DNA from: Thalassolituus oleivorans MIL-1
GTDB lineage: Bacteria; Pseudomonadota; Gammaproteobacteria; Pseudomonadales; Oceanobacteraceae
Direction: 5' to 3'
DNA length: 64,000 nucleotides
NCBI RefSeq assembly: GCF_000355675.1
Contig: NC_020888.1
Coordinates: forward strand, 3,207,501-3,271,500
In this document: one piece after another, positions 1 through 64,000 of the stretch
Numbering within the stretch: the first letter of the stretch is position 1
Layout: every line of letters starts with the position of its first letter
Made by a program: the position numbers and the translations under genes
Notes under the pieces: model-generated
The model's database searches: none
Told to the model about the DNA's origin: nothing
Seen by the model: only the letters and a program-made list of their open reading frames with translations

Positions 1-1
1 G

Positions 2-277
2 CAAACTCTTGAGCATATCGACGTTGATTATGTAAAAGTCGATGGTTCCTTCACTCAAGAGTTAGCGCAAAATTCAGGCGCACAAAAACAACTTAAAGCA
101 CTGCTAGCGGACATTCACTCTGCCGGAAAGATCAGCATTGTGCCGCTCGTCGAAAGCGCAGCATCAGTTTCATCCATCTGGCAGATGGGTGTGCATTTCA
201 TTCAAGGCTACTACGTACAAGGCCCGCAAGCAGGTATGACGTACGACTTCAGTGATGAGGCTTCAACAGCCGAATAG
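2..277 (+). CDS. C-terminal end of an EAL-domain protein (partial, FimX-like position)
   Basis: The reading frame is open from the left edge to TAG at 275-277 (91 residues). It contains YVKVDGSF, the strand that in EAL phosphodiesterases carries a conserved Asp, and ends with the QGYYVQGP segment, equivalent to the QGY-x-x-x-x-P end of the EAL barrel. Active EAL enzymes hydrolyse cyclic di-GMP; the catalytic EAL motif itself lies outside the window, so activity cannot be judged. In Pseudomonas aeruginosa the gene beside serB is fimX, a c-di-GMP-binding protein with a degenerate EAL domain that controls type IV pili; the context suggests a FimX relative, which is inference. It converges on serB across a shared hairpin. 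Confidence 0.8.
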   Translation, partial: QTLEHIDVDYVKVDGSFTQELAQNSGAQKQLKALLADIHSAGKISIVPLVESAASVSSIWQMGVHFIQGYYVQGPQAGMTYDFSDEASTAE

Positions 278-282
278 AGAAT

Positions 283-318
283 AATGACTAAGCCTCTGAC
301 TACAGAAGCTTAGTCATT
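283..318. terminator. Hairpin between convergent EAL gene and serB
   Basis: An 11-bp perfect inverted repeat (283-293 with 308-318) continues, after one mismatch, into TCTG/CAGA (295-298 with 303-306) around a 4-base loop. It sits between two convergent genes. There is no long T-run on either side, so it may be a weak bidirectional terminator. Confidence 0.6.
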
Positions 319-324
319 GAGTGA

Positions 325-1551
325 TCAATTAATATCGCGGTCGTGATAACCCAACAGGTATAAAATCCCGTCTAGGCCCAAGGTAGAAATTGCATGTTTA
401 GCATTTTCACGTACAAGAGGCTTAGCACGGAATGCAATACCCAAACCGGCAATACTAAGCATTGGCAAATCATTAGCACCATCACCAACGGCAATCGTCT
501 GCTCTAAGCGGATTCCTTCACGTTCGGCCAGCTCGCGCAGTAGCTCAGCTTTGCGCTGACCGTCGACAACGCGTCCAGTGACTCGCCCAGTGACAACATT
601 ACCTTCCATTTCCAGCTCGTTGGCAAAGACGTAATCAATACCTAATTTTTGCTGTAAATAGTGGCCAAAATAGTTGAATCCGCCCGATAAAATCGCAGTT
701 TTATAACCTAAGGCTTTTAAGTTACTGATCAAACGCTCAGCACCTTCGGTCACCGGTAAACGCTCAGCAATACCTTGCAAAACGTCGCCACTCAAACCTT
801 TCAGCAATGCAACGCGCTGCTGAAAGCTCTCGGTGAAATCTAACTCACCTTGCATCGCCCGCTCAGTAATCTCTGCCACTTGCTCACCGACACCAGCGGC
901 ATGTGCTAATTCATCGATTACTTCTGTTTCAATCAACGTTGAGTCCATGTCGAAACACACCAAGCGGCGGGTACGACGATAAACATCGTCTTCTTGGAAG
1001 GCGATATCAACACCAAGGTCATTGGCAACTTCTAGAAATTGCGCGCGCATGGCTTTCTGATCTGCGACACCACGCACTGAGAACTCAACGCATGCCCGAG
1101 TCGTTTCAGAACGCTTATCTAATGGAACACGCCCAGACAGGCGGTTAATTTGATCGATGTTTAAACCGTGCTCGGCAACAATCGCGGTAATACGCGAAAT
1201 AGCCTCAGCTTCGATAGCTCGGGCTAACAAGGTAATGATATGACGCGCCTTACCTTGGCCAGATACCCATTGATCGTAACTTTCAGGGGTTACTGGTGCA
1301 AAGCTAACGTCTAACCCTAGCTCGTGCACCTTAAACAATACATCCTTCAACACCGGTGCTGATTCAGCCCGGGAAGGGATGGCGGCCAAAATACCGAGCG
1401 ACAAGGTGTCGTGGATTTCGGCCTGACCAATATCGAGAATCGTTACATCATACTGCGCCAATATGGCACTGATGCTTGAGGTTAACCCGGGCTTATCGGC
1501 CCCAGTCACACGGATTAGAACCAATTCCGTCACGGACTTCACCTGTATCAA
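325..1551 (-). CDS. serB: Phosphoserine phosphatase SerB
   Basis: Last step of serine biosynthesis: hydrolyses O-phosphoserine to serine in the cytoplasm. At 408 aa it is the long form, with an N-terminal ACT-type regulatory region (residues about 8-180, beginning LVLIRVTGADKPGLTS) and a C-terminal HAD phosphatase. The HAD motif I nucleophile is in CFDMDSTLIETE, motif II in ILSGGFNYF, and motif III/IV in VGDGANDLPML. Length and motifs are those of the pseudomonad type. A small 56-aa gene lies just upstream on the same strand, 16 bases from the start, and may be cotranscribed. The assignment is very secure. Confidence 0.97.
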   Translation of the reverse strand: MIQVKSVTELVLIRVTGADKPGLTSSISAILAQYDVTILDIGQAEIHDTLSLGILAAIPSRAESAPVLKDVLFKVHELGLDVSFAPVTPESYDQWVSGQGKARHIITLLARAIEAEAISRITAIVAEHGLNIDQINRLSGRVPLDKRSETTRACVEFSVRGVADQKAMRAQFLEVANDLGVDIAFQEDDVYRRTRRLVCFDMDSTLIETEVIDELAHAAGVGEQVAEITERAMQGELDFTESFQQRVALLKGLSGDVLQGIAERLPVTEGAERLISNLKALGYKTAILSGGFNYFGHYLQQKLGIDYVFANELEMEGNVVTGRVTGRVVDGQRKAELLRELAEREGIRLEQTIAVGDGANDLPMLSIAGLGIAFRAKPLVRENAKHAISTLGLDGILYLLGYHDRDIN

Positions 1552-1567
1552 TCTCGATTGTTAACTA

Positions 1568-1738
1568 TTACAGCTTGTTGGCATCTGCTTTTGCAGCGGC
1601 CACTACGGCACGCAAATCTTCGATCAGCTCGACTGTCTCATGCACAGACAGTGCACGTACGCGGTCAAGACTCATCAGGAACAGGCCTTTTTCCAGTTGC
1701 TGAAGTTTATCTTGAAGAGACTGCTTCACATCACTCAT
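1568..1738 (-). CDS. Small conserved-looking protein upstream of serB (56 aa)
   Basis: The frame begins MSDVKQSLQDKLQQLEKGLF and ends in KADANKL, then TAA. ATG is at 1738, preceded by GGGGA seven bases upstream. The product is a short, charged, probably all-helical cytoplasmic protein with heptad-like leucines (LQDKLQQLEKGL, VELIEDLRAVV). It lies 16 bases upstream of serB on the same strand, with a divergent promoter region on its other side, suggesting it leads the serB transcript. I do not recognise a named family and no function is proposed. A real gene is supported by the ribosome-binding site and the position; the opposite strand has only shadow frames. Confidence 0.65.
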   Translation of the reverse strand: MSDVKQSLQDKLQQLEKGLFLMSLDRVRALSVHETVELIEDLRAVVAAAKADANKL

Positions 1739-1826
1739 GGTGTTTCCCCATACAAATTAACCGTTTATATCGTGTAACACCGCTCAAGTTTGCCCGTTGG
1801 GCGCTGGCGTTACTGCAGGCGGCGCA

Positions 1827-1832
1827 TATAAT
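1827..1832 (+). promoter_or_regulatory. Putative sigma70 -10 box for the 1875 membrane protein gene
   Basis: A perfect TATAAT at 1827-1832; the -35 position (1804-1809, CTGGCG) matches only partly. Transcription would begin near 1839, which makes the ATGs at 1797 and 1845 unlikely starts and favours 1875. Confidence 0.45.
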
Positions 1833-1874
1833 ACCATTAAAGTTATGGAAATCTTCGATTCTTTAGGTCGTATC

Positions 1875-3215
1875 ATGCTGTTAAGACGCTTACGTCAACA
1901 AAAACTGAACACCAGTCAGATTATCGGCCTCACTGCAGCCCTAATGATCTTAGCTACCGGCTTGCTCGTCTGTGGCCTCACATATAGTCACCTGAGCTCG
2001 CAACTGCGCACTACCAGCATTGACGACAGCACGAGGCAACTGAGACAACTCAGCGTCGCCTTGACGCCGAGCCTGTTACGTCAAGACCGTATTAGTTTGA
2101 ATTTGACTCTAAATGACTGGGACAGTGGCAATGCAATTGATGGCATTCGTGTTTTAGATACAGAGCAACAAATTCTCGCCGAACGCGGACAAGAGCAAAC
2201 AGGCAGTCAAAAAATATCCGTTCCGGTTCTGCAAGATGCAAAAAACATTGGTTTGATTATTAGCTTTGCTAACACAGCTACCGCAACTCAACTTTCGCAA
2301 CGTTACTTTTCGATTGGCTTAATCGCTAGCAGTGTATTGGCCTTACTTGGTGCGCTAATCGCCTATCAGTTTGGCGAACGGCACTCATATTATACTCGTC
2401 GTTTACAGCAACAGATGCTGCTGTGGCAACAAGGAGAAGATCTAACGCTACCAACGAAACCTCGTGATGCTGATAACTTAGCCTTACATCTAACTCTAGA
2501 AAAAATCGCACGCCGTGAGAGCCAAAAGCGCGCAATGGATGTAGCACTAGGTCAGTTTATGTCGAACAGCGACTCGCCCTACCCTGATCCACTTAAATAT
2601 TACGATGCTGCCCTGCTATTTATTGAAATCCAAGATCTCGAGATTTTGCAAAATCGCCTCAGTGCCTCTGAATTAACCCAAACACTTAACCAATATCACC
2701 GACTGCTCAGCCAAGCGGCGAAGCTCTATAACGGTAAAGTGGACCGCTATCTTGGCGATGGCGTGGTGATGATGTTTGGTATACCCAATAACGATCGCAA
2801 TGCCTCCCTACATTGTTTATATGCTGCACGCTTATTTTCTGGATTGGTCAATTATTTACGCGAGCATGATAGTCCGCTACTGGCACTCGAATTCCATATA
2901 GCGGCACATTGGGGGCCGGTATTAATGGCACCACTGCAAGAAGATAACCACACCCAATGCAACCTAATTGGCGACACCGTTCATTGGGCGTCTCACCTTG
3001 CCAGCCAGAGCGAAAGTGAGCGAATTTTAGTGAGCCACACTCTAGCCGAACATATCGACAATAATTTAGGTATTGAATGGCACGAAGGCCCTATTGCGTC
3101 TGATCTACACGGTCGTGAACAAAGTACCTATTGGTTAAAAAAACTACCTGACAAAAATGAATCATTAATTCAGCGCCAAATCACACACATCACCTCCATG
3201 GCTGAAAATGTCTAA
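1875..3215 (+). CDS. Membrane protein with degenerate class III cyclase domain
   Basis: 446 aa from ATG 1875 (chosen because a TATAAT box at 1827 lies upstream; ATGs at 1797 and 1845 are alternatives). There are two membrane segments (about residues 16-36 and 145-165) flanking a periplasmic region, as in receptor-type cyclases, then a cytoplasmic segment and a class III nucleotidyl-cyclase homology domain (about 245-405). The second metal Asp is kept in YLGDGVVMMFG (D295), but the first metal Asp is Glu (LLFIEIQD, E251), and the conserved Asn and Arg of the V-N-x-A-A-R-L signature are both His (VHWASHL). It is therefore probably not an active cyclase and may act as a sensor or scaffold. It lies divergent from the serB unit, where pseudomonads also carry a membrane protein. 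Confidence 0.75.
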   Translation: MLLRRLRQQKLNTSQIIGLTAALMILATGLLVCGLTYSHLSSQLRTTSIDDSTRQLRQLSVALTPSLLRQDRISLNLTLNDWDSGNAIDGIRVLDTEQQILAERGQEQTGSQKISVPVLQDAKNIGLIISFANTATATQLSQRYFSIGLIASSVLALLGALIAYQFGERHSYYTRRLQQQMLLWQQGEDLTLPTKPRDADNLALHLTLEKIARRESQKRAMDVALGQFMSNSDSPYPDPLKYYDAALLFIEIQDLEILQNRLSASELTQTLNQYHRLLSQAAKLYNGKVDRYLGDGVVMMFGIPNNDRNASLHCLYAARLFSGLVNYLREHDSPLLALEFHIAAHWGPVLMAPLQEDNHTQCNLIGDTVHWASHLASQSESERILVSHTLAEHIDNNLGIEWHEGPIASDLHGREQSTYWLKKLPDKNESLIQRQITHITSMAENV

Positions 3216-3339
3216 ATAAAATCCATGACACCCATTTATTTCTTTATTTATTAAAAAAATATGACAATCACGATTTGACCTCCCTTAGTTGTTGACTAAT
3301 CTCAGTAAGAACCAACTAAACATAGTAAGGATAAGGTCC

Positions 3340-4458
3340 ATGCTTAGAATTAAGCCCACATTGTTAGCAGTAGCCGTACTGGCTTCCGCTCAGGCTTCCG
3401 CTAGTGACGATGATTTACGCATCAACGGTTTTATGTCTGTCGGCGTAGGTATGTTATCTACAGATGATATCGCTGTATCTGGGTTTGATACCGATGCAAA
3501 CTTCTCTACCGACACCGTCATTGCATTGCAAATCAGTAAACAAATCAATGAAACAACATCAGCAACGACTCAGTTAGTATCACGAGGCAGTGAAGAATAT
3601 GATACCAATGCAACTTGGGCATACATTTCTTACGCAATCAATAATGACACCGACGTCCGCGTTGGCCGTCTACGTACGCCATTCTTTTATTATTCTGACT
3701 TTCTGGAAGTAGGCTATGCTTATAACTGGGTGCGGCCGCCGGAAGAAGTCTATCGTTTAGACGCATTCTCTTCCGTGAATGGGATTGATGTTACTCATCG
3801 TTTTAGCATGGGATCGACCGACGGCTCAGTGCAAACCTATTTTGGCCGTGTTAATGCTCCGTATACCATTGGTGACGAAAAGTATGAGTTTGAAGCTAAA
3901 AACATCAGCGGGATCGTATTAAATCTTAACCGTGGTAATTTTGGTACGCGCCTGTCGTACCATCGTACTGATCTTTATGCTGATTTAGATCCTGCGGGCA
4001 GTAGAACTCTAGACTCTTTACTGGCGGCAGCAACCTCGTATGGCCGAGGCGATGACTTTGATATCTCAGGACAAACTGCACAGTTCATGGGAGCTGCTGG
4101 CACTTGGGATAACGGTGAATATGCTTTTGTGGCCGAATACACCGCATTACGCCAAGAAACTGAATCCGTTTTAGACGATAATGCCTTCTTGCTAACCGGT
4201 GCAAAACGGTTTGGAACCACAACCGTGCATGCCACATACACATCAAAACGTGATTTAATCGAAGGTGATGCCATCCAAAAAAACTTAAAAAAGATGGCTC
4301 AATTACATAAACAAGCCTACATATTGGGCGCGCGCTATGATTACGACACAGGTACAGCCTTTAAGTTTGAACTTCAATACCAAGATGAAAAAACCGTTCA
4401 AGGCACCGATGGTGAATCGGGTATGTTGTACTCAGCAGCAATTGACTTAGTATTTTAA
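3340..4458 (+). CDS. Outer-membrane porin-like beta-barrel protein
   Basis: 372 aa from ATG 3340, preceded by AAGG-rich bases (TAAGGATAAGG); an in-frame ATG at 3289 would place 17 extra residues before a good signal peptide and is rejected. Residues 1-22 are a signal peptide ending ASAQASAS. The mature part has alternating amphipathic strands rich in Tyr, Gly and Asp, and the last residue is Phe (AIDLVF), the mark of an outer-membrane barrel recognised by Bam. Substrate is unknown. The gene is followed after 8 bases by a small phosphate-binding-like periplasmic protein, so the pair is probably one transcript and may work together in uptake of an anion; this is inference. Confidence 0.75.
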   Translation: MLRIKPTLLAVAVLASAQASASDDDLRINGFMSVGVGMLSTDDIAVSGFDTDANFSTDTVIALQISKQINETTSATTQLVSRGSEEYDTNATWAYISYAINNDTDVRVGRLRTPFFYYSDFLEVGYAYNWVRPPEEVYRLDAFSSVNGIDVTHRFSMGSTDGSVQTYFGRVNAPYTIGDEKYEFEAKNISGIVLNLNRGNFGTRLSYHRTDLYADLDPAGSRTLDSLLAAATSYGRGDDFDISGQTAQFMGAAGTWDNGEYAFVAEYTALRQETESVLDDNAFLLTGAKRFGTTTVHATYTSKRDLIEGDAIQKNLKKMAQLHKQAYILGARYDYDTGTAFKFELQYQDEKTVQGTDGESGMLYSAAIDLVF

Positions 4459-4466
4459 GGAGAAAT

Positions 4467-4895
4467 ATGATGCAATTTAATTTAATAGCTCGTTTCTTAC
4501 TGTGTCTTTGTGTATTTTTAGGGACGAATACCTATGCTGAAGTCGCTGTTATCGTAAGCGCTAAAAATTCCAATACCACTATTGATACAGATACCTTATC
4601 ACGAATATTTTTAGGTAAAACTTCAAACTTCCCGGATGGCAATCAAGCGATTCCCGTCGATCAAACTGAGGGCGCGGTGGCGCGCGAAAGTTTTAACGAA
4701 AAGGTACTGGGTAAAAGTTCAAGTCAGCTAAAAGCGTATTGGTCTCGCTTGATTTTTACTGGCAAAGGTACACCGCCAAAAGAAAGCGGTGGCGATGCAG
4801 ATGTAAAAGCACTGGTAGCCAACAATCCCAATCTCATTGGTTATATTGACAGCTCGGCTGTCGATAGTTCTGTAAAAGTAATTTATAGTTTTTAA
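4467..4895 (+). CDS. Small periplasmic PstS-like substrate-binding protein
   Basis: 142 aa. A signal peptide (residues 1-24, ending NTYAEVA) is followed by a single short domain resembling the first lobe of phosphate-binding proteins: VSAKNSNTTIDTDTLSRIFLG, then the characteristic FPDGNQAIPVD and YWSRLIFTGKG segments, and a terminal NPNLIGYIDSSAVD. This matches the family of small PstS-like proteins often annotated as phosphate ABC transporter substrate-binding, although no transporter genes are nearby. Two adjacent ATGs (4467 and 4470) follow AAGGAGA; the second has the better spacing. Ligand specificity cannot be inferred. It forms a unit with the porin-like gene upstream and ends at a strong terminator. 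Confidence 0.75.
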   Translation: MMQFNLIARFLLCLCVFLGTNTYAEVAVIVSAKNSNTTIDTDTLSRIFLGKTSNFPDGNQAIPVDQTEGAVARESFNEKVLGKSSSQLKAYWSRLIFTGKGTPPKESGGDADVKALVANNPNLIGYIDSSAVDSSVKVIYSF

Positions 4896-4911
4896 GTAAA
4901 TATATTCAAAT

Positions 4912-4938
4912 AAAAACGCCGATTTGTTCGGCGTTTTT
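4912..4938. terminator. Bidirectional rho-independent terminator
   Basis: Stem AAAAACGCCGA (4912-4922) pairs with TCGGCGTTTTT (4928-4938) around TTTGT. It has T-runs in both directions, ending the porin/PstS-like unit and facing the uvrA stop at 5017. Confidence 0.9.
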
Positions 4939-5016
4939 ATTTTAAAATTTATTTTTGCAACACAACCATCCCTGGGTAAACATTTACCTATGCTAAACGG
5001 CGGCGAAAGCCTTTAA

Positions 5017-7848
5017 TTACCGCTGTTTTAGCAACGGCTTTAAGAAATGACCTGTGTGCGATTCTTTTACTTTAACCACATCTTCCGGTGTTCCTTCAGC
5101 GACAATATAGCCACCTTTCGAGCCACCTTCAGGGCCAAGATCGATAATCCAGTCTGCAGTTTTAATAACATCCAAGTTATGTTCGATGACCACAACCGTA
5201 TTGCCGTGATCACGCAATCGATGCAAAACCACCAGCAGTTGCTCAATATCATGAAAATGTAAACCCGTGGTTGGCTCGTCCAAAATATACAAGGTACTAC
5301 CGGTATCACGTTTAGATAATTCTTTCGCTAATTTAACCCGCTGAGCTTCACCACCAGATAAAGTCGTCGCGGCCTGACCTAATTTTATGTAGCTCAAACC
5401 GACATCCATTAGAGTTTGCAGCTTGCGCGAGACCGCTGGAATCGCTTCAAAGTAATCGCGGGCATCTTCAACTGTCATATCCAAAACTTCGTGGATATTC
5501 TTACCTTTATAACGAATATCTAACGTTTCGCGATTATAACGCTTACCTTTACAGACATCGCAAGGCACGTAGATGTCAGCCAAGAAGTGCATTTCCACTT
5601 TAATAACACCATCACCTTGGCAAGCTTCACAACGACCACCTTTGACGTTGAAAGAAAAACGTCCAGCCTTGTAGCCACGTGACCGCGCCTCTTGTGTACC
5701 AGCGAATAAATCACGTACTGGAGTAAATATGCCAGTATAGGTTGCAGGATTAGAACGAGGAGTACGACCAATAGGCGACTGATCAATATCGACCACTTTA
5801 TCGAGTTTGTTTAATCCCGTTACTTCATCATATTCCGCTGCTTTTAATGTCGTAGCACCGTTGAGCGCCGTCGCCGCCAACGGGTATAGAGTACGATTAA
5901 TAAGTGTCGACTTACCTGAACCAGAAACACCCGTCACACAGGTCATCACACCTAGTGGAATGGTTAAATCAACATTATTTAAATTATTGCCACGAGCGCC
6001 GGTTAATTTAAGCACTTTTTTCGGATCGAATTCAGTACGCTTTTTCGGCACTTCAATTCGGCGTTTACCCGATAAAAACTGTCCTGTTACTGACGCGGGA
6101 TCATTAATCACATCGTTCGGTAAACCTTGCGAAATAATCTGCCCACCATGGACCCCAGCACCAGGGCCAATATCGATTAAATAGTCCGCACTGCGGATGG
6201 CGTCCTCGTCGTGCTCAACAACGATAACGGTATTGCCAAGATCGCGAAGATGAAACAAGGTTTTAAGTAGGCGATCATTATCCCGTTGATGCAAACCGAT
6301 AGATGGTTCATCAAGAATATACATAACACCAACTAAACCTGCGCCAATTTGTGAGGCCAAACGAATACGCTGAGCTTCGCCACCCGATAAGGTATCGGAG
6401 CTACGATTTAAGGTTAAATACTCTAAACCCACATTCACTAAGAACTGCAAACGCTGGCGAATTTCTTTAACAATTTTTTCCGCGATCTCTCCGCGGTGGC
6501 CATCCAAGGTCAGGCCAGAAAAATACTTATAGGCATCTTCAATAGGCAATGAAGTACAAGCATGAATCGTTTTGTCGCCAATAAAGACGTTACGTGCTTC
6601 ACGACGCAAACGCGAACCGTCACATACAGGACAAGGCTGCACGCTTAAGTATTTGGCTAGCTCTTCACGCACCATTTGTGAATCCGTTTCGCGATAGCGA
6701 CGCTCAAGATTCGGCAAAACCCCTTCAAATGGGTGCTCTTTCGTCATCCGATCGCCGCGCGAATTCACATAAACGAACTTAACATCATCTTCGCCAGTAC
6801 CATTTAATAGCAGAGACTGCTGTTCCGATGATAAATCGGCAAATGCTTGATTGAGATCGAAACCATAATGCTCTGCAACTGACGTTAGCATCTGGAAATA
6901 ATAAATGCTGCGACGATCCCAACCACGAATCGCGCCTTCTGCAATCGTTAGGCTATCGTTGTGAACGATTAATTCGGGATCAAAATACTGCTTAACCCCT
7001 AAACCATCGCAACTCTGACAAGCGCCCGCAGGATTGTTGAACGAGAACAAACGCGGTTCTAGTTCCGACAGGCTGTAGCCACAATGAGGACAGGAGAACT
7101 GCGATGAAAATAATAGTGGCTCTGCTTTTTCATCATCCATAGAGGCCACAATGACCAAGCCACCGCTTAACTCTAAGCAAGTTTCGATCGACTCTGACAA
7201 GCGCTGCTGAATGCCATCTTTAACTTTGAAGCGATCAACCACGACTTCAATCGTATGCTTACGACGTTTATCAAGGTCAGGAGTATCATCCAAATCGCAT
7301 ACCGTGCCGTCGATACGCACGCGTATAAATCCCTGTGCACGTAAACTTTCAAAAACGTGGACGTGCTCGCCTTTGCGATCGCGAATAACGGGCGCCAAGA
7401 TCATTCGCTTGCTGTCTTCAGGCAAAGCGACAATAGCATCAACCATCTGACTGACGGTTTGCGCTTCTAAGGGAACATCGTGATCTGGACAGCGTGGAAT
7501 GCCGACGCGAGCAAACAATAATCGTAGATAATCGTAGATCTCTGTCACAGTCCCCACAGTAGAACGCGGGTTGTGCGACGTAGACTTTTGTTCAATCGAA
7601 ATGGCTGGAGATAAGCCTTCGATCAAATCGACATCAGGCTTTTCCATCATAGATAAAAACTGGCGAGCATACGTTGAAAGTGATTCAACGTAACGACGCT
7701 GGCCTTCTGCGTAGAGTGTATCAAACGCCAACGATGATTTACCCGAACCACTAAGGCCCGTGATCACGACTAGCTGATCTCGTGGTATATCAATATCAAT
7801 GTTTTTAAGGTTATGGGTGCGGGCCCCGCGAACCTGAATCTTATCCAT
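5017..7848 (-). CDS. uvrA: Excinuclease ABC subunit A (UvrA)
   Basis: DNA-damage recognition ATPase of nucleotide excision repair, acting as a dimer with UvrB. 943 aa, the usual full length. First ATPase: Walker [10 protein letters not shown] (about 31-39) and signature [12 protein letters not shown]. Second: GVSGSGKST (about 640) and [12 protein letters not shown]. Zinc-binding pairs are visible in CPHCGYS/CQSCDG and in the second zinc finger [14 protein letters not shown]. Followed upstream on the other side by a LuxR regulator, and then by the MFS-ssb pair, an arrangement close to uvrA-MFS-ssb in Pseudomonas. I did not see an obvious LexA box close to the start, but did not search exhaustively. 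Confidence 0.98.
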
Positions 7849-7916
7849 AGATGGCGATCACTGCTTATGAGAAGAAAGCCACCATTGTAGAGCAAGCGAG
7901 GCGCAGGTTCAGCCGC

Positions 7917-8597
7917 TTATTCAATACTCTCGTGCAACAACTCATCCATATTCTCTTGCGCCCAGTTCACCGCTTGAATGCGATTGGTCACGCCGATCTT
8001 TTTAAACAAGTTATAGATGTGTGTTTTTACTGTGTGCATACTGACGCTCAACGACGTCGCAATCTCAGTATTGGTCGCACCGGTAGCGGTAAGTTGCAGA
8101 ATTTGCTTCTCGCGTTTGGTTAACAAGCCATTGAATGCGGTTAACCGCTTTGGCTTATGGCGATTGCGTTCTAAGTACTGCGCCATCAAATGACGAGGCA
8201 ACCAGTATTCTCCGTCGAAAATCCCAAGAATACCTTTGCTCAGTTGTTGCTGCGAAGTTTCGCGGTAGAACAAGCCATTAACCATAGGCCAAACTATCAT
8301 GCGTTCAACAGGATGATTACGACTGGTATTAAAGAAAGCGACCGAGATATCAGCCTCTTGATCATGCACTTGCTCAAGTAACTCCTGAATTCGATCAGTG
8401 CGAGCACTGTCGGCATCGATAAGCGCAAGAGTTTGACCGGCGTTGCCGGTCCACTCACCACGCCACTCAGGTACGCTCACCAATTGGCAATCGACGCGAG
8501 TGCGCTGATGAATAAATCCGATAAGAATGGAATTTTGCAGATTTTGTTGGCCAAACAAGATTACGCGACGATCGGCGACATCAATTGATTTACTCAT
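7917..8597 (-). CDS. CsgD-like LuxR-family transcription regulator
   Basis: 226 aa. The N-terminal half (1-140) is a receiver-like domain without the usual phosphorylatable Asp environment (LALIDADSAR and AFFNTSRNHP are the candidate loops). The C-terminal LuxR helix-turn-helix is clear: LTKREKQILQLTATGATNTEIA, SVSMHTVKTHIYNLFKKIGV and NRIQAVNWAQENM. The last segment closely matches CsgD of enterobacteria (VKTHLYNLFKKI, NR-QAVSWA), the master regulator of curli and cellulose biofilm matrix. The start is ATG 8597, preceded by AAAGGAG. It sits alone between uvrA and the MFS-ssb unit; no curli or cellulose genes are in the window, so its targets are unknown. Confidence 0.85.
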   Translation of the reverse strand: MSKSIDVADRRVILFGQQNLQNSILIGFIHQRTRVDCQLVSVPEWRGEWTGNAGQTLALIDADSARTDRIQELLEQVHDQEADISVAFFNTSRNHPVERMIVWPMVNGLFYRETSQQQLSKGILGIFDGEYWLPRHLMAQYLERNRHKPKRLTAFNGLLTKREKQILQLTATGATNTEIATSLSVSMHTVKTHIYNLFKKIGVTNRIQAVNWAQENMDELLHESIE

Positions 8598-8865
8598 AAC
8601 ATAGCTCCTTTATGTCTTTTTTTCATCCATGAAGGCTTATTAAGCCCTGTCTTGAGTGTACGCATTCCGGCTTAAAATGCCACTCTACTTACTATTTTTT
8701 TTCTTATTTTTGTAACCGTGTGTAATTTATTTTCTGATCTATTTACGCCATATCGTCAGTTTAACTGGTCGAAATCAAATCTATCTGGCGCATGATCTAA
8801 TCAAGCGCAGACAATACTGCTAAACTGTCGCCCTTTTTGACGATACTCGGACAATACAGCAAGCA

Positions 8866-10242
8866 ATGAATATGTCTGCCACCACTCGCACCGAACAACG
8901 TGCCGTCGCCTCATTAGCTTCCTTGTATGCACTACGCATGCTCGGCTTATTTATGGTTCTACCGGTTATGATGATTCATGGCCAGTCGTTATCAGGTGCA
9001 ACCCCGCAACTACTAGGCTTAGCGATGGGAGTTTATGGACTAACCCAAGCCTTGCTGCAAATCCCAGCAGGCGCATTATCTGACCGTATCGGTCGTAAAC
9101 CTGTGATCATTGGCGGCTTAGTCATATTTGCATTAGGCAGCATTATCGCGGCCAGCGCTGATTCGGTATACGGCGTCATCTTTGGTCGAGCACTTCAAGG
9201 CTGTGGCGCGATTGCAAGTGCGATCATGGCCTTGGTAACCGACTTAACGCGTGAAGAGCATCGCATGAAAGCGATGGCTTCTATTGGCGCCAGCATCGGC
9301 TTATCATTTTCAGTCGCTTTAATTCTCGGTCCATGGCTCGCTGGCATGGGCGGCTTAAGTTTGATATTTGGCCTAACCGCGGCACTGGCCATCGGTGGCC
9401 TACTCGTAACGCTATGGGTTATTCCTAATCCACCAGCCCAACCTCATCGCGATGCAACCGCGGTCATGGCCGAAGTAGGCAAACAATTGCGTAACTTACG
9501 TTTGTGGCCTCTAAATCTCGGGATTTTCCTACTACACGCTCTGATGGTCGCCATTTTTGTAGCAATTCCAGGTCAGCTAACCCTATCAGGACTGACTCCA
9601 GATCATCATAGCTGGCTCTACCTTCCAGTTTTAGGCGTTGCCTTTGTTTTGATGGTGCCTCTGATCATCATTGCCGAGAAGAAACGGCAAATGAAAAACG
9701 TAGTACTCATTGCGGCCCTTATTATCGCCGCTGCCTTAATCGGTATGAGCCAAGCACACCAACTATGGCATTGGATTGGCCTATTGTTGCTCTATTTCTG
9801 GGGCTTTAATTTGATGGAAGCCAGCTTGCCATCTTGGCTGAGCAAGATAGCACCAGCCGGCGCAAAAGGCAGTGCAATGGGCATTTATTCCAGTATGCAG
9901 TTTATGGGCGCGTTCGTCGGCGGAAGCCTTGGTGGATGGGTTCTACAGAACTATGGCGTTAACGTATTATTTGTCGGACTAGGGGTCTTGGTGGTACTTT
10001 GGGCGATCGTCATTGGACAGTCCTCGGCACCGCAGCATCTAACCAGTGTCCGCCTGACGACCGACGGCAACTGTTCTGAGCTCCAGCTCGCCAGCTTAAT
10101 GTCATTACCCGGCGTTTCTGAAGTACTTCATCTAGCGGATGAGTGCGCCGTCTATTTAAAAGTGAGCGCAGACGTCTTCGATCGTAATCAGGCCTCTGCC
10201 ATAATTCATTCCACAGGAGATAATCATGGGTCGCAGCGTTAA
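8866..10242 (+). CDS. Major facilitator superfamily transporter with C-terminal extra domain
   Basis: 458 aa, inner membrane, 12 predicted membrane segments. The MFS loop 2-3 motif is visible in [13 protein letters not shown], and the DHA1-type pattern [13 protein letters not shown] follows. After the last membrane segment (about residue 385) there is a soluble extension of some 65 residues ([17 protein letters not shown], then [17 protein letters not shown]) that looks like a small alpha/beta cytoplasmic domain. Similar transporters sit between uvrA and ssb in pseudomonads; substrate is unknown, a drug or small-metabolite exporter being the usual guess. The 3' end overlaps the start of ssb by 17 bases, so translation is probably coupled. 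Confidence 0.88.
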
Positions 10243-10891
10243 TAAAGTGACACTTATTGGTACTCTGGGTCGTGACCCAGAAGTTCGTTACATGCCGAAT
10301 GGCAATGCCGTGGCCAACGTCAATCTGGCTACCGACGAAAGCTATACCGATAAGCAAACTGGTCAAAAAGTTGAAGCCACTGAATGGCATCGTATTACCG
10401 TTTACGGAAAGTTGGCCGAAATCATTCAGCAATATCTGAAGAAAGGCTCAAAAGCGTATTTCGAAGGTAAGTTACGTACTCGCGAGTGGGAAAAAGACGG
10501 CGTAAAACGCTACACCACCGAAATTGTTGCCAACGATATGATGATGCTAGATGGTCGCGGCGACGGCATGTCTTCCGCTCCGGCAATGGCAGGTAACGCA
10601 GCGGCAGCAATGGGCGGCATGGGAGGTATGAATGCACCGCAAGGTGGTGGTTACCAACAACCAATGCAAGCGCCTCAGCACGCACCACAACAAGCGCCGC
10701 AACGTGCTCCTCAACAGGCTCCACAGTATGCGCCACAACAAGCAGCACCACAGCATAGTGGCTACCAGCAACCCGCTCATCCGCAAGCCGCACCGCAAGG
10801 TCGTCCGGCACCAGGTGGTTATCAGCAGCCAGCTCAAGCGCCACAGCCAAGCAATAACTTTGATGATTTTGACGACGATATTCCGTTCTAA
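10226..10891 (+). CDS. ssb: Single-stranded DNA-binding protein
   Basis: 221 aa. The OB fold occupies residues 1-110 ([20 protein letters not shown], then [30 protein letters not shown]). A long flexible linker (about 115-205) is made of Gly/Met-rich and then repeated QAPQ units. The C-terminus is the acidic tip DFDDDIPF, through which SSB recruits replication and repair enzymes. ATG 10226 is preceded by ACAGGAGA, a strong ribosome-binding site inside the end of the MFS gene. The linker is longer and more Gln/Pro-rich than in E. coli SSB (178 aa). Secure assignment. Confidence 0.97.
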
Positions 10892-10936
10892 TTCATCGAG
10901 AGCTAGCTCCGCTGCTAGTATTTACTAGCGGCCAAT

Positions 10937-10964
10937 AAAAAACCCAGCAATTGCTGGGTTTTTT
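10937..10964. terminator. Bidirectional terminator between ssb and rpoS
   Basis: A perfect palindrome, AAAAAACCCAGCAA followed by TTGCTGGGTTTTTT, with T-runs on both strands, serving ssb and rpoS, which converge here. Confidence 0.92.
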
Positions 10965-10994
10965 ATTTAATCAGGAATGTTTACTACGAATTGC

Positions 10995-11969
10995 TTACGC
11001 TTCACCGAACAGGGTCATGGCGTTCAGACCTTGTTTTTCCATGATTTCACGTAAACGCTTCAGGGCTTCAACTTGGATCTGACGTACACGCTCACGCGTC
11101 AAACCAATCTCACGGCCCACATCTTCAAGGGTGCTGGTTTCATAACCGCGCAAGCCAAAACGACGGGATAGGACTTCACGCTGTTTTTCTGGTAATTCTT
11201 CGATCCACTGATCCAAGTTCGATTGGATATCTTGGCGTTGTAACTCTTCACCAGGATCCGATACACGATCATCAGCGATGGTATCTAAAATCGACTTGTC
11301 AGAATTGGGACCTAAAGGAGTGTCTACAGATGTCACACGCTCATTTAACTTAAGCATGCGTTTTACGTCTTCTACCGGCTTCTCTAGCAAGGCTGCAATT
11401 TCTTCAGCAGTCGGTTCGTGATCCAACTTTTGAGTCAGCTCGCGAGCAGCACGTAGATATACGTTTAATTCTTTCACCACATGAATCGGCAAACGGATAG
11501 TACGCGTTTGATTCATAATGGCACGTTCAATCGTTTGACGAATCCACCAAGTAGCGTAAGTCGAGAAACGGAAGCCACGCTCCGGATCAAACTTCTCCAC
11601 GGCGCGAATCAAGCCTAGATTGCCTTCTTCGATCAAATCTAGCAGCGACAACCCACGGTTTACATAACGGCGTGAAATCTTCACCACCAGTCGTAGGTTA
11701 CTCTCAATCATACGACGGCGGCCCATCTCGTCACCCTTACGGGCTAAACGAGCGTAATGCACTTCCTCTTCTGCTGAGAGCAAAGGCGAGAACCCAATCT
11801 CATTGAGATACAACTGAGTAGCATCAAGAGCTTTGTGCGAAGTGTCAGCGGCAAAACGTTCTTCTACCTCTTCAACGTCTGCTGCCTCTTCAATCTGCTC
11901 ATCGATCGCTTCGACATCATCGAAAACGTCTTCTTCACGAATTTCCCGTTGTTGTACTGCCATGTTCAT
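10995..11969 (-). CDS. rpoS: RNA polymerase sigma factor RpoS
   Basis: Stationary-phase and general-stress sigma factor; 324 aa. An acidic N-terminus (1-45) is followed by region 1.2 ([21 protein letters not shown]), region 2 ([50 protein letters not shown]), region 3 and region 4 ([29 protein letters not shown]). The conserved [12 protein letters not shown] segment and length distinguish it from RpoD. ATG 11969 lies 5 bases after AAAGG. The order nlpD-rpoS is the usual one; in relatives the main rpoS promoter lies inside nlpD. It converges on ssb at a shared terminator. Confidence 0.97.
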
Positions 11970-12039
11970 TCCCGCCTTTATTGTTATCGCCCTGAATCTG
12001 AACCGAAACAGATTTTGTACCAGAACGATTGATTAACTT

Positions 12040-12849
12040 TCATCCACTGCCCCCACCCGTTTTGGGGAGGAATTTCAGCGGATCAACCGGCTTGCCGTTT
12101 TCTCGGATCTCAAAGTGAAGTTTCACTTTGTCGGTACCAGTAGATCCTATTTCGGCAATTTTTTGCCCCGCTTTAACACTTTCGTTCTCTCGAACCACAA
12201 TGCGGCTAGCGTGGGCATAAGCACTTAGGAATTTTTCGTTGTGTCGAATGATTACTAAGTTGCCATAACCGCGTAATCCGGTTCCCGCATAAACCACGGA
12301 TCCGGCCGCTGCTGCCAACACAGATTCACCCAAAGAACCGGCGATATCAATCCCCTTGCTCACCGGCTTTTTGGCTGAAAAGTAACCAATCAGACGTCCA
12401 TTTGTCGGCCATTTCCAGTCAGTTTCCGCATTAGATGGCGGCAAAACCGGCGCGTTATGACTTTTTTGAGTGTTAGGTTTAGACGCACTTTCCTTGACCG
12501 ATGGTACTTTTGACGGTTTTTCGACGCTTGCGACGACGCCTTGACGTACTTGAGATGGTGGATACGAGATGTCAATTTTTTGACCAGGGTAGATAACATA
12601 AGGGCTAGAGATGGAGTTAGCACTCGCCAACTCCCTATAGTCCAATCCATAACGCCACGCAATGGAAAACAGTGTGTCACCACGGCGAACCTGATGGAAA
12701 CCTGACGCCCTTTCTCCTTTATTGAACTTCTCTTCAACTGAGACAAATTCGCGACTAGAAAGGCACCCTGAGACGAGTGTTACTAATGTGACTAATATGA
12801 CAGTGGCCGCTAGTTTCATGGTTGTCCGTATGTGGTTGTTTTTTGACAC
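12040..12849 (-). CDS. nlpD: Lipoprotein NlpD, LysM/M23 amidase activator
   Basis: Outer-membrane lipoprotein that in E. coli activates the cell-separation amidase AmiC. 269 aa: signal peptide with lipobox LVSGC (Cys 29), LysM peptidoglycan-binding domain (about 52-96, VRRGDTLFSIAWRYGLDY), a Ser/Lys-rich linker, and a C-terminal M23/LytM domain (about 150-262). The LytM zinc site looks degenerate: KGIDIAG replaces the metal-binding H-x-x-x-D context, while YAHAS and LHFEIR remain, as is normal for NlpD-type activators. An alternative start is Met 11 (MKLAATV), which gives a tidier signal peptide. Directly upstream of rpoS with 70 bases between. Confidence 0.94.
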   Translation of the reverse strand: MSKNNHIRTTMKLAATVILVTLVTLVSGCLSSREFVSVEEKFNKGERASGFHQVRRGDTLFSIAWRYGLDYRELASANSISSPYVIYPGQKIDISYPPSQVRQGVVASVEKPSKVPSVKESASKPNTQKSHNAPVLPPSNAETDWKWPTNGRLIGYFSAKKPVSKGIDIAGSLGESVLAAAAGSVVYAGTGLRGYGNLVIIRHNEKFLSAYAHASRIVVRENESVKAGQKIAEIGSTGTDKVKLHFEIRENGKPVDPLKFLPKTGGGSG

Positions 12850-13000
12850 TGCAAAATGACGGTTTTTTACAATGTTGAAAAGTTATGTCAAAAACTAACT
12901 TTTTGAACTTTAAAATTAATTACTTATTCCTAAACAATCTAAAAAATATAGGAATTTTTTCATATTAGTCACTGTATACAGGAACTTACTAGGGTGTAAC

Positions 13001-13030
13001 AAAAAAAGCGGCCATCGAGGTGGCCGCTTT
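13001..13030 (-). terminator. Terminator after the DUF368 gene
   Basis: AAAGCGGCCA (13005-13014) and TGGCCGCTTT (13021-13030) form a GC-rich stem; on the minus strand it is followed by a T-run (A-run 13001-13007 on plus). It separates the DUF368 gene from nlpD-rpoS. Confidence 0.88.
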
Positions 13031-13063
13031 GGTGATCTTGTGCTGAGCTTAATGTCCTCTTTG

Positions 13064-13960
13064 TTATTTATGAGAGACCGCTACTCGCTCCATAATGAGC
13101 ACAACAAGCGCTCCAATCACCATCAAAACCACTGCCACCGCGAACATATCATCGACAACAGGCAAACTATTTTGCTGAATAAAGGGGATAATTTCACCTT
13201 TACTGTTCACTCGCGTGCTAATGGTTTCTTTCCAAGGCCACACTTTGACCAAAGATCCCGCCATAAATCCCGTCAGTAATGCCATTAATGTGTGTTCGTA
13301 GTGGTGCAGTAGCCAACTCAACACTCTTGAAAACAACATAAGGCCTAGCCCAGCGCCCGCAGCAAACGTACCCAGAAGAACGATATCTCCAGAGCGAACA
13401 GCGCCCAAAACAGGTTCGTATAAGCCCATCAGTAGAAGAATAAAACTACCTGAAATCCCCGGTAAAATCATGGCGCAGATGGCAATACTGCCCGCCCCAA
13501 AGATAATTAGCGTGGTTGGTTCTATCGACGTTGGCGAAGCCAAGCTGATAAATGCCGCAATTACTGCACCGCTGACAAGCGCAAGCAACTCTTGCCAGCG
13601 CCATTGCGCGATGGTTTTACCCATATGCCAGCATGACGCAATGATCAATCCAAAGAAAAATGCCCACAGTAAAACGGGATAATGGAGTAATAAATGGTGT
13701 AGAACGCGAGCCAGTGACACCAGCGCTAATAAAATACCACTTCCTAATGTCAGTAAAAATGTGCCGTTGATGGCTTTCCATGCGGCTTGAGGGCCGTCGC
13801 GAAATAATGTCTTTAGTGCATTAAGATTAATACTGCGAATCGAATCGAGTAACTCGCCATAAATACCTGTAATAAAAGCGATGGTGCCACCAGACACTCC
13901 TGGTACAACATCCGCAGCGCCCATCGCGACACCTTTTAAAAATAACCATACCGCTGACAT
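13064..13960 (-). CDS. DUF368 / PopT-type undecaprenyl-phosphate transporter
   Basis: 298 aa polytopic membrane protein with the two DUF368 signature loops: GAADVVPGVSGGTIAFITGIY near the N-terminus and MILPGISGSFILLLMGLY in the middle, an internal repeat with Gly-Ser-Gly turns. DUF368 proteins have recently been shown to recycle undecaprenyl phosphate across the inner membrane (PopT), feeding lipid II and O-antigen synthesis; transfer of this role here is inference from family membership. The start is ATG 13960, 5 bases after GGAG; a GTG two codons earlier is an alternative. The gene is inserted between pcm and nlpD and is bounded by terminators on both sides. Confidence 0.88.
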   Translation of the reverse strand: MSAVWLFLKGVAMGAADVVPGVSGGTIAFITGIYGELLDSIRSINLNALKTLFRDGPQAAWKAINGTFLLTLGSGILLALVSLARVLHHLLLHYPVLLWAFFFGLIIASCWHMGKTIAQWRWQELLALVSGAVIAAFISLASPTSIEPTTLIIFGAGSIAICAMILPGISGSFILLLMGLYEPVLGAVRSGDIVLLGTFAAGAGLGLMLFSRVLSWLLHHYEHTLMALLTGFMAGSLVKVWPWKETISTRVNSKGEIIPFIQQNSLPVVDDMFAVAVVLMVIGALVVLIMERVAVSHK

Positions 13961-14005
13961 GTTCACTCCGTGACACTCCTCTATTACATCGATTTAACTA
14001 GGCGT

Positions 14006-14030
14006 AAAAAAGGACGCAAAAGCGCGTCCT
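14006..14030 (-). terminator. Terminator between pcm and the DUF368 gene
   Basis: AGGACGC (14011-14017) pairs with GCGTCCT (14024-14030); on the minus strand a T-run follows. It lies only 46 bases upstream of the DUF368 start, so readthrough or a very close promoter must supply that gene. Confidence 0.8.
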
Positions 14031-14046
14031 AGCAATTGAATAAAAA

Positions 14047-14709
14047 CTAACGCTGCACACCCGGCAAAAAGGGCACGAATCGCACTGGCTCTAACGATTT
14101 ACGCGAAAAATGGTCGCCATGACGAGTAATCAATACTAGCTTTTGCTCTGCACCACCAACCGGTAATACCAAACGTCCGCCGTCCACTAATTGCTCAAGT
14201 AATGACTCTGGCACTTCTTCTGGCGCAGCAGCAGCCAATATACCGTCGTAAGGGCCATGTTCGGGCCAACCCCAAGTGCCGTCAGACATAGACAATCGTA
14301 CGTTGTCGTATCCTAACCTCTGCAAACGCTCCACTGCACGTAAGTGCAAAGGCTCGATGCGCTCGACACTATAAAGCTGCTTAACTAAGGGGCTGAGTAC
14401 CGCCGTTTGATAACCCGAGCCAGTACCGATTTCTAACACTCGATTTAACGGCCCTGCCGCCAGCAAGACTTCGGTCATGCGAGCAACGGTATATGGTTGG
14501 CTAATGGTTTGATTATTGCCAATGGGCAAAGCTGTATCTTCGTAAGCTCGATGGGCCAAGGCTTCATCAACAAAAAGATGTCGCGGTGTCGTCGCAATCA
14601 CACTCAGTACAGCTTCGCTTTGAATGCCGGCATCACGCAAACGCTGAACCAAGCGATTGCGCGTGCGCTGCGACGTCATACCAATACCTGTTAACTGCTG
14701 TTCGTTCAC
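14047..14709 (-). CDS. pcm: Protein-L-isoaspartate O-methyltransferase
   Basis: Repairs isoaspartyl residues in aged proteins using S-adenosylmethionine. 220 aa with a GTG start at 14709, six bases after AGGA; Met 11 ([11 protein letters not shown]) is the usual family start and an alternative. Family motifs: [19 protein letters not shown] (active-site loop), [15 protein letters not shown] (SAM-binding motif I), [15 protein letters not shown] and [10 protein letters not shown]. It lies 11 bases after surE, forming the classical surE-pcm stationary-phase pair linked to nlpD-rpoS. Confidence 0.96.
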
Positions 14710-14720
14710 GCCTATTCCTA

Positions 14721-15458
14721 TTAACGCAACTGCGTACTCAATGTGTCGATGGCACTGTGCAGTGTCATATCCATTTGAATCGGGGTGATGGATACACGTC
14801 CTTGTTCAATGGCGTAAAAATCTGTGCCTGGCCCTGCATCAGCAGCCGCTCCTGCCGCAGAGATCCAATAGCATTCTTTACCACGTGGATTGGTGGTTAA
14901 TACTGGGTTATCAGAACTTAAGCGGTGACCCAAACGAGTAACTTCAATACCGTTCAAATCGTCGTAAAGACGATCAGGTACATTGATGTTAATAATCGAA
15001 TTCGTCGGTAACGCTAGGCTTTCTAATTTCGGCAGTAGCTCGATCAATACACGCGCTGCTGTCGCAAAGTGGGTGCGGCCGGTTAATGACACTGCAATCG
15101 GCGTTTTCGCTAAAAAACGTCCTTCCATCGCCGCAGCAACCGTACCCGAATATAAGACGTCATCGCCTAAATTAGCACCGCTATTGATACCCGAAATAAC
15201 CCGCTCGCAGCGATCAACAAAGAAAGTATTCACGCCCAAATGAACGCAATCGGTTGGCGTACCATTTAAGCTAATAAAGCCATTTTCGAGATGAACCGGA
15301 TGAAGCGGACGATCAAGCGTTAGCGAGTTACTCGCGCCGCTACGATCGCGATCAGGTGCAACCACGCACACTTCATGGCCGATTGCCGTCAAGGCGTCGG
15401 CTAGCGTTCGTAAACCTAATGCGTGAACGCCATCATCATTCGCTAGCATCAATGTCAT
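14721..15458 (-). CDS. surE: 5'/3'-nucleotidase SurE
   Basis: Metal-dependent survival nucleotidase and exopolyphosphatase. 245 aa from ATG 15458, seven bases after GCAGG (a TTG two codons upstream is the alternative). Metal-binding residues are in [13 protein letters not shown] (Asp-Asp near the N-terminus), [14 protein letters not shown] (Ser) and [21 protein letters not shown] (Asn). The C-terminal [12 protein letters not shown] segment is typical. In the truD-surE-pcm operon. Confidence 0.96.
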
Positions 15459-15483
15459 TGGCAAACCTGCTTATAAAATTTAC

Positions 15484-16509
15484 TCATGATTCTGCGGAGT
15501 CAGGACTCGGTTCATCGAACGATCTTCTTTCTGGCTCATCCACTTGCATGAGCTCTCGAATAAGAGAGGTCGCATAATAACCGGCAGCCAACGAAAAGGT
15601 GAGTGTTAAATCAACAGTACCGTGATCATTGTCATGCCATTCCCAGCGCATACCATCGGGTTTTGCCGAAAGCGCACGACGCTCTTGGTTTAAACCCGCA
15701 TGTTCCATACCATCGCAGAGATCCGCGTGCTGCTGAGCAATCGAGGTTTCTAGTGCCAGCGCTTCCTCGGTGGAGGTTAAACGCCCACGTCCCCATAAAG
15801 GGCCAGTAACCGCACCCGTATCATCCAACAAATCACCAGCTAAGGTTTTACCCCATAAGCCAAGTCGAATGCGTTCAGCCAGCACGTCGTTGAAAACGAG
15901 TGACCTTACAGCGGATAGATAAATACTTTTTTTATTACGATTACGAACGCGTAAATCGCCAGCCAGCATGGCGCGGCCCGATTCAATATTGCCACCGCCA
16001 TAACCAAAACGTTGCTCACCAAAATAATTGGGGACACCGTGCTCTTTAATCGCTTCGAGGTTAGCTTCAAGTAAGGCACGATCACCTTCGACCTTGCGCA
16101 CCACCAGCGTAAAACGATTGCCAAGTAAGTCACCGCGACGTAATTTTCGTGCATGACGGGTTTGGCTTAGCACGGTCATCTCTTCGTTATTTAGCGAAGA
16201 GAAATCCGGCTCTTGAACGCGTGGTAGGTATAAGCTGAACCACTGACGCGTAATCGCATTGCGATCTTTCATACCCGCGTAGCCAACGTCCATATCCCGC
16301 ACACCGGCAAATTCGGCTAGTCGGCCCGCAATCCATGCCGTGTTAGCGCCGTCCTTTTCAATATGCAGCCAAACGTGCTCACCTTCACCTGCTGGGATTT
16401 CTTGAGGAATTTCATCAACCCGAAAATCGGCATTCTCAAGTTTCAGCCAGCCATGTGCACCGGTTTCTGGATAGGCGTTAGGCCAGCTAGGCAATAAAGT
16501 TTCTGTCAC
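15484..16509 (-). CDS. truD: tRNA pseudouridine synthase D
   Basis: Makes pseudouridine 13 in tRNA-Glu. 341 aa; starts with GTG at 16509, there being no nearby ATG. Domains: catalytic fold with FRVDEIPQEIPAGEGEH and the active-site Asp in GYAGMKDRNAITRQWFS (D82, equivalent to E. coli D80), and a TRUD insertion (NYFGEQRFGYGGGN, about residues 155-300). It lies between surE and ispF, the usual order. Confidence 0.95.
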   Translation of the reverse strand: MTETLLPSWPNAYPETGAHGWLKLENADFRVDEIPQEIPAGEGEHVWLHIEKDGANTAWIAGRLAEFAGVRDMDVGYAGMKDRNAITRQWFSLYLPRVQEPDFSSLNNEEMTVLSQTRHARKLRRGDLLGNRFTLVVRKVEGDRALLEANLEAIKEHGVPNYFGEQRFGYGGGNIESGRAMLAGDLRVRNRNKKSIYLSAVRSLVFNDVLAERIRLGLWGKTLAGDLLDDTGAVTGPLWGRGRLTSTEEALALETSIAQQHADLCDGMEHAGLNQERRALSAKPDGMRWEWHDNDHGTVDLTLTFSLAAGYYATSLIRELMQVDEPERRSFDEPSPDSAES

Positions 16510-16539
16510 TGCAATTAATCTCTGTGTTGACGCTCGGGT

Positions 16540-17022
16540 TTAACGCACCCGAGAGTCCAGTAGTAAGGCCACTGCATGCACAGCAATGCCCTCTTTACGC
16601 CCGACATAGCCGAGCTTTTCTGTAGTTGTCGCTTTAACATTTACGTCGTCGATACGTACGCATAAATCAGCCGCAATCGCCGAGCGCATGTCTTCAATGT
16701 GTGGCGCCATTTTCGGCGCTTGAGCAATAATAGTGATATCAACGTTACCTACGCGGTAGCCTTTGTTATCAATCAGGCTAACCACATGCCGCAGTAAGCC
16801 GCGACTATCAGCACCAGCCCACTGCTCTTCGGTATCCGGGAAATGCTTGCCTATATCACCCAGAGCCGCTGCGCCTAATAACGCATCCGCTAAAGCATGT
16901 AAGGCAACGTCACCATCGGAGTGAGCCTTTAATCCATGACTATGCGGAATCTGTACCCCACCCAATGTAATAAAGTCGCCGTCTTCAAACGCATGAACAT
17001 CAAAACCATGACCAATACGCAT
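16540..17022 (-). CDS. ispF: 2-C-methyl-D-erythritol 2,4-cyclodiphosphate synthase
   Basis: Fifth step of the MEP pathway to isoprenoids, forming the cyclic diphosphate with release of CMP. 160 aa from ATG 17022, five bases after AGGAG. Zinc ligands lie in [11 protein letters not shown] (Asp, His), with the second conserved patch in [19 protein letters not shown] and the substrate loop in [22 protein letters not shown]. Twelve to twenty bases separate it from ispD, with which it is cotranscribed. Confidence 0.97.
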
Positions 17023-17040
17023 ACACACTCCTAAGCGAAT

Positions 17041-17742
17041 TTATCTATCTTGGGTTAAAAACAATTCAGCCAGCGCCAAATCTTCTGGACGCGTGACCTT
17101 GATATTATCGGCTCGACCTTCCACCAGTAACGGAAATTGCTGACAGTATTCCATAGCTGAGGCCTCATCCGTCACTTCATAGCCCTGCGCTAAACAAGTT
17201 GTTAATGCATCACGTAATTCAGCATAGCGAAATACTTGTGGCGTTAGCGCGTGCCAAAGCTGCACTCGATCAACGGTATGGTCTATGCGCACTTTACCAC
17301 TGCTATCGACGATCACCCCGCGCTTCATTGTATCGCGAGTCGGTGTCGCTAATATCGCACCGGGAGCTACCAATACGGAAAATAACTTGTCGAGATCACT
17401 GTGGCGTAAACAGGGGCGAGCCACATCATGCACCACCACCCAATCATCGTCAGTCGCTAACCCATCCAGCGCCGCCAAACCATTCAACACAGAATGACAG
17501 CGCTCAGCACCACCATTCGCACGAAGAATACGGGGATCATTCGCAAAATCACTTTGTGGCCAGTAAGGGTCATCTTCCGATAACACCATCACTACCTGCT
17601 CAAAATCAGGGTAGCTGAGCATGCATTCTAAAGTATGGTCGAGTAAGAAGCGCTGTTGCAGTAGCAGATACTGCTTTGGACGATCCGCCATCATGCGACG
17701 CCCAACTCCCGCTGCTGGAAGGATTGGCCAATAACGTGACAT
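17041..17742 (-). CDS. ispD: 2-C-methyl-D-erythritol 4-phosphate cytidylyltransferase
   Basis: MEP-pathway enzyme that transfers CMP to methylerythritol phosphate. 233 aa from ATG 17742 (MSRYWPILPAAGVGRRM); the longer frame would overlap ftsB and is rejected. The nucleotide-binding PAAGVGRRMMADRPKQYL loop, WVVVHDVARPC and the C-terminal TDEASAMEY and IKVTRPEDLALAE motifs are all present. It follows ftsB after 16 bases and is coupled to ispF. Confidence 0.96.
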   Translation of the reverse strand: MSRYWPILPAAGVGRRMMADRPKQYLLLQQRFLLDHTLECMLSYPDFEQVVMVLSEDDPYWPQSDFANDPRILRANGGAERCHSVLNGLAALDGLATDDDWVVVHDVARPCLRHSDLDKLFSVLVAPGAILATPTRDTMKRGVIVDSSGKVRIDHTVDRVQLWHALTPQVFRYAELRDALTTCLAQGYEVTDEASAMEYCQQFPLLVEGRADNIKVTRPEDLALAELFLTQDR

Positions 17743-17758
17743 TAGCGGGTAGCTGCCA

Positions 17759-18049
17759 TTATTTGGGATCAACGAAGAGTATAAAGGTCTCACCATCGCG
17801 AATAAGACCTAGGTCTTCACGGGCGGTTTCTTCGAGCAGAGCAGTACCGGTTTTTAGGTCGTGAACTTCAGCCATGAGATCGCGATTCACTTGCTGCTGA
17901 TGAAGATTATTACTCTCCATAGTATCGGTTAGCTGTCGTAGCTCGTTACTCGCCACAACACCGCTGTCATCAAACCACAGGCGATACTGAAGAAGCAGCA
18001 GCAAAAGCACTGCAACTGTGGTCCAAATGTACTTCAGGCTAATCGCCAT
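17759..18049 (-). CDS. ftsB: Cell division protein FtsB
   Basis: Bitopic divisome protein forming the FtsQLB complex. 96 aa from ATG 18049 (MAISLKYIWTTV); the extra 20 residues of the longer frame are unlike the family. One membrane segment (about 6-26) is followed by a periplasmic coiled coil (LRQLTDTMESNNLHQQQVNRDL) and the conserved ETAREDLGLIRDGETFI end. It leads the ftsB-ispD-ispF-truD-surE-pcm minus-strand operon. In pseudomonads eno lies immediately upstream of ftsB; here a 7.8-kb accessory segment separates them. Confidence 0.94.
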   Translation of the reverse strand: MAISLKYIWTTVAVLLLLLLQYRLWFDDSGVVASNELRQLTDTMESNNLHQQQVNRDLMAEVHDLKTGTALLEETAREDLGLIRDGETFILFVDPK

Positions 18050-18274
18050 GGCCCATTGCTCGTCTTGATAGTGGGTTTTTGAGTGGTCGAAGCAGAAATT
18101 TCGCTGCACATGATAAACCAGACTAAGGCTGCGACCAAATGACTATCCGATTGAATTCAGCCCAAGTTACGTCAGAGTGGCTATACTCAAACCATCTATT
18201 GATAAGAACATCAAACATATGCGTTTAGAGCATCGACATAACAAATTTAATATGGCCATTGAGAAAAATGCGAT

Positions 18275-19465
18275 ATGAATCTAGGTAGCATAGCTGGCAT
18301 CGTACATCGACTGCGCAGCGGATCGATCCCTAACCCAATGGATTGGCGCGCCATCGACCGCTATATTCTTCTATCTGCTCTCGTATTTTTAGCCCCTGCC
18401 TGTTTTGGCATATCCTTATGGGTTACCAACGTATTAGCCCCAGAATACTTAAATCAGTCATTAGTACCCTACATGTTATGGATGTATGGCATTCATATTC
18501 TTGTGTTAATTGGGTTTATCGTTGAAGCCTTCCACCGACGACACTATGCCGATGACTGGCCCTTCTTTGAAAGCTTCATTATTGGCAGCTACATCGTCGT
18601 GATATTGATCAGTGGTTACCTTACCGGTAGCCACTTCACCGAAGGATTACTACTCATATTCTTAGGCGTAAACATTACTTGTACGTTAGCGAATGTTAAT
18701 AAAATACGATTTTGTTACTGGCTGGTTATGCCAACACTGTTGGTGATGGGTATTGCCGATTTCATACCGAGCGTGCCTTACGCCATTCTGTTAGAAAAAC
18801 CACCGATATTACCGGATGGGCACCCAGTGCTTGGATGGTTAATCGTTCGTGGGCTGATCGTTTTCATCCTCACGCTTTTAATTTACCTATGCATTCTCGC
18901 TATGAAACGCTGGACCGAGCGAGAAAGCCTGTATCAAGAAATGTCGACCATTGATGGCTTAACCCGACTTTCCAACCGAAACTTTTTCATTAACCGTGGT
19001 GAGGAAGAAATAGAGCGCGCACAAAAGCAGCATGCTCATCCAATGTCGCCGTTAGCCTGCATTATGATCGACTTAGATCATTTTAAGCGAATTAACGATC
19101 AATGGGGCCACCACGCAGGCGACGAAGTACTGGTTGCTGCTTCCAAAATCATGATGAATAACGCCCGCAGAAATGACGAAGTCGGCCGTTATGGCGGTGA
19201 AGAATTCGCAATACTACTACCAAACACCAATATAAAAACGGCGGAGCGCATTGCCGAAAGACTAAGAGTTAAAATCAGTGAAACTCAGGTCATGGTCGAT
19301 GGAGAGATCATAAAAGTGACTGCGAGCTTTGGTGTCGCCTGCTATCCATCCGATGGAGTCAGCGGTATGGGCGATCTACTGAAAACCGCTGATAAAGCTC
19401 TGTACGAAGCGAAAGAAACTGGGCGCAATAAAGTGGTGGTTGCTTGCTGCAGCGATAAAAAATAA
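18275..19465 (+). CDS. Membrane diguanylate cyclase (GGDEF protein)
   Basis: Makes cyclic di-GMP from two GTP. 396 aa: about six membrane segments (residues 30-210) form an unclassified sensor region, followed by a GGDEF domain (about 225-390) with DGLTRLSNRNFF, the metal-binding DLDHFKRINDQWGH and the active-site GGEEF (307-311). An allosteric I-site RRND (298-301) sits five residues upstream of GGEEF, so product inhibition is expected. All catalytic positions are intact. First gene of the accessory segment, divergent from ftsB; its stop lies in a hairpin shared with the convergent gene. Confidence 0.92.
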   Translation: MNLGSIAGIVHRLRSGSIPNPMDWRAIDRYILLSALVFLAPACFGISLWVTNVLAPEYLNQSLVPYMLWMYGIHILVLIGFIVEAFHRRHYADDWPFFESFIIGSYIVVILISGYLTGSHFTEGLLLIFLGVNITCTLANVNKIRFCYWLVMPTLLVMGIADFIPSVPYAILLEKPPILPDGHPVLGWLIVRGLIVFILTLLIYLCILAMKRWTERESLYQEMSTIDGLTRLSNRNFFINRGEEEIERAQKQHAHPMSPLACIMIDLDHFKRINDQWGHHAGDEVLVAASKIMMNNARRNDEVGRYGGEEFAILLPNTNIKTAERIAERLRVKISETQVMVDGEIIKVTASFGVACYPSDGVSGMGDLLKTADKALYEAKETGRNKVVVACCSDKK

Positions 19466-19487
19466 GCCTTAGAACAATTCTAAGGCT
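19465..19487 (-). terminator. Terminator for the 19494-21661 cluster
   Basis: AGCCTTAGAA (19465-19474) pairs with TTCTAAGGCT (19478-19487) around CAA. On the minus strand it is followed by TTATTTTTT, giving a proper terminator for the minus-strand cluster; on the plus strand there is no T-run. Confidence 0.8.
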
Positions 19488-19493
19488 ATCGAC

Positions 19494-20276
19494 CTACCAC
19501 TTAAGCAAAGATTCCGACGCATAAGCCTCAGACCTAGACTCAATCGTTTTGCCTTCCGCATCAATTTCTTTTTCATCGCGTCTTGAAGGATAGAACCCCA
19601 GCGGCGGTAATTCCTCATCCGGCACAGAGCCGCGAGTGATAATATCGAAGTGATTTAAGTAATCTAAGAAAAACGCCATGACATGGGATTTAATGTCTGC
19701 CGGTGGTGGAGTATCATTTGGCCAACAAGCGGAAGCATCGAAATCGACCATGATGATTAGGTGCTCGGTTAGTTCTGTGCAAAAACGATCAATACGATCA
19801 AAGTTTCCAAACGACAAATATCCCCACAATCGATTATTGATTGTAAGAACCTCTATGTCCGAGGCATGTTTCGGGTAACTATAATCTTTAGAATGAAAAT
19901 CTGGGCGAGGCTTACCACCGCCATATATATCAAACATGCCGGCTTGAATTTTTTCTGAGGAGTTCCAGAACCCAGCGGCTATTCCTAGATCGGATTTTGG
20001 CCAAATCTTCAATGAATACGAAGAGTATCTGCTCGAAGTCTCTTCATTCAACGACTTATTAAAAATATCTAAATATCCCCAAATAGGCGAAATCTCTCCG
20101 GTACAATCGGGATTGGCTCTTACCCCTAAGTCGCTAGAAGAAAACGAATATTGGTACAAAGGCTCGTGCCTAGCCTTGTCGCTACAGGGAACTTGAATTC
20201 TGAACTCATTTATATCGAAACAATAGACGGCGATATTCGCCATATTATCCCACTCTTTTTTAATATTTGTATCCAT
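19494..20276 (-). CDS. Hypothetical protein, last gene of an unrecognised cluster
   Basis: 260 aa, cytoplasmic by appearance (no signal peptide or membrane segment), acidic and rich in aromatic residues. ATG 20276 follows AGGAG by six bases. I recognise no domain. Visible features: an early Asp/Phe-rich strand region (IAVYCFDINEFRIQVP), a WGYLDIFN segment, a central Gly/Pro loop (DIYGGGKPRPDFHS) and a C-terminal run LPPLGFYPSRRDEKE. It lies 36 bases downstream of the 350-aa gene on the same strand and ends at a terminator, so the two are one transcript. A partner or immunity-like role is possible but unsupported. Confidence 0.7.
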   Translation of the reverse strand: MDTNIKKEWDNMANIAVYCFDINEFRIQVPCSDKARHEPLYQYSFSSSDLGVRANPDCTGEISPIWGYLDIFNKSLNEETSSRYSSYSLKIWPKSDLGIAAGFWNSSEKIQAGMFDIYGGGKPRPDFHSKDYSYPKHASDIEVLTINNRLWGYLSFGNFDRIDRFCTELTEHLIIMVDFDASACWPNDTPPPADIKSHVMAFFLDYLNHFDIITRGSVPDEELPPLGFYPSRRDEKEIDAEGKTIESRSEAYASESLLKW

Positions 20277-20312
20277 ACAAATCTCCTAATCGAAACTAAT
20301 AAATCATCATGA

Positions 20313-21362
20313 TTAACTAAGAAGATTCGTATCCGATTTCATATTTCGCCACATTTCAAAAAAACTAATATTCGCTTTGTTTTGAATTTGCTGCTGAAAC
20401 TTAGCATAAACCTTACTGTTACTATCGTCGTATGACGCAGGGTCGAGCATCTGATAGCTTGATGAGAAGGGTGTTCTTACGTTCTTATCTAACACCGCCG
20501 ATGCACCAAATCCGTTTGCAAGCTTCTCCACTACAGAAAATGGCGCATGTGGATCTAATAAACGAAACTCGAATTTTTTTAATACTTGATTAGAACCTTT
20601 AACCAATCGCAAAGCGTCGGTTAAAAGCTTAGCCGATTCATCATAAACATAAACAGTATATTTATCGTATAGCTGCCCTGCCCATTCATTCGCTGTTGCC
20701 GTCCCAACAAGGATATCAGCTAACTCTTGTGGATTAGCGATTTTCCCTCGACCTTCAGGTGATGTGTACTTTTGATCGCCTACAATCACAGCCAACGGAC
20801 TATGGTAAAGATCAAAATCGGTTTTATGCATCGCCTGGTCAGACGATTTCAACATTATTTCTGAAAGCTTGTTCAGATCTAAAATACCCTTTTCATCTTG
20901 TGCTGAGCCAATACGAAAAATCTTATTCTTAATTTCACGACCAGAAGCTTTCGTCCCTTCCCAACTTCCATCGGTGTAACGCATATGAAACAACCCGGCA
21001 CCGACATTGTTTGGATTGTGCGCGAATCCGCGTAGATTATAAATGTAGACCCCAGGCCCTCGGCTTAGCCCCCCCGCATTATCCTGAAAAATTTTATAAA
21101 ATAAACGAACGCAATGCCCAGTAACCTTTCCGAAATCCATGTAATACAAATCTGGCTTGCCTTCAGCTTGCCCAGCATCTTTACCATCTGCCACCGAAGA
21201 AAGTCGCTGCATAATTTCGCTTGCAATTAAATTGCCTGAATCGGTTGCTGGCTTGACATACTCAGCGAAAGGCAAGATCAACTCTGGATCGATGTACACT
21301 TTTCGACCGGCGTCGCTATTGTAATAAGAAAGAAAACTAGAAAAGTCGGGAGATGAGGTCAT
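20313..21362 (-). CDS. Hypothetical 350-aa protein, unrecognised family
   Basis: Start ATG 21362 (MTSSPDFSSFLSYY), six bases after AAGGA; a longer frame from 21389 is less likely. No signal peptide or membrane helix. Apparently two parts: an N-terminal alpha/beta region (1-190) with YYMDFGKVTGHCVRLFYKI, GPGVYIYNLRGFAHN and FDLYHSPLAVIVGDQKY, and a C-terminal region (190-350) with YDKYTVYVYDESAKLLTDAL and FEFRLLDPHAPFSV. No catalytic motif that I know can be assigned. It is preceded by a 56-aa gene and followed 36 bases on by the 260-aa gene, all on the minus strand with good ribosome-binding sites, so this looks like a functional three-gene unit. Confidence 0.7.
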   Translation of the reverse strand: MTSSPDFSSFLSYYNSDAGRKVYIDPELILPFAEYVKPATDSGNLIASEIMQRLSSVADGKDAGQAEGKPDLYYMDFGKVTGHCVRLFYKIFQDNAGGLSRGPGVYIYNLRGFAHNPNNVGAGLFHMRYTDGSWEGTKASGREIKNKIFRIGSAQDEKGILDLNKLSEIMLKSSDQAMHKTDFDLYHSPLAVIVGDQKYTSPEGRGKIANPQELADILVGTATANEWAGQLYDKYTVYVYDESAKLLTDALRLVKGSNQVLKKFEFRLLDPHAPFSVVEKLANGFGASAVLDKNVRTPFSSSYQMLDPASYDDSNSKVYAKFQQQIQNKANISFFEMWRNMKSDTNLLS

Positions 21363-21490
21363 GCTGCGTCCTTTGCATAGAGTGTCCAATTGGTGCGTAG
21401 TTTACCGAATTGAATGTCCAAAGCAATCCTACATCGAAAAAGCATTACGGCAGAACGCAAATACCTTAAGCTTTACAAATAAGACTGAGG

Positions 21491-21661
21491 TTAGTCCTTC
21501 TTCTCAACTGTAATTTCAATGGTTTTACTATTACCAGCAAACCATTTTTGAATGTACAAAGTCCCCATTATTGGAGCCATTCCATCCTCAGGAACCTCCT
21601 GATAACGCACACTGTTTTTCGTTTCTTTCTCGTATTCAAATTTTACTGTCTTCTTTGACAT
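21491..21661 (-). CDS. Small hypothetical protein (56 aa), first gene of the cluster
   Basis: MSKKTVKFEYEKETKN starts at ATG 21661, four bases after TAGGAAA. The whole protein looks like a small beta structure: KKTVKFEYE, SVRYQEVP, GTLYIQKWFAG and TIEITVEKKD are alternating strand-like segments. I have an impression of similar short proteins (KFEYEKETKN-x-VRY, GTLYIQK) in other bacteria but cannot name the family. 128 bases separate it from the next gene of the cluster, enough for an internal promoter, so membership of the same transcript is probable rather than certain. Confidence 0.65.
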   Translation of the reverse strand: MSKKTVKFEYEKETKNSVRYQEVPEDGMAPIMGTLYIQKWFAGNSKTIEITVEKKD

Positions 21662-22049
21662 AACGTTTCCTATCAAATAATTTCTGAGTAAAAATATCGC
21701 GCCATGGGATGGATGATATCATCGCTACCATAGGTTAGAGCTAGAGCGACTACTAACCATCACACATACTCTACGCTGGTCTAGCCTTCATTAATCCAGC
21801 CTCATCTATTCTAAAATTGGCTCATTTGCTCCACCAATGTCCCACATTTTCCAATTTTGGCCCATTCTCCCTAAGAAAGTCTCATTTATTTCCCTAAAAT
21901 CACCAGCAAAGTATAAAATCGGTTAAAGTTCACTTCTATATCCAAGATCAGCTCCATCAGCATAAAACATGTTGGTTTTGACAGCCCCATCAAGATGCCG
22001 GTATGGAAGCCAATGTTATTCGCGACGCTACATCAAGGAATCTCCGCCT
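21662..22049. other. Divergent intergenic region, AT-rich, with short related motifs
   Basis: No gene seen. Contains the inverted pair AAAATTGG (about 21813) and CCAATTTT (about 21860), within a stretch where GGCTCATT, GTCCCACATT, GGCCCATT and GTCTCATT recur. It must hold the promoters of the minus-strand cluster and of the cyclase-FHA gene. Confidence 0.5.
21978..22007 (+). promoter_or_regulatory. Possible promoter of the cyclase-FHA gene
   Basis: TTGACA at 21978-21983 with a poor -10 (TATGGA, 22002-22007) at 18 bases. It lies inside the longer reading frame, supporting the start at 22050. Confidence 0.3.
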
Positions 22050-22940
22050 ATGTCGAATGAATCTGCAGCCATCATGTTCTCTGACGTCTCGGGTAGCTCA
22101 CGCTTGTTCAAAGAAGTGGGCGATGCCGAAGCGCGAGCAATCATCTCGAAAGTCGTCTCCATGATGATGGACAAGACCCAAGCACAAAATGGCACTGTGA
22201 TTAAAACCATTGGCGACGAGGTAATGGCTTCATTTCCAACGGCTCAAGCCGCATTAAATGCTGCGACAGATATTCAAAAAGATATCGACACGCGATATTA
22301 CGGAGCCCCCCTAACAATTCGCATTGGTTTTCACTTCGGCCCTATCATTGAAGAAGCTGGCGATGTTTACGGTGAGGCGGTTAATGATGCAGCCGACTTA
22401 GTAAAAATCGCCAAGGGCGGCCAGATTATAACCAGCGAGCAAACGCGTCAGGCGTTGCCACCTGAATCACAAGATAAACTCGAAGTATTTGATAAAATTC
22501 GCTTAAAAGGTGGCAAAAAAACTGCCGTTATTTATATTGCCGAATGGGAAGACGATCAAGAATCCAACGCGACTATGTTCATGGCGGCCGTTAATACCGA
22601 AATCGCCGCCGCGATTGAAGCTCGCAGCTTACAAATAGAATATGAAGATCAAAATATCACGCTCAGTAAAAATGATGTGCCATTTACCATCGGGCGTGGA
22701 GCGGATGTCGATTTAACCATCGAGTGCAATATGGCATCGCGTAGTCATTGCACCATTGATTACCGACGCGGAAAGTTTGTGTTGGTCGACAAAAGCACCA
22801 ATGGAACCTACCTTGCGGCGGATGGCCGGGAACCGCTTTATTTACGTAGAGAAGAAACTCCACTCATGAGCACTGGCACTATCAGCTTTTCGCCAGAAAT
22901 TGACGAGCCTGGCCCGCATCGCATGCGTTATATTTGTTAA
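22050..22940 (+). CDS. Class III cyclase-like protein fused to an FHA domain
   Basis: 296 aa from ATG 22050, after AAGGAA. The N-terminal cyclase homology domain (about 5-165) keeps both metal aspartates, D12 in IMFSDVSGSS and D56 in IKTIGDEVMASF, and the Asn of the V-N-x-A-A-R signature (N112), but the transition-state Arg is Asp (VNDAADL, D116). A linker leads to a C-terminal FHA phosphothreonine-binding domain (about 212-283) with the canonical IGRG, ASRSH and STNGTYL residues. No membrane segments: cytoplasmic. Whether it makes cAMP is uncertain because of the Arg loss. It may read Ser/Thr phosphorylation, but no kinase gene is in the window. Confidence 0.85.
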   Translation: MSNESAAIMFSDVSGSSRLFKEVGDAEARAIISKVVSMMMDKTQAQNGTVIKTIGDEVMASFPTAQAALNAATDIQKDIDTRYYGAPLTIRIGFHFGPIIEEAGDVYGEAVNDAADLVKIAKGGQIITSEQTRQALPPESQDKLEVFDKIRLKGGKKTAVIYIAEWEDDQESNATMFMAAVNTEIAAAIEARSLQIEYEDQNITLSKNDVPFTIGRGADVDLTIECNMASRSHCTIDYRRGKFVLVDKSTNGTYLAADGREPLYLRREETPLMSTGTISFSPEIDEPGPHRMRYIC

Positions 22941-23056
22941 CGACATCAATCACTGCCAATAACGGGAAGTATTAAAGCCTTTATGCCTAGGCTTAAAATC
23001 CGAAAAAATTAATTATATTTAAAATAATCGTTAGGAAATTTTCATACTCACCCTAA

Positions 23057-23293
23057 AAAAAACCTACCATTTACACTTCTTCTGAAAATAAAAATTCAAC
23101 CACTTCCTATACACCGGTCACCGTACTAGATTCAGGCGATCTAGCCTCCGTTACTACTGGCAATGTGCATACCTGTGTTTTGAAAACCGATGGCACGGTT
23201 AGTTGTTGGGGTAACAACAATTGGGGTCAACTGGGCAACAGTATTTTCCAACTTGGTCAGCCATTTACGACTGATCCTACAACAATTTCTTAA
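23057..23293 (+). pseudogene. Remnant of an RCC1-repeat protein gene
   Basis: A frame of 78 codons with no start codon runs to TAA at 23291. It encodes the RCC1 repeat pattern [30 protein letters not shown] (residues given in two halves: [15 protein letters not shown] and [14 protein letters not shown]), typical of one blade of the seven-bladed propeller in bacterial RCC1/Ats1 surface proteins. Only about one blade survives. The rest of the gene is missing on both sides, so this is a decayed fragment. Confidence 0.7.
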
Positions 23294-23350
23294 ACTAAAC
23301 GCTTTAGAAGAATCAGCTGACGCATTCGGCTAAAAGTAATCGACACAAAT

Positions 23351-23376
23351 AAAAAGGCCCGTTCGGGGCCTTTTTT
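23351..23376. terminator. Bidirectional terminator
   Basis: AAAAAGGCCC (23351-23360) pairs with GGGCCTTTTT (23366-23375) around GTTCG. It lies between the RCC1 relic and the minus-strand gene ending at 23485. Confidence 0.88.
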
Positions 23377-23484
23377 ATTGAGGATTTTATAAGCGTTACC
23401 AAAAAAATCGATGCCCTCTACCCGAAAAATACGCACCCTAAAGAGCTATCTAATTCGGGGGGCTATTCTTATAAAAACCAAGTA

Positions 23485-24066
23485 CTACTCGACAACAAGG
23501 CTAAAGTTATTAACACATGGCTGCGGTGGCGAATAAGTGACGATTTGCGGGAGGATTCCTCCAGACGAACAATTTTGAAGTAAAGGTCCTATATAGGGTA
23601 CACCTCCACTTTTCACATTAGGGCTTCCCAGCCACCAATTGTTAGTAAATGCCGCAGTGATATTGCCCTGCGCTAAAATTAAGTCAGCACAAGTAGTAAC
23701 CTTATCCCCTTGGGTAAGTACCAGAGTGCCCTCTACCGCAAAGTTGAGTTCGTCCGGCATGGGGCCACTAGAATCACAGGCAATAGCACTACCCGTGCCG
23801 ACATGATCCGCAAACCACTCTGCAACTTGCTCGGTCTTATGACGATCCGCTTTAACCGTGATCTTGCACTTACCGTCTTCAACCTTGGCCGAGGTACCGT
23901 CATAATCTTTATTCTTCGAGACATCATATGCCGATACCGCATAGGAGCAGTCTGTTAAACCATTCACATGCAGATACACATCATTACTGTCTGCACCTGC
24001 CATAACAGCAGCTGAGAGAAAAAGACTCGGTAATATTAGTAAATGTTTATTCGATAGATTTTTCAT
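23485..24066 (-). CDS. Secreted hypothetical protein with several cysteines
   Basis: 193 aa from ATG 24066, six bases after GGAG; the longer frame from 24129 adds residues before the signal peptide. MKNLSNKHLLILPSLFLSAAVMAGA is a signal peptide (quoted in part: KHLLILPSLFLSAAVMAGA), so the product is periplasmic or exported. The mature chain has six cysteines (in GLTDCSYAV, DGKCKI, IACDSSG, VTTCADLI, LQNCSSGG, QPCVNN), enough for three disulphides. No family recognised. It is followed by the terminator at 23351. Part of a run of four minus-strand genes with separate ribosome-binding sites. Confidence 0.65.
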   Translation of the reverse strand: MKNLSNKHLLILPSLFLSAAVMAGADSNDVYLHVNGLTDCSYAVSAYDVSKNKDYDGTSAKVEDGKCKITVKADRHKTEQVAEWFADHVGTGSAIACDSSGPMPDELNFAVEGTLVLTQGDKVTTCADLILAQGNITAAFTNNWWLGSPNVKSGGVPYIGPLLQNCSSGGILPQIVTYSPPQPCVNNFSLVVE

Positions 24067-24232
24067 AATCAACTCCATGATCATCAGGGGGACAGTCCAG
24101 CTTTTATCTGAACCTATAAACACTATCAAACTACGACAAGGAATAAAGTTAACTTACACTATTTACGGTAACCATAGCGCTAATGCTAGCGCATTCGGCG
24201 ACATCAACCGCAAGGTAGCGTTAAATGTGTCA

Positions 24233-24709
24233 TTATTCATTAGATTTGATTTCGGTCTTTTTACCCTGAAAACCTTGAAAAAGATCACGATGCGCAGTGT
24301 ATGAAAGAGAGTCATCCCGATCCATATATCCTGCAATCCAATCTAAAAGCATGGGTAGATTATCGTCTTGAGCTTCTTTAGATTGGTATTTATGGGGTTC
24401 CCACGGCCTGTTCTTAGCATTTTCTTGACATAGCCAAGTCGGTAAATTCATAAAAATAGCTTCATTAGCGAACGGCTTCACTAATTCAAGTAAATCTGCG
24501 TAACAACCTTCCACAACCCACTCGCCATTTTCACTAATGAAAGCCCTAATTTGTTCATGCACCTGCGCGATGGCACGCCTCTCGGGAGGAATAGTAGGAA
24601 GCCAAGCTAGAGGATCTAAATCGAGATGAGCCAATCCCCCTTCCGTTAGTTTTTTGGCTAATGTAGACTTTCCTGAGCCTGAATTACCGAAAATAATTAT
24701 TTTTCTCAA
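24233..24709 (-). CDS. P-loop kinase-like NTPase (adenylate kinase fold)
   Basis: 158 aa. It begins with a TTG codon (24709), four bases after GGTGA. Walker A is GNSGSGKST (residues 8-16) immediately after the first strand RKIIIF; HLDLDPLAWLP follows, as in the nucleoside/shikimate-kinase-like proteins annotated as topology modulation or FlaR-type. GEWVVEGCY (about 62-70) and FMNLPTWLC complete the fold, and Arg-rich lid residues are in KNRPWEP. The substrate is unknown; a small-molecule or nucleotide kinase is likely. Many genomes carry such genes singly, often transferred. Confidence 0.8.
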   Translation of the reverse strand: MRKIIIFGNSGSGKSTLAKKLTEGGLAHLDLDPLAWLPTIPPERRAIAQVHEQIRAFISENGEWVVEGCYADLLELVKPFANEAIFMNLPTWLCQENAKNRPWEPHKYQSKEAQDDNLPMLLDWIAGYMDRDDSLSYTAHRDLFQGFQGKKTEIKSNE

Positions 24710-24846
24710 AAAATCACCACTCTCAGTCTAGGTCTACAGCCCGATACACCCAACGCATTACCAGCGACCAAATTTGGACACATTCGACTGCATAAACTGA
24801 TCTTTTTATTAGCTCAACTTCAAACAAGATTGGCATTGATTCTAGC

Positions 24847-25344
24847 CTAATGAAATTTAAAGTTTGGACTTATGCCGCGACTAGGTACTTTTCCGTATTC
24901 ATCGGTATAAACATCAATTGCACCATTGGCAGCACGAAATACTTCTATCGTGTATTTCAAGCACGTGGCACAACAGTCAATTTCAGAGATAATTAATACG
25001 TTAGCAACATTTTCAATATAACCAGGGCTACAATTCAAGAAGTTAATGAGCCTAGGTTCTGTATGCCATTGCCCCATTCCTCGACAAGCATAAAGACTTC
25101 TAAGGTGCTCTAAACTTACGTCAGGGACTAACTCAAAACCATCAGCAGCAATGGCAGATAGCTCTTTTTGGCTTAATCCCGCAGCACTTGAATAAGCAAA
25201 AAACAGCAACTCTTTGCCATCGTTACGGGTGATATTCATAATACAAGCATTACGAGCATCTGGATTTTTTTTACTCGAAATATGCTTATTTAATGATTTT
25301 CTAAAGTTGAAGATAAGCTCTTCTGAATCCTTTTCTGACAGCAT
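24847..25344 (-). CDS. Putative zinc-dependent deaminase-fold protein
   Basis: 165 aa, cytoplasmic, ATG 25344 after AAAGGA. The pattern of the cytidine-deaminase superfamily is visible: H94-T-E96 in GQWHTEPRLINFL (zinc His and catalytic Glu on a helix) and C125-A-T-C128 in LIISEIDCCATCLKYTI (the zinc cysteines, preceded by a hydrophobic strand). The preceding region has a strand KELLFFAYSSAAG and a helix, as expected for the fold. H-T-E-P-x-L-I-N-x-L resembles bacterial deaminase domains found in polymorphic toxins, which act on nucleic acids or nucleotides. The usual Pro before the first Cys is Cys. No immunity or secretion gene adjoins it. The fold is inferred from motifs only. Confidence 0.6.
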   Translation of the reverse strand: MLSEKDSEELIFNFRKSLNKHISSKKNPDARNACIMNITRNDGKELLFFAYSSAAGLSQKELSAIAADGFELVPDVSLEHLRSLYACRGMGQWHTEPRLINFLNCSPGYIENVANVLIISEIDCCATCLKYTIEVFRAANGAIDVYTDEYGKVPSRGISPNFKFH

Positions 25345-25380
25345 AAATAATCCTTTAAATCAAAGAGTCGAGCTTGCACA

Positions 25381-25404
25381 AGTAGCTATCGTTCGATAGC
25401 TACT
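25381..25404. repeat. Perfect hairpin AGTAGCTATCG/CGATAGCTACT
   Basis: Eleven-base arms (25381-25391 and 25394-25404) around TT, in the leader of the deaminase-like gene about 40 bases before its start. No T-run on the coding strand. Confidence 0.6.
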
Positions 25405-25497
25405 GCATAACGGGCGTTACAAGTTAACAGATATAATAACCTCAGTTCAATAATCAAAAACTTGCAAAGCAATATCATCACTCGTAACGAGTGGGAT

Positions 25498-25869
25498 CTA
25501 CAAGCTGCAATAATGAGCAATATGCGTTTTGTAAGCCATAAATAAGGACTGATCCACTTCATCAGCATACAGACCTGAAGCCAATACATCATCACAGGAC
25601 GCTTGGCCTGATATCAAGTATGCCAAAGTAGTAACCGCTGCAGCTGACTTAATCTGATCTTCACCCTGCACGACGAGATCGGCTAGGGTTTTAGTCAAGC
25701 GTTTATAAACAAGCTCGTTGCTTGCATCACGGTATTGAATTTCAAGCGTAATTTCTGCCGCATTAGAATAATCTTCGGCAGAGGTAACTAAGGTTGCGCC
25801 ACCCCAAATAGCGTCATTATAAAAGTACAAAAATATAGTGTGCGCACTTCCGCCCACAAAAAAGCGCAC
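25498..25869 (-). pseudogene. Probable 3' remnant of a larger gene
   Basis: The open frame starts only with GTG at 25869, which lies inside the eno terminator stem, with no ribosome-binding site. The first 20 residues are encoded by terminator DNA and are unlikely to be protein. From about residue 30 the sequence looks like real coding: AAEITLEIQYRDASNEL and then QIKSAAAVTTLAYLISG. This layout resembles the end of von Willebrand factor A-type (YfbK-like) proteins, but that is only an impression. I read it as the tail of a gene whose 5' part was lost when this segment joined the eno terminator. Confidence 0.4.
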
Positions 25870-25882
25870 CGAAGTGCGCTTT
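25856..25882 (-). terminator. eno terminator
   Basis: AAAGCGCAC (25861-25869) and GTGCGCTTT (25874-25882) around CGAA; on the minus strand a T-run follows. It sits 25 bases after the eno stop. Confidence 0.9.
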
Positions 25883-25907
25883 AATAATCAAAAGGTCACA
25901 GTAGCAA

Positions 25908-27215
<1,308 letters not shown>

Positions 27216-27253
27216 TTAGAGGCTTAAGTCTTATTAATTAAATTTTTTGTGGT

Positions 27254-29305
<2,052 letters not shown>

Positions 29306-30238
29306 ATGGCTGCGCCATCGGAACAAGCTTCTACCCCTACTGCACGCTTCGGGCTAATACTGGCACTGAGTGCGGCTTTCTTGTTTTCTACTAAGCCCAT
29401 CATCATCAAATGGCTGTATGAACAAGGAATGACTGCCCTACCACTGATGTGGTTGCGCCTTATGCTGGCAATGCCGGTGTATATTGTAGTCGGCTATTTC
29501 AGCTGGAAGCGCTTAGCCGTTAAGCCAAGCCTGTCTCAAATGACACAGGCCGCCGGTATTGGCTTGCTTGGCTACTACTTGGCCTCGTACCTTGACTTAG
29601 TCGGGTTAGAGCATGTCAGTGCACAGCTTGAGCGTTTAATGCTGTATGCCTATCCGACTCTGGTCGTGGTCTTAGGTGCGTTATTTTTTGGTCAGCCGTT
29701 TAAGCGCTCATTCATTCCGGCTCTGGTGCTGACTTACGTCGGCCTACTGGTGATGTATGGGCACGATTTAACGAATGCCTCACTCCTTACCGATGGCAGT
29801 AGCAACGCAGTTTCTGAGATAACGACCGGCACCTTGTTGATCTTGGCCAGCGCCCTGTCGTTTGCGCTGTATATTTTGTTCAGTAAGAAGGCGATTGGCG
29901 CTCTGGGCAGCTTACTATTCACCAGCGTGGCGATGGCATCAGCATCCGTTGCGACCTTTATTCATTACGGTGTGATACACGGTATTGTCATGCCAGACAT
30001 GAACACTGAACGTTGGATCGGTACTGTGATCATGGCAATATTTGCCACGGTTGTGCCCTCTTTTATGGTGAGCGAAGCGATCAAACGCATTGGCCCGGCA
30101 AAAACCAGCGTTAGTGGAACCATAGGCCCAGTGATGACCACCATAATGGCGGTGGTATTTTTAGGTGAGCCGTTTGGCTGGATGACGGTCGCTGGTATGG
30201 CGCTGGTGATGGTTGGCGTATCGCGACTGCAAAAATAG
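29306..30238 (+). CDS. EamA-family drug/metabolite exporter
   Basis: 310 aa, inner membrane, ten predicted helices formed by two EamA repeats (about 12-150 and 170-308). Typical repeat features: LSAAFLFSTKPIIIKWLYE in the first and SALSFALYILFSKKAIG and VVFLGEPFGWMTVAGMALVMVG in the second. The start ATG follows AAGGACTGAACATT. Substrate unknown: DMT-family members export amino acids, nucleotides or drugs. A DUF808 gene follows after 41 bases. Confidence 0.9.
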   Translation: MAAPSEQASTPTARFGLILALSAAFLFSTKPIIIKWLYEQGMTALPLMWLRLMLAMPVYIVVGYFSWKRLAVKPSLSQMTQAAGIGLLGYYLASYLDLVGLEHVSAQLERLMLYAYPTLVVVLGALFFGQPFKRSFIPALVLTYVGLLVMYGHDLTNASLLTDGSSNAVSEITTGTLLILASALSFALYILFSKKAIGALGSLLFTSVAMASASVATFIHYGVIHGIVMPDMNTERWIGTVIMAIFATVVPSFMVSEAIKRIGPAKTSVSGTIGPVMTTIMAVVFLGEPFGWMTVAGMALVMVGVSRLQK

Positions 30239-30279
30239 CTTAATTAATTTATAAATTTATATCTGTAATAGGAACCTTC

Positions 30280-31212
30280 ATGGCCGCTGGCAGCTTACTC
30301 GCGTTACTGGATGACATAGCAACCGTTCTCGACGACGTTGCCCTTATGTCTAAAATGGCGGCCAAGAAAACCACTGGCGTACTCGGTGATGATCTTGCGC
30401 TAAATGCTCAGCAGGTATCTGGGATTCGGGCAGAACGAGAGCTACCGGTTGTTTGGGCGGTGACCAAAGGCTCGTTAAAAAATAAACTGATTCTAGTGCC
30501 GTCAGCATTACTTATAAGTGCCTTTGCCCCATGGGCAATTATTTGGCTACTGATGTTAGGTGGTGCTTATTTATGCTTTGAAGGCGTAGAAAAACTGGTT
30601 CACTCTTGGTTCCACAAGACTTCGGATGGAGAGAAAGCGGTACTGCATAATGCGCTCGCCGATGGCAAGGTCGATATGGTTGAATTCGAGAAGGATAAAA
30701 TCAGCGGTGCCATCCGTACCGACTTTATTTTATCGGCCGAGATTATTGTTATAACTTTAGGCTCTATCAGTTCTGCTCCTTTTATTACCCAAGTGCTGGT
30801 CGTATCCCTGTTGGCGATCGCATTTACCTTCGGGGTTTACGGACTCGTCGCTGGCATTGTGAAAATGGATGATGCCGGTTTGTATTTAATTGAAAAAGCT
30901 AAGCCAACACTACTCGGAAAAATGCAAAAAATATTAGGCCACTCATTGCTAACGTTAGCGCCGAAATTAATGAGGTTGCTATCGGTGGTGGGAACTGCCG
31001 CTATGTTCATGGTGGGCGGCGGCATCATAGTGCATGGCGTTCCAGTTCTTAGTGAGCTTAGTCACGATGTCATTCATGCCGTCGAAGAGATGATTGCAGG
31101 CCATATACTAGCACCCGTCGCAGGTTTGAATTTCGATATGGCTACAGGCGTAATCACTGGCGCAATACTAGTTGCCCTATTCAGCTTGTATAAAAAAATC
31201 AGTGGCCGATGA
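30280..31212 (+). CDS. DUF808 (YedI-like) inner-membrane protein
   Basis: 310 aa. The N-terminus SLLALLDDIATVLDDVALMSKMAAKKTTGVLGDDLA (quoted here as LLALLDDIATVLDDVA and AKKTTGVLGDDLALNA) is the signature of DUF808/YedI, followed by VWAVTKGSLKNKLILVP and several membrane helices (about 65-90, 150-190, 225-255, 275-305). ATG 30280 follows AGGAACC. Function is unknown; the family is widespread in proteobacteria. The stop codon lies inside a hairpin that terminates the opposite strand. Confidence 0.88.
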   Translation: MAAGSLLALLDDIATVLDDVALMSKMAAKKTTGVLGDDLALNAQQVSGIRAERELPVVWAVTKGSLKNKLILVPSALLISAFAPWAIIWLLMLGGAYLCFEGVEKLVHSWFHKTSDGEKAVLHNALADGKVDMVEFEKDKISGAIRTDFILSAEIIVITLGSISSAPFITQVLVVSLLAIAFTFGVYGLVAGIVKMDDAGLYLIEKAKPTLLGKMQKILGHSLLTLAPKLMRLLSVVGTAAMFMVGGGIIVHGVPVLSELSHDVIHAVEEMIAGHILAPVAGLNFDMATGVITGAILVALFSLYKKISGR

Positions 31213-31222
31213 ACTGGCCACT
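31193..31222 (-). terminator. Terminator for the secreted-protein paralogues
   Basis: AGTGGCC (31201-31207) and GGCCACT (31216-31222) form a stem that contains the DUF808 stop; on the minus strand a run of seven T follows. Confidence 0.7.
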
Positions 31223-31233
31223 GAGTAGAAAAA

Positions 31234-32446
31234 TTAACAGCCTTTCGTCCTGCCGATGCAAGTCGCAACGCGTGGCTCACCGGTCAAGGCATTATAAAGA
31301 TCTAAATAAATAGGGTAATGAATATTGCCACTGCATCCTTAAAACGCGCAATATTTAAATATGCACCTTTCTCAGCCAAAATCCGGCCATCACTTAGCCC
31401 AGAGTAGTCCTGCCACGGTACTGATTCTGCCTGAAGGCTAATAAATGCACCTTTAGCGGCTCCGGCCTCAAAATCATCTGTCGTAGGATCACCAATATAA
31501 ATACTTTGATAACTTGATAGTCGAAAGCAGCCAGCTAAGCCGAATGTTTTACAGTTTTCAGATGATGACAAAAACTCAACCAGCCAGTCGCCTGGAAATA
31601 ATCCTAAGAAATCTTGGGATGTCGTTAATTCTGCGCCCTCTGCGACGCCCATCCATGTAGCGCGCTTGATATAAGTGCCTTCTCTAGCCCCTTCACCTGT
31701 CTCCGGATCAATAAAAACGACCGGCCCATAGATTTCCAGTCTGAATCAATACCCGCTGCGATACAAAAGAACCATTCTTGAGTACAATCCAATTGTTCTA
31801 AAGCAACACTTGCTGGGCCTCTAATTTCTCCTTCCAAATTGCCAGTAATTGACATCAAATCACCAGAAAAATCACCTTTGGCAGCACCAAATCCGTAGCG
31901 AAAGCCAACAACTCTACGGATGCCTTGCCCGTCCAATTTATAGGCTAGCTCTATATAGGGATCTTTGATTTTGAAGGGAACTATCGTGGGATCACTACCA
32001 TTGTAATCATCAACCCGCCCTAAACCGAAATTACGAATAATAATATCCGCGTCAGGGATGAGAACATTACCCTCTGAATCAGTACCCGGCAAATAACGCT
32101 TACTATCCACATCGCCTTCATTGAAATTCGGATTTTCGTAATATTCTAACGCGCCTACATCACCATCCGAGTATTCACGAGGGAACTCGCCTATTCTTAA
32201 TTCATCCGCGTTAACTAATGTTTCGATGTCGAAACCAAAATTAACTTTGGTAAATTCATAATCACCAGAAAAATCACCAACGCCTTGATTATATGAAGTA
32301 GCATCAATGGTTATAAATGCTTGACCATCATACAGGCGCAGTTCTTCATCATCGACAATTTCCATCGACATGACGGAAGGAATATGAAAAACAATAAAAA
32401 TATAAGGTAAGAATTTTTTCCGTAGTGTGAACAAAGGAATCTCCAT
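31234..32446 (-). pseudogene. Frameshifted copy of the 32581-33804 secreted-protein gene
   Basis: Aligning with the intact neighbour shows one gene broken twice. The first frame (32446 to about 31735) matches the first 240 residues; a one-base deletion near 31735 moves the reading to a second frame (FIDPETGEGAREGTYIKRAT, WMGVAEGAEL, SSSENCKTFGLAGCF). A second one-base deletion near 31336 (CTGCATCC against CTGCTGTCC in the intact copy) loses the C-terminus, though the DNA down to TAA at 31234 still encodes the same last residues as the intact copy. It has a signal-like N-terminus and the same domain as its paralogue. Sequencing error is a possible alternative. Confidence 0.8.
31236..31334. repeat. 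99-bp perfect direct repeat, copy 1
   Basis: Identical to 32583-32681. It covers the 3' ends of the two paralogous genes, while the rest of the genes are clearly diverged. Confidence 0.95.
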
Positions 32447-32580
32447 TGTCTAATAAGGCAAAAGAAAATCTCCTTGCTAATGCCTGTGCTATTTCACACT
32501 CACACTACGTTTTTAGGAATTCAACAAACAGTGACATTCGTCATTAGTTATCAACAATTCTACTGTAAATATGCCGAACC

Positions 32581-33804
32581 TCAACAGCCTTTCGTCCTGC
32601 CGATGCAAGTCGCAACGCGTGGCTCACCGGTCAAGGCATTATAAAGATCTAAATAAATAGGGTAATGAATATTGCCACTGCTGTCCTTAAACTTCGTAAT
32701 ATTCAAAAATGCTCCTCGCTCAGCCAAAATTCTATCCTCACCAACACCCGACAAATTTTCCCAAGGTACCGCTTCATTTTGCAAAGAAATGAAAGCACCT
32801 TCTGCCGCCCCTTCCTCGAACGAGTTTGCATTTTTATTACCAATGTAAACACTTTGATAGTTAGTGAGTTTAAAACAACCACCTAGACCGAATGTTTTGC
32901 AATTTTCAGAAGATGATAAATACTCCACCAACCAGTCTGCTGGCAAAAAACCTAAAGCGAGATCATCACTGGAAAGTTGCGCGCCTTCGGCAACCCCCAT
33001 ATAAGTAGCGCGTTTAATGTAAGTGCCACCTCGAGTTCCCTCGCCCGTCTCGGGATCAACAAATTGCACAGGACCATAAATTTTCAAACCACTATCTAAA
33101 GCTGACACACCGCATAAAAACCATTCTACAGTACAATCTAACTCATCAAGAGCCGTACTCGCAACGCCATCAATTCTTCCTTCTAAATTCCCTGTCAACG
33201 TTAATAAATCACCCGACAAGTCTCCCATAGCCGCACCAAACCCTAGTCGTAGACCGGCAATTCTACGAATACCGTTAGTGTCCATTTTATAAGCAAGTTC
33301 AATATAGGGATCACGTATTTTAAAAGGAACAATGACAGGCTCATCATCACCCACTTCTTTATAATTATAATTATCAACTCGCCCTAAAGCGAAATTCTGA
33401 ATAATAATATCAGCATCGGGGACAGGTACATTGCCATCGGCATCGGTTACAGGAATATAAGGGCTACTATTAGGGTCAGTGTCATCAAAGTTCGGGTTAG
33501 CAACATATTCGAGTGCACCAACATCACCATCATTATAACTGCGCTCAAATTCTCCTATGCGCAACTCATCAACGTTAATTAATGTTTCTACATCGACACC
33601 AAAATTCACTTTAGTAAATTCATAGTTTCCAGAAAAGTCGCCAGCGCCATCGCTATAGCTGGAAGCGTCTATCGTTATGAATGCCTGTCCCGAATAGTTA
33701 CTAAGCTCTTCATCAGAGATAGACTCCATAGAGTTAGAACTAAAGGAAAGACCTAACAGGAACAGTATGTATAAGGGTTGATTAACTCGGAACTCGGCTG
33801 TCAT
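32581..33804 (-). CDS. Secreted hypothetical protein, possibly DUF6160-like
   Basis: 407 aa. ATG 33804 is four bases after a strong AGGAGGT. Signal peptide about residues 1-26 (LYILFLLGLSFSSNS), then an N-terminal motif SDEELSNYSGQAFITIDASSY, which I associate with DUF6160-type exported proteins of marine gammaproteobacteria and Acinetobacter; I am not certain of the name. The mature part is rich in Asp, Gly and aromatic strands (GDFSGNYEFTKVNFGVDV, DIIIQNFALGRVDNY), suggesting a beta-rich surface or outer-membrane-associated protein. Cysteine pairs occur in DELDCTVEWFLCG, SENCKTFGLGGCF and ATCIGRTKGC. The adjacent copy is a pseudogene. Confidence 0.75.
   Translation of the reverse strand: MTAEFRVNQPLYILFLLGLSFSSNSMESISDEELSNYSGQAFITIDASSYSDGAGDFSGNYEFTKVNFGVDVETLINVDELRIGEFERSYNDGDVGALEYVANPNFDDTDPNSSPYIPVTDADGNVPVPDADIIIQNFALGRVDNYNYKEVGDDEPVIVPFKIRDPYIELAYKMDTNGIRRIAGLRLGFGAAMGDLSGDLLTLTGNLEGRIDGVASTALDELDCTVEWFLCGVSALDSGLKIYGPVQFVDPETGEGTRGGTYIKRATYMGVAEGAQLSSDDLALGFLPADWLVEYLSSSENCKTFGLGGCFKLTNYQSVYIGNKNANSFEEGAAEGAFISLQNEAVPWENLSGVGEDRILAERGAFLNITKFKDSSGNIHYPIYLDLYNALTGEPRVATCIGRTKGC
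32583..32681. repeat. 99-bp perfect direct repeat, copy 2
   Basis: Identical to 31236-31334; it encodes the last 32 or so residues of the intact gene. Confidence 0.95.
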
Positions 33805-34138
33805 TGTGACCTCCTGTCACAAAGCATCAAATCATTAACAACCCATCGCTGTGATGGCACAGCAAGTCGTCAAATCATCTGATATTATTTTTATTGTTCA
33901 GCCAGATTAGTCCCAGTTTTAGAGAATGCCAAGTCAATAATGAAAAATTTGTCAATATTGGTTCACTTGCCCACAAAACCTAAATATAGTTGACATTAGA
34001 ACACTAGAAAATAGACAGCCGTCGTTTTTTCGGAGATATACGTCTGAGTTTTTATTGCAGAAAAACATATAAGAAATTAGAACGAGAAAAGGGAAAATTT
34101 CCTCATTCTAAAGAACGAACACTGACAACAGCCCACCG
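33805..34138. other. Intergenic region, AT-rich
   Basis: No gene seen. Contains the ribosome-binding site of the secreted-protein gene at its left edge and a hairpin next to the NIF3 gene at its right. Confidence 0.6.
34077..34111 (-). terminator. Possible terminator of the NIF3-like gene
   Basis: Imperfect inverted repeat (12 of 14 pairs): 34077-34090 with 34098-34111, loop of 7. On the minus strand followed only by TTTCTTAT, so weak. Confidence 0.4.
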
Positions 34139-34900
34139 TTATACCGGATTATCAATATCAACAAATTCAACGTTAAGGCCAAACTCATCCGCCAAATATT
34201 CACCGAGCGCTTTTACGCCATAGCGTTCAGTCGCATGATGACCTGCACTGAAGAAATGTGTGCCGGTTTCGCGCGCTAGATGCACCGCTGGCTCATTAAT
34301 TTCTCCCGTTAAATAGGCATCAACACCGGCATCAATCGCTCGCTGTAAATAACCTTGAGCACCACCAGTACACCAAGCGATGGTTTCGATAGTATCGTTG
34401 TCTTCGCCAATATGCAGAGGCTCACGCTTTAAGCACTCTCCTAACCAAGCGCGGAACTCTTTACCACTCATAGCGCGCGGCAAGCGACCAATATTTCCCG
34501 GAACGGATGGATCGGACTCATCCAACAAACCATCGACCTGCAATCCCAATACATCGGCCAACTGAGCGTTATTGCCATAAATTGGATGCATATCTAATGG
34601 CAAGTGGTAAGCAATTAAATTGATGTCGTGGGTTAGCAGAGCTTTTAAGCGCTCTTTCTTAATCCCGACGATGCGTTCATCCTCGCCCTTCCAAAAATAG
34701 CCGTGATGTACCAAGATAGTATCCGCGCCACGCTCTATCGCGATATCAATGAGCGCTTGGCTCGCGGTAACACCCGTAATGATATGCTGTACATTTTTTC
34801 TCCCCGCAACCTGCAAGCCATTGGGGCAGTAATCGCGAATTTTCGCACTCTGTAAGAGTGCATCTAGATGCTTCAATATTTCTTGGCGATCAGTGATCAT
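34139..34900 (-). CDS. NIF3-like dinuclear metal protein (YbgI family)
   Basis: 253 aa from ATG 34900 (MITDRQEILKHLDALL). Family motifs: DYCPNGLQVAGR, the metal-site TILVHHGYFWKGE, INLIAYHLPLDMHP and, near the C-terminus, AYLTGEINEPAVHLARE and FSAGHHATERYGVKAL, which together supply the His/Asp/Glu ligands of the two metals. In E. coli YbgI forms a hexameric toroid; its substrate is not firmly established (often labelled GTP cyclohydrolase 1 type 2). Divergent from algW, as this pair is in Pseudomonas. Confidence 0.93.
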   Translation of the reverse strand: MITDRQEILKHLDALLQSAKIRDYCPNGLQVAGRKNVQHIITGVTASQALIDIAIERGADTILVHHGYFWKGEDERIVGIKKERLKALLTHDINLIAYHLPLDMHPIYGNNAQLADVLGLQVDGLLDESDPSVPGNIGRLPRAMSGKEFRAWLGECLKREPLHIGEDNDTIETIAWCTGGAQGYLQRAIDAGVDAYLTGEINEPAVHLARETGTHFFSAGHHATERYGVKALGEYLADEFGLNVEFVDIDNPV

Positions 34901-34967
34901 AGGCCGCTCGCAGTTAAGTTTGTTACAGTACACACCCAGTTTATGGGTTTTTAGGGAACCTCAGCAA

Positions 34968-36146
34968 ATGTCGACATCCAGTACAATTGTTCATCGTATT
35001 CTTTTGCCATCGGCGATTGGGGTTATCGCTGCACTCAGTATTTTACTTTGGGCGCCTGAGTGGGTGATTCCACAAACACCGCAACCGATTTTCGACGCCC
35101 CAACCGTCATCAATGCCGAACCACAAGCAGACACCATGCGCGCACAAGGTCCGGTAAGCTATGCCGATGCGGTTGATATAGCAGCACCTGCAGTTGTGAA
35201 TATTTATACGCGCAAAATAGTGCAACGTAAAACTCACCCCATGCTCAACGATCCTTACTTTAAGCGTTTTTTCCGCAACAGCCCAGAATCGAGTGAGCGC
35301 ATGCAATCTAGCCTAGGTTCCGGCGTCATCATGGCGGGCAATGGCTACATCCTAACCAATAACCATGTCATTGATGGTGCCGACGAAATCGTTGTTTCTT
35401 TACGCGATGGCCGTGATGCCTCAGCGACGGTTGTCGGTACCGATCCTGAAGCCGATCTGGCAGTACTAAGAATCGAACTCGACAACATTCCGCATATTCG
35501 CGTGGCGTCAGAACGCAGTCTTGCCGTTGGTGATGTTGTGCTCGCGATTGGTAATCCATTTGGCGTTGGTCAAACGGTAACTATGGGTATTGTCTCCGCG
35601 ACTGGGCGCAATCAGCTCGGTTTAAATACCTATGAAGACTACATTCAAACTGATGCCGCCATTAACCCAGGCAACTCGGGTGGTGCTTTGGTGAATGCTT
35701 ATGGTGAGTTAGTGGGATTAAATACTGCGATATTTTCACAGTCGGGTGGCAGCGAAGGCATCGGCTTTGCCATTCCATCAGAAGTGGCAACTCGGAGTTT
35801 GATGGATATCGCTACCCACGGCACCACTATTCGCGGTTGGCTAGGAATCGAAGTTCAAGAGGCTACCCCTGCCCTAATTGATGTTTTAGGTTTACCAAAG
35901 GAGTTAACCGGATTAATTGTTACCGGTATATTTCCTGATGGCCCAGCGGAGCAAGCAGGCTTAGCCGCAGGGGATATTTTAGTGGGCATTAACGGGAAAA
36001 ATACTAGTGATGCCCGCAATGCCATGAATATTATTGCTGCACTCCGTCCGGGAGATCGGATTGATATTGAATATATACGCAGTGGCGAAACCCAATCAAC
36101 GCGAGCTATCGCTGGTCAACGACAGCAAAAAGGCAGTAAGGAATAA
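34968..36146 (+). CDS. algW: Periplasmic serine protease AlgW/DegS
   Basis: Membrane-anchored site-1 protease that senses misfolded outer-membrane proteins and cuts the anti-sigma factor (MucA/RseA), releasing the envelope stress sigma factor. 392 aa from ATG 34968. Membrane anchor about residues 10-30; trypsin-like domain with triad H133 (TNNHVIDGA), D163 (PEADLAVL) and S237 (NPGNSGGALV); one PDZ domain (about 280-375, LGIEVQEATP, GLIVTGIFPDGPAEQAGLAAGD). A single PDZ distinguishes it from DegP. Ends at a strong terminator. The position next to hisC supports AlgW. Confidence 0.95.
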   Translation: MSTSSTIVHRILLPSAIGVIAALSILLWAPEWVIPQTPQPIFDAPTVINAEPQADTMRAQGPVSYADAVDIAAPAVVNIYTRKIVQRKTHPMLNDPYFKRFFRNSPESSERMQSSLGSGVIMAGNGYILTNNHVIDGADEIVVSLRDGRDASATVVGTDPEADLAVLRIELDNIPHIRVASERSLAVGDVVLAIGNPFGVGQTVTMGIVSATGRNQLGLNTYEDYIQTDAAINPGNSGGALVNAYGELVGLNTAIFSQSGGSEGIGFAIPSEVATRSLMDIATHGTTIRGWLGIEVQEATPALIDVLGLPKELTGLIVTGIFPDGPAEQAGLAAGDILVGINGKNTSDARNAMNIIAALRPGDRIDIEYIRSGETQSTRAIAGQRQQKGSKE

Positions 36147-36149
36147 TAT

Positions 36150-36179
36150 AAAAAAGGCGTCTAAATAGACGCCTTTTTT
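36150..36179. terminator. Bidirectional terminator between algW and hisC
   Basis: AAAAAAGGCGTCTA (36150-36163) pairs with TAGACGCCTTTTTT (36166-36179). Confidence 0.93.
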
Positions 36180-36214
36180 CATGACCTGCCGATCAGAAGC
36201 AGTACATAAAACCG

Positions 36215-37291
36215 TTAAAGAATCGCCTTCAAAGCGGTAATTAACGCCTGATTTTCCCCTGCCTTACCAACCGTAAAGCGCAAGCACTGCGCCAGCAGAG
36301 GATGCGCACCATCCATGCATTTAATTAAAATTTTATGCGTTTTTAATGCTTCAAAAATCTCACGCGCATTATCAGTTTTAACACGCGCAAGAATAAAGTT
36401 AGCTTCGGATTTATAAGCAGAAAAACCAAGCGCTAATAATTCTTCAAACAACCATTCACGCTGCTGCTTTAACTCAGCACATTGCTGATCGAGCACATCA
36501 AAGTGCTTTAACGCAAATGCAGCAGATGCTTGAGTTAACACGTTAATATTGTAAGGCATGCGAATTTTGTTAATTTCGTTCAACCATTCAGGGCGACCAA
36601 ACAACATACCCAAACGCAAACCCGCCAAACCAACTTTTGATAATGTACGCATAACCAAAACATTGTCGTAGCGGTCTAGCCAATCTAAGTGATTGCGACT
36701 AGAAAACGGCAAATACGCTTCGTCTAACACCACCAAACCATCTGAGGCTTCAACAATTGCCGTTAAATCGGCTTCTGCCCACAAGTTGCCCGTTGGGTTA
36801 TTAGGTTGAGCTAAGAAGATAAGTTGCGGCTGTTGTTGTGCAATAACCGCCAACATACCGTCAACATCCAGCGAGAAGTCTTCATTTAATGGTACGCCAA
36901 CGTAGTTTAAACCGACGAAAGTGGCGATCATTTTGTACATTACAAAGCCCGGCTCCGGTGCCAGAATCGTCGCCCCCGGATTCGACACCGCCATAGCCAA
37001 GAGCTGAATTATTTCATCAGAACCATTACCCAATAAAATATCGTACTGGGCAGGTACTTTCATAACCTCACGCAGCCCAGCAGTCACTTCGGGAGCAGTT
37101 GGATGCGGATAACGGTTTAGAGCGCAATTGGCCAAAATCCCCTGCCACTCTTGCACCATATCCGCTGGCCATTGATAAGGGTTTTCCATGGCATCTAATT
37201 TAATCATGCCGCTAGCATCGCCGACGGGATACGCATGCAAGGCGCGAATTTCAGAACGAATTAATTGCGTAATTTTTTGTTCGATGGACAT
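36215..37291 (-). CDS. hisC: Histidinol-phosphate aminotransferase
   Basis: PLP enzyme of histidine biosynthesis (imidazole acetol phosphate to histidinol phosphate). 358 aa; the fold-type I features are LDAMENPYQWP, NGSDEIIQLLAMAV, AQPNNPTGNLW, LVVLDEAYLPFS and the PLP lysine in RTLSKVGLAGLRLG. It is on the same strand as hisD-hisG-murA but separated from hisD by 273 bases holding two palindromic elements, so it may be transcribed separately. Confidence 0.96.
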   Translation of the reverse strand: MSIEQKITQLIRSEIRALHAYPVGDASGMIKLDAMENPYQWPADMVQEWQGILANCALNRYPHPTAPEVTAGLREVMKVPAQYDILLGNGSDEIIQLLAMAVSNPGATILAPEPGFVMYKMIATFVGLNYVGVPLNEDFSLDVDGMLAVIAQQQPQLIFLAQPNNPTGNLWAEADLTAIVEASDGLVVLDEAYLPFSSRNHLDWLDRYDNVLVMRTLSKVGLAGLRLGMLFGRPEWLNEINKIRMPYNINVLTQASAAFALKHFDVLDQQCAELKQQREWLFEELLALGFSAYKSEANFILARVKTDNAREIFEALKTHKILIKCMDGAHPLLAQCLRFTVGKAGENQALITALKAIL

Positions 37292-37325
37292 GAAATTAAC
37301 TCTTAGAAAAACCGATGGGAATTTT

Positions 37326-37376
37326 GATGGAATAGCTACTCAGAGGCATCTTTAGTCTGCGTGTAGTTATTCCATC
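37326..37376. repeat. Inverted repeat upstream of hisC
   Basis: GATGGAATAGCTAC (37326-37339) and GTAGTTATTCCATC (37363-37376) pair at 13 of 14 positions with a 23-base loop, 35 bases upstream of the hisC start. Confidence 0.7.
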
Positions 37377-37447
37377 AAGGCGCCGAACAAATACTTCAAT
37401 AACTATCTGCTCAGCAATAACTTCGCAATTACGTCAGCATTTAAAAC

Positions 37448-37548
37448 CGTACTGACTAACCGCTAAGCAGACCGTCTGCACCATGGATGGTGCAGTCGAG
37501 CCTCCATGGATGGATTCACGGCGAGTCTGCGAGTGGTTAGCCAGTACG
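37448..37548. repeat. Nested palindromic repeat element between hisC and hisD
   Basis: Outer arms of 17 bases (37448-37464 and 37532-37548) match at 15 positions. Inside are GCAGAC-C-GTCTGC, the hairpin TGCACCAT-GG-ATGGTGCA and two direct copies of CCATGGATGG. The CCATGGATGG...GGATTCACGGCG pattern is of the sort that I recall as a scattered intergenic repeat in Pseudomonas, Marinobacter and Halomonas relatives. It is about 100 bp, with no coding capacity. Confidence 0.75.
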
Positions 37549-37564
37549 ATAAAAAACTATTTTC

Positions 37565-38869
37565 TTAATCTTTAATACGGTATTCCGCCGAACGTGCGTG
37601 CGCAGTTAAATGCTCACCACGGGCTAAGATCGAAGCGACCTTACCCAGCTCCGATGCACCATCCGCCGAACATTGAATTAACGATGAACGCTTCTGGAAA
37701 TCGTACACACCTAATGGCGAAGAGAAACGCGCGGTGCCCGATGTTGGTAATACGTGGTTTGGCCCAGCGCAATAATCGCCCAAGGCCTCTGCCGTATAAC
37801 GGCCCATAAAAATAGCACCGGCATGGCGAATTTCGGGCAACCAAGCTTCAGGATCTGCAACCGATAACTCTAAGTGCTCGGGCGCAATGCGATTAATTAA
37901 ATTCAACGCATCGGCTTTATCCGCTGCATGAATTAATGCACCACGCTCAGTAAGCGAGGTACGAATAATATCCGCACGTTCCATTGTCGGTAGTAATTTT
38001 TCAATGCTTGCGGCAACCGCATCTAAAAAGTCGGGATCGGTCGATACTAAAATCGACTGCGCATCTTCATCGTGCTCAGCTTGCGAGAATAAATCCATCG
38101 CAATCCAGTCAGGATTGGTATCGCCATCGCACACCACCAAAATTTCGGATGGACCAGCGATCATATCAATACCAACAACACCGAAAACCATACGCTTAGC
38201 GGTAGCAACAAAGATGTTACCTGGACCCACAATTTTATCGACTTGAGGAACGGTTGCGGTGCCATACGCCAAAGCCGCAACAGCCTGCGCACCACCTACG
38301 GTAAATACGCGAGAAACACCAGCAGCCGCAGCAGCAGCCAGCACCAATTGATTTAACTCACCATCCGGGGTTGGCACCACCATAATAATTTCAGAAACAC
38401 CGGCAACGTGCGCAGGAATCGCATTCATCAATACTGATGATGGATACGCTGCTTTACCACCGGGAACATAAATTCCCACGCGATCCATCGGCGTTACTTT
38501 TTGGCCTAGGACAGTGCCATCAGCTTCAGTGTATTGCCAAGAGTCAGTTTTTTGTTTTTCGTGGTAACTACGCACGCGCTCTGCCGCAGTTGTTAACGCC
38601 GCGCGCTGTGCATCAGGTAAACCGTCGAGTGCTGTTTGCAGTTGTTCTTGGCTCAGTTCTAGCTGCGCCATTGAATCAACATTCATGCGGTCGAAACGAT
38701 TAGTGTATTCAATTAATGCCATATCGCCGCGCTTACGAACATCATTAACGATGTCGGTGACGATCTGCTGTACACCAGTATCTGACACAGATTCCCAAGA
38801 CAGCAAGGCATCCATTTGTGCTGCAAAATCAGCCTGATCAGAACGAAAACGACGAATAGAAATAGTCAT
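37565..38869 (-). CDS. hisD: Histidinol dehydrogenase
   Basis: Zinc and NAD enzyme making histidine from histidinol in two oxidations. 434 aa. Signatures: [63 protein letters not shown] (zinc Gln/His) and the C-terminal [23 protein letters not shown] with the second zinc-site residues. Eighteen bases after hisG, in one operon. Confidence 0.97.
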
Positions 38870-38886
38870 AATTACTTCCTCTCTAA

Positions 38887-39537
38887 TTAGGCGTTAATAT
38901 TTCGTTGGCGCTCAACGGCAGCAGCCATTTGATCAATAATCGGTTGGATTTGGGCATGCTTTACTTTCATAGAGGCACGGCTAGCCACCAAACGCGAACT
39001 GATCGGCGCAATTAAATCACGTGCTTCTAAACCGTTAGCTTTCAGCGTATTACCCGTATCAACAATATCGACGATTAAATCGGCCAAGCCCATGATTGGT
39101 GCTAATTCCATACCGCCATAAAGCTTAATGATATCAACCTGACGCCCTTGCTCAGCAAAATAACGCTTAGCGATATTCACAAACTTAGTCGCAACTTTTA
39201 AACGGCCTGCAGGCATTTCGACATCTTTTAACGCTGCGGTCATCAGACGGCAGGTCGCGATGTTTAAATCCAACGGCTCGCATAAATTGTCGCTGTTGTA
39301 TTCCATTAATACGTCTTTACCAGCAACACCTAAATCCGCCGCACCGTATTCAACATAGGTTGGTACGTCGGTAGCACGAATAACCACCAGCTTAATATGC
39401 TCATGATTGGTATCAAAAATCAGCTTACGACTCTTTTGAATATCTTCGGCCGGATGAATACCCGCTTCCGCTAATAACGGTAAGGTATCATCGAGAATAC
39501 GTCCCTTCGATAGGGCGATTGTCAGTGGCTGAGTCAT
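38887..39537 (-). CDS. hisG: ATP phosphoribosyltransferase, short form
   Basis: First committed step of histidine synthesis. 216 aa: short HisG lacking the C-terminal regulatory domain, so it needs HisZ, whose gene must be elsewhere. Motifs: [30 protein letters not shown] and the PRPP-binding [19 protein letters not shown]. It lies between murA and hisD, as in pseudomonads. Confidence 0.96.
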
Positions 39538-39576
39538 GGTATGGCTGATCCTCTCTGTTCTGTCAGCGTCCGATAA

Positions 39577-40848
<1,272 letters not shown>

Positions 40849-41082
40849 TTATGCATCGGCCTTTTCGGCTGGCGTAAAGGTGCGGATAGACACAGCGTGT
40901 AAGCTGCCATCAACAATATAAGGATTCAGGATTTTGTACACGTACTGCTGGCGTTTGACAGCATTCAGGCCTTCAAAGGCTTCACCTACGCCCATTATTT
41001 CCTTAACGTAGCCATCTACGACGGACCAAGTAACTTCTGGCGCTTCAGATTGTAAAACTTCTAAAATTTCTGCTGGAGACAT
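40849..41082 (-). CDS. ibaG: BolA-family protein IbaG
   Basis: 77 aa from ATG 41082 (MSPAEILEVLQSEAPE). BolA fold with the conserved loop LNAVKRQQYVYKIL and the GSLHAVSIRTFTP end. IbaG-type BolA proteins pair with monothiol glutaredoxins in iron-sulphur cluster handling. Its position between mlaB and murA is conserved. The longer frame to 41118 lacks a ribosome-binding site. Confidence 0.9.
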   Translation of the reverse strand: MSPAEILEVLQSEAPEVTWSVVDGYVKEIMGVGEAFEGLNAVKRQQYVYKILNPYIVDGSLHAVSIRTFTPAEKADA

Positions 41083-41200
41083 GACCGCTCTACCACTTAA
41101 TACTTGCAAAGCCGGCAATCATAGCGGATTTCTTGATCAGGGCGAAGTGATACCCGTGGATTAGACCGTAACTTTTGGTACAGCCCTAAGTACGAACAGG

Positions 41201-41509
41201 CTAGGCCAGCAGTGGCTCGAATACTTCATCAAGATCACTCACCGTCAAAATAGGACGCATATGATCGGGTAAGTGCTCAATACTCAATGTAACCCCACTG
41301 GCATCAGCAACACGCATCCACTCCAATAAAAGCGCAACGCCCGCACTGCTGGCTTGCTCAACAGCACTCATATCAACACTCCACTTACCACCACTGTTGC
41401 GTATCAGCTCAGCGCCTTGGCGAGCTAAGGCTGTCACAGTGGAGCTATTTAAGTCGCCATTAAGATAAGCGTGCTGATTGGATTCCGACTGCAGTTTTGC
41501 CACCGCCAT
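41201..41509 (-). CDS. mlaB: Lipid asymmetry system STAS protein MlaB
   Basis: 102 aa from ATG 41509 (MAVAKLQSESNQHAYL). STAS domain with the WSVDMSAVEQASSAGVALLLEWM core, including the conserved Ser/Thr patch that contacts the ATPase MlaF. It follows mlaD by four bases; mlaC, which lies between mlaD and mlaB in pseudomonads and enterobacteria, is missing. Confidence 0.88.
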   Translation of the reverse strand: MAVAKLQSESNQHAYLNGDLNSSTVTALARQGAELIRNSGGKWSVDMSAVEQASSAGVALLLEWMRVADASGVTLSIEHLPDHMRPILTVSDLDEVFEPLLA

Positions 41510-41513
41510 TGCC

Positions 41514-41972
41514 TTAACCTTCTGCTTTATTAAATAAGAAGCGACCAATCAGCTCTTCAAGCACTAACGCAGATTGAGTGTCATCAATCCAATCACCTTG
41601 TTTCAGATACTCCATTTCTGCGCCTACTGTCAGGCCAATGTACTTCTCACCCAGTAAGCCTGAGGTCAAAATCGCAGCGGAGCTATCCGTCGACAAGGTG
41701 CTCATGCTTTTATTAATTTCCATCTCGACCACCGCTGAATAACGCTCAGCATCAAGATAGATCTTTGTCACTTGGCCAATATTCACACCCGCCATGGATA
41801 CTTTTGCACGTTCTTTCAAACCACCTAGGTTCTCAAAATGCGCCTTTAGCGTGTAGGTATCACCTGTCGACTGCATGGACAATCCGCTAACGCGCAATGC
41901 CATCAACACCAGAGCAATAACACCCATAATCATGAAAGCACCAACGGCCAATTCGATATAACGCATACGCAT
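41514..41972 (-). CDS. mlaD: Lipid asymmetry system MCE protein MlaD
   Basis: 152 aa. One N-terminal membrane anchor (about 7-27) and one MCE domain (about 38-115, LKAHFENLGGLKERAKVSMAGVNIGQV), which forms the hexameric lipid channel ring in the periplasm. The ATG follows GGAGG, which overlaps the end of mlaE. Complete in length for this family. Confidence 0.93.
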   Translation of the reverse strand: MRMRYIELAVGAFMIMGVIALVLMALRVSGLSMQSTGDTYTLKAHFENLGGLKERAKVSMAGVNIGQVTKIYLDAERYSAVVEMEINKSMSTLSTDSSAAILTSGLLGEKYIGLTVGAEMEYLKQGDWIDDTQSALVLEELIGRFLFNKAEG

Positions 41973-41974
41973 AA

Positions 41975-42760
41975 TTAAATGCCTCCTAACATGACCGCAG
42001 TCAAAACGAAATCCAGCCCGAGAACGGCCAATGAAGAAATAACCACCGTTTGAGTGGTTGCTTTACCAATACCTTCTGATGTCGGTACAGAGTCGTAGCC
42101 CTGATATACCGCAATCCAAGTAATCACCATGCCGAACACACAGGATTTAATTAATCCTTTTATAACGTCTTCGTAGAAAACGACAGAAGCCTGCATGTTG
42201 CCCCAGTAGCTGCCGCCATCAATGCCCAGTAAATCGACCGCAACAAAAGCACCACCCCAAATACCAACCGTACTAAAGATAAGAGCTAATATCGGCATAG
42301 CAATCATGCCAGCCCACAAACGCGGCGTAATTACTCGCTTGAGCGGATCAACACCCATCATTTCCATGGCCGACAACTGCTCGGTGGCTTTCATCAAACC
42401 AATTTCGGCAGTTAATGCCGATCCGGCACGCCCAGCAAATAATAATGCGGCAATCACAGGACCGAGTTCACGCAACAAGGTTAGCGATACCAAAGTACCC
42501 AAGGCTGAGTCAGAGCCAAATTTCACTAAAATGGTGTACCCCTGCAAACTCAGCACCATACCAACAAAAAAGCCGGCCACGGCAATAATGCTTAACGAAC
42601 GCACGCCAACCGAATAAATCTGGCGAATAAGATCAGAAAAGCCCGCACTACCGGGGCCACCCCAGCCTAACGAGTTCAAAAATAGCAGCGTGGCACGCCC
42701 TAGCGACTCGATAGTCGACACACCCGACTGGCCCAGCGACTGCAATTTATTCAGCATCAC
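41975..42760 (-). CDS. mlaE: Lipid asymmetry system permease MlaE
   Basis: 261 aa, inner membrane, with the MlaE signatures [21 protein letters not shown]-like [29 protein letters not shown] (shown as [18 protein letters not shown]) and [17 protein letters not shown]. The start ATG overlaps the mlaF stop by four bases (ATGA), so translation is coupled. Confidence 0.96.
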
Positions 42761-43569
42761 TGGCCTCCTGAAAGTAAATCATGACGGTAGTCTGGTGCAG
42801 GATAATGGAACGGCACAGGGCCATCAGGATCACCATTTAAGAATTGTCGTACTTCTGCGTTACCGCTTTGACGTAGCTCTTCAGGCGAACCAAAGCCAAT
42901 CACTTTGCCACCCGACAACAAGCATAAGTAGTCGGCAATCGAACACGATTCATCAACATCATGCGACACCAACAAACTGGTTAACCCAAGCGCTTCGTTT
43001 AAACCGCGAATCAAACGTACAATCATTCCCATAGAAATGGGATCAAGACCGGTAAACGGCTCGTCGTACATAATAATTTCAGGGTCCATCGCAATCGAAC
43101 GCGCTAACGCCACTCGACGAATCATGCCACCCGATAATTCAGCAGGCGATAAATCGCGAGCACCACGTAAGCCGACCGCTTCAAGCTTCATTAGTACTAA
43201 GTCGCGAATCATAGACTCTGGTAAGTCGGTGTGAACACGTAACGGAAAAGCGACGTTTTCAAACACACTTAAATCAGTAAACAAACCGCTGGTTTGAAAC
43301 AACATACCCATCTTACGCTTACGTAAATCAAGTAATTCTGTGCGTTTTAACTGAGTAACATCCTGACCGTCCACCACTACAGTTCCGCTATCTGGCTTCA
43401 ACTGACCACCGATTAAACGCAACAGAGTCGTCTTACCTGTGCCACTGGGCCCCATGATGGCGGTGATTTTGCCTTTCGGAAAATCCACATCGAGATTGTC
43501 ATATATCAGCCGATCTCCTCGACTGAATGACAACCCACGAATGGACACATATGGTTGCTGGTCTGACAT
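42757..43569 (-). CDS. mlaF: Lipid asymmetry system ATPase MlaF
   Basis: 270 aa ABC ATPase driving phospholipid movement between the membranes. Walker [12 protein letters not shown] (about 39-49), signature [14 protein letters not shown], Walker [14 protein letters not shown] and the switch His in [10 protein letters not shown]. First gene of the mlaFEDB-ibaG-murA group; divergent from the CaxA gene. Confidence 0.96.
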
Positions 43570-43772
43570 GCGCTAGAAACCTGTAAAAATCTGTGGCTAG
43601 CATAGCTGATTGTATCTAGCAGACCAATGCTTATCCCGCGCCCTACCCATACAGTCACCTTGAACGCTGAGTTGCAATTGCGTGCAGAATTCCCTCGGGT
43701 ACAATGGCCAGCTAATTTCACAAGTCGGTCGCTACGACGTCTTACTCACTCCTACAGGAGCACTACCCGATT

Positions 43773-44729
43773 ATGTATGCTGAATATGGCGCCGTACTGC
43801 TTGGTTTAATTGTTTTAGTGTGGAGCGCCGACAAATTCGTGATTGGCGCAGCAGCCACTGCTCGTCATCTTGGCATGTCACCATTACTGGTTGGCCTTAC
43901 CATTGTTTCGATTGGTACTTCGGCACCGGAAATGTTCGTTTCGGCAATGGCCGCTATTGATGGCGCAGGTAACCTAGCCATCGGCAATGCACTCGGCTCA
44001 AACATTACCAATATTCTGCTGGTTCTCGGGGTCACGGCACTGATCGCCCCGATTGCTCTGCAGCGCTCATTATTAAAGAAAGAACTACCACTACTACTAT
44101 TGGTAAGCATCATCGGCGGTCTCACGCTGATGGATCTAGAACTAAATCTCATTGATGCGGCCATCCTGATCGTGGCTCTTATCATCGCCTTGTACTTAAT
44201 GTTTCTTGATTCCAGCGAAAGCGGCGAAGCGGTTGTCGATGAAGATGAAGCGGCTGAAATCGAAAACACCAGCATGAAATCAGCCATGTTTTGGCTAGTC
44301 ATTGGCTTAGCAGCACTGATGGTGAGTTCTAAACTATTGGTTTGGGGCTCGACCGGCATTGCTCAGGCCTTTGGTGTGAGTGATTTAGTGATCGGTTTAA
44401 CCATCGTTGCCATCGGCACGAGTCTGCCAGAGCTAGCAGCTTCAGTAGCCAGCGCGCTAAAGGGGCATCACGATATCGCCATCGGTAACGTGATTGGCTC
44501 CAACATTTTTAACATGCTAGCCGTCATGCCTATTCCAGGTTTGTTAGCCGTCACGGCGGTAGAGCCCATGGCATTCGAACGCGACTATATGGTCATGATG
44601 GGTGCAACAATTATGCTCATTGCCTTATTCGCACTTAACTACCGTAAGGGCACTATGGGGCGCGTATCGGGTCTACTCATGATATCCGCCTATATTGTTT
44701 ACCTTGTTTCACTTTTCTATACGGCTTAA
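43773..44729 (+). CDS. Calcium/sodium antiporter, CaxA/YrbG type
   Basis: 318 aa, inner membrane, ten helices in two inverted repeats. Both alpha-repeats are intact: GTSAPEMFVSAMAA with NALGSNITNI in the first half, and GTSLPELAASVASAL with NVIGSNIFNM in the second. An acidic loop (EAVVDEDEAAEIE) joins the halves. Homologues at this position (YrbG) exchange Ca or K for Na or H; exact ions are unknown. Six bases before kdsD. Confidence 0.92.
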   Translation: MYAEYGAVLLGLIVLVWSADKFVIGAAATARHLGMSPLLVGLTIVSIGTSAPEMFVSAMAAIDGAGNLAIGNALGSNITNILLVLGVTALIAPIALQRSLLKKELPLLLLVSIIGGLTLMDLELNLIDAAILIVALIIALYLMFLDSSESGEAVVDEDEAAEIENTSMKSAMFWLVIGLAALMVSSKLLVWGSTGIAQAFGVSDLVIGLTIVAIGTSLPELAASVASALKGHHDIAIGNVIGSNIFNMLAVMPIPGLLAVTAVEPMAFERDYMVMMGATIMLIALFALNYRKGTMGRVSGLLMISAYIVYLVSLFYTA

Positions 44730-44735
44730 TTATTT

Positions 44736-45713
44736 ATGACGACTGCACAATTATTTAATTTTATTTCCTCCGCAGAGCGTACGATCAAACTCGAACAGCA
44801 AGCGGTTGCGCGCTTAGCGGATTATTTGGATGAGCATTTCACTCGCGCCTGCCAAATGATTATTCAATGTCGTGGTCGCGTGGTAGTCACTGGCATGGGC
44901 AAGTCTGGACATATCGGCAATAAAATTGCTGCCACCTTAGCCAGTACCGGCACCCCCGCCTTCTTCGTTCACCCAGGTGAAGCCAGTCACGGCGACATGG
45001 GTATGATCACCGCCGCCGACGTCGTAATAGCGCTATCAAACTCAGGCGAAACAAACGAAGTGACTAGCATGTTGCCGTTGCTCAAGCGCATGGGAACACC
45101 ACTAATCAGCATGACCGGCAATCCTTCTTCAACATTAGCAAAAGCGGCCAACAGCCACCTTTATACCGGTGTTGAACAAGAAGCTTGCCCGCTGGATTTA
45201 GCACCAACATCATCGACCACCGCTGCATTGGTCATGGGTGATGCACTAGCCATTGCCTTGTTAGAGGCGAAAGGATTTACCGCTGAAGACTTCGCCTTTT
45301 CACATCCCGGCGGTAGCCTAGGTCGTCGTTTGCTGCTGAAAGTCGAAGATATTATGCACAGTGGCGACCAATTACCCGTCGTGAATACCAGCACACGTTT
45401 ATCCGAAGCACTATTGGTAGTCACATCGAAAGGTTTGGGCATGACCACAGTACAAGATGACAATGGCGGTTTAGCCGGTATTTTTACCGATGGCGATTTA
45501 CGTCGTGCTATCGACCAAGGCGTAGACATCCGTGCCTGCTCAATGAGCGATATAATGACGGCTAATTGTAAAACAACGACGCAGGGCATCTTGGCAGCTG
45601 AAGCATTGAAAATCATGGAAGACAATAAAATTAACGCCTTAGTAGTAAAAGATGAACAACGTACTGTGGGCGTTGTCACCATGCACGATATGCTACGCGC
45701 AGGCGTTATCTAA
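44736..45713 (+). CDS. kdsD: Arabinose-5-phosphate isomerase KdsD
   Basis: First step of Kdo synthesis for LPS: ribulose 5-phosphate to arabinose 5-phosphate. 325 aa: SIS sugar-isomerase domain (about 35-190, GMGKSGHIGNKIAATLA, ALSNSGETNEV, PTSSTTAALVMGDAL) and two CBS domains (about 205-322). Its stop overlaps the lptC start by one base, leaving no room for kdsC, the phosphatase gene usually between them. Confidence 0.95.
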   Translation: MTTAQLFNFISSAERTIKLEQQAVARLADYLDEHFTRACQMIIQCRGRVVVTGMGKSGHIGNKIAATLASTGTPAFFVHPGEASHGDMGMITAADVVIALSNSGETNEVTSMLPLLKRMGTPLISMTGNPSSTLAKAANSHLYTGVEQEACPLDLAPTSSTTAALVMGDALAIALLEAKGFTAEDFAFSHPGGSLGRRLLLKVEDIMHSGDQLPVVNTSTRLSEALLVVTSKGLGMTTVQDDNGGLAGIFTDGDLRRAIDQGVDIRACSMSDIMTANCKTTTQGILAAEALKIMEDNKINALVVKDEQRTVGVVTMHDMLRAGVI

Positions 45714-46282
45714 TGCGTAAACGTTACTTGCTGCTACTGTTAACCTTGATATTTGGCTTAGCCTTAATCGCGGTTGATCGCTACACCCAAGAGCTAAATC
45801 AGCCCTTGAGTGAACAGCAAAGTAACGAAGCCGATTACTATGGAGAGACGCTACTCAACTGGCACTATGGTGTGGATGGTAAACTTGGGCAGACCTTTCG
45901 AGCCCAGCGTTCAGATCACTATCCCCTAATAGGCGTGACCCGTTTTTTCGCACCTATGATTACCACGCGAGATGATCGTGGCCAAATCTGGCAAGTCACC
46001 GCCAAAGAAGGGTCGCTAAAAGACGACGAGCAAGTTATTCGTTTTAACCAGACAGTACGGATCGAGCCCATAAATACTGGCGAACAAACAACCGATGCCA
46101 TGCTGATTGAAACCGAAGCATTAACCTACGATATTCGTGAGCAAATTGCAGCGACCGATTTACTGGTCACCATGACAGGGCCGGGTAGCCGCGCGACCGC
46201 AACAGGCATGACTCTGGATGTTAACCGCCAGCGCATGGAACTGAAAACCGGGGTAAAGACTATTTATGTACCCGAACAATAA
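45713..46282 (+). CDS. lptC: LPS export protein LptC
   Basis: 189 aa bitopic inner-membrane protein that passes LPS from LptBFG to LptA. One N-terminal membrane helix (about 4-22) and a periplasmic beta-jellyroll (LLNWHYGVDGKLGQTFRAQ, RDDRGQIWQVTAKEGSL, VRIEPINTGEQTTDAMLIETEALTYD in part). The start overlaps the kdsD stop (TAATG), so it is translationally coupled. Confidence 0.92.
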   Translation: MRKRYLLLLLTLIFGLALIAVDRYTQELNQPLSEQQSNEADYYGETLLNWHYGVDGKLGQTFRAQRSDHYPLIGVTRFFAPMITTRDDRGQIWQVTAKEGSLKDDEQVIRFNQTVRIEPINTGEQTTDAMLIETEALTYDIREQIAATDLLVTMTGPGSRATATGMTLDVNRQRMELKTGVKTIYVPEQ

Positions 46283-46295
46283 GCACACCAACACT

Positions 46296-46859
46296 ATGAA
46301 AAACAGCGCCCGTGCGTTATTTATTTTGGCCGTGAGCAGCATCAGTCAGCTAGCACTTGCGCTACCCGATGACTGGCAACAAGAAATGACCATATTATCC
46401 GACCGCGCAGAAATCGACCGCAAAGCGGGTACGGTTATCTACGAAGGTAACGTCATTCTGACTCAAGGCACGTTGCGTATTGAATCCGACCGATTGATGA
46501 TTTTACGTAGCGGCAACACGCTCGAAAAAGCCGTAGCCGAAGGCAATAATGGGGAACCAGCGCGCTATCAACAACAAGTGACCGCTGGTAAACCTATGAC
46601 TCGCGCTCATGGTGATCGGATTGACTATTTTGCCGCGCGCCGCCAAGTTACACTGACCGGCGACTCGCAATTAGAACAAGATGGCAACCTATTTAGTGGC
46701 GAGCATATCGTCTACGACATGGACAAAGAAACCGTCAAAGCCGACGGCGGCACACGCAACGACAGCCAAGCTACGCCAGACAGCGGCTCTTCTGGCGATC
46801 GTCGTATTAAAGTTATTATCCAACCGCAACAGGCCACTGATGAAAACGCTGAAAGCTGA
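46296..46859 (+). CDS. lptA: Periplasmic LPS transport protein LptA
   Basis: 187 aa from ATG 46296. Signal peptide 1-25 (ending SQLALALP), then the OstA-like beta-jellyroll that forms the LPS bridge: [32 protein letters not shown] and the [21 protein letters not shown] repeat. The last 20 bases overlap the start of lptB. Confidence 0.94.
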
Positions 46860-47565
46860 ACACCTAGCGAAAAGTTACAACGGCCGTGAAGTGGTAAAAG
46901 ATGTATCCATGTCGGTACACAGCGGTCAAATTGTTGGTTTGCTTGGCCCTAACGGGGCAGGCAAAACGACCTGTTTTTATATGATCGTTAATCTTGTGCA
47001 AGCCGACAAAGGACGTATCAAGATCGACGACGAAGACCTGAGCCACCTGCCTATGCATGGGCGCGCGCAACGAGGAATCGGTTACTTACCCCAAGAAGCC
47101 TCGATTTTTCGTAAGCTCAGCGTGGCCGACAATATCCTCGCAATTTTAGAAACGCGTAAGGATCTAAATCGCAAACAACGATTAGAGCGCCTTGAAGGAT
47201 TGCTCGATGAGTTCCACATTCAGCACATCCGCGCAAGCTTAGGCATGTCGTTATCAGGAGGCGAACGTCGACGCGTAGAGATAGCTCGCGCATTAGCTGC
47301 AGAGCCATCTTTCATCCTACTGGATGAGCCATTCGCAGGGGTTGACCCCATTTCCGTATCCGACATCATGGATATTATTCGGCAGCTGAAAAACCGCGGC
47401 ATCGGCGTACTGATCACCGACCACAATGTGCGTGAGACCCTCGCCATCTGTGAAAAAGCCTATATTGTCGGTGGGGGCCATATCATTGCGGAAGGCACCG
47501 CAGAAGAAGTTTTAGCGAACGAACAAGTGCGAAAAGTTTACTTGGGTAACGATTTCCGCCTTTGA
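46840..47565 (+). CDS. lptB: LPS export ATPase LptB
   Basis: 241 aa from ATG 46840 ([15 protein letters not shown]), inside the end of lptA. Walker [13 protein letters not shown]-loop GYLPQEAS, signature [14 protein letters not shown], Walker [14 protein letters not shown] and switch His ITDHNVRE. It powers LPS extraction with LptF and LptG, which are encoded elsewhere. rpoN follows after 134 bases. Confidence 0.97.
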
Positions 47566-47699
47566 TTCTAGCCCCCTCATCAGGCTATGATCGAATCAAT
47601 CGGGTTTCGTGCTTGCAAGATAGATTCCATAAGCACAGGCTTAGCCTATAATGCATAAACACTATTTTTCTGCCGTAGATAGGTAATCGTTAAGTTTCC

Positions 47700-49205
47700 A
47701 TGAAAGCGTCTCTCCAGTTAAAGATGGGTCAGCAACTGACCATGACCCCTCAGTTGCAACAAGCCATCCGCCTACTCCAGCTGTCCACCTTGGACTTACA
47801 GCAGGAGATTCAGGAGGCGCTCGACTCCAATCCGATGTTAGAAACGGATGAGTACGACGATCCGAATCCTGAGGTAGAAGCACACCGTGGTGAAAAAACT
47901 GAACAAGAACAAAACGAAATAGATCACGAAGCCCGAGAGCGTTCTGAAGACAATCACACGCTCGATGAACAATGGTCTGACGATAAAATTCCAGAAGATC
48001 TACCCAACGACAGCGAATGGGAAGATACCTACCAAACCACTGCCAGCGTTTCCTCCAGCAGTGGTAGTAGTGGCGCAATAAACGACGATTTCGATTACGA
48101 CTCTCGTCATGCCACCACCGATAGCCTACAAGACCATCTTTTGTGGCAGCTTAATCTCACTCCGATGAGTGATACCGATCGCGAAATCGCCTTAATGCTG
48201 ATTGATGGCACCGACGACGATGGCTACTTACACACCACTGTCGACGATATTCTCACCAGCCTTGATCCAGCATTAGAAGTTGAAGAAGACGAAATCATGG
48301 CAGTGCTGCATCGTCTGCAGCAATTTGATCCTGCCGGTGTGTTCTGTGTCGACTTGCGTGAATGCCTGTTACTACAATTGCAGCAGCTACCAGAAGCAAC
48401 GCCTTGGTTAGCAGAAGCCAAACTCGTGATTCGTGAACACATCGAGTTACTCGGCAGTCGTGATTATCCAACGCTGATGCGTAAAGCAAAATTAAAAGAA
48501 GAAGCGCTCAAAGATGTGCTGCGCTTAATTAAAGAACTCAATCCAAAACCGGGCTCAGGCATCTCTCCTGATCAATCTGAATATGTCATTCCCGATGTTT
48601 TAGTGCGTAATATTCGTGACGAATGGCGAGTCGAACTCAACCCCGAAATCGCACCGCGTCTGCGCGTCAATGCCGATTATGCGTCCTTAGTTCGCCGTTC
48701 CGATAACAGCACCGACAACGCTTTCCTCAAAGACCACCTGCAAGAAGCTCGCTGGTTCATTAAAAGCTTACAAAGCCGCAATGAAACCCTACTCAAGGTG
48801 GCAACTAAGATCGTCGAATATCAGATCGAGTTCTTCGAAGAAGGCGAAGAAAAAATGAAACCACTGGTTCTGCACGACATTGCCGAAGCCGTGGGCATGC
48901 ATGAATCGACAATTTCTCGTGTTACCACGCAGAAATTTATGCACACCCCTCGTGGTATTTTTGAGCTGAAATATTTCTTCTCAAGCCACGTCAGTACCGA
49001 TAGCGGTGGTGAATGTTCATCTACCGCAATTCGTGCCATGATCAAAAAACTAATTTCTGAAGAAAATGCCCGTAAGCCATTAAGCGACAATAAAATCGCG
49101 GCATTACTAGGCGACAAAGGCATCCAGGTCGCGCGCCGTACCGTTGCTAAGTACCGCGAGGCCATGATGATTCCGCCCTCTAACGAGCGCAAACAGCTTA
49201 TCTGA
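47700..49205 (+). CDS. rpoN: RNA polymerase sigma-54 factor
   Basis: 501 aa. Region I is the Gln/Leu-rich activator-response segment ([20 protein letters not shown]), region II is acidic (about 55-130) and region III carries the core-binding and DNA-binding parts, with the helix-turn-helix around [19 protein letters not shown] and the RpoN box [12 protein letters not shown] near the C-terminus. Controls nitrogen, motility and other genes with activators. It heads rpoN-hpf-ptsN-rapZ-ptsO. Confidence 0.98.
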
Positions 49206-49244
49206 CGATCAACAACGAGCCAGTAGACAAAAAGGAGACTGGGC

Positions 49245-49547
49245 ATGCAAATCAATATCAGTGGTCACCACGTAGATGTAACCGAAGCAATGCAGGGATA
49301 CGTTGAGGAAAAGATGTCAAAGCTGACACGTCACTTTGACAACATCACTACCGGACAGGTTACTCTGACCGTTGAAAAGGGCCGCCAAGTAGCGGAAGCA
49401 ACCATTCACGTTACAGGTACAGATATCCATGCCAAGTCAGAGCATGATGATATGTATGCTGCCATTGACTTAATGACTGACAAGCTCGATCGACAAGTGT
49501 TAAAACACAAAGAAAAAACAGTCGCGCGGCTACACGGACAAGGCTAA
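49245..49547 (+). CDS. hpf: Ribosome hibernation promoting factor, short form
   Basis: 100 aa; ATG follows AAGGAGA. The family fold is clear: MQINISGHHVDVTEAMQGYVEEKM, VEKGRQVAEATIHVTG and DDMYAAIDLMTDKLDRQVLKHKEK. Short HPF helps form 100S ribosome dimers with RMF in gammaproteobacteria. Downstream of rpoN as usual. Confidence 0.95.
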   Translation: MQINISGHHVDVTEAMQGYVEEKMSKLTRHFDNITTGQVTLTVEKGRQVAEATIHVTGTDIHAKSEHDDMYAAIDLMTDKLDRQVLKHKEKTVARLHGQG

Positions 49548-49551
49548 CTCC

Positions 49552-50010
49552 ATGACACTTCGCATTGACGATATCCTCTCACCAACACACACCTTGGTGG
49601 ACGCAGAGGTATCCAGCAAAAAAAAGTTGCTGGAATTCCTAGCAGGATTGGTCGCTGAATCCATCAGCGATAGCTCAGCGGATGAAATCTATGAGCGACT
49701 ACTCGGACGCGAACGTCTGGGTAGTACCGGCATAGGGGAAGGCATTGCCATTCCCCATTGTCGGTTGCCTCAGTGTGAACAGGCCTTTGGCGTGCTATTA
49801 CGCCTTGCCGAGCCAATCGACTTCGACGCCATTGACGGCAAACCAGTAGATTTGGTGTTCGCACTCTTAGTACCAGAAGAAGCAACGGAAGAACATTTGC
49901 AGGTATTGGCAATGTTGGCCCGTAATTTCAATGAAGAGTCGTATCGCAGTGCATTACGTTGCGCTCCGGACAATCGTCAACTATTCCAGCGCGCAGCCGC
50001 CGGAACTTAA
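49552..50010 (+). CDS. ptsN: Nitrogen PTS enzyme IIA (PtsN)
   Basis: 152 aa. Phosphoryl-acceptor His is H69 in GIGEGIAIPHCRLP; PVDLVFALLVPEEATEEHLQVL follows the family. PtsN acts in nitrogen and potassium regulation, not sugar import. Four bases after hpf. Confidence 0.95.
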   Translation: MTLRIDDILSPTHTLVDAEVSSKKKLLEFLAGLVAESISDSSADEIYERLLGRERLGSTGIGEGIAIPHCRLPQCEQAFGVLLRLAEPIDFDAIDGKPVDLVFALLVPEEATEEHLQVLAMLARNFNEESYRSALRCAPDNRQLFQRAAAGT

Positions 50011-50031
50011 TACCACAAGGAATGTAGGCCC

Positions 50032-50907
50032 ATGCGTTTGGTAGTGATTAGCGGCCGATCCGGCTCAGGTAAGTCCAGTGCACTGCATGTACTGGAAGAT
50101 CTCGGATTTTATTGCATCGACAACCTACCCATTGGTCTACTTCCCGCCCTTGCCGAACAAGCCAACGGCAATGAAAAGCTCACCCAAATTGCCGTAAGCG
50201 TTGATGCTCGCAATCTTGCTCATGCGGTTGACCGCATCGAATTAGTGTTACGCGACCTCCCGCACGACCATTACAAGCTCGATGTGGTTTATCTCGATGC
50301 CAGTGAAAAAGTCTTATTGCAACGATTTAGCGCCACGCGCCGAAAACACCCTCTTACCAGTAAGAAGATCTCACTAGCAGAAGCCATTGAGCAAGAAAAA
50401 GAACTGCTCGATCCGCTGGCTAACATGGCCGATTTAACGCTCGATACCACGCATATGTCGGTACATGAGCTGCGCAGCTTAATTCGATTACGTGTAGCCG
50501 ATAAACGCGACGGCGATATGTCGATCCTGTTTGAATCCTTTGGCTTTAAGCACGGTATTCCCATCGATGCCGACTATGTATTCGATGTCCGCCATCTACC
50601 TAACCCCTACTGGGATGAAAGTTTGCGGCACCACACGGGGTTAGAGCAGCCGGTACAAGCGTTTTTGAGTCAGTACGATGACGTCAAAGATATGCAACAA
50701 AGTATTAGTGAATTTATGCAACGCTGGATGCCGCGTTTTGTTGATGCCAACCGCAGCTACATGACCATCGCCATTGGCTGCACAGGTGGTCAACATAGAT
50801 CTGTGTATATGGCAGAGCAACTGACAGCAGAATTCCAGCAATATTATCCCAACGTGCAAGTTCGTCACCGTGAACTCGCGCGGCTTTCCGAATCGACAGG
50901 CCATTAA
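50032..50907 (+). CDS. rapZ: RNase adapter / nucleotide-binding protein RapZ
   Basis: 291 aa. N-terminal P-loop GRSGSGKSS (8-16) and DNLPIGLLP; C-terminal domain (about 160-290) with FGFKHGIPIDADYVFDVRHLPNPY and IGCTGGQHRSVYMAE. In E. coli RapZ directs RNase E to GlmZ small RNA and so controls glucosamine-6-phosphate synthase, the entry to peptidoglycan and LPS; its role outside enterobacteria is less clear. It is coupled with ptsO. Confidence 0.95.
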   Translation: MRLVVISGRSGSGKSSALHVLEDLGFYCIDNLPIGLLPALAEQANGNEKLTQIAVSVDARNLAHAVDRIELVLRDLPHDHYKLDVVYLDASEKVLLQRFSATRRKHPLTSKKISLAEAIEQEKELLDPLANMADLTLDTTHMSVHELRSLIRLRVADKRDGDMSILFESFGFKHGIPIDADYVFDVRHLPNPYWDESLRHHTGLEQPVQAFLSQYDDVKDMQQSISEFMQRWMPRFVDANRSYMTIAIGCTGGQHRSVYMAEQLTAEFQQYYPNVQVRHRELARLSESTGH

Positions 50908-50910
50908 TTC

Positions 50911-51180
50911 ATGATCAGTACCCAAATAACAATTATCAATAAACTGGGTCTACATGCCCGTGCAGCGGCCAAATTAGTCTCTACAGCGTCTGCTTTTTCT
51001 AGCCAAGTAAAAGTCGGTTATCCCGGCCGGTTGGTTGATGGCAAAAGCATTATGGCCGTCATGATGTTGGCCGCGAGCAAAGGTACCGAGATCCAACTTC
51101 AAGCCGAAGGTAGTGACGAAGCAGAAGCCATTACCGCGCTCCAAGACCTTATCAATCGTTTCTTCGACGAAGGTGAATAA
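50911..51180 (+). CDS. ptsO: Phosphocarrier protein NPr
   Basis: 89 aa HPr-like protein of the nitrogen PTS. The phosphorylated His is H15 in NKLGLHARAAAKLV, and the Ser-46 region reads VDGKSIMAVMMLAASKG. It delivers phosphate to PtsN. Three bases after rapZ. Confidence 0.95.
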   Translation: MISTQITIINKLGLHARAAAKLVSTASAFSSQVKVGYPGRLVDGKSIMAVMMLAASKGTEIQLQAEGSDEAEAITALQDLINRFFDEGE

Positions 51181-51288
51181 TCCGCTATAAAACAGCAAAT
51201 TAGCGCTAATACTGCGAGTACTTTCATGGTATATAGGCGCTATTCAGGCTAGAATTCTGGTCAACTCCTGCGCAACCAGAGCCATCCC

Positions 51289-52644
51289 ATGGGACAACAT
51301 ACGGAAAAGGCAAAAGCCAAACTGCATAGCCTTAACGCCGCCCTAGAGAGTGGTGCTTTGGCCAAGGTTCAGCGCATCCTAAATTCGGGTTTAGCACCCG
51401 TAGACGTCGCCCATTTAATCGAATCCTCTCCGCCTAAGGCCCGTAAAATTTTATGGGAGTTAGTTGATAAAGAGCTCGAGGGTGAAGTTCTTCAATACCT
51501 CAGCGAAGAACTACAAAGCCATTTCTTATCGGATATGAGCGCGGCTGAAGTTGTCGACATGACCGCCGACCTCGACACCGATGACGTGGCCGACATGTTG
51601 CAACAACTTCCTGAGCGTGTGACTCAAGAAGTTCTAGATTCGATGGACCAAGTCGATCGAGCGCGAGTGGAGGCCATCTTAGGCTATCCAGAAGACAGCG
51701 CCGGTGGCTTGATGAACACGGATACCGTGACGATTCGCCCAGAGATTACTTTGGACGTTGTGTTGCGCTATTTACGTCGGCATAAATCATTGCCGGCCAT
51801 GACCGATAATCTTTTGGTGGTAAACCGACAAAACGAATTCATCGGTTTGTTACCCGTCAGTAAACTACTGGTCAGTGACCCACAACAAACTGTGCGTGAA
51901 GTCATGACCACGGACGCTAAAATCATTCCGGCGACCATGCACGACACTGACGTGGCCAAGCTGTTCGAACGTCACGACTTAGTTTCTGCACCGGTTGTAG
52001 ACGCCGCAGGCGTGCTCATCGGTCGAATCACCATCGATGACGTGGTTGACGTTATCCGCGAAACCGCCGACCACTCGTTGATGAGTATGGCTGGTTTGGA
52101 TGAAGACGAAGATACTTTCGCACCGGCACTAAAAACCAGTCGCCGACGCGCGGTGTGGCTAGGGATCAACTTAATCACCGCCCTAGCCGCCTCGGCCGTG
52201 ATTGGATTATTCGATAAAACCATCGAGCAGGTCGTTGCCTTAGCCGTGCTAATGCCGATTGTCGCCAGCATGGGCGGTATTGCAGGCAGCCAAGTACTGA
52301 CACTGGTTATTCGCGGCCAAGCACTAGGGCACCTCAGCGGCGCCAACTTCCGCTGGCTCTTCAATCGTGAACTCATTGTCGCTGGAATCAACGGGATATT
52401 ATGGGCTGTCGTAATTGCCATTGTGACATTTGCATGGTTTCACGACATAAAAATTGCCCTGATTATCGGCAGTTCGATTATCATTAACCTGTTAGTCGCC
52501 GCCATCACTGGCGCCGCATTGCCGTTAATATTAAAAGCACGAGGAATCGACCCAGCACTAGCGGGCGGCGTTATCCTCACAACCGTCACCGACGTTGTTG
52601 GCTTTATGACATTCTTAGGGCTGGCAACCCTGTTCTACCTGTAA
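51289..52644 (+). CDS. mgtE: Magnesium transporter MgtE
   Basis: 451 aa. Domains: cytosolic N-domain (about 20-130, with LDTDDVADMLQQLPE and YPEDSAGGLMNTD), a CBS pair (about 135-255, VREVMTTDAKIIPATMHD, GRITIDDVVDVIRE) that senses Mg, then five membrane helices (about 280-450) with the pore motif PIVASMGGIAGSQ. All as in the Thermus protein. It lies 108 bases after ptsO, with its own promoter likely. Confidence 0.95.
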   Translation: MGQHTEKAKAKLHSLNAALESGALAKVQRILNSGLAPVDVAHLIESSPPKARKILWELVDKELEGEVLQYLSEELQSHFLSDMSAAEVVDMTADLDTDDVADMLQQLPERVTQEVLDSMDQVDRARVEAILGYPEDSAGGLMNTDTVTIRPEITLDVVLRYLRRHKSLPAMTDNLLVVNRQNEFIGLLPVSKLLVSDPQQTVREVMTTDAKIIPATMHDTDVAKLFERHDLVSAPVVDAAGVLIGRITIDDVVDVIRETADHSLMSMAGLDEDEDTFAPALKTSRRRAVWLGINLITALAASAVIGLFDKTIEQVVALAVLMPIVASMGGIAGSQVLTLVIRGQALGHLSGANFRWLFNRELIVAGINGILWAVVIAIVTFAWFHDIKIALIIGSSIIINLLVAAITGAALPLILKARGIDPALAGGVILTTVTDVVGFMTFLGLATLFYL

Positions 52645-52661
52645 CCCGGTATCCCGATTTT

Positions 52662-53174
52662 ATGAGCAAGTATTACGACGACGATGATTTTGACGATGGC
52701 GAAATCAGCAAATCACAATTAAAGCGCGACATGCACCGTTTCCAAGCTTTAGGCGAAACCCTAAGCAACTTGGCGCCTGCAAAATGGGATACCCTCCCAA
52801 TTAGCGAAACGCTGAAAAATGCCTTAGTAGAAAGTCGACGCATCACTAAACATGAAGCCCGTCGTCGTCATTTTCAATACATCGGTAAAATCATGCGCGA
52901 CGAAGACCTCGACGCCATTCAAACCGCGGTAGACAAACTCGACCCGTCGAGCGAACTGCACGGTCGTTTGATCAAACAGCAAGAACAATGGCGTTCACGC
53001 TTACTCGATGACGCCAATGGCTTGAATGATTTTATCGAAGAATATCCGGATGTTGATCGTCAGCAACTGCGAAACTTAGTGCGTAATGCACAAAAAGAAA
53101 TGAGCAGCGAACCGCCAAAGCCAGGGACAAATTTTAAGAAGTTGTTTCAGTTTATTCGCACCCAGATGGGGTAA
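52662..53174 (+). CDS. darP: Ribosome biogenesis protein DarP (YjgA)
   Basis: 170 aa. The acidic start (YYDDDDFDDGEISKSQLKRD) leads to the family motifs FQALGETLSNL, ESRRITKHEARRRHFQYIGKIMRDEDLD and QQEQWRSRLL. DarP binds late 50S ribosome precursors. 17 bases after mgtE. Followed by a REP cluster. Confidence 0.93.
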   Translation: MSKYYDDDDFDDGEISKSQLKRDMHRFQALGETLSNLAPAKWDTLPISETLKNALVESRRITKHEARRRHFQYIGKIMRDEDLDAIQTAVDKLDPSSELHGRLIKQQEQWRSRLLDDANGLNDFIEEYPDVDRQQLRNLVRNAQKEMSSEPPKPGTNFKKLFQFIRTQMG

Positions 53175-53179
53175 AGACC

Positions 53180-53330
53180 TTTCGCGGATAAGCGGATCGC
53201 CGCCCGGATCGCTCTTACAATCGATGCTTATTCTGTACCGTAGGAGCGAAACTTTTTCGCGAAGGTGGTGCAAATTGAAACATTACCTAAGCGGTATGGG
53301 CTTTCGCGGATAAGATCCGCTCCTACAATC
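53180..53330. repeat. Cluster of REP-like palindromic repeats
   Basis: Three related units: 53180-53222 (TTCGCGGATAAGCGGATCG, later CTCTTACAATC), 53236-53264 (GTAGGAGCGAAACTTTTTCGC) and 53301-53330 (CTTTCGCGGATAAGATCCGC then TCCTACA). The core GTAGGAGCGGAT...ATCCGCGAA is the classic REP type of pseudomonads. The first and last are in the same orientation, the middle one opposite. Confidence 0.85.
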
Positions 53331-53344
53331 ACAAAAACGAAAAA

Positions 53345-54133
53345 TCACCCGCGCAATAACGGCATTTTCTCACGTACATCCTGCACTCTTTGCAAATCAA
53401 TCTCGGCACTTGTAACGCCCATATCATGGTCAAGCTCGGTCATAACCTTGCCCCAAGGATCAATGATCTGCGAATGCCCCCATGTTTGCCGTTTAGTATC
53501 GTGCCAGCCACATTGGTTAGCGGCAACGACGTAGCATTGCTGTTCTATCGCGCGAGCGCGCAATAAGGTTTGCCAATGTACTTCGCCGGTGGTGTAGGTG
53601 AATGCTGCAGGCACGACGAAAATTTCAGCACCTAAATCTCGTAACGCTTGAAAATGTTCAGGGAAACGTAGGTCAAAACAAATCGCTAAACCTATTTTCC
53701 CCGCAGGGCTATCAACCACCAGTAATTCACTGCCGGGGGCGAAGCGTTCTGACTCTGCGTAACGCCCTTGGCTATCGCCAACGTTAACGTCGAATAAATG
53801 AATTTTATCGTAGCGACTAACCTGCTCACCCTGCTCATTCAATACCAATAACGCAGAACGCACGCGTGGATCACCGTCTGGACATAGTTGAGGAATTGCC
53901 CCTACCAATAACCAAACACCGTAATGCTGCGCTTGGTGCGCAAACCAAGCGGTATATTCGGTATTTTCAGCGATGTGATGATATTGACTGCCATCCATGC
54001 ATAAACACATTTCCGGTAACAAAATAACTTTAGCGCCAGTGCTTGCCGCATCGGCTATTAAAATCGCCAGTTGTGCTTTATTCGCTTCAATATCGCTACC
54101 GGCATTATTCTGCACTACGGCTATCTGATTCAT
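53345..54133 (-). CDS. Carbon-nitrogen hydrolase (nitrilase superfamily)
   Basis: 262 aa. The catalytic triad is E41 (LLPEMCLCMDG), K110 (RYDKIHLFDV) and C152 (GLAICFDLRFPEHF), with the second Glu near EVHWQTLL. It resembles Nit2/YbeM-type omega-amidases or deaminated-glutathione amidases; exact substrate cannot be settled from the sequence. It lies two bases after yhdP, cotranscribed with yhdP and rng, as in Pseudomonas. Confidence 0.9.
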   Translation of the reverse strand: MNQIAVVQNNAGSDIEANKAQLAILIADAASTGAKVILLPEMCLCMDGSQYHHIAENTEYTAWFAHQAQHYGVWLLVGAIPQLCPDGDPRVRSALLVLNEQGEQVSRYDKIHLFDVNVGDSQGRYAESERFAPGSELLVVDSPAGKIGLAICFDLRFPEHFQALRDLGAEIFVVPAAFTYTTGEVHWQTLLRARAIEQQCYVVAANQCGWHDTKRQTWGHSQIIDPWGKVMTELDHDMGVTSAEIDLQRVQDVREKMPLLRG

Positions 54134-54135
54134 AA

Positions 54136-57100
54136 TTATTCGTCATCCGAACCAAAGATATTAAAGATATTAAACACGCTGAAAATACGACTTTTAATTC
54201 CGCGTTTCTTCTTACCATCGACTTGGTTGTCGAAAGCTTGATTAATTTCCATGGTTGGCTGCTGCCAAGTGCCTTTAATGTCGTAACTGGCACTGGTAAA
54301 GCGTTCTAATTCGTCACCAATTAATTTTTCAGTAACATAAACCGATGCAGCAATCGGTGGCGCGAAACCCGCTAATACAGCAACTAAAGGGAGCGTACTC
54401 GTAACTGGGAATGTGACCGCCAACTTCATATCCAATTCGCCAGTATTCAGATTGGTCGCTCCTGAGGTCAGGAACTTCCCGCCGGGGCCTTCAACACTTA
54501 GCGGTTCTGATAAAGTCAGTAAACCAGCCTCTATTTTTGCTTTACCCTTTAACGTATCGAATGCCAAACCTGATTGATAAATATCAGAAAAATCGAGGCG
54601 CAAACGCCGCGCTATCGAATTAAAATTCAGCGCTCCAAACGCACGTAAAGCGCCGGTGCCTTCCGCTTGCAACGATCCATCTTTGATTCGCACACTAACA
54701 TCTCCCTGCAAGGTCTCGGTATCGAAACCCAGCGGCGACCCCTGCCAATTAAGCGCCAGCGTTGATTGTAGATCTTTGCCTTCGATCGCTGCCGACTGAC
54801 GGAATGCACGTTGCACTTTGCCGATGTCAGAGCCTTTAATCGTCATATCATAGAGGCGAGTATCATGAATACCGTCGGTATAATTCCAATCCATCTTTCC
54901 GCTAACGTTTAATCCCTTCATGTCGCTATCAAGAATATTAACCGTTAATCCTTGCTTGCTCGGGCGACTGGTAATTTGCCAGCGACCATAGTTGCGAGTA
55001 CCGACATACAATTCCTGCAAGGTCATATCCAAGGCAGGTAACACCGCGGGATCGAGATCTTGTAGTGGATCAACAGTCTCAGGAATATCATCACCCTCGG
55101 CAACAACAACCGCTTCTTCTTCAGGCATGTGGATATAGTCGAGCAACATCACTATAGGCGCATCACCAGGATGAATAACGACGGTACCACGCGTTACGTC
55201 GCTATCAACTTGCAGCGTCCAGTCGTTAGCATCTTGGCGTCCGGCAATACGAGTAATGCCCATGGGAATATCCCAAGCATTCAAGCCTGACAAAGTAATG
55301 TCGATGCTTTCGACCGGGTTAGGTGCAGCCTCAACGGTACGTCCATTCGGTCCTTTCTTTGGTGCTGGCTCGGCATCCAGCAACGCCATCATATGATTCC
55401 AAACATCAAACCAAGGTTCAGCATCTAAGGTTTCATCAATGGTGCCACTGATAATAATGCCCGAATTATCCGGCATGACAGGCTCGGTGCCATCCAATGT
55501 CACATGACCACGATCGACACCATCCTTGCCAAGCCCTAACTCTGCTCGTAAAAAATCATCGTAATTCAACGTAATGCTGGTGATATCGCTAGGTTTAATC
55601 TGAGCAATAAGTGAACGAGGGGTGTCCGTTAACTTACCTGCAGGAAATGGTAGATCAACCAAGGTTCCAACGAGATCCGACTCGACGTCCAGTTGCACAC
55701 CACCGCGACTCGCAGGACGAACATCTAAACTGGCCTGATAATTTAGTTCGCCGCTAATAGGATCAAGCATAAATACGGGCATCCACTGTTTAAAATCCTG
55801 CCACGTGGCTTTGCCAGAACCATCAAGGTGAATATCAAAACCGCCATCCACCACAGTCGATTTCATAGTGGCTGCGAACGAGCCACCGAGTAAACCGGCC
55901 GTTAGGCCTTTCGAGCTCAAGCCTTCTTCTGTGCTGAAATGAATGGTTCCGTTTACGGGTGCTAACTCTAAGTCCAGCTCACCTAAGCGCAAACGCGCAT
56001 TGGTTAATTGGCTGTCTAATTGCACACTAGGGCTACTATCCGGCTTACCCAATAGCATCTGTAAACGTAAGCTACTCTCGATTTGGCCGTTGGCTTGCCA
56101 CTGATCAAATGCATGATCAACCAGTGTTTGAATGGGTGTCTCGGTAAAATAGCGCATGCCCTCACCCGCATCCCCCGCTATTTGGCCAACGACATTTAAC
56201 TGCGTGCCTTCTTTAGTGTCGCGAATTCGTACACGACTGCTATTCGCTAATAAATCCCCACCAAGGGTTTGACCTTGATCAATCCAAATATCAACGTTTG
56301 GGGCATCTAATAAGACTCGACCACTCACGTGTTCTATTGCTGGCCACTCGTCTAAATAGGTTACTTTGACGTCATCGGCTGCGAGATAAAGCTGGGTTGT
56401 TAAACTGTTGTGCGGAACATCACTGCCCACATGGCCATTTAATACAAAGCCAACATCTTGCAATGTGCCCCCATCAAGACCGTTATCCAAAAACTCATTA
56501 ATGGCAGGATCAAGAATATCCGGCACTAGTGCCGTTTGCAGTTCTTGCGGTGCTTTAGCAACTCCCAACATAAGCGCAATATTGTACTCAACATCGGTAT
56601 CTCGACGTGGTATACGCATGGCTAAGTCACCGTGCACGGGTGTTCCTTCAAGATTTGCGCGTAACTTATCCAGCTTTAAACGGAAAAACTCAGGCTCAAT
56701 TTTCCAATAAAAATTAGCCGATACGTCCGTTAAATCCCACGGCGATTGATAAATATCCGGCAGATGCATAGTTAACGTCGGATCGCTAATCGCCACTACA
56801 CCCGCGTTGGGTTGCAGATGTAATTTACCTTCTGCGTTATCAAACGAAGGAATGCCATGAAATGGCTGCGTGCTTAAACCTGCAAGGTTGGCGCGAATAT
56901 CAACCTTCCACGGTTCTCCTCCGACTAAGCTTGGTAAAACAGCCACACGCACATCACTGGCCTTACCTTCTGGTGCAATGTTGTCGACATATTGGCTAAA
57001 GCGTTCCGGCAATAAATCATGGCGTAAAATAAAGTCGCCGGTTTTACGAATATCGATATCGGGGATGGCAATCTGAAACCCTTTTTGCTGAGCCAAGGAC

Positions 57101-58116
57101 ACCGAACTAACACGTAATTGCGAGAACGGCAGCGGTTCATCGAATTCAGGTAAAACACGTACATGCCAATCGCTACCAGTACGGATACCACTGGCGAGCA
57201 CTGAGCCGTTGTTCAAATTCAGGGGTTTTGCACCGGTTTCAACGTGCAATGCAGGAATTTTTGCAGCGACATATATGGCATTTAAATCGCCATCACGAAT
57301 GCTGAGCCAACCCTCGGCACCGCCCTCAAAACGCGAAACATGGAGATTTTGCGGCAACTCATTCGGAATCCAACGTGTCCATTCTTGGTTATCAACACGT
57401 AAATATACTTCACCGTGCTGCTCACCCCATGGCCATAGCGGCCCTTCTAGAGCCGCACTAACAAAGATATCGGCAAGCTGCTCGCGCCCCCAAGCAATCG
57501 TTCCTTCTAATGCATGATCTTGGCCTTGGTTACGCCAAACGAGCTGTTTAATCTCTAATTGCTCGTCATGTTCAAGGCTATGACTTTGCAGCGACCAGTT
57601 GGATAAAATTACCGACTGTTGCAACTCTAACCAATCCACTAGCTTACTGACTGAGTTATTCTTTTTGGATTCTTCATCCGGAGTCGCCTGTTCATCCGTA
57701 GCTGCAGATACGATCTGCCAGCGCTCTCCTATAAACCAAGCGCCATCGTCAGTTTGACGAATGGCCGCACTCGCACCGTCGATATTAATGCGCTTAAACA
57801 CAGGTAAACGATAAAAAGCCGTGGCACTTAAATCGAGTTCAGCTTCAATGCTCGTCACCACCAAACCATCGTTCTCATCGCCAATGCTGAGATCATCGAC
57901 ATGCACGACCGGCGACAATAAATTCCAATCGCCGCGCAATTGTCGAATGGTTACTGGTTGCTTTAATTGCTCGCTGAGTACTCGTTCGAGGTCCGGCTTG
58001 AAGGTTTCTATCAGAGGGATTAGTTGACGACCAAGACTGGTATATAAGGCAAGCGCCACCATTGCCACAACGATGGTGATCCAGATTTGGGTCCAAATAG
58101 AGCGAAAACGATTCAT
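54136..58116 (-). CDS. yhdP: AsmA-like phospholipid transport protein YhdP
   Basis: 1326 aa bridge-like protein, N-terminal membrane helix (about 10-30), then long periplasmic beta-strand repeats (AsmA/DUF3971 type) that form a groove for phospholipids between the membranes; E. coli YhdP is the fast route for phospholipid transport to the outer membrane. Family segments include IRQLRGDWNLLSPVVHV and, near the C-terminus, FDTLKGKAKIEAGLLTLSEPL and VEGPGGKFLTSGATNLN. Full length. Eight bases after rng. Confidence 0.93.
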   Translation of the reverse strand: MNRFRSIWTQIWITIVVAMVALALYTSLGRQLIPLIETFKPDLERVLSEQLKQPVTIRQLRGDWNLLSPVVHVDDLSIGDENDGLVVTSIEAELDLSATAFYRLPVFKRINIDGASAAIRQTDDGAWFIGERWQIVSAATDEQATPDEESKKNNSVSKLVDWLELQQSVILSNWSLQSHSLEHDEQLEIKQLVWRNQGQDHALEGTIAWGREQLADIFVSAALEGPLWPWGEQHGEVYLRVDNQEWTRWIPNELPQNLHVSRFEGGAEGWLSIRDGDLNAIYVAAKIPALHVETGAKPLNLNNGSVLASGIRTGSDWHVRVLPEFDEPLPFSQLRVSSVSLAQQKGFQIAIPDIDIRKTGDFILRHDLLPERFSQYVDNIAPEGKASDVRVAVLPSLVGGEPWKVDIRANLAGLSTQPFHGIPSFDNAEGKLHLQPNAGVVAISDPTLTMHLPDIYQSPWDLTDVSANFYWKIEPEFFRLKLDKLRANLEGTPVHGDLAMRIPRRDTDVEYNIALMLGVAKAPQELQTALVPDILDPAINEFLDNGLDGGTLQDVGFVLNGHVGSDVPHNSLTTQLYLAADDVKVTYLDEWPAIEHVSGRVLLDAPNVDIWIDQGQTLGGDLLANSSRVRIRDTKEGTQLNVVGQIAGDAGEGMRYFTETPIQTLVDHAFDQWQANGQIESSLRLQMLLGKPDSSPSVQLDSQLTNARLRLGELDLELAPVNGTIHFSTEEGLSSKGLTAGLLGGSFAATMKSTVVDGGFDIHLDGSGKATWQDFKQWMPVFMLDPISGELNYQASLDVRPASRGGVQLDVESDLVGTLVDLPFPAGKLTDTPRSLIAQIKPSDITSITLNYDDFLRAELGLGKDGVDRGHVTLDGTEPVMPDNSGIIISGTIDETLDAEPWFDVWNHMMALLDAEPAPKKGPNGRTVEAAPNPVESIDITLSGLNAWDIPMGITRIAGRQDANDWTLQVDSDVTRGTVVIHPGDAPIVMLLDYIHMPEEEAVVVAEGDDIPETVDPLQDLDPAVLPALDMTLQELYVGTRNYGRWQITSRPSKQGLTVNILDSDMKGLNVSGKMDWNYTDGIHDTRLYDMTIKGSDIGKVQRAFRQSAAIEGKDLQSTLALNWQGSPLGFDTETLQGDVSVRIKDGSLQAEGTGALRAFGALNFNSIARRLRLDFSDIYQSGLAFDTLKGKAKIEAGLLTLSEPLSVEGPGGKFLTSGATNLNTGELDMKLAVTFPVTSTLPLVAVLAGFAPPIAASVYVTEKLIGDELERFTSASYDIKGTWQQPTMEINQAFDNQVDGKKKRGIKSRIFSVFNIFNIFGSDDE

Positions 58117-58124
58117 GTTTCGCC

Positions 58125-59597
58125 CTATTGCAGGATGATGTCGTATTGATCTTGAGTGTATTGGCTCTCAACCTGCAATTTAATGGCCTTGCCAATAAAT
58201 GCTTCAAGGTCAGCCAATCCGTGGCTATCTTCATCTAACAGGCGGTCGACAACTTGCTGACTGGCGAGCACAGAATACGTACCCGCTTCGTAAGCTCGTT
58301 CCTCCCGCAGAATTTCACGGAATATTTCGTAGCAAATGGTTTCGGCGGTTTTTACCGAACCGCGTCCATCACACGCCTTACAAGGCTCCATCAACATATG
58401 TTCAAGGCTTTCACGGGTACGCTTGCGCGTCATTTCCACTAAACCTAATTCTGACACGCCGCTAATTTTGCTCTTGGTATGATCTTTCTCGAGCATTTTC
58501 TCTAACATGCGCAACACCTGACGCTGATGCTCAGGCTCGGTCATATCAATAAAATCGAGAATGATAATGCCACCTAGATTACGCAAACGGACTTGGCGAC
58601 CAATCGCAGTTGCTGCTTCCAGATTGGTTTTATAGATGGTTTCTTCTAAATTGCGACGGCCAACAAAACCACCGGTGTTCACATCAATGGTGGTCATAGC
58701 TTCGGTTTGATCCACCACCAGATAACCGCCAGACTTGAGCGGAACTTTGCGCTCTAACGCTCGTTGTATTTCATCTTCGACACTATACAACTCAAAAATA
58801 GGACGCGGACCAGGATAGTATTCAACACGCTCGCTAACTTCAGGAACGTACTGCTGCGTAAAGTGCTCTATTTTTTGGAAGGTTTCGCGCGAGTCGATCA
58901 GAATCTTGCTGACCTCTGGGCGTGATAGATCACGAATAGTACGTAAGGATAGCGGCAGCTCATCATAGACTAAACTTGGCGCTTTATTATCTTTGATACG
59001 TTCTTCCAACTTGCGCCATAAGCGACGTAGATAGCGAGTATCGGCAAGGATTTCATCTTCGCCAACGCCTTCCGCAGCGGTGCGCAGAATAAAACCTGCT
59101 TCGCCGGTTAGGCCTTCGGCTTCCATACAGTTATTAACTAATTCTTTCAGGCGGTCGCGTTCACCTTCTTCTTCAATACGCTGTGACACACCAACGTGGT
59201 CAACTCCCGGCATGTACACCAAGTAGCGCGAAGGAATCGCGAGCTGAGTGGTTAGGCGCGCACCTTTAGTACTGATCGGATCTTTAGTGACTTGCACCAC
59301 CAGCGACTGCCCTTCGTGCAGCAACTGGTTAATTGGCGCATTAGCATCGCCTTTACCGACTTCAGCGGCATGAATAAACGCTGCACGCTCTAAGCCGATA
59401 TCCACAAACGCGGCCTGCATACCCGGCAAAACCCGAACAACCTTACCTTTGTAGATATTGCCGACTAAACCACGATGGTTCGTCCGCTCTATATAGATTT
59501 CCTGCAGTACGCCATTTTCAACCACCGCCACACGCGTTTCCGTGGGGGTGACGTTCATTAAAATTTCTGCGTTCACGAAACTCACCCGACCTGCCAC
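58125..59597 (-). CDS. rng: Ribonuclease G
   Basis: 490 aa endoribonuclease that matures 16S rRNA and turns over mRNAs. An N-terminal S1-like domain (about 37-125, GNIYKGKVVRVLPGMQAAFVDIG) precedes the catalytic domain with Mg aspartates in MTTIDVNTGGF and GGIIILDFIDM. The zinc-link CKACDGRG follows. It has no long C-terminal scaffold, which separates RNase G from RNase E. Overlaps the maf stop by 16 bases. Confidence 0.95.
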   Translation of the reverse strand: MAGRVSFVNAEILMNVTPTETRVAVVENGVLQEIYIERTNHRGLVGNIYKGKVVRVLPGMQAAFVDIGLERAAFIHAAEVGKGDANAPINQLLHEGQSLVVQVTKDPISTKGARLTTQLAIPSRYLVYMPGVDHVGVSQRIEEEGERDRLKELVNNCMEAEGLTGEAGFILRTAAEGVGEDEILADTRYLRRLWRKLEERIKDNKAPSLVYDELPLSLRTIRDLSRPEVSKILIDSRETFQKIEHFTQQYVPEVSERVEYYPGPRPIFELYSVEDEIQRALERKVPLKSGGYLVVDQTEAMTTIDVNTGGFVGRRNLEETIYKTNLEAATAIGRQVRLRNLGGIIILDFIDMTEPEHQRQVLRMLEKMLEKDHTKSKISGVSELGLVEMTRKRTRESLEHMLMEPCKACDGRGSVKTAETICYEIFREILREERAYEAGTYSVLASQQVVDRLLDEDSHGLADLEAFIGKAIKLQVESQYTQDQYDIILQ

Positions 59598-60154
59598 ACA
59601 GGTACGTTAAATTCTTTAAGCATGGCGGCTGTCTCTGTTAATGGCAGCCCGACCACATTGCTATAACTTCCTTCGATGGCATCTACGAGAATGGCTCCAA
59701 AGCCCTGAATTCCGTAGCTACCCGCTTTATCGCTGGGTTCACCCGTAGCGACATAGCATTGAATTTCTTCTTCGCTCAGGCTGCGGAAATGCACCTGAGT
59801 AATTATGCTGCGCACCAACGCACGTTCGCCATTAACTAAGGCCACCGCCGTAAGCACTTGATGCTTTCGACCCGCTAAGCGTGCCAACATCGTTGCCGCA
59901 TCGGCTTCGTCTAATGGTTTTCCTAAAATTTCGCCATCAATGATGACCGAAGTATCGGCCCCCAAAACCACTGCATCTGAGTGTCGTGCAGCAACGACGC
60001 GCGCTTTCTCTAACGCTAAACGCTCAACGTAAGCCTGAGCAACTTCGCTGGCTTCGGGCGTTTCATCAATATCCGCGACATCTACTTCAAATCGGACACC
60101 GATTTGCGCCAACAATTCACGACGACGTGGAGAGCCCGAAGCTAAAATCAACAT
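59582..60154 (-). CDS. Maf-type dTTP/UTP pyrophosphatase (YhdE-like)
   Basis: 190 aa from ATG 60154 (MLILASGSPRRRELLAQIG); the start overlaps the mreD stop (TGATG). Signature residues are SGSPRRRELL, DIDETPEA, LGADTSVIIDGEILGKP and DKAGSYGIQGFGAILVDAIEGSYSNVVGLP. The sequence is closer to YhdE (dTTP and UTP) than to YceF; this is from memory of motifs. Upstream mreDCB and downstream rng give the normal pseudomonad order. Confidence 0.93.
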   Translation of the reverse strand: MLILASGSPRRRELLAQIGVRFEVDVADIDETPEASEVAQAYVERLALEKARVVAARHSDAVVLGADTSVIIDGEILGKPLDEADAATMLARLAGRKHQVLTAVALVNGERALVRSIITQVHFRSLSEEEIQCYVATGEPSDKAGSYGIQGFGAILVDAIEGSYSNVVGLPLTETAAMLKEFNVPVWQVG

Positions 60155-60645
60155 CAGTGCTGCATCCGACGCAAGCTTTTGTAGCCTACGGTATAAACCC
60201 AAGGCCACAGAATTGCTGACATAAACGCAGGCATCCACAAGAGTACTGGGCGGCTATCGCCATTAATCATCAGCAAGCCCCAGTAATGAATCAGCTGCTG
60301 CATCGCAATTAGCAACATAATGACAATGGCTTGCTGCAGCACGTTAAATAGAAACATGCGGCGATACAAAATTTGCAGCATCAAAATATGTACTGTCACC
60401 ATCACCACATGCAACCCCAATAATGTCCCTTGCTCGACATCCATCATCAGCCCTAGCGGTATGGCTAACCATAAACCAAAAACATTGGGGGCAAATAAAA
60501 CCAAGGCTGTAATACACAACATTACCCATGCCGGTTGAAACCAATCCACCACCACAGGTAGTGGCAAATGTTCCAGTACGAAGGCAATAAAAATCATAAA
60601 AAACGAGAAGAAAATCGCGCGGGCGCTCATGGGTTCTCCTGCCAC
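60154..60645 (-). CDS. mreD: Rod shape-determining protein MreD
   Basis: 163 aa inner-membrane protein with five or so helices, including FFMIFIAFVLEHLPLP, PNVFGLWLAIPLGLMMDVEQGTLLG and the conserved C-terminal PAFMSAILWPWVY. It works with MreB, MreC and RodA/PBP2 in lateral wall growth. It overlaps mreC by 19 bases. Confidence 0.92.
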   Translation of the reverse strand: MAGEPMSARAIFFSFFMIFIAFVLEHLPLPVVVDWFQPAWVMLCITALVLFAPNVFGLWLAIPLGLMMDVEQGTLLGLHVVMVTVHILMLQILYRRMFLFNVLQQAIVIMLLIAMQQLIHYWGLLMINGDSRPVLLWMPAFMSAILWPWVYTVGYKSLRRMQH

Positions 60646-61490
60646 AATGCTGCGGGCGGTACGCGACCAGCCTCATTGGAAAATACCAATAAAAAGTGAC
60701 GGCTACGATCCAGTTGCGCAGTAGGCGTCGCTGTCACGCTGGCAAAAGGTTTACCCGGAATATTCTCGACCTTGTTCACCGTAGCAACCGGATAGCCACG
60801 CGGGTAACGCCCACCTAAACCAGAGCTCACCAGCATATCGCCAACTTTAATGTCGGCGGTGTTTGGCACGTAGATCAATTCAAGTTCACTTAACGAACCC
60901 GTTCCCGTTGCGATTGCCCTCACGCCATTGCGATTCACCTGAACCGGAATCGCATGGTTTGAATCCGCAATCATCAACACACGACTGGTGAGTGGCAGGA
61001 CATCAATCACTTGCCCCAATAAACCATAAGCATCCAGTACTGGCTGACCAATAAAGACGCCGTCTTCACCGCCCTTATTAATAATAATTTGCTGGGTAAA
61101 CGGATCTGGATCTACAGATGTGATCGACGCAACAAGAACACGGTCATCAACCTGCTCTGACGCACTGAGTAATTCACGCAGCTCAATATTTTCGGCTTCA
61201 AGATACGCCATGCGCTGAGCACGGCGCTCAAGGATAAAATTGCGAGCGGATAGTTGTTTGTTCTCGCTCAGCAATTCACGACGCAAGGTCGCCGAATCGC
61301 CAAACCATTCTGCCATAGCCAAAGGCACGGTCGCCGCCTGCTGTGCAGGAGCAACAATAAAACCAACGCCATAACGTACCGGTTGTAACCACTGAAAATG
61401 ACTATCAACCCACATTAAGGCCATCGACAACACGACGATCAACAAGACCCGCTGCCCTTGATAAGGCGGAATCTGAAATTGCGATTTAAT
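60627..61490 (-). CDS. mreC: Rod shape-determining protein MreC, non-ATG start
   Basis: 287 aa if read from the ATT at 61490. The family N-terminus, as I recall it from Pseudomonas (IKPLF, then a short linker, then the membrane segment LLV-VLS-LM), matches IKSQFQIPPYQGQRVLLIVVLSMALMWVD (shown in parts: IKSQFQ and RVLLIVVLSMALM). A stop (TAG) lies two codons before the ATT, and no ATG or GTG occurs before Met 26. Other possible starts are TTG at 61448 or 61445, which would remove the charged N-terminus. Downstream: coiled coil (about 65-105) and the beta-barrel domain (about 120-275). Periplasmic scaffold of the elongasome. Confidence 0.85.
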   Translation of the reverse strand: MKSQFQIPPYQGQRVLLIVVLSMALMWVDSHFQWLQPVRYGVGFIVAPAQQAATVPLAMAEWFGDSATLRRELLSENKQLSARNFILERRAQRMAYLEAENIELRELLSASEQVDDRVLVASITSVDPDPFTQQIIINKGGEDGVFIGQPVLDAYGLLGQVIDVLPLTSRVLMIADSNHAIPVQVNRNGVRAIATGTGSLSELELIYVPNTADIKVGDMLVSSGLGGRYPRGYPVATVNKVENIPGKPFASVTATPTAQLDRSRHFLLVFSNEAGRVPPAALWQENP

Positions 61491-61605
61491 GGCGCTCTAC
61501 CCTGAGTAAACTCTAAAAGGATCAACTATACCGTTTGCGCCGCCGAGGAACCAGCACGTAAGCCTACTGGCATAAGCTTTGGGGGGAAATCTTCAGCACA
61601 GAAAT

Positions 61606-61637
61606 GATTCGGCCCCGATAAATATCGAGGCCGAATC
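61606..61637 (-). repeat. Long hairpin between mreB and mreC
   Basis: GATTCGGCC-C-CGATA (61606-61620) pairs with TATCG-A-GGCCGAATC (61623-61637): 14 of 15 pairs, two-base loop. There is no T-run on the minus strand. It could be a processing or pausing structure that tunes mreCD against mreB. Confidence 0.7.
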
Positions 61638-61676
61638 AAAATACAAATACGCTTTGTAGAAAATGGTAACGAAGGG

Positions 61677-62813
<1,137 letters not shown>

Positions 62814-62841
62814 TCACAGTCATCATCACTGGAGTATGCAC

Positions 62842-63129
62842 ATGGCTCTGGACCAAGATCAGGTTCGTGACATTGCCGACTTATCTCGTTTACAACTCGA
62901 CGAGACACAAATCGCGGAATATCAGACAAATCTCAGCAACATTTTACATCTAGTGGATCAACTATCTGCCGTTGATACCGCGGACGTAGAACCGATGGCA
63001 CACCCGCTAGACGCTGTTCAACGTCTGCGTGCTGACGTGGTAACCGAAACCAATCAGCGCGAACACTTTCAAAAAATCGCACCAGCCGTTGAAAACGGCC
63101 ACTACCTCGTACCTCGCGTAGTTGAGTGA
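62842..63129 (+). CDS. gatC: Asp-tRNA(Asn)/Glu-tRNA(Gln) amidotransferase subunit C
   Basis: 95 aa from ATG 62842, seven bases after GGAG (an ATG two codons upstream is too close to it). Family pattern: VRDIADLSRLQLDETQIAEYQTNLSNIL (quoted in part: IADLSRLQLDETQ), then VDTADVEPMAHPLD and the ending FQKIAPAVENGHYLVPRVVE. Stabilises GatA in the GatCAB complex. Divergent from mreB; gatA follows. Confidence 0.95.
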   Translation: MALDQDQVRDIADLSRLQLDETQIAEYQTNLSNILHLVDQLSAVDTADVEPMAHPLDAVQRLRADVVTETNQREHFQKIAPAVENGHYLVPRVVE

Positions 63130-63147
63130 TGGGCGCCAAGGACTGAA

Positions 63148-64000
63148 ATGACTATGCATAACAAAACCATTGCCGAGATCTCTCGCGATTTAACGGCAGG
63201 CGAATACTCCAGCGCCGAAATCACTCAAGAATTACTCGCTCGCATCAAAGCACAAGATAGCACGTATAACAGTTTTATTACTGTGTCTGATGAGCAAGCA
63301 ATTGCACAAGCAAACGCCGCAGATGCCTGCAGAGCCGCTGGCAATGCCAGCCCTTGGACAGGCGTGCCGATGGCACACAAAGATATTTTTTGCACAAACG
63401 GCGTTTTAACCACTTGTGGCTCAAAAATGTTGAGCAATTTCATTGCGCCTTACGACGCCACCATCGTTGATAACTTCAACCAAGCCGGTGCTGTGTCGTT
63501 GGGCAAATTAAACATGGACGAATTTGCTATGGGCTCGTCAAACGAAAGTTCGTTTTACGGCCCAGTAAAAAATCCATGGGATACCGAGCGTGTCCCTGGT
63601 GGTTCGTCCGGTGGTTCTGCCGCTGCGGTTGCCGCTCGTTTAGTTCCAGGTGCGACCGCATCGGATACCGGCGGTTCTATTCGCCAGCCTGCTGCTTTCT
63701 GCGGATTGACCGGACTAAAACCAACCTATGGGCGCGTCTCGCGTTACGGCATGATCGCTTACGCCTCCAGCTTGGATCAGGCCGGTACAATTACTCGTAA
63801 CGCCGAAGATTCCGCCATGATGCTCAACGTCATGGCCGGTTTTGATGCCAAAGACTCAACCTCTGTGCAACGCGACGTGCCGGATTACACCGCCTCGTTA
63901 AACGACAGCATCGAAGGCATGACCATCGGCCTGCCGAAAGAATATTTCAGCGACGCATTAAGCGCCGACATGCAACAGCAAGTGCGTAATGCCATTGCCG
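63148..64000 (+). CDS. gatA: Glutamyl-tRNA(Gln) amidotransferase subunit A (partial)
   Basis: 284 codons to the right edge of the window; the rest of the gene lies outside. ATG 63148 follows AAGGA by five bases; ATG 63154 is an alternative. Amidase signature triad: K78 ([10 protein letters not shown]), S153 ([12 protein letters not shown]) and S177 ([16 protein letters not shown]). It releases ammonia from glutamine for amidation of mischarged tRNA. Confidence 0.97.

Follow-up and report, generated by a model that had tools for sequence, protein, structure and literature searches.

A two-gene unit of Thalassolituus oleivorans MIL-1 is probably a type VI secretion system (T6SS) effector–immunity pair belonging to an undescribed family. 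The unit lies in a window of 64,000 nucleotides (the whole stretch of DNA that was analysed) on a chromosome of 3,920,328 bases, and consists of a 349-aa gene, here named A, and a 260-aa gene, here named B. We infer that A is secreted and toxic, that B binds A, and that A is the toxic partner. The evidence, drawn from counts and sequence comparisons, comprises the pairing of the two genes, the placement of relatives in T6SS clusters, the co-occurrence of A with T6SS, one locus at which A has been lost and B kept, and the uneven divergence of both proteins. The relevant features of the window are as follows.

19465-19487, minus strand: terminator-like hairpin past B, at the end of a convergent GGDEF gene (stem and T tail).
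19494-20276, minus strand: gene B, 260 aa, an acidic protein proposed as the immunity partner, its model resembling Mog1/PsbP (ORF, homologues, model and charge).
19827-20054, minus strand: B residues 75-150, matching the most variable patch in two of the three close pairs compared (binned identities).
20313-21362, minus strand: gene A, 349 aa from its ATG, candidate T6SS effector (ORF, ribosome-binding site and homologues in relatives).
20838-21035, minus strand: A residues 110-175, matching the most variable patch in three of four close pairs (binned identities).
21491-21661, minus strand: 56-aa gene, the third ORF of the segment, a neighbour judged to be outside the A-B unit (ORF and distribution in relatives).

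A sequence-only reading of this segment had described three minus-strand genes of the same orientation with good ribosome-binding sites, and the ORFs and the motifs upstream of the ATGs (AGGA, AAAGGA and AGGAG for the 56-aa gene, A and B, respectively) bear this out. The gene given there as 350 aa is an ORF as described, but its length from the ATG is 349 aa. The 36-base gap between the two larger genes was measured as 36 bp, and the terminator after the last gene corresponds to the stem with a T tail past B; in the region 19300-22100, four terminator-like sites were found, compared with 2.4 expected from shuffles. Homologues of all three ORFs exist in other genomes, indicating that these are not chance ORFs. 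The location of the genes in a variable segment and their resemblance to conflict genes were also correctly recognized. Beside the segment, at 21969-22940, the Pfam scan identified a protein in which a cyclase domain precedes an FHA domain.

The unit comprises two genes rather than the three originally grouped together, and the 56-aa gene is judged to be an unrelated neighbour. Among 55 relatives, 10 carry the 56-aa gene, 9 carry A and 9 carry B; the window genome and G002 are the only two with the 56-aa gene as well as A. In G002, the 56-aa gene is located in the eno-ispD interval (L047), without A or B, and the A-B pair is on a different contig. This gene is uncommon across the class, occurring in 2 of 185 genomes including its own, and its product shares 70-84% identity over full-length matches among relatives. 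It encodes a conserved small protein of 56-57 aa, without a Pfam match, that is found at unrelated places (window 21491-21661; L047:8022-8195). The novel three-gene defence system proposed in the sequence-only reading would fit the single strand, the short spacing and the variable segment, but it is extremely improbable given that the 56-aa gene is unlinked and that PADLOC returned no match for any of the three proteins. Searches of phage and plasmid collections yielded no match to A at E 1e-5, and no defence family was found among the scanned neighbours of the segment. The evidence points to competition between bacteria via T6SS, not to anti-phage defence. Nothing significant was obtained for A, B or the 56-aa gene in Pfam, NCBIfam, PADLOC or PHROGs (best rows, for A, E 0.03-0.23); the earlier statement that no known domain or catalytic motif could be assigned holds, and no ordinary known family was matched among the homologues.

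The two larger genes belong together, as had been suspected from their spacing. A B homologue lies next downstream on the same strand at all 27 readable A loci, with gaps of -7 to 36 bp, and the outcome that would have spoken against a pair, namely homologues that never co-occur, was absent. These 27 are the distinct A loci with a readable downstream side, collected from wider stretches, iterated profiles and named records; L104 was kept although its 5' end is cut by the fetched stretch, and four A matches that are disrupted or truncated at the end of a contig (L084, L087, L092, and L132) were left out. The B homologues were recognized by profile at 23 loci and by profile-profile match (probability 96.7%) at the other 4 (L085, L086, L088, and L112). 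The two-gene, co-oriented, effector-first layout expected of T6SS effector–immunity pairs is therefore present at every readable locus. In addition, the distances among A proteins correlate with those among B proteins (r = 0.93; none of 5000 permutations as high; Mantel test on 23 of the 27 pairs, with L090, L091, L122, and L123 not included), which fits joint descent of the two sequences.

In the order, a profile built from 12 A proteins matched 12 of 390 genomes, with one doubtful match; in the class, it matched 1 of 369, namely the own genome only. The doubtful match (G369; E 3.8e-4, 70 model positions, internal stop) was dropped; we take this ORF to resemble a YigZ/IMPACT protein. Among records that carry a name, relatives of A occur in, for example, Oceanobacter, Thalassolituus, Oleibacter, Aestuariicella, and Endozoicomonas. 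A search of genome contigs with the 12-row A alignment gave 15 loci, including three new ones (L122, L123, and L132), and a scan of genome contigs with the single A protein gave 28 pattern matches and no relatives. The own genome carries at least three A-B pairs, located in the window, at approximately 1.288 Mb (L042) and in its T6SS cluster (L098/L110). In four close pairs of relatives, both genes show purifying selection (dN/dS 0.12-0.26); between the window genes and their nearest relative, synonymous sites are saturated, so that no ratio is given. Purifying selection, together with the weak alpha/beta-hydrolase matches of A described below, would be in keeping with A and B being subunits of an ordinary unnamed enzyme or housekeeping complex. 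This is very unlikely in view of the patchy distribution, the occurrence of several divergent pairs in a single genome and the linkage to T6SS.

Four of the 27 A-B pairs lie inside T6SS clusters (own genome, G003, G006, and G040), and the other 23 are outside the T6SS stretches seen. In the own cluster, the gene order is Hcp, VgrG, DUF6931, PAAR (identified by tblastn), A, B, DUF6795, and Lipase_3, with ClpV and TssG on the opposite strand beyond a 576-aa gene. The order in G003 is VgrG, DUF6931, PAAR, DUF6795, Lipase_3, A, B, a 255-aa gene, two B-like genes, and then ClpV. In G006, the pair and an additional B-like gene are found near ClpV, in a fetched stretch without the spike side, and in G040 the pair is located between TssG and ClpV. 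Tandem extra B-like genes are thus present in both G003 and G006. Elsewhere, the slot is differently occupied: G004 and G008 have the lipase but neither A nor B, G002 has the lipase and other genes, and the contig of G001 stops after the lipase. No A or B was found in the fetched parts of the T6SS clusters of G173, G236, G274, and G394. The Lipase_3 T6SS effectors of these clusters occupy the same slot as A-B, between the spike genes and ClpV, but A is not homologous to them; it was rejected as a distant relative (hhalign probability 0.1%), and their GHSLGG nucleophile motif is absent from A. The window pair forms an islet of its own; the T6SS cluster is elsewhere on the same chromosome and itself contains another A-B pair.

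The T6SS sheath gene VipB was found in all 11 order-sample genomes that carry a trusted A, compared with 114 of the 379 without A (125 of 390 overall). By genome, Fisher's test gives p = 2.7e-6, the genomes not being independent (5 of the 11 are from one genus), or p = 2.3e-5 with the doubtful G369 counted; by genus, the counts are 5/5 and 60/142 (p = 0.012). In the sample of 55 relatives, VipB is present in 8 of 9 genomes with A versus 16 of 46 without. The linkage to T6SS that is expected of an effector–immunity pair is therefore seen both in the four cluster pairs and in the 11 genomes with VipB, the exception being G031, a genome outside the order sample that has A-B and no VipB. G031, the islets outside T6SS clusters and the overlapping or nearly overlapping genes are what a non-secreted intracellular module would lead one to expect, i.e. 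a toxin-antitoxin or stress/conflict pair that enters T6SS clusters only because they are variable places. We regard this as quite unlikely: the co-occurrence of A with VipB argues against it, and in toxin-antitoxin pairs it is unusual for the toxin to come first and to be as long as 349 aa.

Two other features of the T6SS genes were observed. A DUF6931 gene lies between VgrG and PAAR in the clusters (L089:9949-10533; L110:2107-2691), and a role in loading is a guess; no literature pairing any two of DUF6931, DUF6795 and type VI secretion was found. A VipB-like gene is located apart from other recognized T6SS genes in the own genome (L099:13165-14682, approximately 3.168 Mb) and at L106:2933-4453.

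The model of A (pLDDT 83.9, pTM 0.83, 26 sequences) combines helices at the N-terminus with a beta-rich middle section and an alpha/beta half. Judged by their titles, 46 of the 50 Foldseek matches listed for A are alpha/beta-hydrolase-fold proteins; the best E-value is 1.8e-4, with TM of 0.13-0.23 in that row and approximately 0.1-0.3 across the matches listed. The conserved nucleophile-acid-histidine triad of serine hydrolases was not found in the 26-member alignment, in which no residue is invariant, and hence no Ser, Asp/Glu or His, and the inferred nucleophile (elbow) position is occupied by S, A, G or T. This makes a classical serine hydrolase unlikely. A had no sequence relatives in the PDB, and its best match in a viral fold library had an E-value of 0.076. 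Hydrophobic stretches over the cut-off were found at the C-terminus of 4 of the 26 members (L089, L104, L085, and L086), two of which are in T6SS clusters, and the window A has no such segment. None of the 26 members contains a recognizable toxin domain beyond chance level in Pfam; such a domain is not found in every T6SS effector.

B is an acidic protein with a net charge of -15 in the window; among 23 members, the net charge ranges from -3 to -30 in 22 and is 0 in one. Being acidic and lacking any hydrophobic segment above the cut-off applied, B is probably cytosolic. Its model (pLDDT 80.4, pTM 0.79, 23 sequences) gave PA3488 (ranks 1 and 3), Tsi3 (rank 2), PA94 and EagT6 as the top fold matches, with PsbP, DcrB, and SciW lower. 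These matches are weak (best E 3.5e-3, none reaching E 0.001, and TM of at most 0.33 among the matches listed), and lipocalins and others are mixed in; by sequence, solved-structure relatives of B amounted to three chance-level matches. PA3488 is the immunity protein to PldA and Tsi3 that to Tse3, whereas EagT6 is a chaperone. The best matches of the B model are thus the immunity partners of two Pseudomonas aeruginosa T6SS pairs, Tse3-Tsi3 and PldA-PA3488, with which no sequence similarity was found; the scans run gave no sign that A is a muramidase or a phospholipase D. Tsi3 and PA3488 act in the periplasm, whereas B contains no hydrophobic segment to serve as a signal. In the available text of the respective papers, the structural neighbours of Tsi3 are grouped with MOG1P and PsbP (PMC3792639) and PA0094 (EagT6) has a Mog1p/PsbP-like fold (PMC4524185); the fold class of PA3488 is not stated in that of PMC9550806.

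Since the fold of B also serves a chaperone role, the main rival to the effector–immunity reading is a T6SS accessory pair, in which A would be an adaptor or passenger and B an Eag-like chaperone, together helping to load another effector without being toxin and antidote themselves. The B model matches EagT6, SciW, and DcrB, which are chaperones or of the chaperone fold, and Lipase_3, itself a likely effector, adjoins the pair in both G003 and the own genome. Unlike the Eag chaperones (DUF1795; EagT6/PA0094 and SciW), whose Mog1p/PsbP-like fold the B model matches, B lies behind its partner, and no DUF1795 or DcrB Pfam match was found among the 23 B members. The window A contains no transmembrane segment for an Eag protein to shield, most A-B pairs are alone, far from VgrG, PAAR and other effectors, and B is retained where A has been lost (L043 of G006, see below). 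On balance, we consider an accessory pair rather unlikely.

Two kinds of observation bear on conflict. At L043 of G006, a genome of 84% completeness, A is cut down to approximately its first 22 residues, beside the tail of a B gene; one B at this locus is intact, and another B remnant and genes of the DKNYY type are also present (L043:8742-10975). Judging from these sequences, this region is likely to be an orphan immunity array. According to the available text of PMC5361080, immunity genes are retained behind displaced effectors in the T6SS clusters of Vibrio cholerae; L043 is alike, but a single array was found here, and it is outside a T6SS cluster. The second observation is the uneven divergence within both proteins. 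In three close pairs of A, changes inside and outside the region matching residues 110-175 of the window protein number 32/67 versus 24/368, 27/66 versus 22/290, and 13/55 versus 24/297, whereas the pair L038/L039 shows the opposite (3/66 versus 37/287). In B, changes at residues 75-150 and in the rest number 49/99 versus 25/163 and 28/87 versus 28/157 in two close pairs, and L038/L039 is again opposite (2/75 versus 17/177). All of these comparisons are descriptive, the borders of both patches having been set after the binned identities were viewed, and recombination could be an alternative source of the patches.

Under the effector–immunity reading, the T6SS would deliver A, as a toxin mounted on the VgrG/PAAR spike or enclosed in the Hcp tube, into adjacent bacterial cells. 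B, with its Mog1/PsbP-like fold, would act as an acidic, probably cytosolic antidote that binds A and thus protects the producer and its kin. A more specific proposal, which we hold to be unlikely, is that A represents a new class of T6SS toxin, in which a catalytically dead alpha/beta-hydrolase-like scaffold with a hypervariable face disables its target by binding and not through catalysis; a co-varying immunity protein of the Mog1/PsbP fold would restrain it, and the pairs would have dispersed across Thalassolituus and related bacteria as isolated islets distant from secretion genes. If the effector–immunity reading is true, the T6SS weapons of marine bacteria would include a previously unannotated effector–immunity family without a recognizable toxin domain. 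Profiles of A and B detect pairs that are missed by family-based annotation, including islets outside T6SS clusters, and the uneven divergence of A and B provides a testable prediction of the toxin-antidote contact site.

Several genes recur around A-B pairs. In the genus, several pairs are followed by a third gene, whose DKNYY product is hydrophobic at its N-terminus (L036:9962-10921, with comparable ORFs in L038, L039, L040, and L043); this assignment was made by Pfam on L036 and one L043 ORF, and the window pair has no such third gene. The one paper found on DKNYY in combination with toxins appears to be an oral-microbe study. NADAR-domain genes are located near A-B in two genomic settings (L122:9679-10161; L036:6166-6639), which may be chance. 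In G002, Y1-transposase-like genes flank the A-B pair, and the pair is followed by a gene with an HNH endonuclease domain (L035:6147-11687); one of the transposases was tested and matched Pfam at the cut-off.
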